Part shown: piece by piece, positions 1 to 42,206 of the stretch
How positions within the stretch are numbered: position 1 is the first letter of the stretch
Layout of the letters: every line of letters begins with the position of its first letter
NCBI GenBank assembly: GCA_903884455.1
Contig: CAISEW010000013.1
Location: 1 to 42,206, forward strand
Origin: an uncultured Chloroflexota bacterium
GTDB lineage: Bacteria > Chloroflexota > Dehalococcoidia > GIF9 > AB-539-J10
Direction: 5' to 3'
DNA: 42,206 bases
The notes under the pieces: generated by a model
The model's database searches: none
Seen by the model: the letters and a program-made list of their open reading frames with translations, nothing else
What the model was told of the DNA's origin: nothing
Position numbers and translations under genes: made by a program

Positions 1-478
1 GTGTGTAACTTTTCTCGTTCTAGTCCAGTTAGACGTCGCAGGGGCATAGCTAGAACTGAATCAGCCTGGGAGGAGCTCAAAGAGAGCTCTGATTGTAAAT
101 TAACACTAGCAGTGCTGCCATCAGCAGAGTTAGTCAAGATTCTAATAACACTTGGCAAATTCTCTAGAGCCACAATTAATCCATTGACCAAATGCAAACG
201 CTGCTGGGACTGTTCTAGCTGGTAACTGTATTTCTTTCTGAGGGTTTCTTCTCTGAATTTGAGAAACTCATTAAGTAAAGTTTTAAGAGAAACCTGGAGA
301 GGCTTATAGTCAACTAAAGCTAGAAATATCGCACCAAAATTACTCTCAAGAGCAGTTTGCTGGTAGAGAGATTGTAAAATGCGCTGATGATCTGCGTCTT
401 TTTTTAGCTCAATTACAACGCGCATTCCCTGGCGATCACTCTCATCGCGCAGATCGGCAATGCCTTCAATTTTACCTT
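1..478 (-). pseudogene. gyrA: DNA gyrase subunit A fragment (internal part, no start)
   Basis: Reading the reverse strand from about 478 down to the window edge gives one open frame with unmistakable GyrA/ParC core sequence: GKIEGIADLRDESDRQGMR, then VVIELKKDA, a coiled-coil stretch, and finally AMPLRRLTGLEREKL. It corresponds roughly to the tower and coiled-coil part of GyrA (about residues 290-470 of a typical subunit). The AMPLRRLTGLER wording resembles cyanobacterial GyrA more than what I recall for Chloroflexota; this is from memory only. Upstream of GKIEG the frame no longer resembles GyrA and soon meets stop codons, and no plausible start exists, so the N-terminal breakage/reunion half is missing. 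The 3' end runs off the window. It is a truncated copy or an assembly chimera, not a working gyrA. Confidence 0.8.
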
Positions 479-598
479 GGTGACCATATAGTTGCTGTAG
501 CCAAAAGCAGTGATGTCCTTAAACTCCTTACCGTCTGCAACGAGCTGGGCAATTTCCCTCTGTTTATCGGTCCAGCGTAGGCTTCCTAGCATTTTCAA
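476..598 (-). pseudogene. Small helix-turn-helix ORF, N-terminal part only, joined to the gyrA fragment
   Basis: A reverse-strand frame starts at ATG 596-598 behind an AGGA-type ribosome site and gives about 41 sensible residues: SLRWTDKQREIAQLVADGKE, then a segment ending GYSNYMVTKVK. The pattern resembles the helix-turn-helix core of LuxR/sigma-4-like proteins (T-x-x-Q-R-E-I-A-x-L-V-A-x-G-K). After the VTKVK segment the frame runs antisense-like through the gyrA fragment in a different phase until a stop near 413, so the authentic C-terminus is lost. The breakpoint lies around 475-480. I infer a truncated gene at a rearrangement or chimeric junction; the HTH assignment is by eye. Confidence 0.45.
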
Positions 599-615
599 AT
601 CCTAGCTTCTCATCT

Positions 616-870
616 CACTTTTGACTTTTGGCTCTCTACTTTTGGGTTTTCATATTACTTCTGCTTTTGCTTTTGGTTTTGGGTTAGGTTCTGAGTTTGG
701 TTCTGGGTTTGAACTGCTAACTTCTGAGTTACAGCTTCTAACTTGGAACTCACAGCTCATAGCTAGCGACCTATGATTTGAAACTAAGAACCAAGAACTG
801 AGAACCGAGAACTAGATCGAGTAGATACTGAACTGGATACTAGTGGAAACTGAAGCGGAACTACAAAGTA
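616..870. repeat. Degenerate simple-sequence tract, imperfectly palindromic
   Basis: The left part (616-740) is built of variants of CTTTTGG/GGTTCTG/GGGTTT. The right part (778-870) is built of variants of GAACTGAGAAC, which is close to the reverse complement of the left part. The tract can therefore fold back imperfectly around about 750. There is no gene in it. Such degenerate repeat tracts often mark rearrangement points; here it separates the gyrA/HTH fragments from the island. Confidence 0.6.
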
Positions 871-910
871 AATCTTGAAGACACAATCTGGCTGTTTGTT
901 ATGTTATTAA

Positions 911-1084
911 TTAATGTTTTGTCTTGTCGGGTTTACCATAAGTCTGACCCGGCTTGGGTGTTGGGGGAAATGGCTCTCCCTTCACTACTGTTCTTTCCTC
1001 TCCAGTCTCGCCTCCACGAGGTCCAATAATTGGATACTGTCCGGATTCCTTCGCTTTTTCACCAGGCTTATGTTGTTCAGGCAC
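911..1084 (-). CDS. YjzC-like small protein (57 aa)
   Basis: This gene is short and has a GTG start. The protein contains HKPGEKAKESGQY, then IIGPRGGETGEERTVVKGE and FPPTPKPGQTYGKP, ending DKTKH. The pattern PGE-x-A-x-x-SG-x-Y, a G-x-R-G turn, and a C-terminal FPPTP-x-x-G matches the YjzC family of very small proteins of unknown function, so the family call rests on layout. A strong ribosome site (AAGGAGG) lies 7 nt before the GTG. It is transcribed away from the nuclease operon starting at 1387. It is hydrophilic, with no membrane segment. Forward-strand frames across the same bases have poor composition and are rejected. Confidence 0.7.
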   Translation of the reverse strand: MPEQHKPGEKAKESGQYPIIGPRGGETGEERTVVKGEPFPPTPKPGQTYGKPDKTKH

Positions 1085-1299
1085 TTTTTACCCTCCTTAC
1101 CAAGCAGCTTTGTTATGTTAATTTTACCAAAATATCCGCATCCGTTCAATCAGTAGTGAAGTCAGGTCCCCTTGTTCCTCAAGGAAGTGAAACAGTTGAT
1201 AGTTATCACACGAAAAGATGAAATGTTACTTCGTTGCACACCAAGATATATCGTTGCTCTTAAACTCTATAGTATATCTTTGACGTTGCACAAAAGCTG
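1085..1299. other. Divergent intergenic region between the YjzC-like gene and the nuclease operon
   Basis: No gene is visible. It is AT-rich and must carry the promoter of the reverse-strand small gene. The forward promoter of the nuclease operon lies at its right end and is listed separately. Confidence 0.5.
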
Positions 1300-1327
1300 T
1301 TGACAGTTCCTTAGATAGCAGTATAAT
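1300..1327 (+). promoter_or_regulatory. Sigma70-type promoter of the Cas4-like nuclease operon
   Basis: TTGACA at 1300-1305 and TATAAT at 1322-1327, both perfect consensus hexamers, with a 16-nt spacer. Transcription should begin near 1334, about 50 nt before the first gene. A consensus promoter is unusual for a toxic nuclease unless a repressor or post-transcriptional control acts on it. Confidence 0.75.
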
Positions 1328-1386
1328 GACTTATATCAGAATAGTCTCTATAATACTCGCCTCTCTAGAGGAGGCAGGTGGCAGGA

Positions 1387-2055
1387 ATGACTAGGCCGCG
1401 AGATGGATTGTACGTATGGGTAACCTGGTTGTCGAAATTAATGTCTGGGGAGGTGCAATGCCATTGGAGCGCATGGTTCAAGACACATTACACTGATTAC
1501 AGAACGCAGCCAATTGATGCACGACTCGCCAGTTGGACAGTGGAGCATAACCAATATCTCGCCGAGTTAATCAGAAAGAGAAAGTCCTTGGGGGAGATCA
1601 CATATAAAGAAGACCAAAACAAATTTCGAGTAAGAAGGACTTCTGGTCTAGTGATAGCGGGCAAACCTGATTTAATAGCTTACAATAAGACCACAGGGCA
1701 ATACACGGTCTATGATGTCAAAACAGGCAGTCAGAGGCAGAGTGACATTATACAAGTTATGCTTTACTGTTATTGCCTGCCATATGCATCCCCTATCTAC
1801 AAAGGCAAGATGCTAGATGGATGTGTGGTATACAAGACAGACAAGATTGAAGTGCCATCGAAGATGATAGATGACGCTTTTACCAAAAAGGCGATCTATT
1901 TTCTGAATATAGTAGAATCTCCTAATGCTCCCGACAAATGTCCGAGTTCTATTGAGTGTGAATATTGCGACTTAAGTGGTGATGATTGTCCCGAAAAGAT
2001 GCTGTCGAGTGAGGTCGACGACGCAAAACAACCAGAGGGAGAAATACCATTGTAA
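1387..2055 (+). CDS. Cas4/RecB-like PD-(D/E)XK nuclease with probable Fe-S cluster (222 aa)
   Basis: Predicted DNA exonuclease of the PD-(D/E)XK superfamily. Visible motifs: GKPDLIAYN with Asp95 (motif II), YTVYDVKTG with Asp110 and Lys112 (motif III, D-x-K variant) and QVMLYCYCLP (the Q...Y motif of RecB/Cas4 proteins). One cysteine near the N-terminus (Cys25) plus a C-terminal cluster (Cys185, 191, 194, 201) follow the layout by which Cas4 and AddB hold a 4Fe-4S cluster. AGAGGAGG at 1367-1374 is 12 nt from ATG 1387 but only 3 nt from an in-frame GTG at 1378, so the start may be either. It lies 29 nt before a second, larger nuclease of the same superfamily, in one operon. No CRISPR or other cas gene is visible in the window, so a Cas4 role in spacer acquisition is not supported. 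Confidence 0.75.
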   Translation: MTRPRDGLYVWVTWLSKLMSGEVQCHWSAWFKTHYTDYRTQPIDARLASWTVEHNQYLAELIRKRKSLGEITYKEDQNKFRVRRTSGLVIAGKPDLIAYNKTTGQYTVYDVKTGSQRQSDIIQVMLYCYCLPYASPIYKGKMLDGCVVYKTDKIEVPSKMIDDAFTKKAIYFLNIVESPNAPDKCPSSIECEYCDLSGDDCPEKMLSSEVDDAKQPEGEIPL

Positions 2056-2084
2056 TGCATGGAACATAACGAAGGGGAACCGTC

Positions 2085-3515
2085 ATGGGGATTATTGACG
2101 AAATCAATCAGTTAGTTGCAGATTGGACTCTTGATGAGTCACTCGCATCTCTTCTTAAGGAAGTGATGGACCAGCAGCTCATCGAACAGCCGGCTCGTAT
2201 AGACTATCACTACGTTACTCATTTGACTAATCCTGCCCAAAGATTCTTTTCTATAGCATACCCTGAGGTGAGAAAACCGCCAGCACTTGCTAGAAGACTT
2301 GCTCGAGGAAAACAGTTGCATAGTTTTGCCGGTGTTTGGTTTCGGAATCTTCCAGATTTCGTTGTAGAAGAGGGGACGCTTGACGGTGCTTGGGTGGGAC
2401 TGCTTGGTGTCCGCGGTAAAATCGACTATCGTGTAGGGGATTCAATATTTGAACTCAAGACAAAGGATAAGCTACCTGAGACGCCGGAAGAAATCCTTTC
2501 ATCCTATCCGCAAGATTTGGAACAGCTAGTCTTTTATTCCGTCATTCACCCGTCTGGCCCTGCGGTCAACTATCTTATTTTCATGAAGAATTCTGCACCG
2601 TTTAACCTAAAAGCTTTCAGGGTGATAACCGAAGATGCTGGCACAATAAAGTCCATTTTGGTGTCCAGAATGAGAGCTCTTAGCAAATCTTTTAAGACCA
2701 ATGACCCCTCACGATTAGGTCGGTGTCGGTATTACGAGAGCGGTTGTGCGTATCGTGTTTCTGGTTCCTGTCTTTGTGACGGACTCGAACCCCTTAACGT
2801 CAGTGCATTACAACGCTCGGTAGTAATCAATTTTGACGAAGCCTTTACCAAGCTATTAGAAAATGCCAGAGATACACACGGGGGTTCAAGCACTTTTTCT
2901 TTATCGACAAGGGACATAATTGCTCCAAGAAAACACTACATGGAAGCGATATCTGGTTCGGAGTCGCTATACGAGGGAGACGAAAAAGATGAATATAAGG
3001 CATGTGCGTGGGTATCAATGAACAAGCTGAAAAAGCATCACGGAATTGACTTAAGCAGGTCGGAGAAGCAATCGGTGATTGAATCTCAACGTGAACCACG
3101 CCTAAGGGTTGGTTTTCGATGGTTGAAACTCAAGAGCTCTATTCATCCGTCGGGTGAGATTGTTCCGTACCTGCTGAACATCAACCTCTCGCGCAAGCCC
3201 GCATCCGCACGGAATCCCCATGAATATCATCTTGCCGAGTTGGGTATAGTATGTGCAGCCTATGGCAAGGGCAAAGGAGTAATAATAAGGGTTTGTCCGA
3301 ATCTGGGCAAATTAGTCCAGGTCTTTCACGTAACATATCAAAATATAGACCGCATTAAACAGAGAGTCACAGAGACTATTGACAGTCTGGAGAGAGCGGA
3401 AGAGAAAGAAGATTTGCTATCTCTGCCACCGTGTCCACTATTTATGAATGATGGCGGAAAATGTCCGTTGATGAAAGAATGTCATTCTGGGGAAGAAAGC
3501 GGCTGCACATTATAG
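2085..3515 (+). CDS. Cas4/RecB-like PD-(D/E)XK nuclease with C-terminal extension (476 aa)
   Basis: Second member of the nuclease pair. Motifs in order: RGKQLHSFAG with His79 (motif I), GVRGKIDYRV with Asp114 (motif II), FELKTK with Glu123 and Lys125 (motif III) and YPQDLEQLVFYS (Q...Y motif). A cysteine cluster spaced C-x6-C-x7-C-x-C follows near residue 210-230 and may bind Fe-S or zinc. Residues about 240-440 form an extra region I do not recognise, and the C-terminus carries another Cys-rich tail (CPLFMNDGGKCPLMKEC). A good ribosome site (AAGGGGAACC) precedes the ATG. The protein is about twice Cas4 length. The catalytic residues are intact, so I expect an active nuclease, perhaps acting as a heteromer with the upstream protein; this partnership is inference from the operon. 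Confidence 0.7.
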   Translation: MGIIDEINQLVADWTLDESLASLLKEVMDQQLIEQPARIDYHYVTHLTNPAQRFFSIAYPEVRKPPALARRLARGKQLHSFAGVWFRNLPDFVVEEGTLDGAWVGLLGVRGKIDYRVGDSIFELKTKDKLPETPEEILSSYPQDLEQLVFYSVIHPSGPAVNYLIFMKNSAPFNLKAFRVITEDAGTIKSILVSRMRALSKSFKTNDPSRLGRCRYYESGCAYRVSGSCLCDGLEPLNVSALQRSVVINFDEAFTKLLENARDTHGGSSTFSLSTRDIIAPRKHYMEAISGSESLYEGDEKDEYKACAWVSMNKLKKHHGIDLSRSEKQSVIESQREPRLRVGFRWLKLKSSIHPSGEIVPYLLNINLSRKPASARNPHEYHLAELGIVCAAYGKGKGVIIRVCPNLGKLVQVFHVTYQNIDRIKQRVTETIDSLERAEEKEDLLSLPPCPLFMNDGGKCPLMKECHSGEESGCTL

Positions 3516-3808
3516 AGGCTGAGTTTCTAAAATGTCTCTCAACGAATTCTTTACACGCACAAGGGTTCATAGGGTAACAATTTGACGAAATGTGTAATCT
3601 GAAAATGGTGCGTATAGAATAGTCGAATGCGAAGCTATTTGATCGAACCTACGACACAACAGCAGTATCATCTGGATGCTGACTCCCTCGCATGTTGTGG
3701 TGAAGTGTTTTCCCGGCGTCAAGCGAGCGTCTGTATGCCTGGTTGCCTATGTACACATCGGTCCGGGAGACCGCTATCTGCGCACAGGTAGTGGCATCGA
3801 CAGGATAA
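3516..3808. other. Intergenic region without a convincing gene
   Basis: Both strands were read. A reverse-strand frame that would overlap the 42-aa ORF has coding-poor composition, so nothing is called here. Confidence 0.4.
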
Positions 3809-3937
3809 TCAGCGCTTCTTGGGCGGTGTGAACTTCGGTAGATCAGCCCCATCGCCAGACTTATCTGGTCGTAGTCCGCCTTTATCCTTAACTGGTCTAG
3901 CGATGTTCCCTTGTTTCTGTGTTGGTACCCCTTTCAT
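3809..3937 (-). CDS. Very small basic, Pro/Lys-rich protein (42 aa), unknown
   Basis: A reverse-strand ORF starts at ATG 3935-3937 with a strong ribosome site (GAGGAGG, 5 nt from the start). It begins MKGVPTQKQGNIARPVKDKG, contains PDKSGDGADLPKFTPPKKR and ends at TGA 3809-3811. It is hydrophilic and basic, without a membrane segment or cysteines. The combination of an ideal ribosome site and a tidy Gly/Pro/Lys composition, like the small gene at 911-1084, argues for a real gene. It lies between the Cas4-like operon and the restriction-modification operon and points back toward the former. I do not recognise its family. Candidates are an inhibitor, antitoxin or phage-derived peptide, all speculative. 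Confidence 0.45.
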   Translation of the reverse strand: MKGVPTQKQGNIARPVKDKGGLRPDKSGDGADLPKFTPPKKR

Positions 3938-4187
3938 TCTACCCTCCTCTATCGATACTACCTTCAGTATAGCATTCGTGTCAATTGACGCGCTACATGT
4001 CCTCAGGCGTCATTTACAGCGCATAACCGATGGAGTGGGAGGCTACCCGATTATGCTGTCAAGTAAGCCGCTCGTGTTGCTCAAAGAGCTCATCAGCTAA
4101 AGCGTAGGGGACATTGAGAAAGAGGAGTTTGATGCTCCTTTTTCTGCTTTCTACACGTTTAAGGAATCTGAGGGCACGGGGTTATAG

Positions 4188-4367
4188 GTGGAAAAACACT
4201 GCGAATGGCACTTCGAAGCATGTCGTCAGGCGCTCAAATACGGCATTGATTTTAGTAGAGCCCAATCCTGGTGTATAATTAATGCATACAAGAGGAACCT
4301 GTTTCAGTGTGCCAACTGCATCGACATGTGGACGGGGCATAATGACTATCACCAAGGACGAAGCTAG
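4188..4367 (+). CDS. Possible small Cys/His-rich protein overlapping the RM gene start (59 aa)
   Basis: A GTG at 4188, immediately after an in-frame TAG, opens a 59-codon frame that overlaps the type IIG gene by 26 nt in another phase. The product contains EKHCEWHFEACRQALKYGID and later NLFQCANCIDMWTGHNDY, with a possible zinc-binding arrangement H-C-x2-H ... C ... C-x2-C-x-D. No strong ribosome site is visible (GGGG about 8 nt upstream). Before the TAG, the same frame (from about 4101) also reads like protein, so this could be the tail of a gene broken by that stop. A TATAAT-like hexamer within it (4274-4279) may instead be the promoter of the downstream enzyme. Low to moderate confidence. 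Confidence 0.35.
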   Translation: MEKHCEWHFEACRQALKYGIDFSRAQSWCIINAYKRNLFQCANCIDMWTGHNDYHQGRS

Positions 4368-7065
4368 GCAGAAGATAGTGGAACTGGTAGCCAAGTACCA
4401 GGCTCTCATACCTGCTCAGATCAAGGCATTCAACGAGGAGGCGACAAAACAAGGCTTCATCCTGCCACTCTTCCACGCTCTCGGTTGGGATATCGAAGAT
4501 ACTTCCGCCGAAGTACTGCCTGAATACAATGCATCTAAGGGTAGGGTTGACTACGCCTTCAAGCTCAAAGGTGTTGCGCAGTTCTATACTGAGGCGAAGC
4601 CCCTGAAAGCTGACCTCACAAATCCCAACTTCATAAAGCAGGCAGTGACCTATGCTTACAATAAGGGTGTCACTTGGGTCGTGCTCACGGATTTTGAGAG
4701 ATTCCGGCTGTTCAACGCACAAACCGGTACTTCGTATATTAATCTCAGCTGCCAGGACTACATCGCTGAGTTCGATCGGTTATGGCTCCTTTCGAGGGAG
4801 GCTGTGAAGGATGGCCTCCTGAACAAAAAGGCGGAGCAGGATGGCGCCCTGCGGCTCTCCATACCCATAGAAAGGCGATTGTTCAGCCAACTCCGACAGT
4901 GGCGTGAATCTTTGTACAATGAGTTGTCCGCATTCAACCGTAATCTTACTGCGCCACAGGTCGACCAGATTATTCAGAGGCTATTCGATAGACTCATTTT
5001 CATTCGCACTTGCGAAGACAGGAACATAGAAGAAAAGCGACTGCTGGCTGCCGTACACCAGTGGAGTTCCGCCGGTCACAAGAAGCACACTCTCTCAGAG
5101 GCACTCAGGCAGATTTTCCACGAGTTTGACGGCTATTACGACAGCGAACTGTTCGCTCCTCACGTAATTGACGATGATCAATTGTTTATAACGGAGACAA
5201 CCATAAGGGACATTCTGAGCGGCCTGTATGACATACCGGGTGCGATTGCAGGCTACGACTTTTCCCTAATCGACGCCGATGTGCTTGGCCAGGTCTACGA
5301 GCAGTACTTGGGTTACGTGGCTACCGTGCCTAGACAGAAGCTGCAGACCCAGATGGTTTTGAGGCTTCCAGGTAAGACTCCGGTTGAGTTCACCGAGAAG
5401 AAACAACACCGTAAAGATCAAGGCATCTACTACACACCTATGTTCGTAACAGACTTGATAGTAAAGATGACTGTCGGGCTCTTCCTCAAAGATCATAGCC
5501 ATGAAGAAATATGCGGAATGCGTATTCTCGACCCAGCTTGTGGATCGGGTTCGTTCCTTATCAGAGCTTATGACGAACTACTGAGGTACCACGCTTCTCA
5601 CGGTGGCAAAGATGTGGGAGACCTTTCTCAGGACGAACGCTTACCGGTACTCAAACGCAGTATTTTTGGAGTCGATCTCGACGCCCAGGCAGTAGAGATA
5701 GCCCGCCTCAACTTGCTCTTGAGAAGCCTCGCAGAAAGAAAGAGGCTTCTCTCCTTATCTGAGAATGTGAAGCAAGGGAACTCAATAGTATCTGGAACAC
5801 CGGACTCGCTCAAGAAGTATTTTGGACAGCGCTATAAAGCTAAACACGCATTTGACTGGGCATCGGAGTTTCCCGACGCAATCAATGCTGGCGGATTCGA
5901 TATTGTCATCGGCAACCCGCCTTATGGCGCGGAGTTTGACCTGGGTGACAGAGCATATATTGATGATCAATATCCACATAGCAAGGATAACAAGAACAGT
6001 GCTATGGTCTTTATCGAGAAAGGCCTCAGCCTCACGAAAAATGGCGGTTTTTTTAGCTTCATAGTCCCTAAATCCCTCGCGTATAGTCAGAAATGGCGGA
6101 GTGGGCGCACAATGCTCATGAAAGAGATCGGCTATGCCTACGACACCAGCAAGGCTTTCAAAGAAGTGCTGCTGGAGCAGATGGTAATCGTAGTATCCCA
6201 GAAGTACGCTTCGTCACCGATATATCAGGTGGCGTTCTTGGATGAAAGTGGACCTTCGAATCCAACCAAGATCGCAAAGGATGTTTCTAAGGCAACTGAT
6301 ACGATCCCACTTGGTATAAACGAAGATGAGCTGGCGATATTTGCTAAAATGACTTCCTCGAATGTGTTCATGAAGGACGTCAGCAAGACGGCGCGAGGGC
6401 TTCCATTCCAGAGGTACCTTTCCAAGGGAAACACGGGAGAACCTGTCTACCGAGGCGACAGCGTTGGACGATATACCCTTTACCCATCCGCAGAGAGTTT
6501 GAATGATGCAGCTCTAGGAAGTGCTGTCGACAAGGTGTCGTTTCTGAGGCAGCCAAAGATCATGTCTCAGCAGATTGTTGCTCACGTTCTCAAGCCTGTG
6601 GACCACATCGTGCTTATGTCCACCCTCGACGAGAAAGGAGTTCTTGCGCTAGACACAGTCCAGAATACTGTGGTGACGGACAGAAGATTCGCCATTGAGC
6701 TGGTCACCGGCCTATTGAACTCTACGTTGTGGTCTTGGTACGCGTACAGGTTCATTTTTAGCAGAGCAGTCAGGACAATGCACTTCGATGGATACTATAT
6801 TGGGAAGTTCCCACTGCCCAGTTTGGATAAGTCCAGTCCTTTCTGCGAAGCCGACCGTAAGGACCTCATAAAGCTGGTGAGAATGATGACGAAATGGAAT
6901 GAGGGACTGCTAATGGTGAAAGATCAGTATTCTTACGAGAGAGACGAGCTTGGCGAAAAGATAAGGAAGACTGATCGCGAGATCGACTCTATCATCTACC
7001 GGATGTATGAGCTTACTGAGAGTCAGATGAAGCTCGTCAAGACTGGAATGGGCAGGGAGGATTGA
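4342..7065 (+). CDS. Type IIG restriction-modification enzyme (nuclease plus N6-adenine methyltransferase, 907 aa)
   Basis: A single chain that both methylates and cuts DNA. The N-terminal nuclease domain resembles type I HsdR N-termini: GRVDYAFKLKG with Asp70, then FYTEAKPL with Glu84 and Lys86, an intact D...E-x-K site. The central methyltransferase has motif I LDPACGSGSFLIRAYDELL (near residue 396-414) and motif IV IVIGNPPYGAEF (Asn near 525), typical of gamma-type adenine-N6 enzymes. The C-terminal 350 residues look like a TaqI-like target-recognition region followed by a helical tail. ATG 4342 is chosen because GGACGGGG lies just upstream and the preceding 20 codons of the longer frame look like leader. 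It begins a three-gene run with gaps of 16 and 3 nt. PglX of BREX shares the methyltransferase plan but lacks this nuclease head and needs partner genes absent here. Confidence 0.85.
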   Translation: MTITKDEARQKIVELVAKYQALIPAQIKAFNEEATKQGFILPLFHALGWDIEDTSAEVLPEYNASKGRVDYAFKLKGVAQFYTEAKPLKADLTNPNFIKQAVTYAYNKGVTWVVLTDFERFRLFNAQTGTSYINLSCQDYIAEFDRLWLLSREAVKDGLLNKKAEQDGALRLSIPIERRLFSQLRQWRESLYNELSAFNRNLTAPQVDQIIQRLFDRLIFIRTCEDRNIEEKRLLAAVHQWSSAGHKKHTLSEALRQIFHEFDGYYDSELFAPHVIDDDQLFITETTIRDILSGLYDIPGAIAGYDFSLIDADVLGQVYEQYLGYVATVPRQKLQTQMVLRLPGKTPVEFTEKKQHRKDQGIYYTPMFVTDLIVKMTVGLFLKDHSHEEICGMRILDPACGSGSFLIRAYDELLRYHASHGGKDVGDLSQDERLPVLKRSIFGVDLDAQAVEIARLNLLLRSLAERKRLLSLSENVKQGNSIVSGTPDSLKKYFGQRYKAKHAFDWASEFPDAINAGGFDIVIGNPPYGAEFDLGDRAYIDDQYPHSKDNKNSAMVFIEKGLSLTKNGGFFSFIVPKSLAYSQKWRSGRTMLMKEIGYAYDTSKAFKEVLLEQMVIVVSQKYASSPIYQVAFLDESGPSNPTKIAKDVSKATDTIPLGINEDELAIFAKMTSSNVFMKDVSKTARGLPFQRYLSKGNTGEPVYRGDSVGRYTLYPSAESLNDAALGSAVDKVSFLRQPKIMSQQIVAHVLKPVDHIVLMSTLDEKGVLALDTVQNTVVTDRRFAIELVTGLLNSTLWSWYAYRFIFSRAVRTMHFDGYYIGKFPLPSLDKSSPFCEADRKDLIKLVRMMTKWNEGLLMVKDQYSYERDELGEKIRKTDREIDSIIYRMYELTESQMKLVKTGMGRED

Positions 7066-7081
7066 GAGGAGACCGTCGGAT

Positions 7082-7726
7082 ATGAATGGGCCGGTTCGTT
7101 TCTTGGTAGGTGGTCGTTACGCGAATCGCCGTGGTGAATACGAAGTCTTGTCAATCAGCGGAGATAAGCTGGTGATCAGATACGACGATGGGGTCACCCA
7201 AGAAGTCAGTATCTCCACACAGGCTAGGATATATCAGAACATGGCTCTTGAAGCAGTGGCAATCTCGCCTTATCCGGATACTGAAGCAGCTCGAACCCAA
7301 GCGTTCTATGAGTCGGTCGGTTTCCTTGCCATGCGAGCGACCATGCTTGAGGCCATTGTCCCTCCTCACTCGTTGGACGGTTTCGTGCGAGACTACATGA
7401 ATGTGAAAGGAGTAGCTCCGAAGTCTGGGCAGAGTGGTTTCTATGTCCACGACCCTTCGGCAGACAAGTGGGGTTGTGAATTGAGGATAACCTTCGCAGC
7501 TGCCGAAAACGAAACAGGGGGCCTAGATTTTGGCCCAGGGGTTGACATCGTGTTTAACCCAGCACATGAAAATAGCTGGCGTATCAACAACAACGGCCTC
7601 TGGTGGAGACTGTTGAAGCTAGGCTTCGAAATGGGAAAAGCGGCACAAAATGTGGGTATCATCAGGTCGTTGATTCATTTTCAGCTCCGGGGTTATTTCG
7701 ACGCTGGCGTGCACAGGGCAGGATAG
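7082..7726 (+). CDS. Uncharacterised RM-associated protein with possible SH3/Tudor-like N-terminus (214 aa)
   Basis: Unknown function. The first 45 residues (FLVGGRYANRRGEYEVLSI, then GDKLVIRYDDG) have the short-strand pattern of SH3/Tudor/KOW-like barrels that bind nucleic acid or protein. The remainder contains an alpha-helical segment and a Trp-rich stretch (NNNGLWWRLLKLGFEMGK) with no catalytic motif I can name. GAGAGGAG lies 10 nt before the ATG. It is co-directional with, and 16 nt from, the type IIG enzyme, and 3 nt from the next gene, so it probably belongs to the same system as a DNA-binding, specificity or control subunit. That role is inference from position only. Confidence 0.6.
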   Translation: MNGPVRFLVGGRYANRRGEYEVLSISGDKLVIRYDDGVTQEVSISTQARIYQNMALEAVAISPYPDTEAARTQAFYESVGFLAMRATMLEAIVPPHSLDGFVRDYMNVKGVAPKSGQSGFYVHDPSADKWGCELRITFAAAENETGGLDFGPGVDIVFNPAHENSWRINNNGLWWRLLKLGFEMGKAAQNVGIIRSLIHFQLRGYFDAGVHRAG

Positions 7727-7729
7727 CTA

Positions 7730-8275
7730 ATGGCAGACGAGAACTACTGGAAGAGGCAGTATCAACCTCTAAGGCATAAGGCAGGAGAACGCGAAAAGAC
7801 TACTGCACAAATCATTCAGGACTTAACTGGTCGTAAGTTGAAGGCAGTGGGACTGGGTGCCGAATCGGAAGGCTTTCTTCCGGGCAGCGCCGCCAGTCAA
7901 GGACATGAAAGAGGAGGAGCAGACTATGCCGTGATCGGTACGGACATATATCTGGAGGTTACTGGCCCGAATGTCACCGTGCCTCTCAGCGACCCGCTTT
8001 GGCTAAGACCAGACAAGATCGCGAATGCAAGATCTCACTTTCCGGAGCGAGACACTTGGGTAGTCCACTGTCTTCAACGAGACACCATCAGAGTAGTACA
8101 ACTAGATGAGAGGTTTTTCTCTGCTTACGAGCGCGGCAAGTACGCGACGGTTCATCCGATTATTCGAGGAGCCCCAGAGACGTACGTTGCAATCCCTGCC
8201 GACGATGAAAGCGTGCAAGACTTCGCCGCATTGATTGACCACATCAAGAGCTGGAAGCCTCGCGGTCACGAGTGA
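7730..8275 (+). CDS. Uncharacterised RM-associated protein, possible nuclease-like fold (181 aa)
   Basis: Third gene of the restriction-modification operon, starting 3 nt after the previous stop with AGGA 8 nt upstream of the ATG. Residues about 60-80 read GGADYAVIGTDIYLEVTGP. This Asp on one strand followed by a Glu on the next (D-x8-10-E-V-T) is how PD-(D/E)XK cores look, but the usual Lys is Thr, so catalysis is doubtful. A later strand (TWVVHCLQRDTIRVVQL) fits the rest of such a fold. It may be a degenerate nuclease, a DNA-binding partner or an unrelated alpha/beta protein. There is no membrane segment or signal peptide. Confidence 0.6.
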   Translation: MADENYWKRQYQPLRHKAGEREKTTAQIIQDLTGRKLKAVGLGAESEGFLPGSAASQGHERGGADYAVIGTDIYLEVTGPNVTVPLSDPLWLRPDKIANARSHFPERDTWVVHCLQRDTIRVVQLDERFFSAYERGKYATVHPIIRGAPETYVAIPADDESVQDFAALIDHIKSWKPRGHE

Positions 8276-8655
8276 CAATTGGGATCCGGTTAGGCTTTGA
8301 GACCAGAAGGTAAGGTAGGAGAGTGGCTACGGAGTTATTCTCCTCTCTGTTGCTTTCAGAAAGATCCCCAGATCGCTTTGATGGCTGCGAATACAGCTTT
8401 TTGCCTTTCCTCGACCCTATTTGGTTTGAGGAATGCCTCCCCAGCCTTATATTACTACGTCGAGCCTAAGTCAAAGGTTGTCTGTGAGGCCAAGCTCTTG
8501 GGAAAAGGATTGCACCTTTCTCGGATTTGTTCACGTTGCCACCTGTGATTGATTCACTTGGTTAGCCCCTCGCTAAGAACGTGTAACTATGCAATAATAT
8601 TGAACGACAATTAAAACTTCCGAAGTAACACCGGTCAAGGTGTTGTGAAGGAGCG
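8276..8655. other. Intergenic region with a possible gene remnant and a leader hairpin
   Basis: The reverse strand carries about 33 protein-like residues between stops (roughly 8335-8450, ending RVEERQKAVFAAIKAIWGSF). This may be the tail of a lost gene; it has no start. A hairpin AACACC-GGTCAA-GGTGTT at 8627-8644 lies just before the ribosome site of the next gene. The forward frame at 8297-8548 is not convincing. Confidence 0.35.
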
Positions 8656-9615
8656 ATGATCCAACCTGTTACACAGCTACCTGTGGAACTGGAGCAGAGG
8701 TTTGATGGAATGCGCCTCGCCAACGAGTCGCTGATGTTTTCACAGCGCTATGAGGAGGCAAGAAAGGGCTTCCAACAAATGTATGAGATCCTCCTCCAGA
8801 GACAACCAGCTGGTGCACGTTACCACAAAGGATACCCATTGCATCAAATCGGGATGACTTTCCTCCTGGAGGGGAAGTCACCTGATGCATTGCGGTATTT
8901 CATATTGGCTCATATAGAGGACCTACTACTGCAGAAAGAAGGAGAGGAAGACAAAGCTGACAGAATGCCGGCTAGCAAGAACTTGCGAGGGGTCTACAAG
9001 GTTCCGGAATCTGCTTTGCGTCAGCTTAAGGAGATTGCCCGTAACAAAAAGAGAATGGGGGAAGTTGTTCAAGATCCCAATGTGATATTTGATGAGTTGG
9101 CAAGAGGCCGTCCTGCACCGGAGGTAGCGAAACCCGCAGAAACGCCAGACGTCAGTGAGGAAAGACGGAAGCCTGGCAAATTTGAATCGGACTGGAAGAG
9201 GCGAGTGTTTGTTGGTGGAAGCTATCTAAAGCACTACTCAGAGATCAATCAGATCAAGAAGGTTTGTAAGGAGTTGGGCTACGACCCCGTGATCGCGTTT
9301 GAATTTGAGATGCCTCCTGGCAAGATTCACCATCACGCACTAATGCTGCTTCACGAGTGTAGCAAAGCTATCTTTGAAGTAACAGAGCATGTAGGCCAGC
9401 TCATGGAAATCGAGCGACTAAGGGATTATCAAGTAGAGGTTCTGATCGTTTGTCAAGTCAATGCGCCGCTGTCAGAAATGCTAGATGCCCTTCTCGAATC
9501 ACAAGACTATGAGGTAAAACGGTACAGTCGTCCAGAGGAGTTGGAGAAACTGGTAAAGGGCTTCTTGTCACACACGACCACGCCCAATCACGAATATCCC
9601 ACAGGTGCACGTTAA
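8656..9615 (+). CDS. Helical-repeat protein with C-terminal TIR/deoxyribosyltransferase-like domain (319 aa)
   Basis: Residues about 15-130 are alpha-helical with TPR-like spacing (SLMFSQRYEEARKGFQQMYE, then IGMTFLLEGKSPDALRYF). A charged linker (about 145-180) leads to an alpha/beta domain: RRVFVGGSYLKHYSEINQI, then LGYDPVIAF, ECSKAIFEVTEHVGQLMEIE and VEVLIVCQV. The glycine turn after the first strand, the second strand with an acidic turn and the late Glu (251 or 253) recall TIR, SLOG or nucleoside 2-deoxyribosyltransferase folds, which bind or cleave nucleotides such as NAD. I cannot choose among them by eye. AAGGAG lies only 2 nt from the ATG, an unusually tight spacing, and a hairpin precedes it. 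The layout of sensor repeats plus nucleotide-cleaving domain inside a defence-like island suggests an abortive-infection effector (inference). Confidence 0.6.
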   Translation: MIQPVTQLPVELEQRFDGMRLANESLMFSQRYEEARKGFQQMYEILLQRQPAGARYHKGYPLHQIGMTFLLEGKSPDALRYFILAHIEDLLLQKEGEEDKADRMPASKNLRGVYKVPESALRQLKEIARNKKRMGEVVQDPNVIFDELARGRPAPEVAKPAETPDVSEERRKPGKFESDWKRRVFVGGSYLKHYSEINQIKKVCKELGYDPVIAFEFEMPPGKIHHHALMLLHECSKAIFEVTEHVGQLMEIERLRDYQVEVLIVCQVNAPLSEMLDALLESQDYEVKRYSRPEELEKLVKGFLSHTTTPNHEYPTGAR

Positions 9616-9907
9616 GAGAATGGTGCACTGTATGGCATACCAGCATAATCAGTGACCTGGTCAAAGATAGGTAGCCCCGAGACCAAGAGTGTCTTGCACG
9701 CTTAACCGATGGAGTTCAACATTAACTCAGTATGTTCAATTAGCAAATGTGCGGGAGCGCTACTATGCAGAGTCTCAAACGCTCGCAATAACCCCCCGAC
9801 GTAGTCAAAGTCGGAGCAATCATCCCTCGTTGTTCATAGGTTCGGATGCTGCCTAGAATGACCGCTTTGGCGGTGCGACTATTCGCCTATGGACTTACTG
9901 GAAGAGC
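9616..9907. other. Convergent intergenic region
   Basis: It lies between two converging genes. No ORF, repeat or clear terminator with a T-run was seen. Confidence 0.4.
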
Positions 9908-10570
9908 CTATCGCCTAGAGTATTTGTTGTATGCTGTGTCAGCTATTGCGTCTGCCCACAGATATGTCAGGTCACCGGCTTTGATACCCTGCCTATTGGC
10001 ATGCATACTAGCTACCTTAACTATTTGGTGCATGCTTGCCCCGATGTGTGGGTGTATGTCGCTCCATAATTGGTACTCCATTTCTGAGGACATGTCCGTA
10101 GTTCGATAGTACCGAAGCTCTTCGTTAGCCAATCCTAAGTCGTTGTGCTTTATCACTAGATGAGCCCATACAGTGCGTACGTTAGTGACCCAGAACACAT
10201 GCGGCTTAAGCAAAGCCGCCATCTCAGAGCCAACGCTGATTTTGAGGTACGGAAGATTTTCGTTGTAGATGACTTCTGGAACCTCCTCTGGTCGCTGACA
10301 CATGAACAGCTTCTTGGCCAACTCGAATACCGTTTCTGGCGGTGAGTGCTGAAGGATCTTGGGCCCGAGACCGTGCTCTGCGGCACTGTAGTTGCCACCC
10401 TTCTCCACAATTCCAAGGGCTAGTTGGACATACTCGTGGACTTGGTTGCCTTGGAAGAACTGGATTAGCCTCTTATGGATTTCATATCGACTCGCATATA
10501 GCGCAGCCGCCGCACTGTAGTCTATGGCATCCCATGGTTTGTCTGACACACCCACACTCCTATGCTTCAT
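9908..10570 (-). CDS. Uncharacterised protein (220 aa)
   Basis: I do not recognise this family. The protein is soluble and largely helical, with motifs such as PWDAIDYSAAAALYASRYEI near the N-terminus and HPHIGASMHQIVKVASMH near the C-terminus. There are no cysteine clusters and no signal or membrane segment. A start at ATG 10568-10570 (MKHRSVGV) is preferred over the TTG at 10597 because the added residues look unlike coding sequence; neither has a good ribosome site. It is divergent from the PIN-like gene and sits alone on the reverse strand within the island. Function unknown; a HEPN-like or regulatory helical protein is possible but not shown. Confidence 0.55.
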   Translation of the reverse strand: MKHRSVGVSDKPWDAIDYSAAAALYASRYEIHKRLIQFFQGNQVHEYVQLALGIVEKGGNYSAAEHGLGPKILQHSPPETVFELAKKLFMCQRPEEVPEVIYNENLPYLKISVGSEMAALLKPHVFWVTNVRTVWAHLVIKHNDLGLANEELRYYRTTDMSSEMEYQLWSDIHPHIGASMHQIVKVASMHANRQGIKAGDLTYLWADAIADTAYNKYSRR

Positions 10571-10802
10571 TTTACTCTGCGGCTTAGCAGAGTACAAGCA
10601 TTAGGAAAGCTGGTCCGCAAGTCCAGGAATGCCGATTTGCCTCCACTATGTTAGCATCAGCCAATCTCTCACTGGTGGCACATGCGGCCTTCAATTCGCT
10701 GTTGACGATTACCCCTAATTGCACGTTTTAGCGATTTGTGTGATACTCGAAGTAATATTTGCTGATTAGTTTGCTGCTCGGCACGCGCTATTAAGCCAGT
10801 TG
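10571..10802. other. Divergent intergenic region between the 220-aa gene and the PIN-like gene
   Basis: No gene is seen. The right end holds the promoter and inverted repeat of the PIN-like gene, listed separately. Confidence 0.4.
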
Positions 10803-10832
10803 TTGGCTCTCAAGACTTCCGGGTATTATACT
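10803..10832 (+). promoter_or_regulatory. Candidate promoter of the PIN-like gene
   Basis: TTGGCT at 10803-10808 and TATACT at 10827-10832 with an 18-nt spacer. The predicted transcription start (about 10839) falls inside an inverted repeat. Confidence 0.5.
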
Positions 10833-10834
10833 AG

Positions 10835-10869
10835 TAGCTAATCTAGAAAAGCTCGCCGACGATTAGCTA
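10835..10869. promoter_or_regulatory. Inverted repeat (operator-like or leader hairpin) before the PIN-like gene
   Basis: TAGCTAATC at 10835-10843 and GATTAGCTA at 10861-10869 are perfect 9-bp inverted repeats separated by 17 nt. They lie between the -10 box and the start codon (10888). The position fits repressor binding or an RNA hairpin near the ribosome site. Confidence 0.55.
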
Positions 10870-10887
10870 GCAGGATTGGATATCAAC

Positions 10888-11469
10888 ATGAAAGTGTATT
10901 TGGATAACTCAGTGATTGGACGTCTCATGGATGTAGAGAGAGGCATCAACCGAGGGAGCAAGATGCTAGAGGAAGATGTTGCCATTCTCCCTAACCTCAT
11001 TCAGCTATGCGCTGATAAAAGAATTCAAGTCTGCGCCTCGGATGATGCTGGTGCTGAGATAGAGAAACTACGATTAACCATGCCGCAGTTGACAGATGCT
11101 TTGATGTCAAAACTGCAGTCTTTCACTTTGCTGCCTATAAGGCATGCCATAAAGTGGGATGACGGTCACCATTGGGACATGGGTTCTACATGGGCCGGCG
11201 ATAGCCCAAGCAACGCTGATTCGCTAGCTCAAGAATTGAAAGGTTTTCTGTTGAGCAAAACAAAGATAACAAGGGAGGCAAAGAAAGAAGCTGTAGAGTG
11301 GGACGCCTATCATCTTGCTGTCTGTAAAGATAACGGCTGCGATATTTTTCTGACCTGTGACTATGCGTCCATTTGGGCATATAGGAGGTTGCTGAAGAGG
11401 ATTTTTGATATTGAAGTTTTGCGGCCCGTGGAGCTCTTTGAGCAAATCCGTAGGCATAAGTTTGAATAG
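10888..11469 (+). CDS. PIN-like domain nuclease (193 aa)
   Basis: Probable single-strand ribonuclease of the PIN superfamily. The N-terminus KVYLDNSVIGRL places the first acidic residue (Asp6) right after the first strand. An acidic helix (DDAGAEIEKL) supplies the second, and the C-terminal WDAYHLAVCKDNGCDIFLT followed by CDYASIW supplies the last two Asp in the usual PIN order. At 193 aa it is longer than VapC toxins (about 130 aa) because of an insertion at about residues 80-130. No small antitoxin ORF is adjacent, so a classical VapBC pair is not supported. The start is ATG 10888 rather than the in-frame TTG at 10876. The inverted repeat over the transcription start suggests autoregulation or repression. 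Confidence 0.65.
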   Translation: MKVYLDNSVIGRLMDVERGINRGSKMLEEDVAILPNLIQLCADKRIQVCASDDAGAEIEKLRLTMPQLTDALMSKLQSFTLLPIRHAIKWDDGHHWDMGSTWAGDSPSNADSLAQELKGFLLSKTKITREAKKEAVEWDAYHLAVCKDNGCDIFLTCDYASIWAYRRLLKRIFDIEVLRPVELFEQIRRHKFE

Positions 11470-11501
11470 AATTACTCTCTGGTCTTTCCACTTAACGAAA
11501 G

Positions 11502-11543
11502 TCCATAATGTGCAGCTCGGACAACAATTGCCTGTTTTGTTAC
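11502..11543 (+). repeat. 42-bp direct repeat, copy A (left of the HEAT-nuclease/HEPN pair)
   Basis: 35 of 42 positions match 17625-17666 in the same orientation. On the reverse strand both copies read as peptide: N-K-T-(G/S)-(N/Y)-C-C-P-S-C-T-(L/I)-W, with several differences at third codon positions. It may be a remnant of a repeated short gene or mobile element rather than a plain recombination site. Confidence 0.7.
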
Positions 11544-11651
11544 CTATGGCGTAACGATCTGGCGCGGGGTTCAGTGGCAGAGAGCAGGTGCAGAGCACCG
11601 AGGGAGGGAAATATCACTCTCACCTTGGCCCTCTCCCGTCGAGGGAGAGGA

Positions 11652-11777
11652 TTATCCCCCTCCCACTAGCCAGTTTAACACTTTCTTCATTACCTCGGTG
11701 CGGTTGTCTCCGGCTACCAGGAGCGTTTCGACTTCAGGATGGCGTTTGATTTCGCCGGCAAAGGGATGGGGGTTAAG
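11652..11777 (-). pseudogene. Coding remnant (about 41 aa), unknown family
   Basis: The reverse strand reads IMLNPHPFAGEIKRHPEVET, then LLVAGDNRTEVMKKVLNWLV and a stop at 11652-11654. The composition is clearly protein-like, but only this tail remains and the frame is broken about 20 codons further upstream near 11818. It may be the C-terminus of a degraded gene. I do not recognise the family. Confidence 0.35.
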
Positions 11778-12044
11778 CATAATGGTGCCCAAAACTTTCC
11801 TAGGGAAGAATTCGAGGGACACTTTTTAGCCTCTGCGAAATATGCCGAGCTGCCGTTACACAAAACTCGGCTTTGTTCAACTCGCGGCGTCAAAGGAAAA
11901 GTCATAAGTTAGAGTTTCAAGCTGAATCGTCCAAATCGCCAAGAACCTTCCATTATTCAAAGGAAACATCGTATCCGAGTCGATATTAGATGCCCAGTGA
12001 AGCGAATTTACTTGTCTTGCAGTTCATATTTAGACTAGTGCCAG

Positions 12045-12053
12045 TGGTATAAT
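12045..12053 (+). promoter_or_regulatory. Extended -10 promoter of the large helical-repeat nuclease gene
   Basis: TGGTATAAT (TGN plus perfect TATAAT) with no properly spaced -35 (TTCATA at 12023 gives a 19-nt spacer). Transcription would start near 12060, 3 nt before the ATG, so the mRNA would be leaderless or nearly so. Confidence 0.55.
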
Positions 12054-12062
12054 GTCAGTAGG

Positions 12063-15000
12063 ATGGTTCGAAAGAATCTACAGAAGCAAATAGATGACAC
12101 CATCCGTATGGAGCTCGAAGACGTTCCCCATCAACACGTCAAGAACTGGTGCAAGCATATTGAGATTAACCAAGAGAATGTGAGCCCTCTTGGACAGATG
12201 GTCGGCGTCCCAATAGGAAGTAAACGCGTAGGCTGCCGCTTCCACCATGGTTATTCGGGAATGACCGTGAGACAGACGGCAACCTTATTCATCGAAACCA
12301 ACTGCTTCGATTGTTCTCACCATACACCTATTAGCTCTGACAATTTCGGAGAGGCTGTTATCTCGAAGGTCCGAGAGCGTAAGAAGATTAAGAATGAAGT
12401 CGATAAGGCGAGTCAATTATTACAGGGAATGACACCTTCGGATCCAAAAGGGGTGCTCGCGGCAAATGTCCAAACGGATGTGAAAGCAAGCGAACTCGCT
12501 GGTCTCCTATCAAGTGACGAACATAAGCAAGAGGCTGCTGATAAGCTTCTCCAAGGCGCTAAGTATAAACCGACCATAATATCACGCGGTTTGGCTTCTG
12601 TACTCATTGGCGCTTTTCTTGATACACAAGTTGGAAGCAGTGTAATGGAAACCCTACTTTTAGCTGGGCGAAAAGACAAAAGCATACTTAGCATTGCTGT
12701 CAAGGGCGCAGTAGTGGCTCTTCACGAGGGCAGAAACATAGACTCTGCATGTATGATAGTGACCGAAGCTATTGAACAAGACGAAATTGTTTTGACGGCT
12801 GAATTAGCGAGTACTGTAATTTCTTGGCTTTCTACGCCTGTGGAGCCATTCCCGTTTCTTGGCCCCACGACGCATTCGAGAACATGTCGCGAGGGTCCTG
12901 ATAGAGCCCTCAGAGCTATTGCAGAGAGGGATATTAAGCTCGTCCGCGAGGTAGTTATAAGTCTACTTAATTCTAGCAAATCATACCTAGTTGGAGCCGC
13001 CTGTGCAGCAGTACTAATCCTCCTGGAAGTATCACCAGACTCAATCACAGATTTCTACTTTCAGCCACTGGTGAAGGCATTATCCCAAGAACGCGAAGAC
13101 GATGAGACGTATGTGGATGCATCGATATGCGAAACGTTCGCTAGAATGCTGTTTCTTGAGCCTGGTCAAGTATCCAAAGAACTTTTCCGTGCAATTGAAA
13201 AAGCCGGCGAGGATTTACAAGAAGCACTAATTCACGTGTTTATGCGTGATGAGGCAATAAAGGTGGCTGGAGTTTGGATTGAACCTTTCATTAACCTTCT
13301 TACGAGCGAAAACCTCGATGACCGAACCAAATTTGAAACCTCAGACATACTATCGCATGTGACAAGACAATGTGCTGACACTGTGTTCGCTCATCTTACG
13401 TCCCTGTTTGGTGTGCTTGCTATAATTAGCGGCCGCTTGGACAATAAGCGGAAGAACGTACCCTTACCAGACAAATCGCATGTTTCGTATCTTGAATATC
13501 AACCCGACCTATCTACTTTGAGCGGAGTAGCGCGAAACTTGCGGGAAGTTATCAGGCAAGTTGGATTTGCGGATATTGAGAAGACCATTAGTGAGACCGA
13601 CCACCTAATTCGAGGTTCTGACACAAAGGTTGCTGCTTCTTTTAAATGTGAACTTTTGTTACTTTTAGGGGACATTGCAGAAGAGAATGTGGAGCTCGCA
13701 GTTAAAATAGTGCCAACAGTGTTTCCACACCTTTTTGATCCTGTGTCCGCCATTGTTCGTGGCGCTGCAGCCAAGGCATGTGCAAAGCTAGTCATTCGTA
13801 ACCGGAGTTGCTTACCCGAAGATGTGATAATCGCATTGGCAGCACTATTAGGCGACCAGTACTTGTATCCCGTTAAAGCAGCTGTTGAAGCTTTCGAATG
13901 GATCAAGATAGAAGACTTCAGATTAGCCGGACAAGTAGTTAATCGTCTGACGGTCCTCTATACAGCCTATAGAGAGGAGTCTTCGCAATATGATTTTCTT
14001 ACGAAAATTTCGGCTGCACTCTTGAATGTCGGAAATTCGCATTTTTCCTTTTTGCCGTATGCTGCATTAATCATAAAAGACCTTGCAGGTCATCAATATT
14101 TCTACTCGGCAAAAGAGGGGCTCCGTCTATTACGTAGGCTCGCTTGGGGCCATGAGGAGTATCAAAAACTATTTCTATCGGCATTGTTGGATTACTATTC
14201 TAAATTTGATTTGGAGATAACAGTAAGCCGTAGCGGATATCATAGCGGGAGGAGTGATAGTGAGTTTGAGGAATTATATGACCTCAACCCAGAAATAGTA
14301 AGGGCCGAATCTGCAAGGCTAATGACCGTTGCTCACGCTCAAAATGAGTTACACAACCTTGTTCACTTCGCCTGTATCTTGATAACAGTTGAACTATATA
14401 GTGAAGCCGCAGAGTTATTCGAAAGGTATTCTGCCTTGTTGCCCGTAGAAGAACGCTATGATTGGGAACGAGCCCGCTACAAGGCACTGGCGTTACTTCT
14501 AAGGGTCGAGACAGCTTTGGCAGAATCCGACCTAGATGGAGCAAAGGAGTGTGTCGAACAGGCTTTGGAAGTAATAGAGTTGCAGGAGAAACCCAAAAGA
14601 ATCCTGCCATTTGGATTGGATGAAGTCATTCCCAAAGACGAAGAGAAATCTGATTTCTACACTGATTGGTTACAAATAAGAAGATCATGGTTAAATCTGA
14701 TTGATAACCCAGCAGCTTTAGAGGAAGCGTCTGAAGAAATAATTGGCCGGATTCAAAGCTTAAAAGCGGTCCTCGTTGACCAAGCCGACGAAGGAATTCT
14801 GCAAGTTCAAGAAGAATTAGCATCTGCAGCTAAACTCTTAGCCCAGTGGTATCAATGTGTATTGAATGGTGAACCGGAGCAAGATGTAAAGCAAAACGCA
14901 ATCAGTGCTCGACTATCGGAGGCACTTAAGATCAGTCTCGCAAATGCTCATGAATTACTTAGGGACCATATCAGGGGTCAAATAGGCAAGGTTGATTCCC

Positions 15001-16127
15001 TTTCGGTAGCTGGGGGCATGCACGAATTTCTACAGGAATTGAAACTAATTCCAATGCCAATGCCAAGACAAGATCTACCGATGCCACGGAGCTGGCGTAA
15101 TGGTATGACGCGAGACATATCCGAAATCAAGCACAAAGAAGAGATTACGCCTAGCCATGCAAAAGTGGCATTCGCGAGTGTTTCGATCGATGGCCAAGCG
15201 ATTCCCCAAGTAATCAGCATGGTAGCTGGTCGTATTCACGACTTGAGAGTCAAAGTTGAACTGTCTGAGATAGACGCGCAGACACAGGAAATATATCTGA
15301 TACCAGTGTCAACTCTTCCTGAAGATGAGTATCTGTTTCCTAGACAATCATTATCTCTTTCGAAAGGAAAGAACACGTATGAAATACGGGGATATCTTCA
15401 ATTCAAACATTCGCAGTCCGAGTCTAGTGAACCAATTGACATCAATATTCAAGCGTACTTGCATAGAACTGATGGTACGAGTGAGCCTTGCACAATCTTT
15501 GGGCAATCTCAACTAAAATTCCGTGTAATCGATGAAGCGAGGCTATCAGCGCAGGGAACATCGGAAGCTAAGGCTGTTGGAAAAGTGTTTAAATGTCTTG
15601 AGAGTCTTATCCCTGGTATTGCTTCGGCAACCTACAATAATGAAAGAGAGGTCGTCACCAGCATTATTAACTACGCTGGCCTCGAACTTTGTGACCCCAG
15701 CTTTACAGGTTTGCAGACGGATGAGAAGGACTTTCAGAAAGATCTGTCCCGATATCTACGCATTCACTTCAATCGCGCTGACGTTCTCCGTGAGGTTCAA
15801 GCAGGTAGAGGATTTGTGGACGTACTGGTACGTGGCATTCCAGTAGAACTGAAGGTACTCAGAGGAAAAGAAGACTTGGAACACTTTATTGAATCCAGCC
15901 TGCCTCAGGCTACACAATACATTGTGAGTCAAGGTCGCGTGCTGGGCTTATTATGCATACTGGATATCTCAGAGCGAATGACCCCGGTGCCAAGCCTCAT
16001 TGATGATGTGTCAGTCTCTAAGGGTAGGACAGAAGGAGGCATCGATCCTTCACCAGAGGGAGCTATAGGTATCGTTACTATAGTCATACGTGGAGCACTT
16101 TACCCGGCAAGTAAGCTACACGGTTAG
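12063..16127 (+). CDS. Giant helical-repeat protein with C-terminal PD-(D/E)XK nuclease domain (1354 aa)
   Basis: Architecture read by eye: an N-terminal Cys/His cluster (Cys58, His61, His62, Cys81, Cys84, His86, His87), probably zinc-binding; about residues 120-770, an extended run of paired helices with HEAT-repeat character (such as VRGAAAKACAKLVIRNRS); about 780-950, TPR-like helices; about 1010-1150, a beta-rich, Ig-like region; and at about 1200-1310 a nuclease-like core. The core has GRGFVDVLVRG with Asp1253, PVELKVL with Glu1262 and Lys1264, then SLPQATQYIVSQGR, the D...E-x-K...Q order of active PD-(D/E)XK enzymes. No NTPase motif (Walker A) is visible, so it is not an Avs/STAND protein. 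It is followed by a HEPN gene and flanked by direct repeats. I infer a scaffold-sensor with a DNA-cutting effector. I know no described system with exactly this layout. Confidence 0.7.
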   Translation: MVRKNLQKQIDDTIRMELEDVPHQHVKNWCKHIEINQENVSPLGQMVGVPIGSKRVGCRFHHGYSGMTVRQTATLFIETNCFDCSHHTPISSDNFGEAVISKVRERKKIKNEVDKASQLLQGMTPSDPKGVLAANVQTDVKASELAGLLSSDEHKQEAADKLLQGAKYKPTIISRGLASVLIGAFLDTQVGSSVMETLLLAGRKDKSILSIAVKGAVVALHEGRNIDSACMIVTEAIEQDEIVLTAELASTVISWLSTPVEPFPFLGPTTHSRTCREGPDRALRAIAERDIKLVREVVISLLNSSKSYLVGAACAAVLILLEVSPDSITDFYFQPLVKALSQEREDDETYVDASICETFARMLFLEPGQVSKELFRAIEKAGEDLQEALIHVFMRDEAIKVAGVWIEPFINLLTSENLDDRTKFETSDILSHVTRQCADTVFAHLTSLFGVLAIISGRLDNKRKNVPLPDKSHVSYLEYQPDLSTLSGVARNLREVIRQVGFADIEKTISETDHLIRGSDTKVAASFKCELLLLLGDIAEENVELAVKIVPTVFPHLFDPVSAIVRGAAAKACAKLVIRNRSCLPEDVIIALAALLGDQYLYPVKAAVEAFEWIKIEDFRLAGQVVNRLTVLYTAYREESSQYDFLTKISAALLNVGNSHFSFLPYAALIIKDLAGHQYFYSAKEGLRLLRRLAWGHEEYQKLFLSALLDYYSKFDLEITVSRSGYHSGRSDSEFEELYDLNPEIVRAESARLMTVAHAQNELHNLVHFACILITVELYSEAAELFERYSALLPVEERYDWERARYKALALLLRVETALAESDLDGAKECVEQALEVIELQEKPKRILPFGLDEVIPKDEEKSDFYTDWLQIRRSWLNLIDNPAALEEASEEIIGRIQSLKAVLVDQADEGILQVQEELASAAKLLAQWYQCVLNGEPEQDVKQNAISARLSEALKISLANAHELLRDHIRGQIGKVDSLSVAGGMHEFLQELKLIPMPMPRQDLPMPRSWRNGMTRDISEIKHKEEITPSHAKVAFASVSIDGQAIPQVISMVAGRIHDLRVKVELSEIDAQTQEIYLIPVSTLPEDEYLFPRQSLSLSKGKNTYEIRGYLQFKHSQSESSEPIDINIQAYLHRTDGTSEPCTIFGQSQLKFRVIDEARLSAQGTSEAKAVGKVFKCLESLIPGIASATYNNEREVVTSIINYAGLELCDPSFTGLQTDEKDFQKDLSRYLRIHFNRADVLREVQAGRGFVDVLVRGIPVELKVLRGKEDLEHFIESSLPQATQYIVSQGRVLGLLCILDISERMTPVPSLIDDVSVSKGRTEGGIDPSPEGAIGIVTIVIRGALYPASKLHG

Positions 16128-16459
16128 CCCTTGCTAATCAACGGTTGCCGCAGGCCTGTTCAAGGAAAGCTAGTGACTACTCCCAGACTTGACATGGGCG
16201 TACCAATTACTCAGAATATTACCTTCGGCTATTTATCAGATGAGGTGTGTGTAGATATCCCAAAAGTTGATGGCTGCGCATATCCATGATAAGTGCATAG
16301 TTACCTCGACTCCTTTTTTCGTGGCTTTTCTCGGGCAACATCTCATGATTAGACTCCATTATCTGCTTGACGTAGAATATATTAAGCATCTGATAAGACA
16401 AGACTTGATCAACCTCCTAATCACGGTTAGAGTTGGCGGCTGCGAATGGTTGGTTTGCT
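16128..16459. other. Gap between the giant nuclease gene and the HEPN gene
   Basis: No convincing gene. A forward 68-codon frame (16267-16473) overlaps the next start, and its product is hydrophobic and unlike its neighbours, so I leave it uncalled. A weak promoter-like TTGACG (about 16369) lies upstream of the HEPN gene. Confidence 0.35.
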
Positions 16460-17416
16460 ATGAAATGGTATGATTCGGTTCAACATAGGATGCAAAAGGA
16501 GCTAGCACGGAGTGCTGTTGGCTACCTTAAGGTGGGGCTTGAACTTTTCCATCGGGAGTACAGAGGCTCCTTTGCTCTTATTGAACCAGCGACAGGTAAT
16601 TTGGCAATCGCGGTGGAACTGATGCTGAAAACACTTATGGCGAAGCAAAATCCACTCTTACTTTTTCGTGACCTCCCCTTGGAACTAAAAGTCCTGTTTG
16701 CATGTCCAGATGCAGTTACAGAGGACAGTTTCAATTGGCGAGCTTACGACGTCGAATTACGTGCTTATGCCTATAAGACAGTGGAGTTGGATGAACTTAT
16801 TTCAACTTTCTTTCTTTTCTTCCCGGGCCAGAAGCAGCTTCTGCGACCACATTTAAGATTCCTATCAAGATGCCGAAATGCAAGCCTTCACCTTTCTCTT
16901 CCGTCTTTTCAGACTTATGAACTGGAGAGAACTGCTTACGTAGCCCTTCGTGTTTACCTGGTTCTCTGTGATCATGATTCAGACCTCTTTGGGCTAACCC
17001 GGTATCATCTGGATAAACGCGATGAAGAGTTTCTGTCGAAGTATGATGCTGAGCGAACGGTAAGAGTGCAAAAGAAGATTGAAAGCGCTAGGGAAAATGC
17101 CAAACGGATTGAGGCTAAAAGTGTTGGAGTGCTTGTTGACGGATGGGATGTGTATGTAACAACGTGCCCCGTGTGCGGATGTGATGGTGTGCTCACTGGT
17201 GAGACCACAGTGGAGGCGGACATAGGTGAAGAGGAGAGTGCCAACCCATATTTAATGTTTTTCGCTGATACTTTTAAGTGTGATGAATGTGGATTAAGTT
17301 TAGATGACGCCAGCGAATTAGAATTAGCTGGCATACGTTTATCTTATGACAGGCCCGAGAGAGATATGGAGAAGTGGGTAGCTCAAATGGAACCTCTCGA
17401 TTTGGACGATTACTGA
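16460..17416 (+). CDS. HEPN-domain protein with zinc ribbon (318 aa)
   Basis: Predicted HEPN ribonuclease. The helical N-terminal half contains GNLAIAVELMLKTLM, the helix that often opens HEPN domains, and CRNASLHLS, in which Arg139-Asn140-...-His144 forms the R-N-x3-H catalytic motif (Rx4H class). A short coiled-coil linker (about residues 190-220) leads to a zinc ribbon: CPVCGCDG (Cys236, Cys239) and CDECG (Cys274, Cys277), which could bind nucleic acid or protein. ATG 16460 is chosen; an in-frame TTG at 16433 is possible, and neither has a clear ribosome site. It is co-directional with the giant helical-repeat nuclease 332 nt upstream and lies inside the same direct-repeat pair. HEPN proteins commonly act as RNA-cleaving abortive-infection effectors or partners of minimal nucleotidyltransferases; no nucleotidyltransferase is seen here. 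Confidence 0.7.
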   Translation: MKWYDSVQHRMQKELARSAVGYLKVGLELFHREYRGSFALIEPATGNLAIAVELMLKTLMAKQNPLLLFRDLPLELKVLFACPDAVTEDSFNWRAYDVELRAYAYKTVELDELISTFFLFFPGQKQLLRPHLRFLSRCRNASLHLSLPSFQTYELERTAYVALRVYLVLCDHDSDLFGLTRYHLDKRDEEFLSKYDAERTVRVQKKIESARENAKRIEAKSVGVLVDGWDVYVTTCPVCGCDGVLTGETTVEADIGEEESANPYLMFFADTFKCDECGLSLDDASELELAGIRLSYDRPERDMEKWVAQMEPLDLDDY

Positions 17417-17624
17417 GGCCCATATGCTTAACCACTAGCTTCAATCGGTCTTCTGGACTCATAGCATATACAATATATACAATACTCTCTACCACTCACT
17501 TCACTAAACGGATTACCCATGTAATTGCTAAGCTCCAACACCGCTGATTTCACGATTTGGTGGGGCGTCTAACACACTGCATCACACAAAGTAGCAGTTT
17601 GTTTCACCTTCGCCCAACAAAAAT

Positions 17625-17666
17625 CCAGATTGTGCAGCTTGGGCAACAATAACTTGTTTTGTTACT
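17625..17666 (+). repeat. 42-bp direct repeat, copy B (right of the HEAT-nuclease/HEPN pair)
   Basis: Matches 11502-11543 at 35 of 42 positions, same orientation. The reverse strand reads SNKTSYCCPSCTIW within a short open stretch that ends in a stop within ten codons. Confidence 0.7.
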
Positions 17667-17774
17667 CAACTGCACAGGTCGTCGGGAAAGTGCAGCGCCT
17701 GGGTAAGTGCAGGGCAATAGCTCGGACCATACGCTGAATCGGTCTAGTCGTTTTTGTGTAACGCCTGGCGGAGT

Positions 17775-17895
17775 ACTGTGATTACCACTATGATTTTCTA
17801 CTGTGATTTACTATGATTAGCACTATGATTGATTGCTATGATTACCTAGGACTGATACTATGACTTTCAACTATGATTACTACTATGATTTATTG
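17775..17895. repeat. Degenerate tandem repeat of ACTATGATT-type units
   Basis: About ten variants of (A)CTATGATT(A/T) or CTGTGATT follow one another at irregular 10-15 bp spacing. The tract sits just past the stop codon of the reverse-strand 514-aa gene. It might act as a protein-binding array, a terminator region or a replication-slippage product; nothing decides between these. Confidence 0.65.
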
Positions 17896-17924
17896 TCAAA
17901 ATCGCACTAAGATTGGCTGTGACC

Positions 17925-19469
17925 TTAAGCTTTTTTCCAGTCCTGATAGTAGCGGTACGCTGTGTTCGGCTTGATGCCTAAAGCTTTCACCTCGGGGTCG
18001 CCCGGTCTTTTACCTCCGTCAAATAACCGAAAAGCCTTTTCCTTTATACTGTCTCTTCCTCCGGCCTTCTCTCTAGCTGGTGGAGTTTTACGTTTTATCT
18101 CCAGCTCGCCAAGTGCAGCCTTGACGATATTGCCCACCTTTTCAGTCATAAGGCCCATGTCAATCATCTTGTCCATGCTACCGATACTCTTTAGATACTC
18201 GGCGAACTTATCCGGCACTTCAACTTCATCTTCAAGTCCTTGCACTTTATATGTGACGATACTGTCCGTGGCTGCCAAAATTGTGCTTCCGTCAGGCCTC
18301 GCCTCACCATTGAGTAACCCCTTCAAAAGAACCAGTGGAATAGTTTCCCAGAATACATGGCCACCGAGGTCCTCAGGCCTAAGAATCAAGTGATAATAGC
18401 CAAGGAACTTTGACTTCTCTAAGAGGGGCAAGCCGTTTTTGTCTTTCAGCCATGGTAGAAGAAATTCATATCCGTCGAAGCTTATGCTCCCCGGCCTCAA
18501 CCAGACCTCTGCATAAGCAGCGGCAAAAATATCAAAGTTGAAATCCAGAGAAGGCACTTCTTCAGAACTGTAGCTCGCTGACGGCAACGGGTAATAGCGC
18601 CTATAGTATTGAGATGAAAAAACGATAAACTGACGCAAGCTCTCCGGGCAAAGTTGCTCTAATCTCTTGTTGGCCATGCTGACCAGCGTACTGTCAAAAT
18701 TCATTTCATCCTTTTTGGAGAGGACATAATCAAAGTCGTGATTGGTATACCGCTTATCCTGAATTTTTGCCCGGAAATAACTACCTAGATTTCTCTGCTT
18801 ATGGTCAAGTTGAGCGGTCAGTTTCGCCATTTCTTGATTAAGGCGGCGATTGTATTCAATGGCTGTATTTGTAGCCTGCTGTTTTTGTGCCTCCTTCTTT
18901 TTGCGCTCTTGAATTTTTCTTAACCACCAGCCATAGTCAAAAGCCCTGAGGTCATCTACGTATGCTGCGCCCTTTTCTAGGTATGCATCTATAGCTTTCC
19001 CAATGGCTAGTGTGAATTCATCTTGTTCTTTATCGTTCAGATATTTCTTGGCATCATCAACAGGCGGTTTTATAGATATGAATGCGGCACACCATCTGTC
19101 ATCGTATTCCTTCTTCCGTCGTTCCGCCTCAGCTCTTTGATATGCCTCTATTATCAACGATTCAATTCGAATCATCGGGTCGATAACCTGTTCGTCATAG
19201 GCATATGGAAAATAACCATCCCCAGCGTCCATACAGCCGGCCAGCCACTTTATTACATCGTCCAAGCAATTGTTAAGTTCAACCACCTCGTTGTCATTTA
19301 GATAAGTATCTAGATCGGCACTAAGCTGCTGTATGCTGAGTTGGCGTAGCTGTGGTACTTCCCTCATAGTGCGATCCTGCCAATTATTAAGGCGCTCCAG
19401 CGCATGAGGGTTAAGCCGTGCCTTATGTTCGGGCTTTAAGCCAAGTATCTCAACCATTTTGACTTCCAT
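17925..19469 (-). CDS. Uncharacterised protein with C-terminal helix-turn-helix (514 aa)
   Basis: The family is not recognised. Residues about 100-240 include a long charged helix, likely a coiled coil (RKIQERKKKEAQKQQATNTA and neighbours). The middle (about 290-400) has aromatic-rich segments (FSSQYYRRYYPLPSASYS) without a catalytic signature I can name. The last 45 residues, IKEKAFRLFDGGKRPGDPEV followed by KALGIKPNTAYRYYQDWKK, are a helix-turn-helix of the type seen in phage terminase small subunits and Trp-repressor-like regulators. The start may be Met1 or Met5; no strong ribosome site is visible. It converges on the HEPN gene across a repeat-rich gap. It could be a DNA-binding regulator of the island or a cargo gene; role unknown. 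Confidence 0.6.
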   Translation of the reverse strand: MEVKMVEILGLKPEHKARLNPHALERLNNWQDRTMREVPQLRQLSIQQLSADLDTYLNDNEVVELNNCLDDVIKWLAGCMDAGDGYFPYAYDEQVIDPMIRIESLIIEAYQRAEAERRKKEYDDRWCAAFISIKPPVDDAKKYLNDKEQDEFTLAIGKAIDAYLEKGAAYVDDLRAFDYGWWLRKIQERKKKEAQKQQATNTAIEYNRRLNQEMAKLTAQLDHKQRNLGSYFRAKIQDKRYTNHDFDYVLSKKDEMNFDSTLVSMANKRLEQLCPESLRQFIVFSSQYYRRYYPLPSASYSSEEVPSLDFNFDIFAAAYAEVWLRPGSISFDGYEFLLPWLKDKNGLPLLEKSKFLGYYHLILRPEDLGGHVFWETIPLVLLKGLLNGEARPDGSTILAATDSIVTYKVQGLEDEVEVPDKFAEYLKSIGSMDKMIDMGLMTEKVGNIVKAALGELEIKRKTPPAREKAGGRDSIKEKAFRLFDGGKRPGDPEVKALGIKPNTAYRYYQDWKKA

Positions 19470-19643
19470 CTAGTCTCTGGCTATGATTGCTAAAAGGTCA
19501 AGGCAAAGGCAAGCGTGAAAGTTCTTGCTATTGTACGCTGTGGCCCACCATCTCGTTAATTTTATTCACCTCACTTCGGTCGGCAGCCAGGGCTTATCAC
19601 AGAGGGCTGGGAAAAGGCCAAGTTGCGATTTTCCTATCATAGT

Positions 19644-19649
19644 TATAAT
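19644..19649 (+). promoter_or_regulatory. Likely -10 box of the amidohydrolase gene
   Basis: Perfect TATAAT 46 nt before the ATG; only a weak -35 (TTGCGA at 19623-19628, 15-nt spacer). Confidence 0.4.
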
Positions 19650-19694
19650 ATGTCCCAGACATAAGATTTTAAGTGCTACCAATCGGAGGATATC

Positions 19695-20522
19695 ATGGCA
19701 GAAGATTATGGAATCATTGACGTCTGGATGCAGCACCCCACACCTAAACATATGAACCAGCCTATTTTTGATTCTCTTCGCAGATGGACGGGCGTGGAGA
19801 AACTGATCGGGGATATTCCAGTAGAGTTCACCATTGCTGCCATGGATGAAGCGGGTGTTCAGTTGGGTCTAATATGTGCCTGGTGGGGTCCTCAGGGGCC
19901 AACCATATCCAACGACGAGGTGGCAGCTATTGTCAAAAAGTATCCTGACCGCTTTGTAGGTATTGCGTCGGTTGATTTGTACCGACCTATGGATGGCATT
20001 CGAGAGCTGAGGCGCTGCGTGCGTCAGCTTGGCTTTAAGGGCTTGAGAATTGTCCAGTGGTACTGGAACCTGCCCCCGACTGACAGGCACTATTATCCCC
20101 TATACGCCGAGTGTGTCGAGCTTGGGATTCCATTCTGCTGCCAGGTCGGCCATACCGGTCCTCTTTGTCCTTCCGAACCGGGACGGCCTATCCCTTATAT
20201 CGATGAGGTAGCCATTGAATTTCCCGAACTCAAAATCGTAGGGGGGCACATCGGGTATCCCTGGACGGTGGAAATGATAGCGGTGGCAACGAAACACGAA
20301 AATGTATACATAGATACCTCGGCCTATATCGCTAAAAGATATCCGGTGGAATTAGTGAATTACATGAAGAAGAACGGCAAAAAGAAGGTTATGTTCGGAA
20401 CTAATTACCCGATGGTTACAGCAGCGAGGTGCTTAAAAGACCTTGATACCCTTGAACTCAGCGACGACGTGAAGAGATTGTTCCTTTGTGACAATGCCAA
20501 ACGAGTGTTTGGGCTTCCATGA
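19695..20522 (+). CDS. Amidohydrolase-2 family protein (275 aa)
   Basis: A TIM-barrel metal-dependent hydrolase or decarboxylase of the amidohydrolase-2 family. The N-terminal IIDVWMQHP stands where the metal-binding D-x-H-x-H usually is, and later barrel histidines are visible in CCQVGHTGP and IVGGHIGYPW. Near the C-terminus the family's usual GSDYP is FGTNYP, so the catalytic/metal Asp is Asn. Together with the altered first motif this suggests changed metal use or a non-hydrolytic role. CGGAGGA precedes the ATG at good spacing, and the length is typical for the family. It converges with phoU and has no operon partner. The substrate cannot be predicted. Confidence 0.8.
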   Translation: MAEDYGIIDVWMQHPTPKHMNQPIFDSLRRWTGVEKLIGDIPVEFTIAAMDEAGVQLGLICAWWGPQGPTISNDEVAAIVKKYPDRFVGIASVDLYRPMDGIRELRRCVRQLGFKGLRIVQWYWNLPPTDRHYYPLYAECVELGIPFCCQVGHTGPLCPSEPGRPIPYIDEVAIEFPELKIVGGHIGYPWTVEMIAVATKHENVYIDTSAYIAKRYPVELVNYMKKNGKKKVMFGTNYPMVTAARCLKDLDTLELSDDVKRLFLCDNAKRVFGLP

Positions 20523-20592
20523 GGGACTAGTTTCCTCTATTGCCGGAATTCCCCAGCCAGCCTCTTCATTCTTCATGAACTGCCCATCAAGG

Positions 20593-20614
20593 CCCACTGT
20601 TTACTTGCCAAATT
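20593..20614. repeat. Short direct repeat, second copy (downstream of phoU)
   Basis: 22 bp beginning CCCACTGTTTACTTGCC. It differs at one position from 27775-27796. It lies between the convergent amidohydrolase and phoU genes and lacks the palindromic extension. Confidence 0.5.
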
Positions 20615-20649
20615 AACGGCTGTCACAACCCTAATTATCGCTTGGCGAC

Positions 20650-21318
20650 TCAATACTTCGAAGCACCTATTTCTTCCATTTTGCCGGTGACAATAAAGAC
20701 CACTCGCTCACAGATGTTGGTGACTCTATCGGCGGCTCGTTCCAGATTATGAGCTGTCCACATGAGACGGGTTGCCCGTGTAATCGTCTTCGGGTCTTCC
20801 GCCATAAAGACAAGCAGTTCGCGGAAGACCTGGTCATAGAGGTGGTCTACCAGGTCATCCTCGGTAGCGATTTTCCTCGCGGATTCAGCATCCCGATTTA
20901 TGAAAGAATCCAGGCTACGGCGAAGCATATCTACAGTTTGTTCAGCCATTCGGGGAATATCAATCAATGGCTTAAGAGGCGGCTCATCGCCAATCATTAT
21001 TGTAATCCGGGCAATGCCAACGGCATAATCACCTATCCGCTCTATTTCAGTCGTAATATTGAGGATAGCAATAATGATGCGAAGGTCACTGGCCATGGGT
21101 TGCTGAGTAGCTATAAGCTCAACACACCTCTCCTCGATTTCAAATCGCTTCTGGTTTACCTTCAGGTCATCGCTGATTATCTGGTGCGCCAGGTCAAGGT
21201 CTCTCTCCTTGAGAGCTTTAACTGAAGACATGAGGGTTTTCTCCACCATGCTGCCCATGACCAGAACCTCATCCTGCATCTCCCTCAATTTCTTATGGAA
21301 AGTTGTTCTTATCTCCAT
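20650..21318 (-). CDS. phoU: Phosphate transport system regulatory protein PhoU (222 aa)
   Basis: PhoU links the Pst transporter to the PhoR kinase and dampens the Pho response when phosphate is plentiful. It is an all-helical protein with two three-helix PhoU repeats. The first contains EMQDEVLVMGSMVEKTLMSS, and the metal-binding-type E/D-rich motifs appear as RIGDYAVGIA and again as NLERAADRVTNICE in the second repeat. The length of 222 aa is standard. It is the last gene of the reverse-strand pst operon, 22 nt after pstB, with a GAGG-type ribosome site. No oddities. Confidence 0.93.
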   Translation of the reverse strand: MEIRTTFHKKLREMQDEVLVMGSMVEKTLMSSVKALKERDLDLAHQIISDDLKVNQKRFEIEERCVELIATQQPMASDLRIIIAILNITTEIERIGDYAVGIARITIMIGDEPPLKPLIDIPRMAEQTVDMLRRSLDSFINRDAESARKIATEDDLVDHLYDQVFRELLVFMAEDPKTITRATRLMWTAHNLERAADRVTNICERVVFIVTGKMEEIGASKY

Positions 21319-21340
21319 TGTTTATAACCTCCTTCGGCCT

Positions 21341-22162
21341 CTAGCCAAATCGACCGGTAATATAGTCCTCAGTTCGTTTATCTTTGGGGTTAGTAAAGAG
21401 CTCAGACGTAGGTCCGTATTCTACCAACACCCCGGCTCTATCTTCTTCCATCATCATAAACGCAGCCATCTCTGATACCCGCGCTGCCTGCTGCATATTG
21501 TGGGTAACAATGATAATAGTGTACTCTTGAGCCAGATTTCTCATCAAATCCTCAATTTTGAGGGTGGCTAGCGGGTCCAGGGCGCTACACGGTTCATCCA
21601 TCAAAATGACCTCTGGCTCCACTGCCAGTACTCGAGCAATGCATAGCCTCTGTTGCTGCCCGCCAGATAGCGCTAGCCCTGACTGCTCCAGCTTATCTTT
21701 AACTTCATCCCATAGAGCGGCATGTCGCAGGCTTTTTTCAACTATTTCTTCCAGTTCAGCACGATTACTCATACCATGTCGCCTGGGTCCGAAAGCCACG
21801 TTCTCGAACACCGACATAGGGAAAGGATTAGGTTTCTGGAACACCATGCCTACCTTCTTTCTAAGTTCGACAACATCGATTCCCGGACTGTAGATGAGGA
21901 TACCATCAAGCTCAACGTTCCCTTCCACTCTAGCCCCTGGAATCAAGTCATTCATTCGATTAAAGAGACGGAGTAAGGATGACTTGCCACAGCCTGATGG
22001 ACCTATTATCGCCGTGATAGCACATGCGTGTATATCTAAAGTTATATTCCTCAGGGCCTGGAAAGAGCCATAATAGAGATTTACCTTTTCGGTTCTAAGT
22101 TTGGTAGCGCATGCCTGCGCAGTTAGTGTTTTGTTGCTTAACAACGCATGGTTTCTATTCAT
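21341..22162 (-). CDS. pstB: Phosphate ABC transporter ATP-binding protein PstB (273 aa)
   Basis: The ATPase that powers phosphate import through PstC/PstA. Walker A GPSGCGKS is at residues 54-61, the Q-loop is in [11 protein letters not shown], the ABC signature is LSGGQQQR, and Walker B VILMDEP runs on to the D-loop SALDP. The switch histidine is in [10 protein letters not shown]. The ending DYITGRFG is typical of PstB. The N-terminus has about 20 extra residues before the first conserved strand, so a later start is possible. It starts 4 nt after the pstA stop, implying coupled translation. Confidence 0.95.
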
Positions 22163-22166
22163 CCAT

Positions 22167-23090
22167 CTAAATCCTTTGTCGCGACCGAAATCTTATAACA
22201 GCTGCGAGAACATCAAAAGAGAGCACAACCACCAACAAGACCAAGGCTACCCCCCACATGGTGGTTTTAGACATGCCGGGTACATTGGAGGATACCGTAT
22301 AGAGGTGGTAAGGCAATGCCATGAACTGGTCCAAAGGAGAACCGGGAAGTCTTGGAACCAAAAAGGCAGCTCCGGTGACTAATATCGGGGCCGTTTCCCC
22401 AGCAGCGCGGCTTATGGCTAGCACCACCCCAGTGATTATCCCAGGAAGAGCCTGCGGTAAAACTATGTGTCTGACCGTCTGCCATTTAGTAACGCCGATA
22501 GCGAGACTACCCTCTCGGTATTCCCTCGGCACAGCCAGTATAGCTTCCCTGGAGGTGGTAATCACCATCGCCAGTGCTTGAGAAGCCAAAGTGAGGCTGG
22601 CAGCAAGCAGAGATAAGCCAAAATGGAACGCTAACACGAATACACTGAGTCCGAAAAGCCCGAAGACGATGCTGGGTACACCAGCCAGATTCATAATAGC
22701 CATATTGATGAGTCTGGTCAGCCAGTTATCCCTGGCATATTCAGTGAGGTAGATGCCAGCCATTACCCCTATCGGTAACGCAAAGACTAAGGTACCAAGC
22801 ATAAGGTAGAAAGTGCCAATGATTACTGGCAAAATACCGCCCGCTTTTCCCGCCTGTGAGGGAGCTTGCGTTAGGAAGCTCCAGCTTATGGCACCGGCAC
22901 CGTTGATGATGGTATAGACGATGATAAACAAGACTGGCAACACAGCCAGAGCAGTAGCCAATCCAAGGAAAACAAAGGCGGTGCGCTCTGAAATCTTCCG
23001 TGTCATCTTAGCTTTGATTACTGCTAAGACAATTACCGCGATGTTAACCACGACATAGATATAAAAGGCAATCAACCATCGATCAACCAT
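22167..23090 (-). CDS. pstA: Phosphate ABC transporter permease PstA (307 aa)
   Basis: Inner-membrane permease subunit pairing with PstC. Six or more hydrophobic segments are visible, the first near residues 5-25. The cytoplasmic EAA-type loop reads [20 protein letters not shown], which contacts PstB, followed by [25 protein letters not shown] lies 6 nt before the ATG at 23088-23090, supporting the longer start. The gap to pstC is 23 nt. Confidence 0.94.
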
Positions 23091-23113
23091 GAGTTTCCTC
23101 CATTCATTGCTAT

Positions 23114-24055
23114 CTACCTCGCAAACTTCCTCTTCTGGCGCTCGAGCACTTTATCGGCTATCAAGTTAACAGCTAGAGTCATGATAAATAGTATCAGACC
23201 AATAGCGAACAATGCCTGGTACTGCAATCCACCACGCACAGCATTGCCGATCCCGGAAGCAATGGCTGACGTCATCGTTGTCATCGGGTCAGTCGGTGAC
23301 AATGGCACGGCCAGAGCCCCGCCCGCCACCATGAGCACTGTCATGGTTTCGCCAATAGCGCGCCCCACTCCTAACATTATGGCAGCGCCAATTCCTGAAA
23401 GAGCCGCCGGAATACATACATGCCGTATCGTTTCCCACTTAGTGGCGCCTAGGGCATAGGATGCTTCCTTAAACTCTTTGGGAACAGCATGCAGAGCGTC
23501 TTCAGAGACGCTGACTATAATAGGCAGACTCATTAGAGACAGCATTATCGCAGCCGTAAGACCGCATAAACCTGTATTCAGGTGGAAGATACTTCTAACC
23601 AGCGGAGAGAGAAGCATCAACCCGATAAATCCCATCATTACCGACGGGACTCCTGCTAGTAGCTCAATGATAGGCTTTACAGTTTCCCTGATTCGTGGAG
23701 GCGCTACCTCTGCCAGGTAAGCAGCACAGCCGACCCCGATGGGCACGGCCGCCGCTGTCGCTATCAAGGTAATCATCAGTGTAGATAAGAAGAAGGGCAA
23801 TATGCCAAAAGTAGGCGGCTCGGAAGTAGGATACCACTTGGTGCCAAACAGGAATTGCCATGGTGAAGAGTAAGTAAATATCGGCAAACCTTCCTTAATG
23901 AGAATAGCGATGATGCCTACTAGGATAATGATGGCAAACAGGCCGGCTAAGAATATCCAGCTTTCTATGAATCTCTCACCCAATCGCAGCCGCCGCCTCA
24001 GGCTATCTTTAGTATTTGAGGCGGCGATCACGCTGGAAATCTCTGGCTTCAACAC
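23114..24055 (-). CDS. pstC: Phosphate ABC transporter permease PstC (313 aa)
   Basis: The other half of the phosphate channel. An N-terminal hydrophobic helix at about residues 33-55 is followed by further membrane helices and the permease loop SYALGATKWETIRHVCIPAA, then GVGRAIGETMTVLMVAGG, the conserved PstC/PstA signature. The length is typical. It lies between pstS (48 nt upstream) and pstA in the operon order S-C-A-B-U. Confidence 0.94.
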   Translation of the reverse strand: MLKPEISSVIAASNTKDSLRRRLRLGERFIESWIFLAGLFAIIILVGIIAILIKEGLPIFTYSSPWQFLFGTKWYPTSEPPTFGILPFFLSTLMITLIATAAAVPIGVGCAAYLAEVAPPRIRETVKPIIELLAGVPSVMMGFIGLMLLSPLVRSIFHLNTGLCGLTAAIMLSLMSLPIIVSVSEDALHAVPKEFKEASYALGATKWETIRHVCIPAALSGIGAAIMLGVGRAIGETMTVLMVAGGALAVPLSPTDPMTTMTSAIASGIGNAVRGGLQYQALFAIGLILFIMTLAVNLIADKVLERQKRKFAR

Positions 24056-24103
24056 TTTTCTTTTAACCTCTTTCTTTTGAAACGGCCGTCCATCTTACTG
24101 TTA

Positions 24104-24979
24104 TCATGCTAATGGTATGTAGCCTACCTCACTTACCTTCTCCTGACCTTCGGACGACAGACAGTAATCAATGAAAGCCTTGATGACACCGGTGGGTTCG
24201 CCATTGGTGTAGAAGAAGAGTGGTCGGGCAATGGGGTAGGTGCCGTCAAGGACTGTCTCCTTGCTGGGCAGTATGCCCGGGTCACTGGCTGTCTTCTTTA
24301 CCGCCACAGTTTTCACCTGGCTGGTGACATAGCCCAGGCCCGCATAGAAAATAGCGTTGGGGTTTTGGGCAACCTCTGTTAAACCTGCTTCGGTCGAGGG
24401 CAGGAAAAGGACCTCAGGACCATATTGGAGTGTTTTATTCTCGGTTGGTAGGCCCTGCATTTGCACAATGCGCTCTAGGAAGAAATCATGACTGCCGGAG
24501 TTGGTATCGCGGGAGAGTACCACTATGGGAGTATCGCTTCCCCCGACTTCTTGCCAGTTGGTTATGTGGTTGGTGTAGATTGCCGAGAGTTGAGCTATCG
24601 TCAGCTCGGACACGGGGTTGGACGGATGCACGACCACGGAGAGGCCATCATTAGCGACCTGGATTTCGTAGGGGTGGACGCCCTTGGCTACTGCCTGGTC
24701 AATTTCACTCTGTTTTATCTGTCTTGAAGCCTGGGCGATATCAGTGGTGCCATCAATGAGTGCGGCGATACCAGGTCCAGTGCCGGGACCGCTGACGGAT
24801 ATGCTTACGTTGGAGTTAGCTTTCATGAACTCCTCAGCCCATACCGAGGTCAGCGGCGTTAACGTATTGGAACCGATAATATTAATAGAACTACCACCAC
24901 GACCGCTTAGGGCAATAATGGTGACAATCAAGGCCACTACCACCACTACCGGTAATATTATGAACAGTCTTTTTCGCAT
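24104..24979 (-). CDS. pstS: Phosphate ABC transporter substrate-binding protein PstS (291 aa)
   Basis: Extracellular phosphate-binding protein that delivers phosphate to PstC/PstA. The N-terminus has an uncleaved-looking hydrophobic anchor (residues 6-25, a VVVVVALIVTIIAL run) with no lipobox Cys. Binding-loop motifs are GSNTLTPL, SGPGTGPGIAALI, ASRQIK and LSRDTNSGSHDFFLE, the last matching the loop that closes over phosphate. AAAAGGAGG gives a good ribosome site. Upstream lie four 11-bp-spaced Pho-box-like repeats, so expression should be induced by phosphate starvation through the adjacent PhoB/PhoR pair. Confidence 0.93.
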   Translation of the reverse strand: MRKRLFIILPVVVVVALIVTIIALSGRGGSSINIIGSNTLTPLTSVWAEEFMKANSNVSISVSGPGTGPGIAALIDGTTDIAQASRQIKQSEIDQAVAKGVHPYEIQVANDGLSVVVHPSNPVSELTIAQLSAIYTNHITNWQEVGGSDTPIVVLSRDTNSGSHDFFLERIVQMQGLPTENKTLQYGPEVLFLPSTEAGLTEVAQNPNAIFYAGLGYVTSQVKTVAVKKTASDPGILPSKETVLDGTYPIARPLFFYTNGEPTGVIKAFIDYCLSSEGQEKVSEVGYIPLA

Positions 24980-25019
24980 ATTCAGTTCTTTTCCTCCTTT
25001 TGATTAAATTCCTTAATAC

Positions 25020-25093
25020 AAAAAAGCCTTAAACCTGCTGTCCTTGTCATCTACTATTACTGTAACAAGTGGAGTTTAAGGACGGTTTAAGGC
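25020..25093 (-). terminator. Long-loop intrinsic terminator or attenuator between phoR and pstS
   Basis: On the reverse strand GCCTTAAACC (25093-25084) pairs perfectly with GGTTTAAGGC (25035-25026) and is followed directly by six Ts (25025-25020). The 48-nt loop is unusually long. The left arm overlaps the second Pho-box repeat, so the element may end the phoBR transcript while pstS starts anew, or attenuate read-through. Confidence 0.5.
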
Positions 25094-25113
25094 TATGTTA
25101 AGAATTCGTTAAA
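25075..25113 (-). promoter_or_regulatory. Pho box upstream of pstS (four 11-bp direct repeats)
   Basis: On the plus strand TTTAAG (25075), TTTAAG (25086), GTTAAG (25097) and GTTAAA (25108) recur exactly every 11 bp; read toward pstS they are CTTAAA/CTTAAC. This spacing is that of PhoB/PhoP direct-repeat sites. A candidate -10 (TAATAG, plus 25054-25059) follows downstream. The PhoB-type regulator is encoded next door. Confidence 0.75.
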
Positions 25114-25125
25114 TTTTTTTGGTCT

Positions 25126-26883
25126 TTACTTAGAGCCCGCCTGGAGCGGCAGGCTGAAACTAAAAGTTGACCCCTTTCCTCCCTCACTTTCTACCCAGAT
25201 ATTACCGCTGTGAGCCTCAACGACATGCTTGGCAATAGCCAGTCCGAGCCCGCTTCCGCCCCTTGGCCGAGCTTTATCGGCTTTGTAGAAGCGCTCGAAT
25301 ACGTGGGGCAAGTCTTCTTTAGAAATTCCAATTCCGGTATCACAAACGCTAACAGTGACAGACTCCCTGTCAGTTCTAGTGGATACAGTTACCTCACCGC
25401 CGAGGTGGTTAAACTTGATAGCATTATGAACTAGATTGGTGAGTGTTTGTCTAATCCTGTCGTTGTCAGCTCTGACGATGGGAAGGCCTGTGGCCAGGTT
25501 GGTGGTTATGGTCACCTGCTGTCTTTGCGCCAGCGGGTTCAACTGGGCGACGACCTCTTCTACCAGTAGGTTGAGATTCACTGGTGATATCTTTAGCTCA
25601 GCGCGTCCAGTCTCAATACGTGATAGTTCAGTAAGCTCGGATACCATTTGGGTCAGGCGGTCGACCTCACTATCAATCCTGGTCAAGAAATCCATTGCTG
25701 CCTCTTTATCGTCAATAGCACCATCTCTTAACGTCTCAACCATAGCCTTGATTCCAGCTATAGGGGTTCTCAACTCGTGGGATATGTTACCTACCAGTTC
25801 TCTGCGCATGGTCTGCAGGCTTCTCAGTTCGGTCAGGTCTTGAAATAGCAGTAGTGCCCCGGTTAGTCTGTCCTCTATAAGCGGGATAACTATTGCCCTG
25901 ATAAATCTCTTTGAGGTAACTGACTCAAACTGGACGGTTTGCATTTGGCTGGTTCTCAAACACAGTTTCAAAATCTCATCTGCTTCATGGTCATGCACTA
26001 CCTCTATCAAGGGCTTGTTTATCGCGTCCTTCTCTCGGAAACCGAAGAGTCTTTCAGTAGCTTGGTTAGCTAGAACTATTTTCCCTTCCACATCCGCCAT
26101 GATAACGCCATCAGCCATGTTAGCAAGAACGGTCTGAAGCTTAGTCTTTTCTGTCGAGATATCTCCCACCAGTTTGTTTAAGTTCGATGACATCTCGTTA
26201 AAAGCTTGAGCAAGCTGTCCTGTTTCATCTCTGGTACGTACTGGTATTTTCTGTCCCAGTTCCCCTGAGGCAATTCTTTTAGATGCTTTAGTGATCTCCC
26301 TTAAGGGGCGGGTTGTCGCCCGGCTAATAAGCACAGCAGCCACTATAGCCAGTACAGCCATCATCACCACTGCCAGGATGATAATTAAGGTTACCTGATT
26401 AAGCGAATTTTCTACTGCAGCCAGTGGAAGTGCTACCCTGGCCACTCCCACAGTATTGCTCTGGTTTGTTATAGGTACCGCCACGTACATCATCATCTCA
26501 CCTAGAGTAGTGCTGTAACGAGTGATTTCACCCAGACCTGAGGCCAGTGCGTCTATCACTTCGGGCCGTGTGGCGTGATTCTCCATGGTCGCTGGGTTTT
26601 CGTCGGAATCGCCTAAGACTGTGCCATTCAGTGCGATGATGGTGACGCGGGCATCAATCTCCTTTCCTAGCTTCTTGGCCAAAGTATCTAGGCCACCCTG
26701 GCCGAGAAATGCGGGCAGGCTGGCCTCTGCGGTAATTCTCGCCTCATCCTCCAGGCGTGAGCGTAAATTTTCAAGCTGAGTGTTTCTGGCAAAACTTGTT
26801 AGGTAAATACCTAGCACACTCATACTGACCACAATGAGCAGGATAAACGGTACGGCGATTCGCCACTGAACTCTGCGAAACAA
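25126..26883 (-). CDS. phoR: Phosphate-sensing sensor histidine kinase PhoR (585 aa)
   Basis: Membrane kinase that phosphorylates the adjacent PhoB-type regulator. Transmembrane helix 1 at about residues 9-30, an extracytoplasmic region at about 31-162, helix 2 at about 165-187, a HAMP linker at about 188-240 (TTRPLREITKASKRIASGE), a PAS domain at about 245-355 (LANMADGVIMADVEGKIV), HisKA with GNISHELRTP and phospho-acceptor His369, then HATPase motifs (N box LTNLVHNAIKF, G1 VCDTGIGIS, F box ERFYKAD, G2 GGSGLGLAI). All catalytic motifs are intact and the length is normal for PhoR. It starts 2 nt after the phoB stop, so the two are co-translated. Confidence 0.92.
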   Translation of the reverse strand: MFRRVQWRIAVPFILLIVVSMSVLGIYLTSFARNTQLENLRSRLEDEARITAEASLPAFLGQGGLDTLAKKLGKEIDARVTIIALNGTVLGDSDENPATMENHATRPEVIDALASGLGEITRYSTTLGEMMMYVAVPITNQSNTVGVARVALPLAAVENSLNQVTLIIILAVVMMAVLAIVAAVLISRATTRPLREITKASKRIASGELGQKIPVRTRDETGQLAQAFNEMSSNLNKLVGDISTEKTKLQTVLANMADGVIMADVEGKIVLANQATERLFGFREKDAINKPLIEVVHDHEADEILKLCLRTSQMQTVQFESVTSKRFIRAIVIPLIEDRLTGALLLFQDLTELRSLQTMRRELVGNISHELRTPIAGIKAMVETLRDGAIDDKEAAMDFLTRIDSEVDRLTQMVSELTELSRIETGRAELKISPVNLNLLVEEVVAQLNPLAQRQQVTITTNLATGLPIVRADNDRIRQTLTNLVHNAIKFNHLGGEVTVSTRTDRESVTVSVCDTGIGISKEDLPHVFERFYKADKARPRGGSGLGLAIAKHVVEAHSGNIWVESEGGKGSTFSFSLPLQAGSK

Positions 26884-26885
26884 TT

Positions 26886-27575
26886 CTATCCTTCTAACTT
26901 ATAGCCGGTACCCCTGACAGTTACGAGATGCTTAGGATTATTGGGGTCGGTCTCTATTTTTTGTCTCAACCAGCTAATATGTACGTCGACGGTCCTAGTA
27001 TCACCGGCGAAATCATAGCCCCACACTTTCTCTAAGAGCTGGTCTCGGTTGAATACGAAGCCTTTATTTCTGGCTAGAAACGCCAGCAAATCAAACTCTT
27101 TTGGTGTTAACTGCAGCATCGTCGCTCCTTTTGAGGCTTTATGACGGGCTGTGTCAACCTCAATATCACCGACTTTTAGCAATGCCTCTCTTGGTCCGGG
27201 CTGCATTTCAACCATCTTAGCCCGGCGAAGCATCGCTCTTACACGAGCCAAAAGCTCTCTCAGGCTGAATGGTTTGGTCATGTAATCGTCAGCACCAATT
27301 TCAAGTCCAACTATCTTATCGGTCTCTTCTGTCTTCGCTGTGAGCATCAGTATGGGGACTATCATCTCACCACGAAGAATGCGGCATACCTCGAAGCCGC
27401 TCATCTTGGGCAACATTATATCGAGGATGATGAGATCGGGCTTTTCCCGACGGGCGACATCCAGCGCCTCAGCGCCATCAACCGCAGCGACCGCATTGTA
27501 GCCCTCTTTACGAAGATTATATTTAAGGGTATCTAACAGGTTGCGGTCATCTTCAACAATCAGGATTTTTGCCAT
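26886..27575 (-). CDS. phoB: Phosphate response regulator PhoB-type (OmpR/PhoB family, 229 aa)
   Basis: DNA-binding response regulator. The receiver domain has the acidic pair in ILIVEDDRN, phospho-acceptor Asp52 in LIILDIMLP, a T in LMLTAKTEE and Lys in MTKPF. The winged-helix output domain has LTPKEFDLLAFLARNKG and RTVDVHISWLRQKIE. The longer open frame (to 27650) is rejected, because a good promoter (TTGATA-17-TATACT) sits within those extra codons and places the transcription start about 10 nt before ATG 27573-27575. It leads the phoB-phoR pair and should control pstSCAB-phoU through the 11-bp repeats before pstS. Confidence 0.92.
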   Translation of the reverse strand: MAKILIVEDDRNLLDTLKYNLRKEGYNAVAAVDGAEALDVARREKPDLIILDIMLPKMSGFEVCRILRGEMIVPILMLTAKTEETDKIVGLEIGADDYMTKPFSLRELLARVRAMLRRAKMVEMQPGPREALLKVGDIEVDTARHKASKGATMLQLTPKEFDLLAFLARNKGFVFNRDQLLEKVWGYDFAGDTRTVDVHISWLRQKIETDPNNPKHLVTVRGTGYKLEG

Positions 27576-27591
27576 TTGTGACTTAAATGAT

Positions 27592-27620
27592 AGTATAAAT
27601 CTAACAGTAGGGTCTATCAA
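27592..27620 (-). promoter_or_regulatory. phoB promoter, near-leaderless
   Basis: Reverse strand: TTGATA (27620-27615), 17-nt spacer, TATACT (27597-27592). The expected start is near 27585, only about 10 nt before the phoB ATG, with no Shine-Dalgarno sequence. Confidence 0.6.
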
Positions 27621-27774
27621 ATGTTGAGATTGAGTAAGGTGCCTCAACATTCCGCTACGAACCGAAGGAGAGAGGACTGTTGCCCACTAGGTAGATTAAG
27701 TGGTGTGATTCTACCAGGGGTCAAATGGGAAGATTGAAGGCTAACGTAAAAGTTCTTCTTTCCGTCCAGTAAGC

Positions 27775-27802
27775 CCCACTTTTTACTTGCCAAATTTGGC
27801 AA
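27775..27802. repeat. Short direct repeat with a 16-bp palindrome upstream of the trp promoter
   Basis: 27775-27796 matches 20593-20614 at 21 of 22 positions, same orientation; together the two copies bracket the pho cluster. At this copy the sequence continues into a perfect palindrome TTGCCAAATTTGGCAA (27787-27802), 25 nt upstream of the trp -35 box, so it could bind a dimeric regulator. Confidence 0.55.
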
Positions 27803-27827
27803 ATCAGGCCCCATTCAAATCACGTTA

Positions 27828-27856
27828 TTGACAAACTACAGGACAAGGTCTATATT
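27828..27856 (+). promoter_or_regulatory. trp operon promoter
   Basis: TTGACA at 27828-27833, a 17-nt spacer, and TATATT at 27851-27856. It lies just upstream of the T-box leader. Confidence 0.8.
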
Positions 27857-27875
27857 TTAAATAATTAAATATAAG

Positions 27876-28142
27876 AAAAGGCTGAGAACAGGACTAGTAC
27901 AGCTTAAGGCGGAGTTCAGAGAGTCGGGGAAGGTGTGAGCCGATACTCGCGCGAGACTGGAATGGACCTGGGAGCCGCAAACCGAAAGGTTAACACTGAG
28001 TAGGCTTTGCCGCAGGGACAGCGTTATCACAGTCCAGGGTATCGCCAGATTGGGTTGTACCTGAAAAAAGATGGCCGGAAAGGCCGAAAAAGGGTGGCAC
28101 CGCGAAGGTTAAACCTCTCGCCCCTTGGCGAGAGGTTTTTTT
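27876..28142 (+). promoter_or_regulatory. Tryptophan-specific T-box riboswitch
   Basis: Leader RNA that senses uncharged tRNA-Trp. The diagnostic T-box AGGGTGGCACCGCG is at 28091-28104. Stem I features include GAGAGTCGGGGAAGGTGTGA and the specifier context GAATGGACCT, with specifier codon TGG (Trp) at 27963-27965. AGTAGGCTTTGCCG marks stem III. The T-box bulge UGGC would pair with a tRNA ending in GCCA, and bacterial tRNA-Trp carries G73, so specifier and discriminator agree. Binding of uncharged tRNA would prevent the terminator at 28114-28142 and allow trpE transcription. Confidence 0.93.
28114..28142 (+). terminator. Intrinsic terminator of the T-box leader
   Basis: CCTCTCGCC-CCTT-GGCGAGAGG, a perfect 9-bp stem, followed by seven Ts; mutually exclusive with the T-box antiterminator. 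Confidence 0.92.
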
Positions 28143-28155
28143 ATTGTGAGGTGAT

Positions 28156-29613
28156 ATGTATTATCCAACACTGGAAGAGGTTCGCCGACTGAAGAAGTAC
28201 GGCAATTTGGTACCAGTTTGCCGTGACATTCAGGCTGACCTGGAGACGCCAGTATCTGCTTACCTCAAGATAGCCCGCGGCAATTACTCCTTCCTTCTAG
28301 AAAGTGTTGAGGGTGGTGAGCGACTGGCCCGCTATAGCTTCATCGGCACCGAGCCTCTTCTTATCTTGAGGACAGGAAAAGAGAACCCCGTTGACCCACT
28401 AAATATGGTGGAAAAAAAGTTAGCTCAATTTCGTCCCGTGGCCATTGCCAACCTTCCCAGATTTCACGGCGGCATGGTCGGCTACTTGAGCTACGAAGTC
28501 GCCCGCTACTTTGAGAGACTGCCCTGTCCCGATAAAGATCCTCAAGGGCTCCCCGAGTCTGTGTTGATGCTGGCAGGTACCTTGCTTGTTTTCGACCATG
28601 TTACTCACAAAATCAAGGTTGTCTCTCACGCTCACTTAGATGGGGATGTGGACACAGCGTATCGAGAGGCAACTTGTAAAATTGACGACCTGGTGAACAG
28701 GTTGGAGCAGCCGATGCATTCTGAGGTCCTTAAGAATGCACCACCAGATAGGTCGGCAGTGTCATCAAATTTTTCTGCGGCAGAGTTCGAAGCTATAGTA
28801 TCTCAAGCCAAGGAGTATATCTATGCCGGCGATATAATTCAGACTGTCTTATCACAGCGGTTGGCAAGACGTACTGATGCCAATCCTTTCGCCATATATC
28901 GGGCGTTGCGCTCCATTAACCCTTCTCCCTACATGTATTACCTCCACTTAGGTGATTTCTATATCGCCGGAGCCTCCCCCGAGCTTCTGGTGCGAGTTGA
29001 GGATGGCATAGTATCCACTCATCCTATTGCCGGCACTCGCCGCCGGGGTAAGAATGCCACCGAAGACCTGGCTCTGGAAGAGGAACTAAAGAACGATGAA
29101 AAGGAGCGCGCTGAGCATATCATGCTCGTTGACCTGGGGCGTAATGACATCGGGAGAATCAGCGAGCCAGGCACAGTCGAGGTAACTCAGCTTATGGATG
29201 TGGAACGCTACTCACATGTTATGCATTTAGTATCACATGTTCAAGGTAAGCTCAGGGCCGGACTTTCTCAGTTTGATGCTCTCCGCTCCTGCTTTCCCGC
29301 CGGTACTGTTTCCGGCGCTCCCAAAATTCGGGCTATGGAGATAATCGCCGAACTCGAAAGAGAGCAAAGAGGACCCTATGCCGGCGCCGTGGGCTATTTC
29401 GACTTTTCGGGCAACCTGGATACCGCTATTGCTATACGCACCATCGTCATCAAGAATAACATCGCCTATATCCAGGCAGGCGCTGGCATCGTCGCCGATA
29501 GCGTCCCTGAGCGCGAATACCAGGAAAGCTTGAACAAAGCTCAGGCATTGCTTTCGGCTATCGACCAGGCGGAGGCTGACCAGTATGCTTTTACGCGTTC
29601 GGTTTCGTCCTGA
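28156..29613 (+). CDS. trpE: Anthranilate synthase component I, TrpE (485 aa)
   Basis: Converts chorismate to anthranilate using ammonia from a glutaminase partner; first step of tryptophan synthesis. The N-terminal domain carries FLLESVEGGERLARYSF, which includes the LLES feedback-binding element, so Trp inhibition is likely. The chorismate-binding C-terminal half has GASPELLVRVEDG, PIAGTRRRGKN, LVDLGRNDIGR and FPAGTVSGAPKIRAMEI. The length and domain order are normal. GAGGTGAT lies just before the ATG. It is the first gene after the Trp T-box. The expected trpG glutaminase gene is not next to it: trpD follows after 62 nt. Confidence 0.95.
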   Translation: MYYPTLEEVRRLKKYGNLVPVCRDIQADLETPVSAYLKIARGNYSFLLESVEGGERLARYSFIGTEPLLILRTGKENPVDPLNMVEKKLAQFRPVAIANLPRFHGGMVGYLSYEVARYFERLPCPDKDPQGLPESVLMLAGTLLVFDHVTHKIKVVSHAHLDGDVDTAYREATCKIDDLVNRLEQPMHSEVLKNAPPDRSAVSSNFSAAEFEAIVSQAKEYIYAGDIIQTVLSQRLARRTDANPFAIYRALRSINPSPYMYYLHLGDFYIAGASPELLVRVEDGIVSTHPIAGTRRRGKNATEDLALEEELKNDEKERAEHIMLVDLGRNDIGRISEPGTVEVTQLMDVERYSHVMHLVSHVQGKLRAGLSQFDALRSCFPAGTVSGAPKIRAMEIIAELEREQRGPYAGAVGYFDFSGNLDTAIAIRTIVIKNNIAYIQAGAGIVADSVPEREYQESLNKAQALLSAIDQAEADQYAFTRSVSS

Positions 29614-29675
29614 ATAATTAAGAGTGAAGTGAGGAAGGACTTGTTGAAGAATTTTCTAAAGCAAGGAGCACAGCA

Positions 29676-30698
29676 GTGATTAAAGAAGCCATTGAAACTG
29701 TGGTCAACGGTCGCTCGCTGACCTTTGAGCAAGCGGCATCTGTAATGGAGGAGATAATGATTGGCGAAGCCACGCCAGCTCAGGTTGCCGCTTTTGTCAC
29801 CGCCCTGCGTGTTAAAGGAGAGACGGTAGATGAGATTGCTGGCTTAGCCACCGTCATGCAGGCCAGGGCAACACCGGTGGAGGTCACTTCACCAGTGGTA
29901 GATACCTGCGGGACAGGGGGCGATGGCTCTTCCAGTTTTAATATCTCCACAACCGCCGCCTTCATTGTCGCTGGCGCAGGACTCAAAGTGGCCAAACATG
30001 GTAACCGGGCAATGTCCAGCCATTGTGGCAGCGCCGATGTCCTGGAGGCGCTGGGGGTGAGGATTGAGCTCGGGGCTGAGGCTGTCGCTCAATGTCTGGA
30101 GACAATAGGCATCGGCTTTATGTTCGCTCCCAACTTTCACCCGGCGATGAAATATGCCGCTGCCCCCCGACGCGAAATCGGAATTCGTACTGTGTTTAAT
30201 ATTCTCGGTCCCCTTACTAATCCCGCCAAAGCCAAGTTTCAGGTCATCGGTGTTCCCTCTAAGGAACTGGGAGAGAAGATTGCCTCTGTTCTCCACCGTC
30301 TGGGCACAGAGCATTCCCTGGTGGTACATGGTACAGATGGCATGGATGAAATTTCCATCAGTGGGAAATCTCTGGTGTGGGACATCAATCAACGTCAGGT
30401 ATCGCCACCTTATGAGGTTTTCCCCGAGGATTTAGGGTTTATGAAGGCCAGCGTGACCCAAATTAGGGGAGGAACAGCCAGGCAAAATGCCAGGATACTG
30501 CGCGGCATATTAAGCGGAGAAGTAGGAGTCAGGCGGAACATAGTTATCATGAATGCGGCTGCGGCACTGGTGGCCGGCAATCAGGCATCAGACCTCAAGG
30601 AAGGTGTTTGTATTGCTGAAAAGACGATCGACAGCGGACAGGCTCTGGACAAACTCGACGAGCTAATAAAGCTCAGTCAGAGCTTGAATAAGGAGTAG
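29676..30698 (+). CDS. trpD: Anthranilate phosphoribosyltransferase, TrpD (340 aa)
   Basis: Transfers phosphoribose from PRPP to anthranilate. The PRPP-binding loop is VDTCGTGGDGSSSFNIST, followed by KHGNRAMSSHCGSADVLEAL and the anthranilate-site region PNFHPAMKYAA and RTVFNILGPLTNPA. The protein is monofunctional at the standard length, with no fused TrpG domain at its N-terminus. GTG start with AAGGAG about 9 nt upstream. The 75 nt to trpC contain a small AGTAGTCAG-type degenerate repeat. Confidence 0.95.
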   Translation: MIKEAIETVVNGRSLTFEQAASVMEEIMIGEATPAQVAAFVTALRVKGETVDEIAGLATVMQARATPVEVTSPVVDTCGTGGDGSSSFNISTTAAFIVAGAGLKVAKHGNRAMSSHCGSADVLEALGVRIELGAEAVAQCLETIGIGFMFAPNFHPAMKYAAAPRREIGIRTVFNILGPLTNPAKAKFQVIGVPSKELGEKIASVLHRLGTEHSLVVHGTDGMDEISISGKSLVWDINQRQVSPPYEVFPEDLGFMKASVTQIRGGTARQNARILRGILSGEVGVRRNIVIMNAAAALVAGNQASDLKEGVCIAEKTIDSGQALDKLDELIKLSQSLNKE

Positions 30699-30699
30699 T

Positions 30700-30746
30700 A
30701 ATAAAAAGTAGTCAGTAGACAGTAGTCAGAATTTGGACTTTAGCGA
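30700..30746. repeat. Degenerate AGTAGTCAG-type repeat between trpD and trpC
   Basis: AGTAGTCAGTAGACAGTAGT and adjoining variants; low complexity, no gene. It is of the same general kind as the tracts at 616-870 and 17775-17895. Confidence 0.45.
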
Positions 30747-30773
30747 CTGGTTATTAGAAGCTGGGAAAAGGAA

Positions 30774-31541
30774 ATGTTGGATAAAATTATCGCCCAAAAA
30801 AGGGAAGAGGTGGAGCAAAGAAAGAAGGTAGCGACCACAACTTATTTGCAAGAGCGCATTGCCCGGCAGAAGCCGACGCTTGACCTCGCCCTGGCTCTTA
30901 GGGACGACCACATCCGACTGATTGCCGAGGTGAAGCAAGCCTCTCCATCACGGGGGGTGCTAAGCCCCAATTTCAATCCCACCGAGTTAGCTCAGATCTA
31001 TGCCGAAGGTGGTGCTGCTGCTATTTCAGTGCTCACTGAGGCGAATTATTTTATGGGCAGCAATGAGCACCTAGCGGCAATCAAAGAAGTGGTTGGGCTT
31101 CCATTGCTGAGAAAGGATTTCATCTTCGACCCTTATCAGGTATATGAATCTCGGGCCTATGGCGCTGATGCTTTATTGCTAATCGTAGCCATTCTAAGCC
31201 AGGGACAGTTTAAGGAACTCGTCTCGCTGAGTCACAGCCTTGGTTTAAGGTGCCTGGTTGAAGTGCACAATGGAGACGAGGTGGAAAAAGCAGTTCTCAG
31301 CGAAGCAGAAATCATCGGAATTAATAATCGAGACCTCAATACTTTTGTCGTTGATATCAATACCACCCGCCGTTTACGACCGCTTGTCCCCCAAGAGAAA
31401 ATCGTAGTTAGCGAGAGCGGCATCAAAAGTCGGAAGGATATGGAAAAGCTCAGGAAATGGGGAGTTGATGCTGTACTTATTGGCGAGGCTCTGGTTACCG
31501 CCGGTGATGTCCGGGCTAAGATGCAGGAGTTGCTAAGATGA
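30774..31541 (+). CDS. trpC: Indole-3-glycerol phosphate synthase, TrpC (255 aa)
   Basis: Closes the indole ring from carboxyphenylamino-deoxyribulose phosphate. A TIM barrel with RLIAEVKQASPSRG (catalytic Lys54), LRKDFIFDPYQVYESRA with the second catalytic Lys, IIGINNRDLNTF and VVSESGI at the phosphate-binding end. It is monofunctional at 255 aa. ATG start with GGAAAAGGAA upstream. Its stop overlaps the trpF start (ATGA), implying translational coupling. Confidence 0.95.
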   Translation: MLDKIIAQKREEVEQRKKVATTTYLQERIARQKPTLDLALALRDDHIRLIAEVKQASPSRGVLSPNFNPTELAQIYAEGGAAAISVLTEANYFMGSNEHLAAIKEVVGLPLLRKDFIFDPYQVYESRAYGADALLLIVAILSQGQFKELVSLSHSLGLRCLVEVHNGDEVEKAVLSEAEIIGINNRDLNTFVVDINTTRRLRPLVPQEKIVVSESGIKSRKDMEKLRKWGVDAVLIGEALVTAGDVRAKMQELLR

Positions 31542-32221
31542 AGGAATTTTCATCATCTACCCGTATCAAGATTTGCGGGATCAGAGATAAGGCCCATGCT
31601 CTAGCAGCGGTTGAGGCTGGTGTTGATTTTGTCGGGTTAGTCTTCGCTCCCAGTCAACGACAGGTAAGTCCCGCCAAGGCCTGTGAGATAGCCAGTGCCG
31701 TCAAGAAAAGCAGCGATGCCATAAAAGTGGTCGGGGTCTTTGTCAATGCACCGAGTTCCCAGGTAAATGAGCTCGCCGATTTCTGTGCTTTAGACTGGGT
31801 CCAGCTAAGTGGCGATGAATCCTGGGAGTATTGCCGCGAGGTTGTTAGACCAGTTATCAAGGCAATCCGAATAGACCAGCAGTCCCCCGAGGAACTCTAC
31901 GCTGAGTTATCTGCCGGAAGCAAATTATTTCCCGCACAAGAGTTTATCACCCTTCTTGACTCCCGGGTTGAAGGCAAATATGGCGGAACAGGAGAAAACT
32001 TCAACTGGAACTTAGCTCAGCGGGTAACTAAGAAGTTTCCGGTCATTATTGCCGGTGGACTCGACCCGAAGAATGTAGCCAGGTTAATCGAGAGAGTGTC
32101 ACCATGGGGAGTAGATGTCTCATCCGGAGTAGAGACAGGAGGAGTCAAAGATATGGCCAAAATAAAAGCATTCATTGAAGCGGTAAGGAAAGCTGATGAG
32201 AAGAAACAAGCAACTACCTGA
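31538..32221 (+). CDS. trpF: Phosphoribosylanthranilate isomerase, TrpF (227 aa)
   Basis: Amadori isomerisation step of the Trp pathway. The active-site Cys13 is in IKICGIRDK and the general acid Asp141 in [14 protein letters not shown]; the phosphate loop is [11 protein letters not shown], with [14 protein letters not shown] near the end. It begins inside the trpC stop codon overlap, and its last 26 nt overlap the start of trpB. The length is slightly above average owing to a short tail. Confidence 0.94.
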
Positions 32222-33398
32222 TGCCCAGGGCTATTTCGGGCAGTTCGGCGGCAGGTTTGTGCCCGAAACCCTTATACCGGCTTTAGACGAACTGGAAACA
32301 GCTTACGAAAAGGCAAAACGTGATCCATCCTTCTGGGCGGAATTTGATTTCCTGTCCCATGATTATTCGGGAAGGCCAACACCACTTTATTTTGCTGAAA
32401 GGCTCACCAGACACTGTGGCGGGGCACAAATCTTCCTCAAAAGGGAGGACCTCCTTCATACCGGAGCCCATAAGATAAACAATGCTCTGGGACAAGGTCT
32501 CCTCGCCAGAAGGATGAAAAAACGAAGGATTATCGCTGAGACTGGCGCTGGACAGCACGGGGTAGCCGCTGCCACCATATGTGCCAAGTTGGGACTGGAT
32601 TGTGTTGTCTATATGGGCGAAGAAGATATGCAGCGTCAAGCCCTTAACGTCTTCCGTATGAAGCTGCTGGGTGCCGAGCTGCGCCCTGTTTCCTCGGGCA
32701 CGAAAACGTTGAAAGATGCCATCAATGAGGCAATTAGAGATTGGGTGACTAACGTCAAAAATACATATTACCTTCTGGGCTCGGCAGTAGGCCCTCATCC
32801 CTATCCAGTAATGGTGCGCGACTTTCAATCAGTCATAGGCAAAGAAGCCAGAGAACAGATTTTAGCTCAGTGCGGTCGCTTGCCCGACTACATCATCGCC
32901 TGTGTGGGCGGAGGCAGCAACTCCATCGGTATTTTCCATCCCTTTGTGAACGATAAAAACGTCAAGTTTATCGGGGTAGAAGCAGCAGGAAAGGGAATCA
33001 GGACGGGGAAACACGCCGCCACCCTGGCTGCCGGCACGGTCGGGGTTTTGCATGGGGCGAAATCTTATGTCCTTCAGGATGATGCTGGACAGATTCTGGG
33101 AACTCACAGCATTGCCGCCGGCCTGGATTACCCTGGAGTAGGACCTGAGCATAGTTACTACAAGAGTATTGGGCGCGCCACCTATGTGGCAGTAAATGAT
33201 AAGGAGGCGCTGAAAGCCTTCCAGCTTCTCTGCCAGACCGAAGGTATTATTCCAGCGCTCGAACCAGCCCACGCTATATCCTATGCAGCCAAAATGGCAG
33301 GCTCTCTGGATAAGGAGCAAATCATTGTAGTCAACCTGAGTGGGCATGGCGATAAGGATATGGATATTGTAGTCAAAGCACTGGGGGTGACGCTTTGA
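32196..33398 (+). CDS. trpB: Tryptophan synthase beta chain, TrpB (TrpB1 type, 400 aa)
   Basis: PLP enzyme joining indole and serine. The N-terminus [20 protein letters not shown] is typical of TrpB1. PLP Lys93 is in [13 protein letters not shown], the glycine loop is [15 protein letters not shown], and [10 protein letters not shown] and the C-terminal [10 protein letters not shown] are conserved. Alpha-subunit-interacting sequence is present, and trpA follows immediately (TTGA overlap). The start at ATG 32196 lies inside trpF; the N-terminal match justifies it. Confidence 0.95.
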
Positions 33399-34168
33399 GC
33401 CGCATTGCTTCAGCTTTTGCCCAAGCAAAGCATACTGCCCTCATTCCCTACATCACAGTAGGTTATCCCACTGTTGAAACAACCTTGAAGGTAGTGCCTC
33501 TTTTCGCCAGCACTGGATGCGATATCATCGAGCTTGGCATCCCCTTTTCCGACCCCCTGGCTGACGGTGCCACTATCCAGCAAGCAAGCTATGAAGCACT
33601 CAGGCACGGAGTCACTCCCAGAGTCTGCTTTGAAGTGGCTCAGGAGTTAAGGCGGCGAGTAAAAATCCCTCTCATGTTTATGACCTACTACAACCCTGTG
33701 CTTAAGTTTGGGCTGGAGCAATTCTGCTCAAAGTGCGCCGCGGTGGGGATTGACGGGTTGATTATACCTGACCTCCCACCCGAGGAAGGAAAAGAACTGG
33801 AACAATCAACCAAAAGGCACGGGCTCGACCTTGTTTATCTTCTCAGCCCGGCTAGCACCGAAGAACGCATCAGGCTGGTGACCAGCAGGTCCAGCGGATT
33901 TATCTACTTAGTTTCGCTGACTGGTGTCACTGGTGCCAGGGATAAACTCCCCGAGGAACTGGAAAGCTTCGTAGCCAGGGTGAGGGGAAGGACTGAAAAG
34001 CCTCTTTGCGTTGGCTTTGGAATCTCCACCCCCGAGCAAGCCCGAAGAGTAGCCAGGGTAGCTGATGGCGTCATTGTGGGCAGCCGTATTATACAGTTGC
34101 TCGACAAGGACAAATCACTTAAAAATGCCTGCTCTTTTATTAAATGTCTGAGAGAGGCCTTATTGTAA
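33395..34168 (+). CDS. trpA: Tryptophan synthase alpha chain, TrpA (257 aa)
   Basis: Cleaves indole-3-glycerol phosphate to indole, which is channelled to TrpB. Catalytic Glu46 in [19 protein letters not shown] and Asp57 in the same segment match the family spacing. [19 protein letters not shown] and [14 protein letters not shown] are conserved TIM-barrel elements. It uses a TTG start overlapping the trpB stop (TTGA) with GGGGGTGA upstream, suggesting coupled translation and equal output of both subunits. Confidence 0.95.
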
Positions 34169-34235
34169 AAGGAGGTTGATATGTAGGGTACTCAGTTTGA
34201 AATAATAGCCGAACAAGAAATCGAAAGGAGGAGAA

Positions 34236-35588
34236 ATGGATACAAAGGTTATTCTAACTGAAAAAGAGATGCCCACTCGTTGGTACAACATTCAAGCCGA
34301 CCTGCCCAAGCCTTTGCCACCGCTGCGGCATCCAGCGACAAAAGAGCCAACGCGCCTTCCCCCTCCCCTCTTCCCCGAGGCCCTGAACGAACAAGAGTTC
34401 AGCAAAGAAAGGTGGATTGAAATCCCCGAGGAAGTTCAGGAGATTTATAAGCTATGGCGGCCCACCCCCTTAATAAGAGCTTATCGCCTGGAGAAGGCCC
34501 TGGGAACCCCAGCCAGGATTTACTATAAGTATGAAGGGGTCAGTCCGGCCGGTAGTCACAAGTTAAACACCGCCGTAGCCCAGGCTTACTACAATAAAAA
34601 AGAGGGCGTTAAACGACTAGCCACCGAGACCGGTGCTGGACAGTGGGGCAGTGCTCTGGCTATGGGCTGTGCGTTTTTGGGTCTTGAGTGCAAGGTCTAT
34701 ATGGTTAAGGCAAGCTATTACCAGAAACCATATCGCCGGGTGATGATGGAGACCTGGGGTGCCAAGGTGGTACCCAGCCCCAGCCAGGAAACCGAGATAG
34801 GGAGAAAAATCCTCAAAGAGGACCCTAATTGCTCGGGAAGTCTGGGCATCGCTATCAGCGAGGCTTGTGAGGAAGCTTTTGCCCGCGATGACACTAAGTA
34901 TTCTCTGGGCAGTGTACTGAACCATGTCTTGATGCACCAGACTATCATAGGGCAGGAAGCCAAAAAACAGCTCGAGAAGATCGATGTTTACCCAGACATC
35001 ATCGTGGGTTGTATTGGCGGCGGCTCCAATTTCGCCGGGCTGTTCCTGCCCTTTGTCACAGACAAGATTAAAGGAAAAAAGCCCAAGCTCCAAATCATCT
35101 GTGTTGAACCCCAGGCTTGCCCCTCTGTGACCAAGGGCCTTTATGCCTGGGACTACGGCGATGTAGCCGGGCTGGCGCCAATTGCCCTGATGTACACCCT
35201 GGGACACAGCTTCGTCCCGCCTCCCGTCCATGCTGGGGGGTTAAGATACCACGGCATGGCCCCAATTATATGCCACCTTCACAAGCTGGGCTTCGTCGAA
35301 GCGCGTGCCGAGTATCAGATCCCCATTTTCAAGGCGGCGGTGCAATTCGCCCGCACCGAGGGCATTATACCGGCGCCGGAACCGGCGCACGCCATAAAAG
35401 TTGTCATTGATGAAGCCTTAAAATGCAAGGAGTCGGGAGAGAAGAAGAACATTCTCCTGGGCCTGAGCGGGCATGGGCACTTCGACCTGGGTGCCTATGA
35501 TGAGTATCTATCAGGCAAGCTCCAGGATTACGAATATCCCAAGGAGATGGTAGAGAAGGCGCTGGCCGACTTACCGAAGGTAGAATAA
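34236..35588 (+). CDS. trpB2: TrpB2-type tryptophan synthase beta-like protein (450 aa)
   Basis: A second, distantly related beta subunit (TrpB2 branch). The N-terminal extension [17 protein letters not shown] and [13 protein letters not shown] is diagnostic of TrpB2. PLP Lys109 is in [16 protein letters not shown], then [11 protein letters not shown], the phosphate loop [13 protein letters not shown], and [18 protein letters not shown]. TrpB2 proteins generally do not bind TrpA tightly, and are thought to use free indole or phosphoserine; this is family knowledge, not visible here. AAAGGAGGAG lies just before the ATG. It is 67 nt after trpA and probably part of the same transcript, ending at the hairpin at 35596-35631. 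Confidence 0.93.
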
Positions 35589-35595
35589 GAAACTA

Positions 35596-35631
35596 CTGGC
35601 GCCGTGGCAAGATAGGTCACCATGGCGCCAG
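35596..35631 (+). terminator. Hairpin after the trp operon
   Basis: CTGGCGCCGTGG (35596-35607) pairs with CCATGGCGCCAG (35620-35631), one G-T wobble, 12-nt loop. No T-run follows, so it may be an mRNA-stabilising or factor-dependent end rather than an intrinsic terminator. Confidence 0.55.
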
Positions 35632-35695
35632 CCCTGAGGCACGAGCCATAAATACTTGCCAGTAGAAAAGAATAACAGTGACTCCGTGGGGACGA

Positions 35696-36472
35696 TTACA
35701 AGGTAATTTTCATGTCTTCATAGCCCAGGCTTATATCAGCTTCCAGTTCCTGCGCTACTTGAGCTACTTCTTCCTTAATCTCCTGCTCATAAGGATTCCC
35801 GATATGAATAACAATGACGCGAGGTAAATACCCCTTGAGTCGGCGAAATTGTATGAGCTCCTCTCTTAGAAACCCGGCACAAAGATGGCCAGCCTTCTTG
35901 AGCCAGTCCCCATACTTATTAGGTCCGGCAACTTCAGTAATAAGCAACTGGGGAGAAACATGCTGCCAGCAATCAGATATCCCCACTGTGGTATCGCCGG
36001 TGTAAAACAGGCTTTTACCATCCGAAGAGGTGATTTGATAACCGACAGCGGGTACGGAATGTTTTACCGGCACTGCTAAAACATCATAACCAGCAATGGT
36101 TTTTCTGCTATAAGGCTCAATAGCCTCAAGTATGAGAGTCGGCTTCTCTTTACTGGGATATTCGAGAAAATTGGTATATATCTTGCCATCAAGAAGGCAG
36201 TTAGTAACAATATCAAGCGTGTAGCGCAGGGCGTAAACTACCAGTTGCCTTCGCCAGTAGTAACCAGCGTTAGCAGCCAGAGTAACTAGGTCACGAGTAT
36301 GGTCGAAGTGGTGATGGGTAAGCAAAACGGTTTTTATCTTTTTTTGTTCGGGCAGAGAAAGAGCAGAGGTAAGTCCACCAGCATCTACAACCAAAACACC
36401 ATCAATTAATAGAGAAGTTAACCGTGCCCCTTTTAGCTCAGCTAAATGGGCCCCTAGGATTTGGATTTCCAC
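35696..36472 (-). CDS. MBL-fold metallo-hydrolase (258 aa)
   Basis: Metallo-beta-lactamase fold enzyme. The metal motif reads LLTHHHFDHTRDL, the H-x-H-x-D-H signature; a later His is in PVKHSVPAVGYQI, an Asp in FYTGDTTVGI, and the last His in VIVIHIGNPYE. The pattern is closest to RNase Z/cyclic-nucleotide phosphodiesterase-like MBL proteins, but the substrate is unknown. It starts 1 nt after the stop of the PadR regulator gene, so the two are one operon and may be functionally linked. Confidence 0.85.
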   Translation of the reverse strand: MEIQILGAHLAELKGARLTSLLIDGVLVVDAGGLTSALSLPEQKKIKTVLLTHHHFDHTRDLVTLAANAGYYWRRQLVVYALRYTLDIVTNCLLDGKIYTNFLEYPSKEKPTLILEAIEPYSRKTIAGYDVLAVPVKHSVPAVGYQITSSDGKSLFYTGDTTVGISDCWQHVSPQLLITEVAGPNKYGDWLKKAGHLCAGFLREELIQFRRLKGYLPRVIVIHIGNPYEQEIKEEVAQVAQELEADISLGYEDMKITL

Positions 36473-36473
36473 T

Positions 36474-36806
36474 TCACTGGCTGTCTATAATTCGCTCGGT
36501 AGCCCCAAAAAACTTCTGCCATTGAGCTAATTCTTCAGCCAGAATCTGACGACCTTTCTCGGTCAACTCATAACATCGGCGCTTTTGCTTAGAAATTTGT
36601 TGCCACGAGCTTGACACAAGTCCCCTGCTCTCCAAACGGCGTAATGCGGAGTAAAGGGTGCTTGCTGTAAGATCAAAATAGCCTTCGCTCCTGCGCTCCA
36701 GTTCTCTGGCGATCTCATAGCCATATATGGGTAATTCGCCTATAATAAAGAGCAACAAAGGCTCCACAACGCCCCGCAGTGACTGGTAAACATAAGATCG
36801 AGCCAT
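36474..36806 (-). CDS. PadR-family transcriptional regulator (110 aa)
   Basis: Small winged-helix repressor. PLLLFIIGELPIYGYEIAR with ELERRSEGYFDLTASTLYSA followed by RRLESRGLVSSSW is the PadR N-terminal signature (DNA-binding helix plus wing); the C-terminal helix (GRQILAEELAQWQKFF) is the short dimerisation type. PadR proteins usually repress neighbouring genes in response to small molecules; the co-transcribed MBL hydrolase is the obvious target. The ATG lies in an AT-rich leader (36807-36872). Confidence 0.9.
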   Translation of the reverse strand: MARSYVYQSLRGVVEPLLLFIIGELPIYGYEIARELERRSEGYFDLTASTLYSALRRLESRGLVSSSWQQISKQKRRCYELTEKGRQILAEELAQWQKFFGATERIIDSQ

Positions 36807-36872
36807 AGTTCCTTCAGTATATCATTTTTAAAAGATTAAAACATCCTGTGATTTAAATCAACGCTCTGGAAA

Positions 36873-39800
36873 TTAAGCGCCCTTCTTTCCTTCCTGGCTA
36901 CAAAATCTGATGACCTCAGCAAAATTATTGATTCTCGTGAGGTTGGTGCTTTCCACAAAACCGTCATAGGTGAGGTTGATCCAGGGCTTGCGATACAGGG
37001 CACTGAACTTCTCTGACATGGCAGCCACAATTCCACCGGGCATACAGCCATGGGGCATTACCGATATCACACCAGCAAACTCAGGATTCTCCATCCATTC
37101 GATTCCACTACCTATACTGAGAACTGCCTCGCTTCCGCATTTCGGGGAAAGCCAGCGGCTTGTCTGCGCCAGTAACTCTCCCGTCGAGGGCTCTCTCTCA
37201 TCAACCAGGTCCTGGAAATGTTTGACCACCATGTGTTCGTCATGCTCCCAGACACGGTTTATCACGTAGCTAATCAGCGCCTTCAGGAATTTGCGATCCC
37301 TGATAGCATCCTCAACATGCCGGTAGAAGATATATTTAATCCATTCCCCCATGGAAGAAACGACGACCTCCAGCCCAGCCTTTTCGCACTCCTTGACCAG
37401 GTCTTGGTTGCTAAATCTGTTGGAGCGCAGAAAGATTTCGCCATTAATGCCCACCAGAGGTCTGCGGGGCAATTCAGGGTCAATGAGAGACTTGAAATCA
37501 GAAGTTGCCTGGCGCAGGATATCATCGAAACTTTCCTTCTTACGGACGCGACCGACAATTCTGCCGAGATATTCATCAAACAGTTCGTCTGCCGAGCCCC
37601 GCCGCTTTTCATAAGGGCGGGTGCGCCAGAGCAACCTTTGGAGATAGTCAATAGCCACGCAGCCTTTCCAGGCAAGGCGGGCAAAACGAGGGCTAATGTC
37701 TGTATCCCGATACGCATTGTTCGATACAGTGGTCCGTATGGGAAGGTCAAAGCCCACCTCCTTAAGTATCTTGATTTGTTCCAATGCATATTTCCCAAAG
37801 CGGCAGGGACCGTACGCCCCGGCCATAACTGCCTCGACGTTTTTCAAGTCAGTACCATCTTCGTAACAGAACCTCAGAAAGTCGCCCAGGGTTACCCGAT
37901 AGGGCAAACATTCCACGCCCGATGTTATCTTATCGGCATAAAATAGATTGCGCTCATTGGCCTCAGGAAGCACAACTGCTCTGAAGCCGCTGCCCTCTAG
38001 AAGCGCACCTACAAGCTCAATGTGCGGCGCCATCCTGGGAATAATAAAGGTCTTCGTGGTATCAATGACGGGCGGAAATGCTTTCCGATAGATATCCTTA
38101 TGTGACACTTCACGTGGCTTAGTGGAACGTGCAAATCCCTGAATGGTGTCAACGAAGGCTTCGAGGCGGGTAACGATACCAGCCTCAGCAGCATGCTCGT
38201 CTATTTCCAACTGCCCCAGAGGCTTGCCCCCCATGATATCTTCTACAAGGTGGAGGATAAAGGAGTTCGGACCGCATCCAAAGTTTGTCAGCGACAACCC
38301 ATAAAGCTGCGGGTCTGAGACAGTTATAGCCGCGCCGGCTATATATTTATTCTCATAGAACCAGTAAGGACGGTCGGAGTAATCCTTGGCATTCACCGAC
38401 TCCAGGGGCAAAAAGTCCAGCGGTATGGGCACCACCCCAAGCTGAGCGAGCTTCTCCGCTATGCCCAGATTTGCCCCGGCATCCTGCGACATATAAGACC
38501 TGGCGAAGAGGACCACGCCCAACTGGTCGCTTTGGCGCAGTTGCTCCAATAGTTCCCGGCCCAGCACTGCCCGGTCAGCCTCGAACCTCCGCTGAGATTC
38601 AATGCCAGCCAGGGCTGCTTCCTGGCCTTTCTTTCTACTGAACCCCATCTTCACGGCGACATCTGCAAGGTTCTTTATCACATCGGCATCGCCCCGACTG
38701 AAATCAATTATGGGTATCAACAGCCGTTCCCCAAAACCAAGCACATTGCGTATTATGAACGGAGAGGCTTGGACTAAGGGACAGGAGTATTTCTGGTTCG
38801 CATCCCCATCTTTTCTGCCCAGGCGAATGGCACAGGGGTAAAGGATGTAATCCGCATCCTTAAGCATCGCTGCATGTCCATGGAGAAGCTTGAGAGGGAA
38901 ACAACTGTCGGTGTAGCCTAACTCAATGGCCTGCTCCATGATTGCGTTGTTGGTCTGGCTGGAAAGGACAACCCTGGCGTCGAGGGCATTGAGAAACCCG
39001 ATAATGAGCGGGGCATAGTCATAGACCAGCAATGCTCTGGGAATGCCCACCGCAGGCCCTGTGCCGGAATCCTTCTTGTACTCCTGAAAGAGCAGCTGTT
39101 CTCGCTTATCAAAGAAGGTCTCTCTCTTGGCATGGCTGGCTATGGCGTCGTACTTGTCGCACCTGCTGCCATAGAAACTAGGTTCTTCACCGGGCATCTC
39201 CATCCGGGTAATGGTACAGTTGTTGTCGCACCCCTTGCACACGAATGTAGTAAGCTTACACTCTCTATCCACGACCTCCTGAAATCCTTTGAACTTCGAT
39301 TTCTGGCCGGCCATGGCCTCTTTGGCCAGGAGAGCTGCGCCCATGGCGCCGCTGACCTCCTTGTGCTCCGCCACAGCCAGTGTTTTTCCTTCAAGCTGCT
39401 GATAGAAGGCAGAGACTACGGCCTTGTTATAGAATACCGCTCCCGTGAGGATAATCTTGTCGCCCAGCTTTCTGTGCTCCACCACCTTGGAGAGATAGTT
39501 CTTGGCTATGGAGTTGGCCAGGCTGGCCGTGATTATTTCCAGTGGCACGCCTTCCTGCTGTGCCGAGGCCACCGCCTGACCCATAAATGCAGCGCATCTT
39601 GTCCCCAGCTCAATGGTATGGGGGGCGGCAAATGCCAGGTCGGCAAACTGCCCGTTGGTCACAGAAACGCCGAGCATCTCGGCCAGCTCGTCAATGAAGC
39701 TTCCTGTCCCCGCAGCACAGGCTTTGTTCATGTGATAGTCCACGACGACGCCGTTTCTCTTGATGACCAGCTTGGAGTCCTGCCCACCGATCTCAATAAT

Positions 39801-41009
39801 GTCTGCTTCGGGGTCTATCTCGGCGGCAGCTCTGGTCTGTGCTGTTATCTCATTCTTAATCAGGTCTGCCCCGATGAAGCCACCGACCAGATATCTGCCC
39901 GAGCCAGTAACGCCGACGCCAGCTATCTTGACCTTGTCTGCGCCCTCCCGAAGTAAGTTCCTGAAGACCTGCCTGACAGCCTCAACTGGTCTTCCCGCAG
40001 TCATCAGGTAGTTTTTCCCCAGCAATCGTGTGCCAGATTCATCCATTATCACAGCCTTGGTACTGGTGGAGCCCACGTCAACACCAAGGTAGCCAACGCA
40101 TGGTTCTTCTATCCTTTGACCGTCCTTACCGTCCTGAACGGCGACAATTTCCAGCTTGGGCATTTCAAAATGGCGCTGCTCGGCGTCCGTTCCTGACAGC
40201 ATAACGCCCTGGGAAGTTTTCCCTATGGAAAGTAATGCCGAACCCAGGGACTCCATATGAAGATAGTTAGGAGGAATGATTACCTCAACGGGATGCCCAT
40301 TCCTGGCAGAAATCATATCATTGAGGGATTTGGCCACGGCAGGATTGGCGGCAACGCCGCCCACAAAATAGACCGGCTCCTGGAAAGTTCCTTTCTTCAG
40401 AGAGGCAACCATCCGGGCCACGCTTTCGCAGAGTGCATAGAGCATGGCGTCCAGCGGGACTCCCTTCTGCTGGAGGTGGATGAGGTCGGTTTTGGCAAAG
40501 ACGCTGCACCGGGCGGCTATCCTGGGGGGAGTGCCTTTACATTTCAGGGCCAGGCTGGCGAAGTCCTCCATGCTGATACCAATCCTGTATGCCTGTTGCT
40601 CCAGGAACCTGCCCGTGCCCGCAGCACAAAGAGGATTGGATTCCACCTTCCAGGGCTTTTTCAAGCCATCTTCCAGCTCTATCACCAGGGTGCTCTGGCC
40701 GCCGATTTGTACGATGGTTTTAACGTCGGGGTAACGGTGGAGCAGCCCGGAGGCAATCGTCAGTGAGCTGCTATATTCCGTCCATCTAAGCTCTTTGGGG
40801 ATAACAGCCCTGCCTGAGCCAGATACGCCGGCGGCGACAATATCTTCAAGATTGAATCTCTCTCCCAGCCTGGCGATAAGCGAACTGACTGCGGCCCTGG
40901 GGCTGGAAGTCACCTTCTCGGTATCAAACTGAACGACCCTGCCATTCTCATCTATGAGTGCCAGCTTGGCGTTGACAGAGCCAATATCTACGCCTAAATA
41001 GTAGCTCAT
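36873..41009 (-). CDS. Acyl-CoA dehydratase activase-like protein, BadF/BcrA type with DUF2229 (1378 aa)
   Basis: Long multidomain protein related to the ATP-dependent, 4Fe-4S activators of 2-hydroxyacyl-CoA dehydratases and benzoyl-CoA reductases. Two ASKHA ATPase domains in tandem: residues 1-about 260 (YLGVDIGSVNAKLALID, PLCAAGTGRFLEQQA) and about 305-570 (YLGVDVGSTSTKAVIMD, EIGGQDSKLVIKRNG, KACAAGTGSFIDELAEMLG), each with the Cys that in the family helps bind Fe-S. Then a Cys-rich segment (CKGCDNNCTITRMEMPG), a DUF2229 region (GIPRALLVYDYAPLIIGFL) and C-terminal HgdB-like parts with CLPYRVTLGDFLRFC and MPHGCMPGGIVAAMSEKFS. No dehydratase subunit genes are adjacent, so its client is unknown. 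Length near 1400 aa is usual for this fused subfamily. Confidence 0.88.
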   Translation of the reverse strand: MSYYLGVDIGSVNAKLALIDENGRVVQFDTEKVTSSPRAAVSSLIARLGERFNLEDIVAAGVSGSGRAVIPKELRWTEYSSSLTIASGLLHRYPDVKTIVQIGGQSTLVIELEDGLKKPWKVESNPLCAAGTGRFLEQQAYRIGISMEDFASLALKCKGTPPRIAARCSVFAKTDLIHLQQKGVPLDAMLYALCESVARMVASLKKGTFQEPVYFVGGVAANPAVAKSLNDMISARNGHPVEVIIPPNYLHMESLGSALLSIGKTSQGVMLSGTDAEQRHFEMPKLEIVAVQDGKDGQRIEEPCVGYLGVDVGSTSTKAVIMDESGTRLLGKNYLMTAGRPVEAVRQVFRNLLREGADKVKIAGVGVTGSGRYLVGGFIGADLIKNEITAQTRAAAEIDPEADIIEIGGQDSKLVIKRNGVVVDYHMNKACAAGTGSFIDELAEMLGVSVTNGQFADLAFAAPHTIELGTRCAAFMGQAVASAQQEGVPLEIITASLANSIAKNYLSKVVEHRKLGDKIILTGAVFYNKAVVSAFYQQLEGKTLAVAEHKEVSGAMGAALLAKEAMAGQKSKFKGFQEVVDRECKLTTFVCKGCDNNCTITRMEMPGEEPSFYGSRCDKYDAIASHAKRETFFDKREQLLFQEYKKDSGTGPAVGIPRALLVYDYAPLIIGFLNALDARVVLSSQTNNAIMEQAIELGYTDSCFPLKLLHGHAAMLKDADYILYPCAIRLGRKDGDANQKYSCPLVQASPFIIRNVLGFGERLLIPIIDFSRGDADVIKNLADVAVKMGFSRKKGQEAALAGIESQRRFEADRAVLGRELLEQLRQSDQLGVVLFARSYMSQDAGANLGIAEKLAQLGVVPIPLDFLPLESVNAKDYSDRPYWFYENKYIAGAAITVSDPQLYGLSLTNFGCGPNSFILHLVEDIMGGKPLGQLEIDEHAAEAGIVTRLEAFVDTIQGFARSTKPREVSHKDIYRKAFPPVIDTTKTFIIPRMAPHIELVGALLEGSGFRAVVLPEANERNLFYADKITSGVECLPYRVTLGDFLRFCYEDGTDLKNVEAVMAGAYGPCRFGKYALEQIKILKEVGFDLPIRTTVSNNAYRDTDISPRFARLAWKGCVAIDYLQRLLWRTRPYEKRRGSADELFDEYLGRIVGRVRKKESFDDILRQATSDFKSLIDPELPRRPLVGINGEIFLRSNRFSNQDLVKECEKAGLEVVVSSMGEWIKYIFYRHVEDAIRDRKFLKALISYVINRVWEHDEHMVVKHFQDLVDEREPSTGELLAQTSRWLSPKCGSEAVLSIGSGIEWMENPEFAGVISVMPHGCMPGGIVAAMSEKFSALYRKPWINLTYDGFVESTNLTRINNFAEVIRFCSQEGKKGA

Positions 41010-41245
41010 TGCTCGGTGAACAATTGTAGCAAGAAACGAACTTTCTTAAAAGCGACACCTTCTCTCCCTTGATGGACAAGGATTAAGGGCATGTCCTGAG
41101 TTTATCGAAGGATGAGGGCGAACAAAGCCTGCCAACTACATTTCTTTATTTCGCCATTGCGAGCCCCGACTTGTCGGGGCATGACAATCTCTGGAATTGC
41201 TTCCGGCTGACTTGGTCAGCCTCACAACGATGTTTCATTCCGACT
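41010..41245. repeat. Intergenic repeat remnants with a GC hairpin
   Basis: It contains CATGTCCTGAGTTTATCGAA (about 41092-41111), a form of a widespread intergenic repeat, and a perfect hairpin GCCCCGACTTGTCGGGGC at 41163-41180 followed by ATGACAATCTC. No T-run. It resembles decayed dispersed repeats common in related genomes (from memory). No gene is present. Confidence 0.45.
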
Positions 41246-42206
41246 TCAGGTATACTCTGGACCTCTGCCCCGCCGCCTCGTTGCCCATATAGCCACTGCC
41301 ACTGAAACCAGCGCCAGCAAGCCTGCTATGGCCATCTTCTCGACCGGAGTAGTGTCGACGGCTATGGTGCTCATAGCCACAGCAGACAACAGCCCAGCCC
41401 TCACTATTAGCTTCAGGCTGGGATGCTCAGTTATGAACTCAGCTATTGGTGGGCTGACCCTGTAGTAGATGTCTACCAAGGCTCGTCCCACCGTGTTGGT
41501 CAGCAAGTATTCATCTCTAAACTCACGCAAAATTCCTATTTCCTCGGCCATTGGGGTGCCGTAGGCTGCGGTGGCGATGAAGCACCACCCAGCCCCACTA
41601 AAATCGGCTCTGATGGAGTAGGGGCTGTCCATGGTGATGGTGGTCGAGGCCGCATAGATATTAGCAATGGTGCCTACATCGCCCGACCATTTGACAAACT
41701 GGCCGCCTTCGTCAGGCTCAGCCATAAGGCTGACGTCGGCGCCGAGAGGACACAAGAATGTCCCCTCACCAGGGGTGGTTACCGAGCCGCCTCCGGTGCT
41801 GGATATCATCAATAACACCATGGGTTCAGGCTGCCACAACCCAAAGTTGGCAGTGATGTAGTAAGAGCCATTCATGGTGATGGTGGTGTTGGCGGCAGTG
41901 ACATTGCCAATAGTGCCCACATTGCCAGTCCATCCTACAAATTGGTAGCCTGTGTCAGCCTCAGCGACAAGGGGGACGTTGGCGCCGAGAGGATACAAGA
42001 ATGTCCCTTCACCAGGGGTGGTTACCGAGCCGCCTCTGGTGCTGGATAATGTCAATAACGCCCTGGGTTCAGGCTGCCACAATCCAAAATTGGCAGTGAT
42101 GTAGTAAGAGCCATTCATGGTGATGGTGGTCTCGGCGGCGCTGACATTGCCAATAGTGCCCACATCGCCAGTCCATCCTACAAATTGGTAGCCTGTGTAA
42201 TTCACA
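41246..42206 (-). CDS. CFI-box C-terminal domain protein with InlB-type B repeats (partial, at least 319 aa)
   Basis: The 5' part is beyond the window; the frame is open to the right edge. It holds nearly three copies of a roughly 85-aa repeat: YQFVGWTGDVGTIGNV, TTITMNGSYYITANFGLW, then GGSVTTPGEGTFLYPLGA. This matches the divergent InlB B-repeat type (beta-grasp-like, extracellular). The C-terminus has CFIATAAYGTPMAEEIGILR and FRDEYLLTNTVGRALVD, a CFI-box domain, followed by a hydrophobic helix (about 20 residues) and a basic tail RRRGRG, a sorting or anchoring signal. I expect a large surface protein. The repeats are highly similar at DNA level (41700-42200), so copy number may vary. Confidence 0.85.
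   Translation of the reverse strand, partial: VNYTGYQFVGWTGDVGTIGNVSAAETTITMNGSYYITANFGLWQPEPRALLTLSSTRGGSVTTPGEGTFLYPLGANVPLVAEADTGYQFVGWTGNVGTIGNVTAANTTITMNGSYYITANFGLWQPEPMVLLMISSTGGGSVTTPGEGTFLCPLGADVSLMAEPDEGGQFVKWSGDVGTIANIYAASTTITMDSPYSIRADFSGAGWCFIATAAYGTPMAEEIGILREFRDEYLLTNTVGRALVDIYYRVSPPIAEFITEHPSLKLIVRAGLLSAVAMSTIAVDTTPVEKMAIAGLLALVSVAVAIWATRRRGRGPEYT

Follow-up and report, generated by a model that had tools for sequence, protein, structure and literature searches.

Organization of the locus

The DNA analysed here, referred to as the window, is a stretch of 42,206 nucleotides from an uncultured Chloroflexota bacterium of the class Dehalococcoidia. Close to its start two consecutive open reading frames encode PD-(D/E)XK proteins, here named P1 and P2, at the positions where a preliminary description had placed them (Table 1). 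The two genes are separated by a gap of 29 bp, and both lie on the same strand downstream of one TTGACA-16-TATAAT promoter. The TTGACA at 1300 and the TATAAT at 1327, with a spacer of 16, match the consensus at 12 of 12 positions, as described before. Over 5 kb there were 16 promoter-like sites (7.1 on average in shuffles), and this one scored highest. From the tandem reading frames and the single promoter we infer, in agreement with the preliminary description, that P1 and P2 are probably co-transcribed as an operon. Translation of P1 more likely starts at the ATG at 1387, which gives 222 aa with the same stop at 2055, than at the GTG at 1378, because its relatives begin with M-T-x-x-R-x-x-x-YVWVTWL. 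A third gene upstream of the pair is possible, since the contig ends 1.3 kb upstream.

Table 1. Positions of the P1 and P2 genes and of other features in the window.
Feature	Position	Strand	Remarks
Second gyrA, fragment	6-497	-	very end of contig, N-terminal part missing
Predicted sigma-70-type promoter, TTGACA-16-TATAAT	1300..1327	+	read in sequence
P1, Cas4/EXO5-like PD-(D/E)XK nuclease (predicted), stand-alone type	1378..2055	+	225 aa from GTG 1378
P2, tandem-domain Cas4-like protein, 476 aa	2085..3515	+	related over its full length to bacterial and archaeal proteins
P2 N-terminal nuclease domain, aa ~36-240	2190..2804	+	catalytic set intact, four-Cys cluster
P2 C-terminal domain, aa ~262-476	2868..3512	+	degenerate second copy, catalytic Glu replaced
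Type IIG restriction enzyme-methyltransferase	4282-7065	+	Eco57I/N6_Mtase, TaqI_C; PADLOC REase_MTase_IIG 2.6e-86
Two short ORFs after type IIG gene	7082-7726, 7730-8275		no family match
1354-aa protein	12063-16127	+	weak OloA (Olokun defence system) match 2.3e-8, HEAT-like repeats
327-aa protein	16433-17416	+	sub-threshold Lar restriction-alleviation-like zinc motif, 0.002

Relatives of the same genus carry different genes beyond phoU, next to the conserved pst-phoU operon, and the first 20 kb of the window (1-20 kb) are therefore regarded as a variable segment. The gyrA fragment at the contig end was 41% identical to the full-length gyrA that the genome carries on contig C37; it may be cyanobacteria-like and is probably either foreign or a misassembled contig edge. 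A 50-nt direct repeat was observed at 11494-11543 and 17616-17665 (82% identical, 6.1 kb apart), and the two copies flank the OloA-like gene together with the gene next to it. Short AT-rich repeats in tandem (TACTATGATT-like) were seen at 17774-17903, just past the end of a minus-strand ORF.

The preliminary description had pointed out that cas1, a repeat array and a helicase were missing nearby. Cas1 was not found anywhere in the genome, which is 99.5% complete, the part of the window from 1 to 18 kb showed no CRISPR-type array, and a scan of P1, P2 and the eight genes after them detected no helicase family. A role of the two proteins in CRISPR adaptation was rejected, as the genome is without cas1.

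P1 resembles solo Cas4-like nucleases

In the Pfam profile scan P1 scored 26.8 bits against PDDEXK_1, above the cut-off of 22, and 21.0 bits against Cas_Cas4, just below the curated cut-off of 22.7. The catalytic-set residues H57, D98, K115 and Q126 were invariant among the aligned relatives, and so were the cysteines C28, C194, C197 and C204, which form the 1+3 layout of Cas4. The 1+4 layout assigned to P1 earlier overcounts, because C190 is private to the window protein. Thus the Cas4-like cluster described before was retained with its single N-terminal cysteine, but not with a fourth C-terminal one.

With its invariant D98, K115 and Q126, P1 has a RecB-type PD-(D/E)XK core, and its AF2 model (pLDDT 87) has a Cas4 fold. 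The structural matches of the model were the archaeal Cas4 SSO0001 (4ic1; Z 12.9), AdnA (12.2), the Cas4-Cas1-Cas2 complex (11.9) and EXO5 (11.6); with Z differing by no more than about 1.5, none of the four is favoured. A search against PDB sequences gave chance matches only. Human EXO5 (7lw7-7lwa) has the same fold, but its identity to P1 is only 13–17% in the aligned part; its cysteines presumably show an N- plus C-terminal arrangement as in P1. Judged from sequence and model, P1 is a single-domain Cas4/EXO5/AdnA-like nuclease, with a predicted Fe-S cluster. PD-(D/E)XK enzymes hydrolyse DNA with two metal ions, and hence the same chemistry is predicted for P1 and for the first half of P2.

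Relatives of P1 were present in 25 of the 294 genomes of the class. The nearest ones, with 50–56% identity, sit on bacterial chromosomes of the same class, and most others were 32–44% identical. The profile search also recovered relatives in 11 viral contigs, surrounded by phage replication and packaging genes. Against plasmids there was one match, a Synechocystis plasmid gene (32%), and the search against phages gave none. Twenty cellular neighbourhoods of P1 relatives had no common partner apart from lineage-specific synteny, which in one family placed the gene beside thiL/tsaE/tsaD-like genes, and a P2-like gene was found in 0 of these 20. The P1 family stands alone in bacterial chromosomes and phage-like contigs. 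Relatives of P1 and P2 were recovered by profiles only; scans of the genome and viral collections with single-sequence patterns for either protein found nothing.

Non-CRISPR pfam12705 Cas4-like proteins have already been described and are mostly uncharacterised (PMC5704561). P1 resembles them in its best profile (PDDEXK_1), its single domain, the 1+3 cysteines, the stand-alone position without CRISPR neighbours and the occurrence also in phages. It differs from CRISPR-associated Cas4 by its score below the Cas_Cas4 cut-off and by a surrounding without cas1 or array. Several of the solo pfam12705 groups are linked to a helicase, either UvrD or COG1205, whereas the P1 family is not. The RecB-type nuclease fold of P1 and P2 is shared with RecBCD, AddAB and AdnAB, but neither protein has a helicase domain, and none was recognised in the neighbouring genes scanned. 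Inactive nuclease-like domains also occur in the RecBCD/AddAB/AdnAB group.

P2 is a fusion of an intact and a degenerate nuclease domain

P2 had no significant match in Pfam, NCBIfam, PADLOC or PHROG, and no match among PDB sequences. In an alignment of 24 sequences (the window P2 and 23 relatives) the N-terminal residues H79, D114, E123, K125, Q147 and Y151 were invariant, as were the cysteines C214, C221, C229 and C231. The RecB/Cas4 motifs proposed earlier for P2 were borne out by this invariant catalytic set, but the cysteine cluster is not Cas4-like, because all four cysteines are located downstream of the core. In the structural search the N-terminal domain matched SSO0001 with Z 14.4 over residues 37-234, which was the top match as it was for P1, and mimivirus R354 (5yet/5yeu) aligned with this domain only (Z 9.5–9.8). 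The N-terminal domain has a Cas4-type fold and catalytic set; P2 as a whole differs from SSO0001, and from single-domain Cas4 with 1+3 cysteines, in its second, dead domain and the 0+4 layout.

The remaining 230 aa of P2 had been regarded as an extension that could not be assigned. Comparison of the N-half with the C-half by hhalign gave 99.5–99.7% (E 1e-22 to 3e-26) over 182–187 columns, and the controls failed to reproduce this, with 0.2% for the reversed sequence and at most 0.32% in 20 shuffles. The bacterial-type subset alone reached 99.7%, and the Thermoplasmatales-type subset alone gave a weak duplication signal (56%, E 1e-4). In the second half the column of the catalytic Glu holds L, I, V, M or H in 24 of 24 sequences. 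The cysteines C450, C460 and C466 are kept in all 24 and C390 in 22. The order of secondary-structure elements agrees between the halves of the model, which is of moderate confidence (pLDDT 66; about 75–82 in the better stretches of the C-terminal domain, 21–48 in its linker). A structural match for the C-terminal domain alone was not obtained, the model being weak there and the N-terminal domain dominating the search.

We concluded that P2 carries its nuclease domain twice and that the C-half is the degenerate copy, which originated from an intragenic duplication. As the halves are homologous and the catalytic set is kept in the first and the Glu lost from the second, P2 is a fused twin of an active-type and a dead domain. 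Sau3AI and COG1395 proteins of the PAB2104 type are known to have PD-(D/E)XK domains in tandem, the C-terminal one being degenerate, and in them the degenerate second domains can serve as DNA-binding parts (PMC1189080). These belong to restriction enzyme or Holliday-resolvase lineages, whereas P2 is of Cas4/RecB-type with cysteine clusters in both halves. Since the degenerate domains of Sau3AI and COG1395 act in this way, the dead domain of P2, which keeps its cysteines, is probably a platform for binding or clamping DNA.

Distribution of the P2 family and origin of the window copy

Relatives that aligned with P2 over its whole length were found in 9 of the 294 class genomes. Further ones occur in ANGP1, Armatimonadota, a Euryarchaeota bin and Thermoplasmata, with 14 of 194 genomes positive in the archaeal phylum that holds the Thermoplasmata. 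Searches of P2 against plasmids and phages gave no match, and the P2 profile found no relative in viral contigs. In most Dehalococcoidia a DUF763 gene (PF05559) lies directly upstream of the P2-type gene (L012 7384-8469, L013 8043-9140, L079 6722-7807 and others), and the two possibly form a two-gene unit. The archaeal relatives adjoin housekeeping genes. In the Euryarchaeota bin a DEAD-type helicase gene is divergent from the P2-type gene (L084 6369-7835).

The genome of the window contains a second P2-type gene (C31:11672-12994), which is the copy typical of the genus, usually found downstream of the DUF763 gene. The window P2 was 24% identical to this copy and 28% to the nearest archaeal sequences. 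In the tree it joined five sequences of the archaeal phylum with support of 100/100; a topology uniting it with the Dehalococcoidia copies was rejected (p-AU 3e-95). An insertion common to the window P2 and the archaeal group (residues ~88-100 of the window P2, VWFRNLPDFVVEEG / QWFEQLPGFSGSE) agrees with the tree. The exact placement carries some risk, because the window P2 forms a long branch. An origin as recent duplicate of the genus copy was rejected by the archaeal grouping and the same p-AU value. The sequence comparison suggests that the window P2 was probably acquired laterally; its type was found in 0 of the 83 other genomes of the order (84 searched including this one).

P1 and P2 are not a conserved pair

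The two families overlap in only 1 of the 294 class genomes, the present one, where about 0.8 would be expected by chance. Of six genomes carrying P2 relatives, five gave no P1 match, and the sixth showed a weak one only (E 1e-4, one internal stop). None of the P2-relative neighbourhoods listed contained a P1-like gene. Neither adjacency nor co-occurrence across genomes was therefore seen, and the P1-P2 pair is not a conserved unit. With an overlap in a single genome of the class and a window-type P2 unique in the order, the adjacency is most readily taken as a local arrangement. The pair members did not lie mostly in CRISPR loci, and homologues belonging to a helicase-nuclease system were not found. 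A stand-alone complex of the two nucleases, as envisaged in the preliminary description, was thus not supported, the relatives of each normally being found without the other.

Interpretation

We consider it likely that P1 and P2 are separate solo Cas4-like nucleases with RecB-type PD-(D/E)XK domains, brought into one operon by chance in a variable segment, and that P2 is a fused pseudo-dimer. P1 would then be a Cas4/EXO5/AdnA-type nuclease with a single domain and an Fe-S cluster, and its most likely task is the degradation or trimming of DNA ends. The N-terminal domain of P2 would cut DNA by two-metal chemistry beside its dead twin. Both may be used in DNA repair or in the clearance of foreign DNA.

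A purely housekeeping function, with both proteins as repair or recombination exonucleases and the window P2 as a spare copy of the DUF763-linked enzyme that has no part in defence, is a possible but clearly less probable reading. The chromosomal P2 family with its DUF763 and archaeal housekeeping neighbours, the thiL/tsaE/tsaD-like genes beside P1 in one family, and the mostly vertical evolution of solo-cas4 genes (PMC5704561) are consistent with it; the window P2, however, is archaeal-like instead of a recent duplicate and lies among accessory and restriction genes. We regard as unlikely a dedicated helicase-free nuclease of two subunits against phages or plasmids, in which P1 or DNA would dock on the dead domain of P2 and each active site would cut one of the two strands. 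The gap of 29 bp and the strong promoter invite joint function, and among the adjoining accessory genes, in a segment variable within the genus, is the type IIG restriction-modification gene. The same setting favours the defence role suggested earlier, as a matter of location only. But a second pair is absent from 294 class and 84 order genomes, the families do not co-occur, and P1 is common as a stand-alone and phage gene. A new paired system is improbable because each family normally stands alone and P2 is itself two-headed with one copy dead. Even further from our expectation is that an archaeal-type P2 exchanged its DUF763 partner for P1 and formed a helicase-free nuclease machine in which the dead twin scaffolds P1.

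As unlikely as the dedicated two-subunit nuclease is a reading in which P1, of phage origin or an anti-defence nuclease, has stayed behind in the chromosome and P2 arrived on the same mobile element. Cas4 on mobile elements is a known theme (PMC5704561), and the 11 viral contigs fit such an origin. Against it, the closest P1 relatives are on bacterial chromosomes of the same class, no viral, phage or plasmid collection searched held a P2 relative, and the scan of window proteins showed none of phage structural type.

The pair itself is probably ordinary. The P2 gene exposes a family of ~440–480 aa without a full-length domain model, in which a Cas4-type nuclease was duplicated within one polypeptide and one copy is dead across bacteria and archaea. 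This adds a case of pseudo-nuclease evolution to the Cas4 branch, and the DUF763 neighbour, itself uncharacterised, offers a concrete and testable repair or defence hypothesis for the P2 family.

Follow-up and report, generated by a model that had tools for sequence, protein, structure and literature searches.

Type IIG restriction enzymes of the Eco57I/MmeI kind (PADLOC model PDLC03604) carry an N-terminal D...EXK nuclease, a gamma-class N6-adenine methylase and a C-terminal recognition domain on one chain; they cut at a fixed distance, stimulated by SAM, and methylate adenine at N6. Type IIT enzymes (BtsI, BsrDI, BspD6I) divide the work: a large subunit recognises and cuts DNA and a small subunit completes cleavage, and separate methylases generally lie alongside; PMC2909958 and PMC4081073 provide precedent for a small cleaving subunit in restriction enzymes. 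Movement of domains is also described: recognition domains are reported to have been exchanged among Type I and IIG enzymes (PMC3077401).

Here we analyse a locus from an uncultured Chloroflexota bacterium, contained in a window of 42,206 nucleotides (the whole stretch of DNA under study). Its enzyme has the domain order of type IIG but, unlike that class, is accompanied by two linked small genes. We hold it about as likely as not that, in this type IIG restriction-modification locus, the DNA-recognition half brings dedicated helper genes.

Layout of the locus and its type IIG enzyme

Three genes follow one another on the plus strand: the type IIG restriction-methylase (907 amino acids, 4342..7065), a 214-residue gene and a 181-residue gene, separated by gaps of 16 and 3 nt. 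The coordinates of the open reading frames, together with PADLOC and Pfam, agree with the preliminary description of a type IIG enzyme and two tightly linked genes. The longest frame for the enzyme, from its first ATG, covers 4282..7065 (927 amino acids). We favour the start at 4342 because residue 1 of the nearest type IIG relative, in genome G428, aligns with residue 3 of the protein that begins there; this relative is 54% identical over the full length, and its D...EAK and NPPY motifs are intact.

The top PADLOC model for the enzyme is REase_MTase_IIG (PDLC03604, 288.6 bits). In Pfam, Eco57I (105.6 bits) and TaqI_C (34.0 bits) both exceed their cut-offs and N6_Mtase is matched as well; HSDR_N, MmeI_N and HSDR_N_2 score under the curated cut-offs. 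By residue position, the plus strand encodes a PD-(D/E)XK nuclease motif, D70...E84-A-K86 (4549..4599), a SAM-binding motif, DPACGSG, at residue 397 (5530..5550), and motif IV, NPPY, at residue 525 (5914-5925). The C-terminal half, delimited by blastp, sliding identity, trees and alignment, comprises residues 504-827 (5851..6822, plus strand) and runs from motif IV up to where the TaqI_C-like recognition domain ends (FIFSRAVRTMHFDGY, 6751-6795). Judged by these motifs, the enzyme is a type IIG restriction-modification protein with nuclease, gamma-class N6-adenine methylase and recognition domain in a single chain.

The first 17 kb of the window resemble a defence island by Pfam and PADLOC. The locus had been proposed as a possible three-component variant of a BREX/type IIG-like system, and the BREX part had to be dropped: the trio locus is not BREX. 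BREX combines PglZ with PglX, BrxC and BrxB, and PglZ (PF08665) is absent from the 99.5%-complete window genome, with the control search positive in 2/14; the best NCBIfam BREX methylase match for the enzyme stops at 78 bits where the cut-off is 900, and PglX-type matches fall far under their cut-offs. As for DISARM, which is marked by drmA, drmB and drmC together with DrmD/DrmMI, PADLOC scans of 11 more proteins from the window gave no match to Drm families.

Two small accessory proteins

Neither small protein has a Pfam, PADLOC or NCBIfam match at E <= 1, and PDB sequence searches with single sequences and profiles returned nothing usable for either. Phage collections held no match for the two proteins, for the 181-family homologue of genome G184 or for the C-terminal half of the enzyme; relatives of the small proteins were likewise absent from the viral contigs scanned.

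The first gene (7082..7726, plus strand) encodes, as judged from its homologues, a putative SH3/KOW-like module at the N-terminus and a C-terminal WG-E-R...RIN domain. These homologues lie in genome G044 (41%), in Paracoccus (108 amino acids) and on Acinetobacter and Psychrobacter plasmids; a scan of genome contigs with two peptide patterns, both from the 214-residue part, found the G044 locus only and thus bears on this family, not on the 181 family. The module, of about 57 residues (7100..7270, plus strand), also opens six proteins encoded by four further genomes of Chloroflexota (G378, G237, G461 and G109). The SH3/Tudor-like start suggested earlier finds partial support: the stretch is modular and, in a weak AlphaFold2 model, beta-rich, with strands between residues 12 and 41 (mean pLDDT of 55-75 per 10-residue block), where an SH3/KOW-like domain would be a small five-stranded beta-barrel; predicted with one homologue, the 214-residue protein gave a pLDDT of 45.6, too poor for judging the fold.

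The WG/RIN domain adjoins restriction or methylase genes in 5/5 known loci, one neighbour being a full-length match to the REase_II model. Control proteins occur in restriction-modification loci, and several loci here have small proteins beside R genes. One of the two might restrain the nuclease, by immunity or silencing, and shield the cell while the locus is being established or when SAM is low. We hold this to be highly improbable: the small proteins match no known regulator or inhibitor family in Pfam, PADLOC, NCBIfam or PHROG, and in G044 the C-terminal domain gene stands beside a methylase without a recognised fused nuclease.

The second gene (7730..8275, plus strand) encodes a putative PD-(D/E)XK-like protein, on the evidence of homologues and motif residues. 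Its homologues are found in G184 (40%) and on a Roseomonas plasmid (35%), where no methylase is annotated nearby. The preliminary description read a D...E-V-T core lacking the lysine. Literally this is correct, as D65 (7922-7924), E76 (7955-7957) and T78 (7961-7963) are present and T78 occupies the usual lysine position of (D/E)XK in all three members; yet K96 (8015-8017, all codons on the plus strand), within PLWxRPDK, is invariant along with them. Because D65, E76 and T78 are kept and K96 is invariant, the family, instead of lacking the lysine, may comprise active PD-(D/E)XK nucleases. This assignment combines the reading of the motif with a single PHROG match to one of the three homologues, the 176-residue protein of G184 (phrog_9634, 'nuclease', E 6.1e-5). 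The lysine may have migrated as in Uma2-like proteins; since hhalign found no match between the 181 family and an Uma2 protein or a Psychrobacter PD-(D/E)XK-like protein, this is a reading of the motif and not of homology. The AlphaFold2 model of the protein alone (pLDDT 37.2) is too poor for judging the fold.

The 181 family is rare. Across 400 Chloroflexota genomes, a single solid match lies beyond the window genome, that of G184 (E 1.9e-34), in addition to weak partial matches in G265, G289, G337 and G315 (E from about 5e-4 to 9e-4); a class-wide search around G184 found members in 1/199, namely G184 itself. A candidate in G092 (E 8.9e-4, among 100 relatives searched) runs antisense to an apparent ABC-transporter gene and was set aside as a chance match.

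The C-terminal half on other methylases

In the Chloroflexota genome G184 and on a Paracoccus plasmid, the C-terminal half of the window enzyme, motif IV through the recognition domain, recurs as a graft joined at motif IV to a helicase-associated methylase. By blastp, residues 11-765 of the G184 methylase match a Chlorohelix methylase at 46% and residues 720-1040 match the window enzyme at 33%; in Paracoccus, residues 1-758 match Croceicoccus at 49% and residues 734-1049 the window enzyme at 31%. Trees of the N-terminal parts pair G184 with Chlorohelix (98/97) and Paracoccus with Croceicoccus (100/99), in conflict with the tree of the C-terminal parts, which pairs G184 with Paracoccus (96/94). 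The displaced original 3' ends persist as separate downstream frames, of 457 amino acids in G184 (60% to Thermus) and 118 amino acids in Paracoccus (67% to Croceicoccus). A plasmid search with the C-terminal half alone as query found two plasmids, Paracoccus among them.

Between the grafted half and the displaced stub lies, in both cases, an accessory gene. In G184 it belongs to the 181 family and overlaps the 3' end of the methylase gene by 11 nt; in Paracoccus it encodes the C-terminal domain of the 214 family (E 1.2e-10 with a profile made without the Paracoccus member; hhalign 96.9%) and begins at the base right after the methylase stop codon. Because homologues of each small gene go with the C-terminal half grafted on other methylases, the tie of these genes to the specificity half is, at the level of sequence, more than adjacency. 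The earlier suggestion of specificity partners therefore stands as far as both families accompany a grafted specificity half, although the trio itself is seen nowhere else.

The recipient loci resemble helicase-methylase systems of the class 1 DISARM type (DrmD, DrmMI; DpdE-like). Their SNF2-type helicases match DpdE (PDLC02853) at 637 and 658 bits and DrmD (PDLC02621) at 308 and 272 bits, and their methylases DrmMI (PDLC02643) at 314 and 277 bits, for G184 and Paracoccus respectively. The window enzyme, by contrast, has no such helicase adjacent to it and a different N-terminus.

These arrangements suggest that recognition half and helper genes travel together. Tentatively, and at somewhat less than even odds, we propose a mobile specificity cassette: recognition half and helper gene or genes would form one unit that passes between single-chain type IIG enzymes and loci of the helicase-methylase type, inserting at motif IV and displacing the old 3' end, and the helpers (a migrated-lysine nuclease and an SH3-WG/RIN adaptor) would be partners of the recognition half, not of the host enzyme. 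As in the exchange described in PMC3077401, recognition domains would pass between methylases; unlike what is described there, the piece starts at motif IV, crosses enzyme architectures and has an accessory gene behind it. Our searches of the open-licence PMC literature listed no account of accessory genes travelling with a recognition domain. If the proposal is true, the specificity of gamma-class methylases is exchangeable along with trans-acting helper genes, recognition domains do not in every case suffice on their own, annotation as a stand-alone type IIG enzyme misses parts, and two unnamed restriction-tied protein families, one possibly a nuclease, are defined.

Linkage across loci and roles of the small proteins

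Conservation of the trio, a check named in the preliminary description, was not borne out: no second genome among those examined has all three genes, and the 98%-complete genome G428 has neither accessory gene, beside its type IIG relative or elsewhere, which under the refuting condition set in that description counts against the trio. Members of one accessory family or of both lie directly behind the C-terminal half in 3/8 close loci and are absent from 5/8; Haladaptatus, G685, G812 and the locus L057, whose methylase spans two frames and was kept in the close set, have the half without either gene. The difference from distant loci (0/27) gives a Fisher p of 0.009, or 0.037 without the window, under a profile for 'close' that had included the three positive loci. 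Duplicates within one genome were counted as one. The close count leaves out G449 (contig ending 28 bases past the gene), G354 (a recognition-domain fragment) and G857 (broken, with one stop, close to the contig end); the distant set leaves out L063 (3 bases downstream) and includes several species from one genus.

The small genes could be passengers, defence-island genes that came to lie downstream by chance and were carried with a recombined segment without a role in restriction. The island-like surroundings, the 5/8 close loci without them, nearest relative included, and a complete trio known from the window alone would all fit. We nevertheless consider this unlikely, as the 181 family is solid in just 2/400 Chloroflexota genomes, those of the window and of G184, and in each it is among the genes directly behind the same C-terminal half, the Paracoccus gene abuts the grafted methylase to the base, and the close-versus-distant contrast, with the composition of its profile as stated, points the same way.

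A rather unlikely alternative is that the small proteins are non-catalytic and complete or adjust DNA recognition, as a split specificity subunit or a DNA clamp without which the correct motif would be neither methylated nor cut, the 181 fold being a PD-(D/E)XK relic kept for binding. Such a role would agree with small genes that track the recognition half and not the catalytic N-terminus, with threonine for the usual lysine in 3/3 members, and with a 214-type C-terminal domain found with very different methylases and nucleases. A binding relic would not need D65, E76 and K96 to be invariant in three divergent members, however, and close relatives of the C-terminal half occur without the small genes.

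In the helper reading that we prefer, the type IIG subunit itself would add the protective N6-methyl-adenine. The 181-residue protein, as a PD-(D/E)XK nuclease with K96 on the following helix as its lysine, would dock on the recognition half and cut, or aid cutting, at unmethylated sites, by analogy with the small subunit of BtsI; the likeness proposed to type IIT subunits concerns mechanism, and in the window enzyme methylase and nuclease are fused. The 214-residue protein would be a small adaptor, its SH3-like module and WG/RIN domain linking recognition half, DNA and nuclease. With the nuclease motif of the enzyme already intact, there is no obvious need for a second nuclease. Altogether, the interpretation offered in the preliminary description is partly supported. 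Against a strict requirement for the helpers stand the nearest relative without both genes and the mere 3/8 close loci with any; for the helper reading stands the tight collinear packing of the three genes, only 16 and 3 nt apart.

Three genes and their domains

As the preliminary description had it, three + strand genes follow one another in the window, which is contig C13: a type IIG restriction-methylase (4342-7065), a 214-aa ORF (7082-7726) 16 nt behind it and, after a further 3 nt, a 181-aa ORF (7730-8275). The type IIG call is borne out by PADLOC, whose top model is REase_MTase_IIG (PDLC03604, 288.6 bits), by Eco57I, N6_Mtase and TaqI_C, all passing their Pfam cut-offs, and by the nuclease (D70...E84-A-K86) and methylase (DPACGSG, NPPY) motifs. 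HSDR_N and MmeI_N fall marginally below Pfam cut-offs at the N-terminus; judged by its sequence, the enzyme is a complete type IIG. A BREX reading was abandoned: PglZ is absent from the window genome (1.56 Mb in 63 contigs including C13, 99.5% complete) and PglX models stay far under cut-off. The locus is not BREX.

Neither accessory protein belongs to a family in Pfam, PADLOC or NCBIfam, nor did sequence search of the PDB return a relative of known structure. The 214-aa protein consists of an N-terminal module of ~57 residues and a C-terminal domain (C-domain) with invariant W130-G-x-E133-x-R135...F138 and R167-x-N169. Its supposed SH3/Tudor-like start is a separate module, with which six proteins from four further Chloroflexota genomes also begin, and is beta-rich in a weak predicted model; this fits an SH3/KOW-like fold, but does not prove it. 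At L009-L014 the SH3-like 57-residue module opens several unrelated Chloroflexota proteins, and in the L009 protein the last domain can be read as a fold of the uracil-DNA-glycosylase type.

Three members make up the family of the 181-aa protein (181 family): the window's own, a 176-aa protein (40% identical) in G184, a genome of another Chloroflexota family, and a 249-aa protein (35%) on a Roseomonas mucosa plasmid, with no methylase annotated close by. Invariant residues among the three include R21-E22, D65, E76, T78-G79, P89-L-W and R93-P-D-K96, a spacing that reads like a PD-(D/E)XK core with T in place of Lys. In this superfamily the catalytic Lys can be replaced by one from the next helix. 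The described D...E-V-T core is thus present (D65, E76, T78), with T at the Lys position, but its lack of Lys may be only apparent, as invariant K96 could substitute. The 'nuclease' phrog_9634 matches the G184 protein (residues 27-173, E 6.1e-5) and neither of the other two members.

Neighbourhoods of the C-domain

A full-length homologue of the 214-aa protein (41% identical) occurs in G044, which belongs to the same Chloroflexota family as the window genome; on plasmids the C-domain stands alone, in Acinetobacter sp. Z1 (120 aa), Psychrobacter pA18P2 (121 aa) and Paracoccus marcusii pCP157_06 (108 aa). It adjoins restriction or methylase genes in all five loci, of which three outside the window came from 214-family searches and one (Paracoccus) from a query that used the methylase half alone. 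In the window it lies downstream of the IIG enzyme; in Paracoccus it directly abuts a methylase; in Acinetobacter it comes after an Eco57I-type methylase plus a protein that we interpret as related to the Psychrobacter REase_II-type protein. The G044 gene is accompanied by an N6_N4 methylase, a putative LAGLIDADG-like protein that Pfam does not recognise, and a 169-aa PD-(D/E)XK-like protein (HSDR_N_2 match only, sub-threshold). In Psychrobacter the gene is 19 nt downstream of a protein matching PADLOC REase_II (PDLC03488, 340 bits). The row there (L022:6113-8458) comprises this REase_II-type HNH protein, the C-domain gene and a 192-aa PD-(D/E)XK-like protein, and faces genes for GTP cyclohydrolase I and an 830-aa cytosine methylase.

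Grafted recognition halves

Two methylases carry a relative of the window enzyme's C-terminal half (C-half, from motif IV NPPY to the end of the recognition domain) on a different N-terminal part. The 1103-aa methylase of G184, downstream of an SNF2-type helicase (DpdE PDLC02853, 637 bits), is a chimera: residues 11-765 match a Chlorohelix plasmid methylase (46%) and 720-1040 the window IIG (33%). Its 3' end overlaps the 176-aa gene by 11 nt, and the 457-aa ORF behind it corresponds to the C-terminal end of intact methylases, with 60% identity to Thermus and 44% to Chlorohelix. Paracoccus has the same anatomy: methylase residues 1-758 match Croceicoccus (49%) and 734-1049 the window IIG (31%), followed by the 108-aa C-domain gene and a 118-aa ORF matching Croceicoccus 1254-1326 (67%). 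By sliding identity, the parents switch near motif IV. In trees of five and six rows, some with long branches, the N part places G184 beside Chlorohelix and Paracoccus beside Croceicoccus, while the C part joins G184 to Paracoccus. Because the change-over lies near motif IV, the N and C trees conflict and the old 3' end sits in a separate ORF beyond the accessory gene, the segment exchanged in each chimera includes that gene. The window order of C-half, 214 and 181 suggests an ancestral set, of which each graft would have retained one gene.

Accessory genes occur in three of eight judgeable close C-half loci, 'close' being set by a profile holding five of the eight, all three positives among them: the window (both genes), G184 (181 family) and Paracoccus (C-domain). 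G428, Haladaptatus, L057, G685 and G812 have neither, nor have 27 more distant methylase-family members (Fisher p 0.009, or 0.037 excluding the window, as a guide only). The trio is not conserved in the nearest relative, G428 (54% over 906 residues to the window IIG), whose whole genome contains neither accessory gene; therefore the enzyme can evidently persist without them. At L116:1033-8853 (G812), a 1310-aa methylase with the C-half is followed, with overlap, by genes for a 911-aa PHP/SMC-like and a 401-aa AlbA-like protein, names given by reading; this recognition half thus has other partners there. A lone 202-aa fragment of the recognition half (51% identical; L049:6194-6802, G354) shares its neighbourhood with a full IIG enzyme of another recognition domain (9728-12649) and has the look of a specificity piece kept in reserve or cast off.

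Proposed mechanism and neighbouring genes

Linkage, grafting and motif conservation are shown at the sequence level. In the mechanism we propose, the 181-aa protein would dock on the recognition half and cleave DNA or help to do so, and the 214-aa protein would serve as an adaptor; our comparison system is BtsI (PMC2909958). Exchange of recognition domains is already known (PMC3077401). Our literature search found no description of a helper gene moving with an exchanged recognition half.

Elsewhere in the window, 1378-3515 encodes a 225-aa Cas4/RecB-like PD-(D/E)XK protein (Pfam PDDEXK_1 above cut-off), then a 476-aa protein without database match, which we read as another nuclease of the RecB/Dna2 type. 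A 1354-aa protein (12063-16127) matches PADLOC OloA over residues 65-449 (E 2.3e-8, 31.8 bits), has weak HEAT-repeat matches and is a possible Olokun relative. Just 3' of the trio, a 319-aa protein (8656-9615) with a sub-threshold TPR match and a weak DUF4062-like region is possibly a further defence gene.
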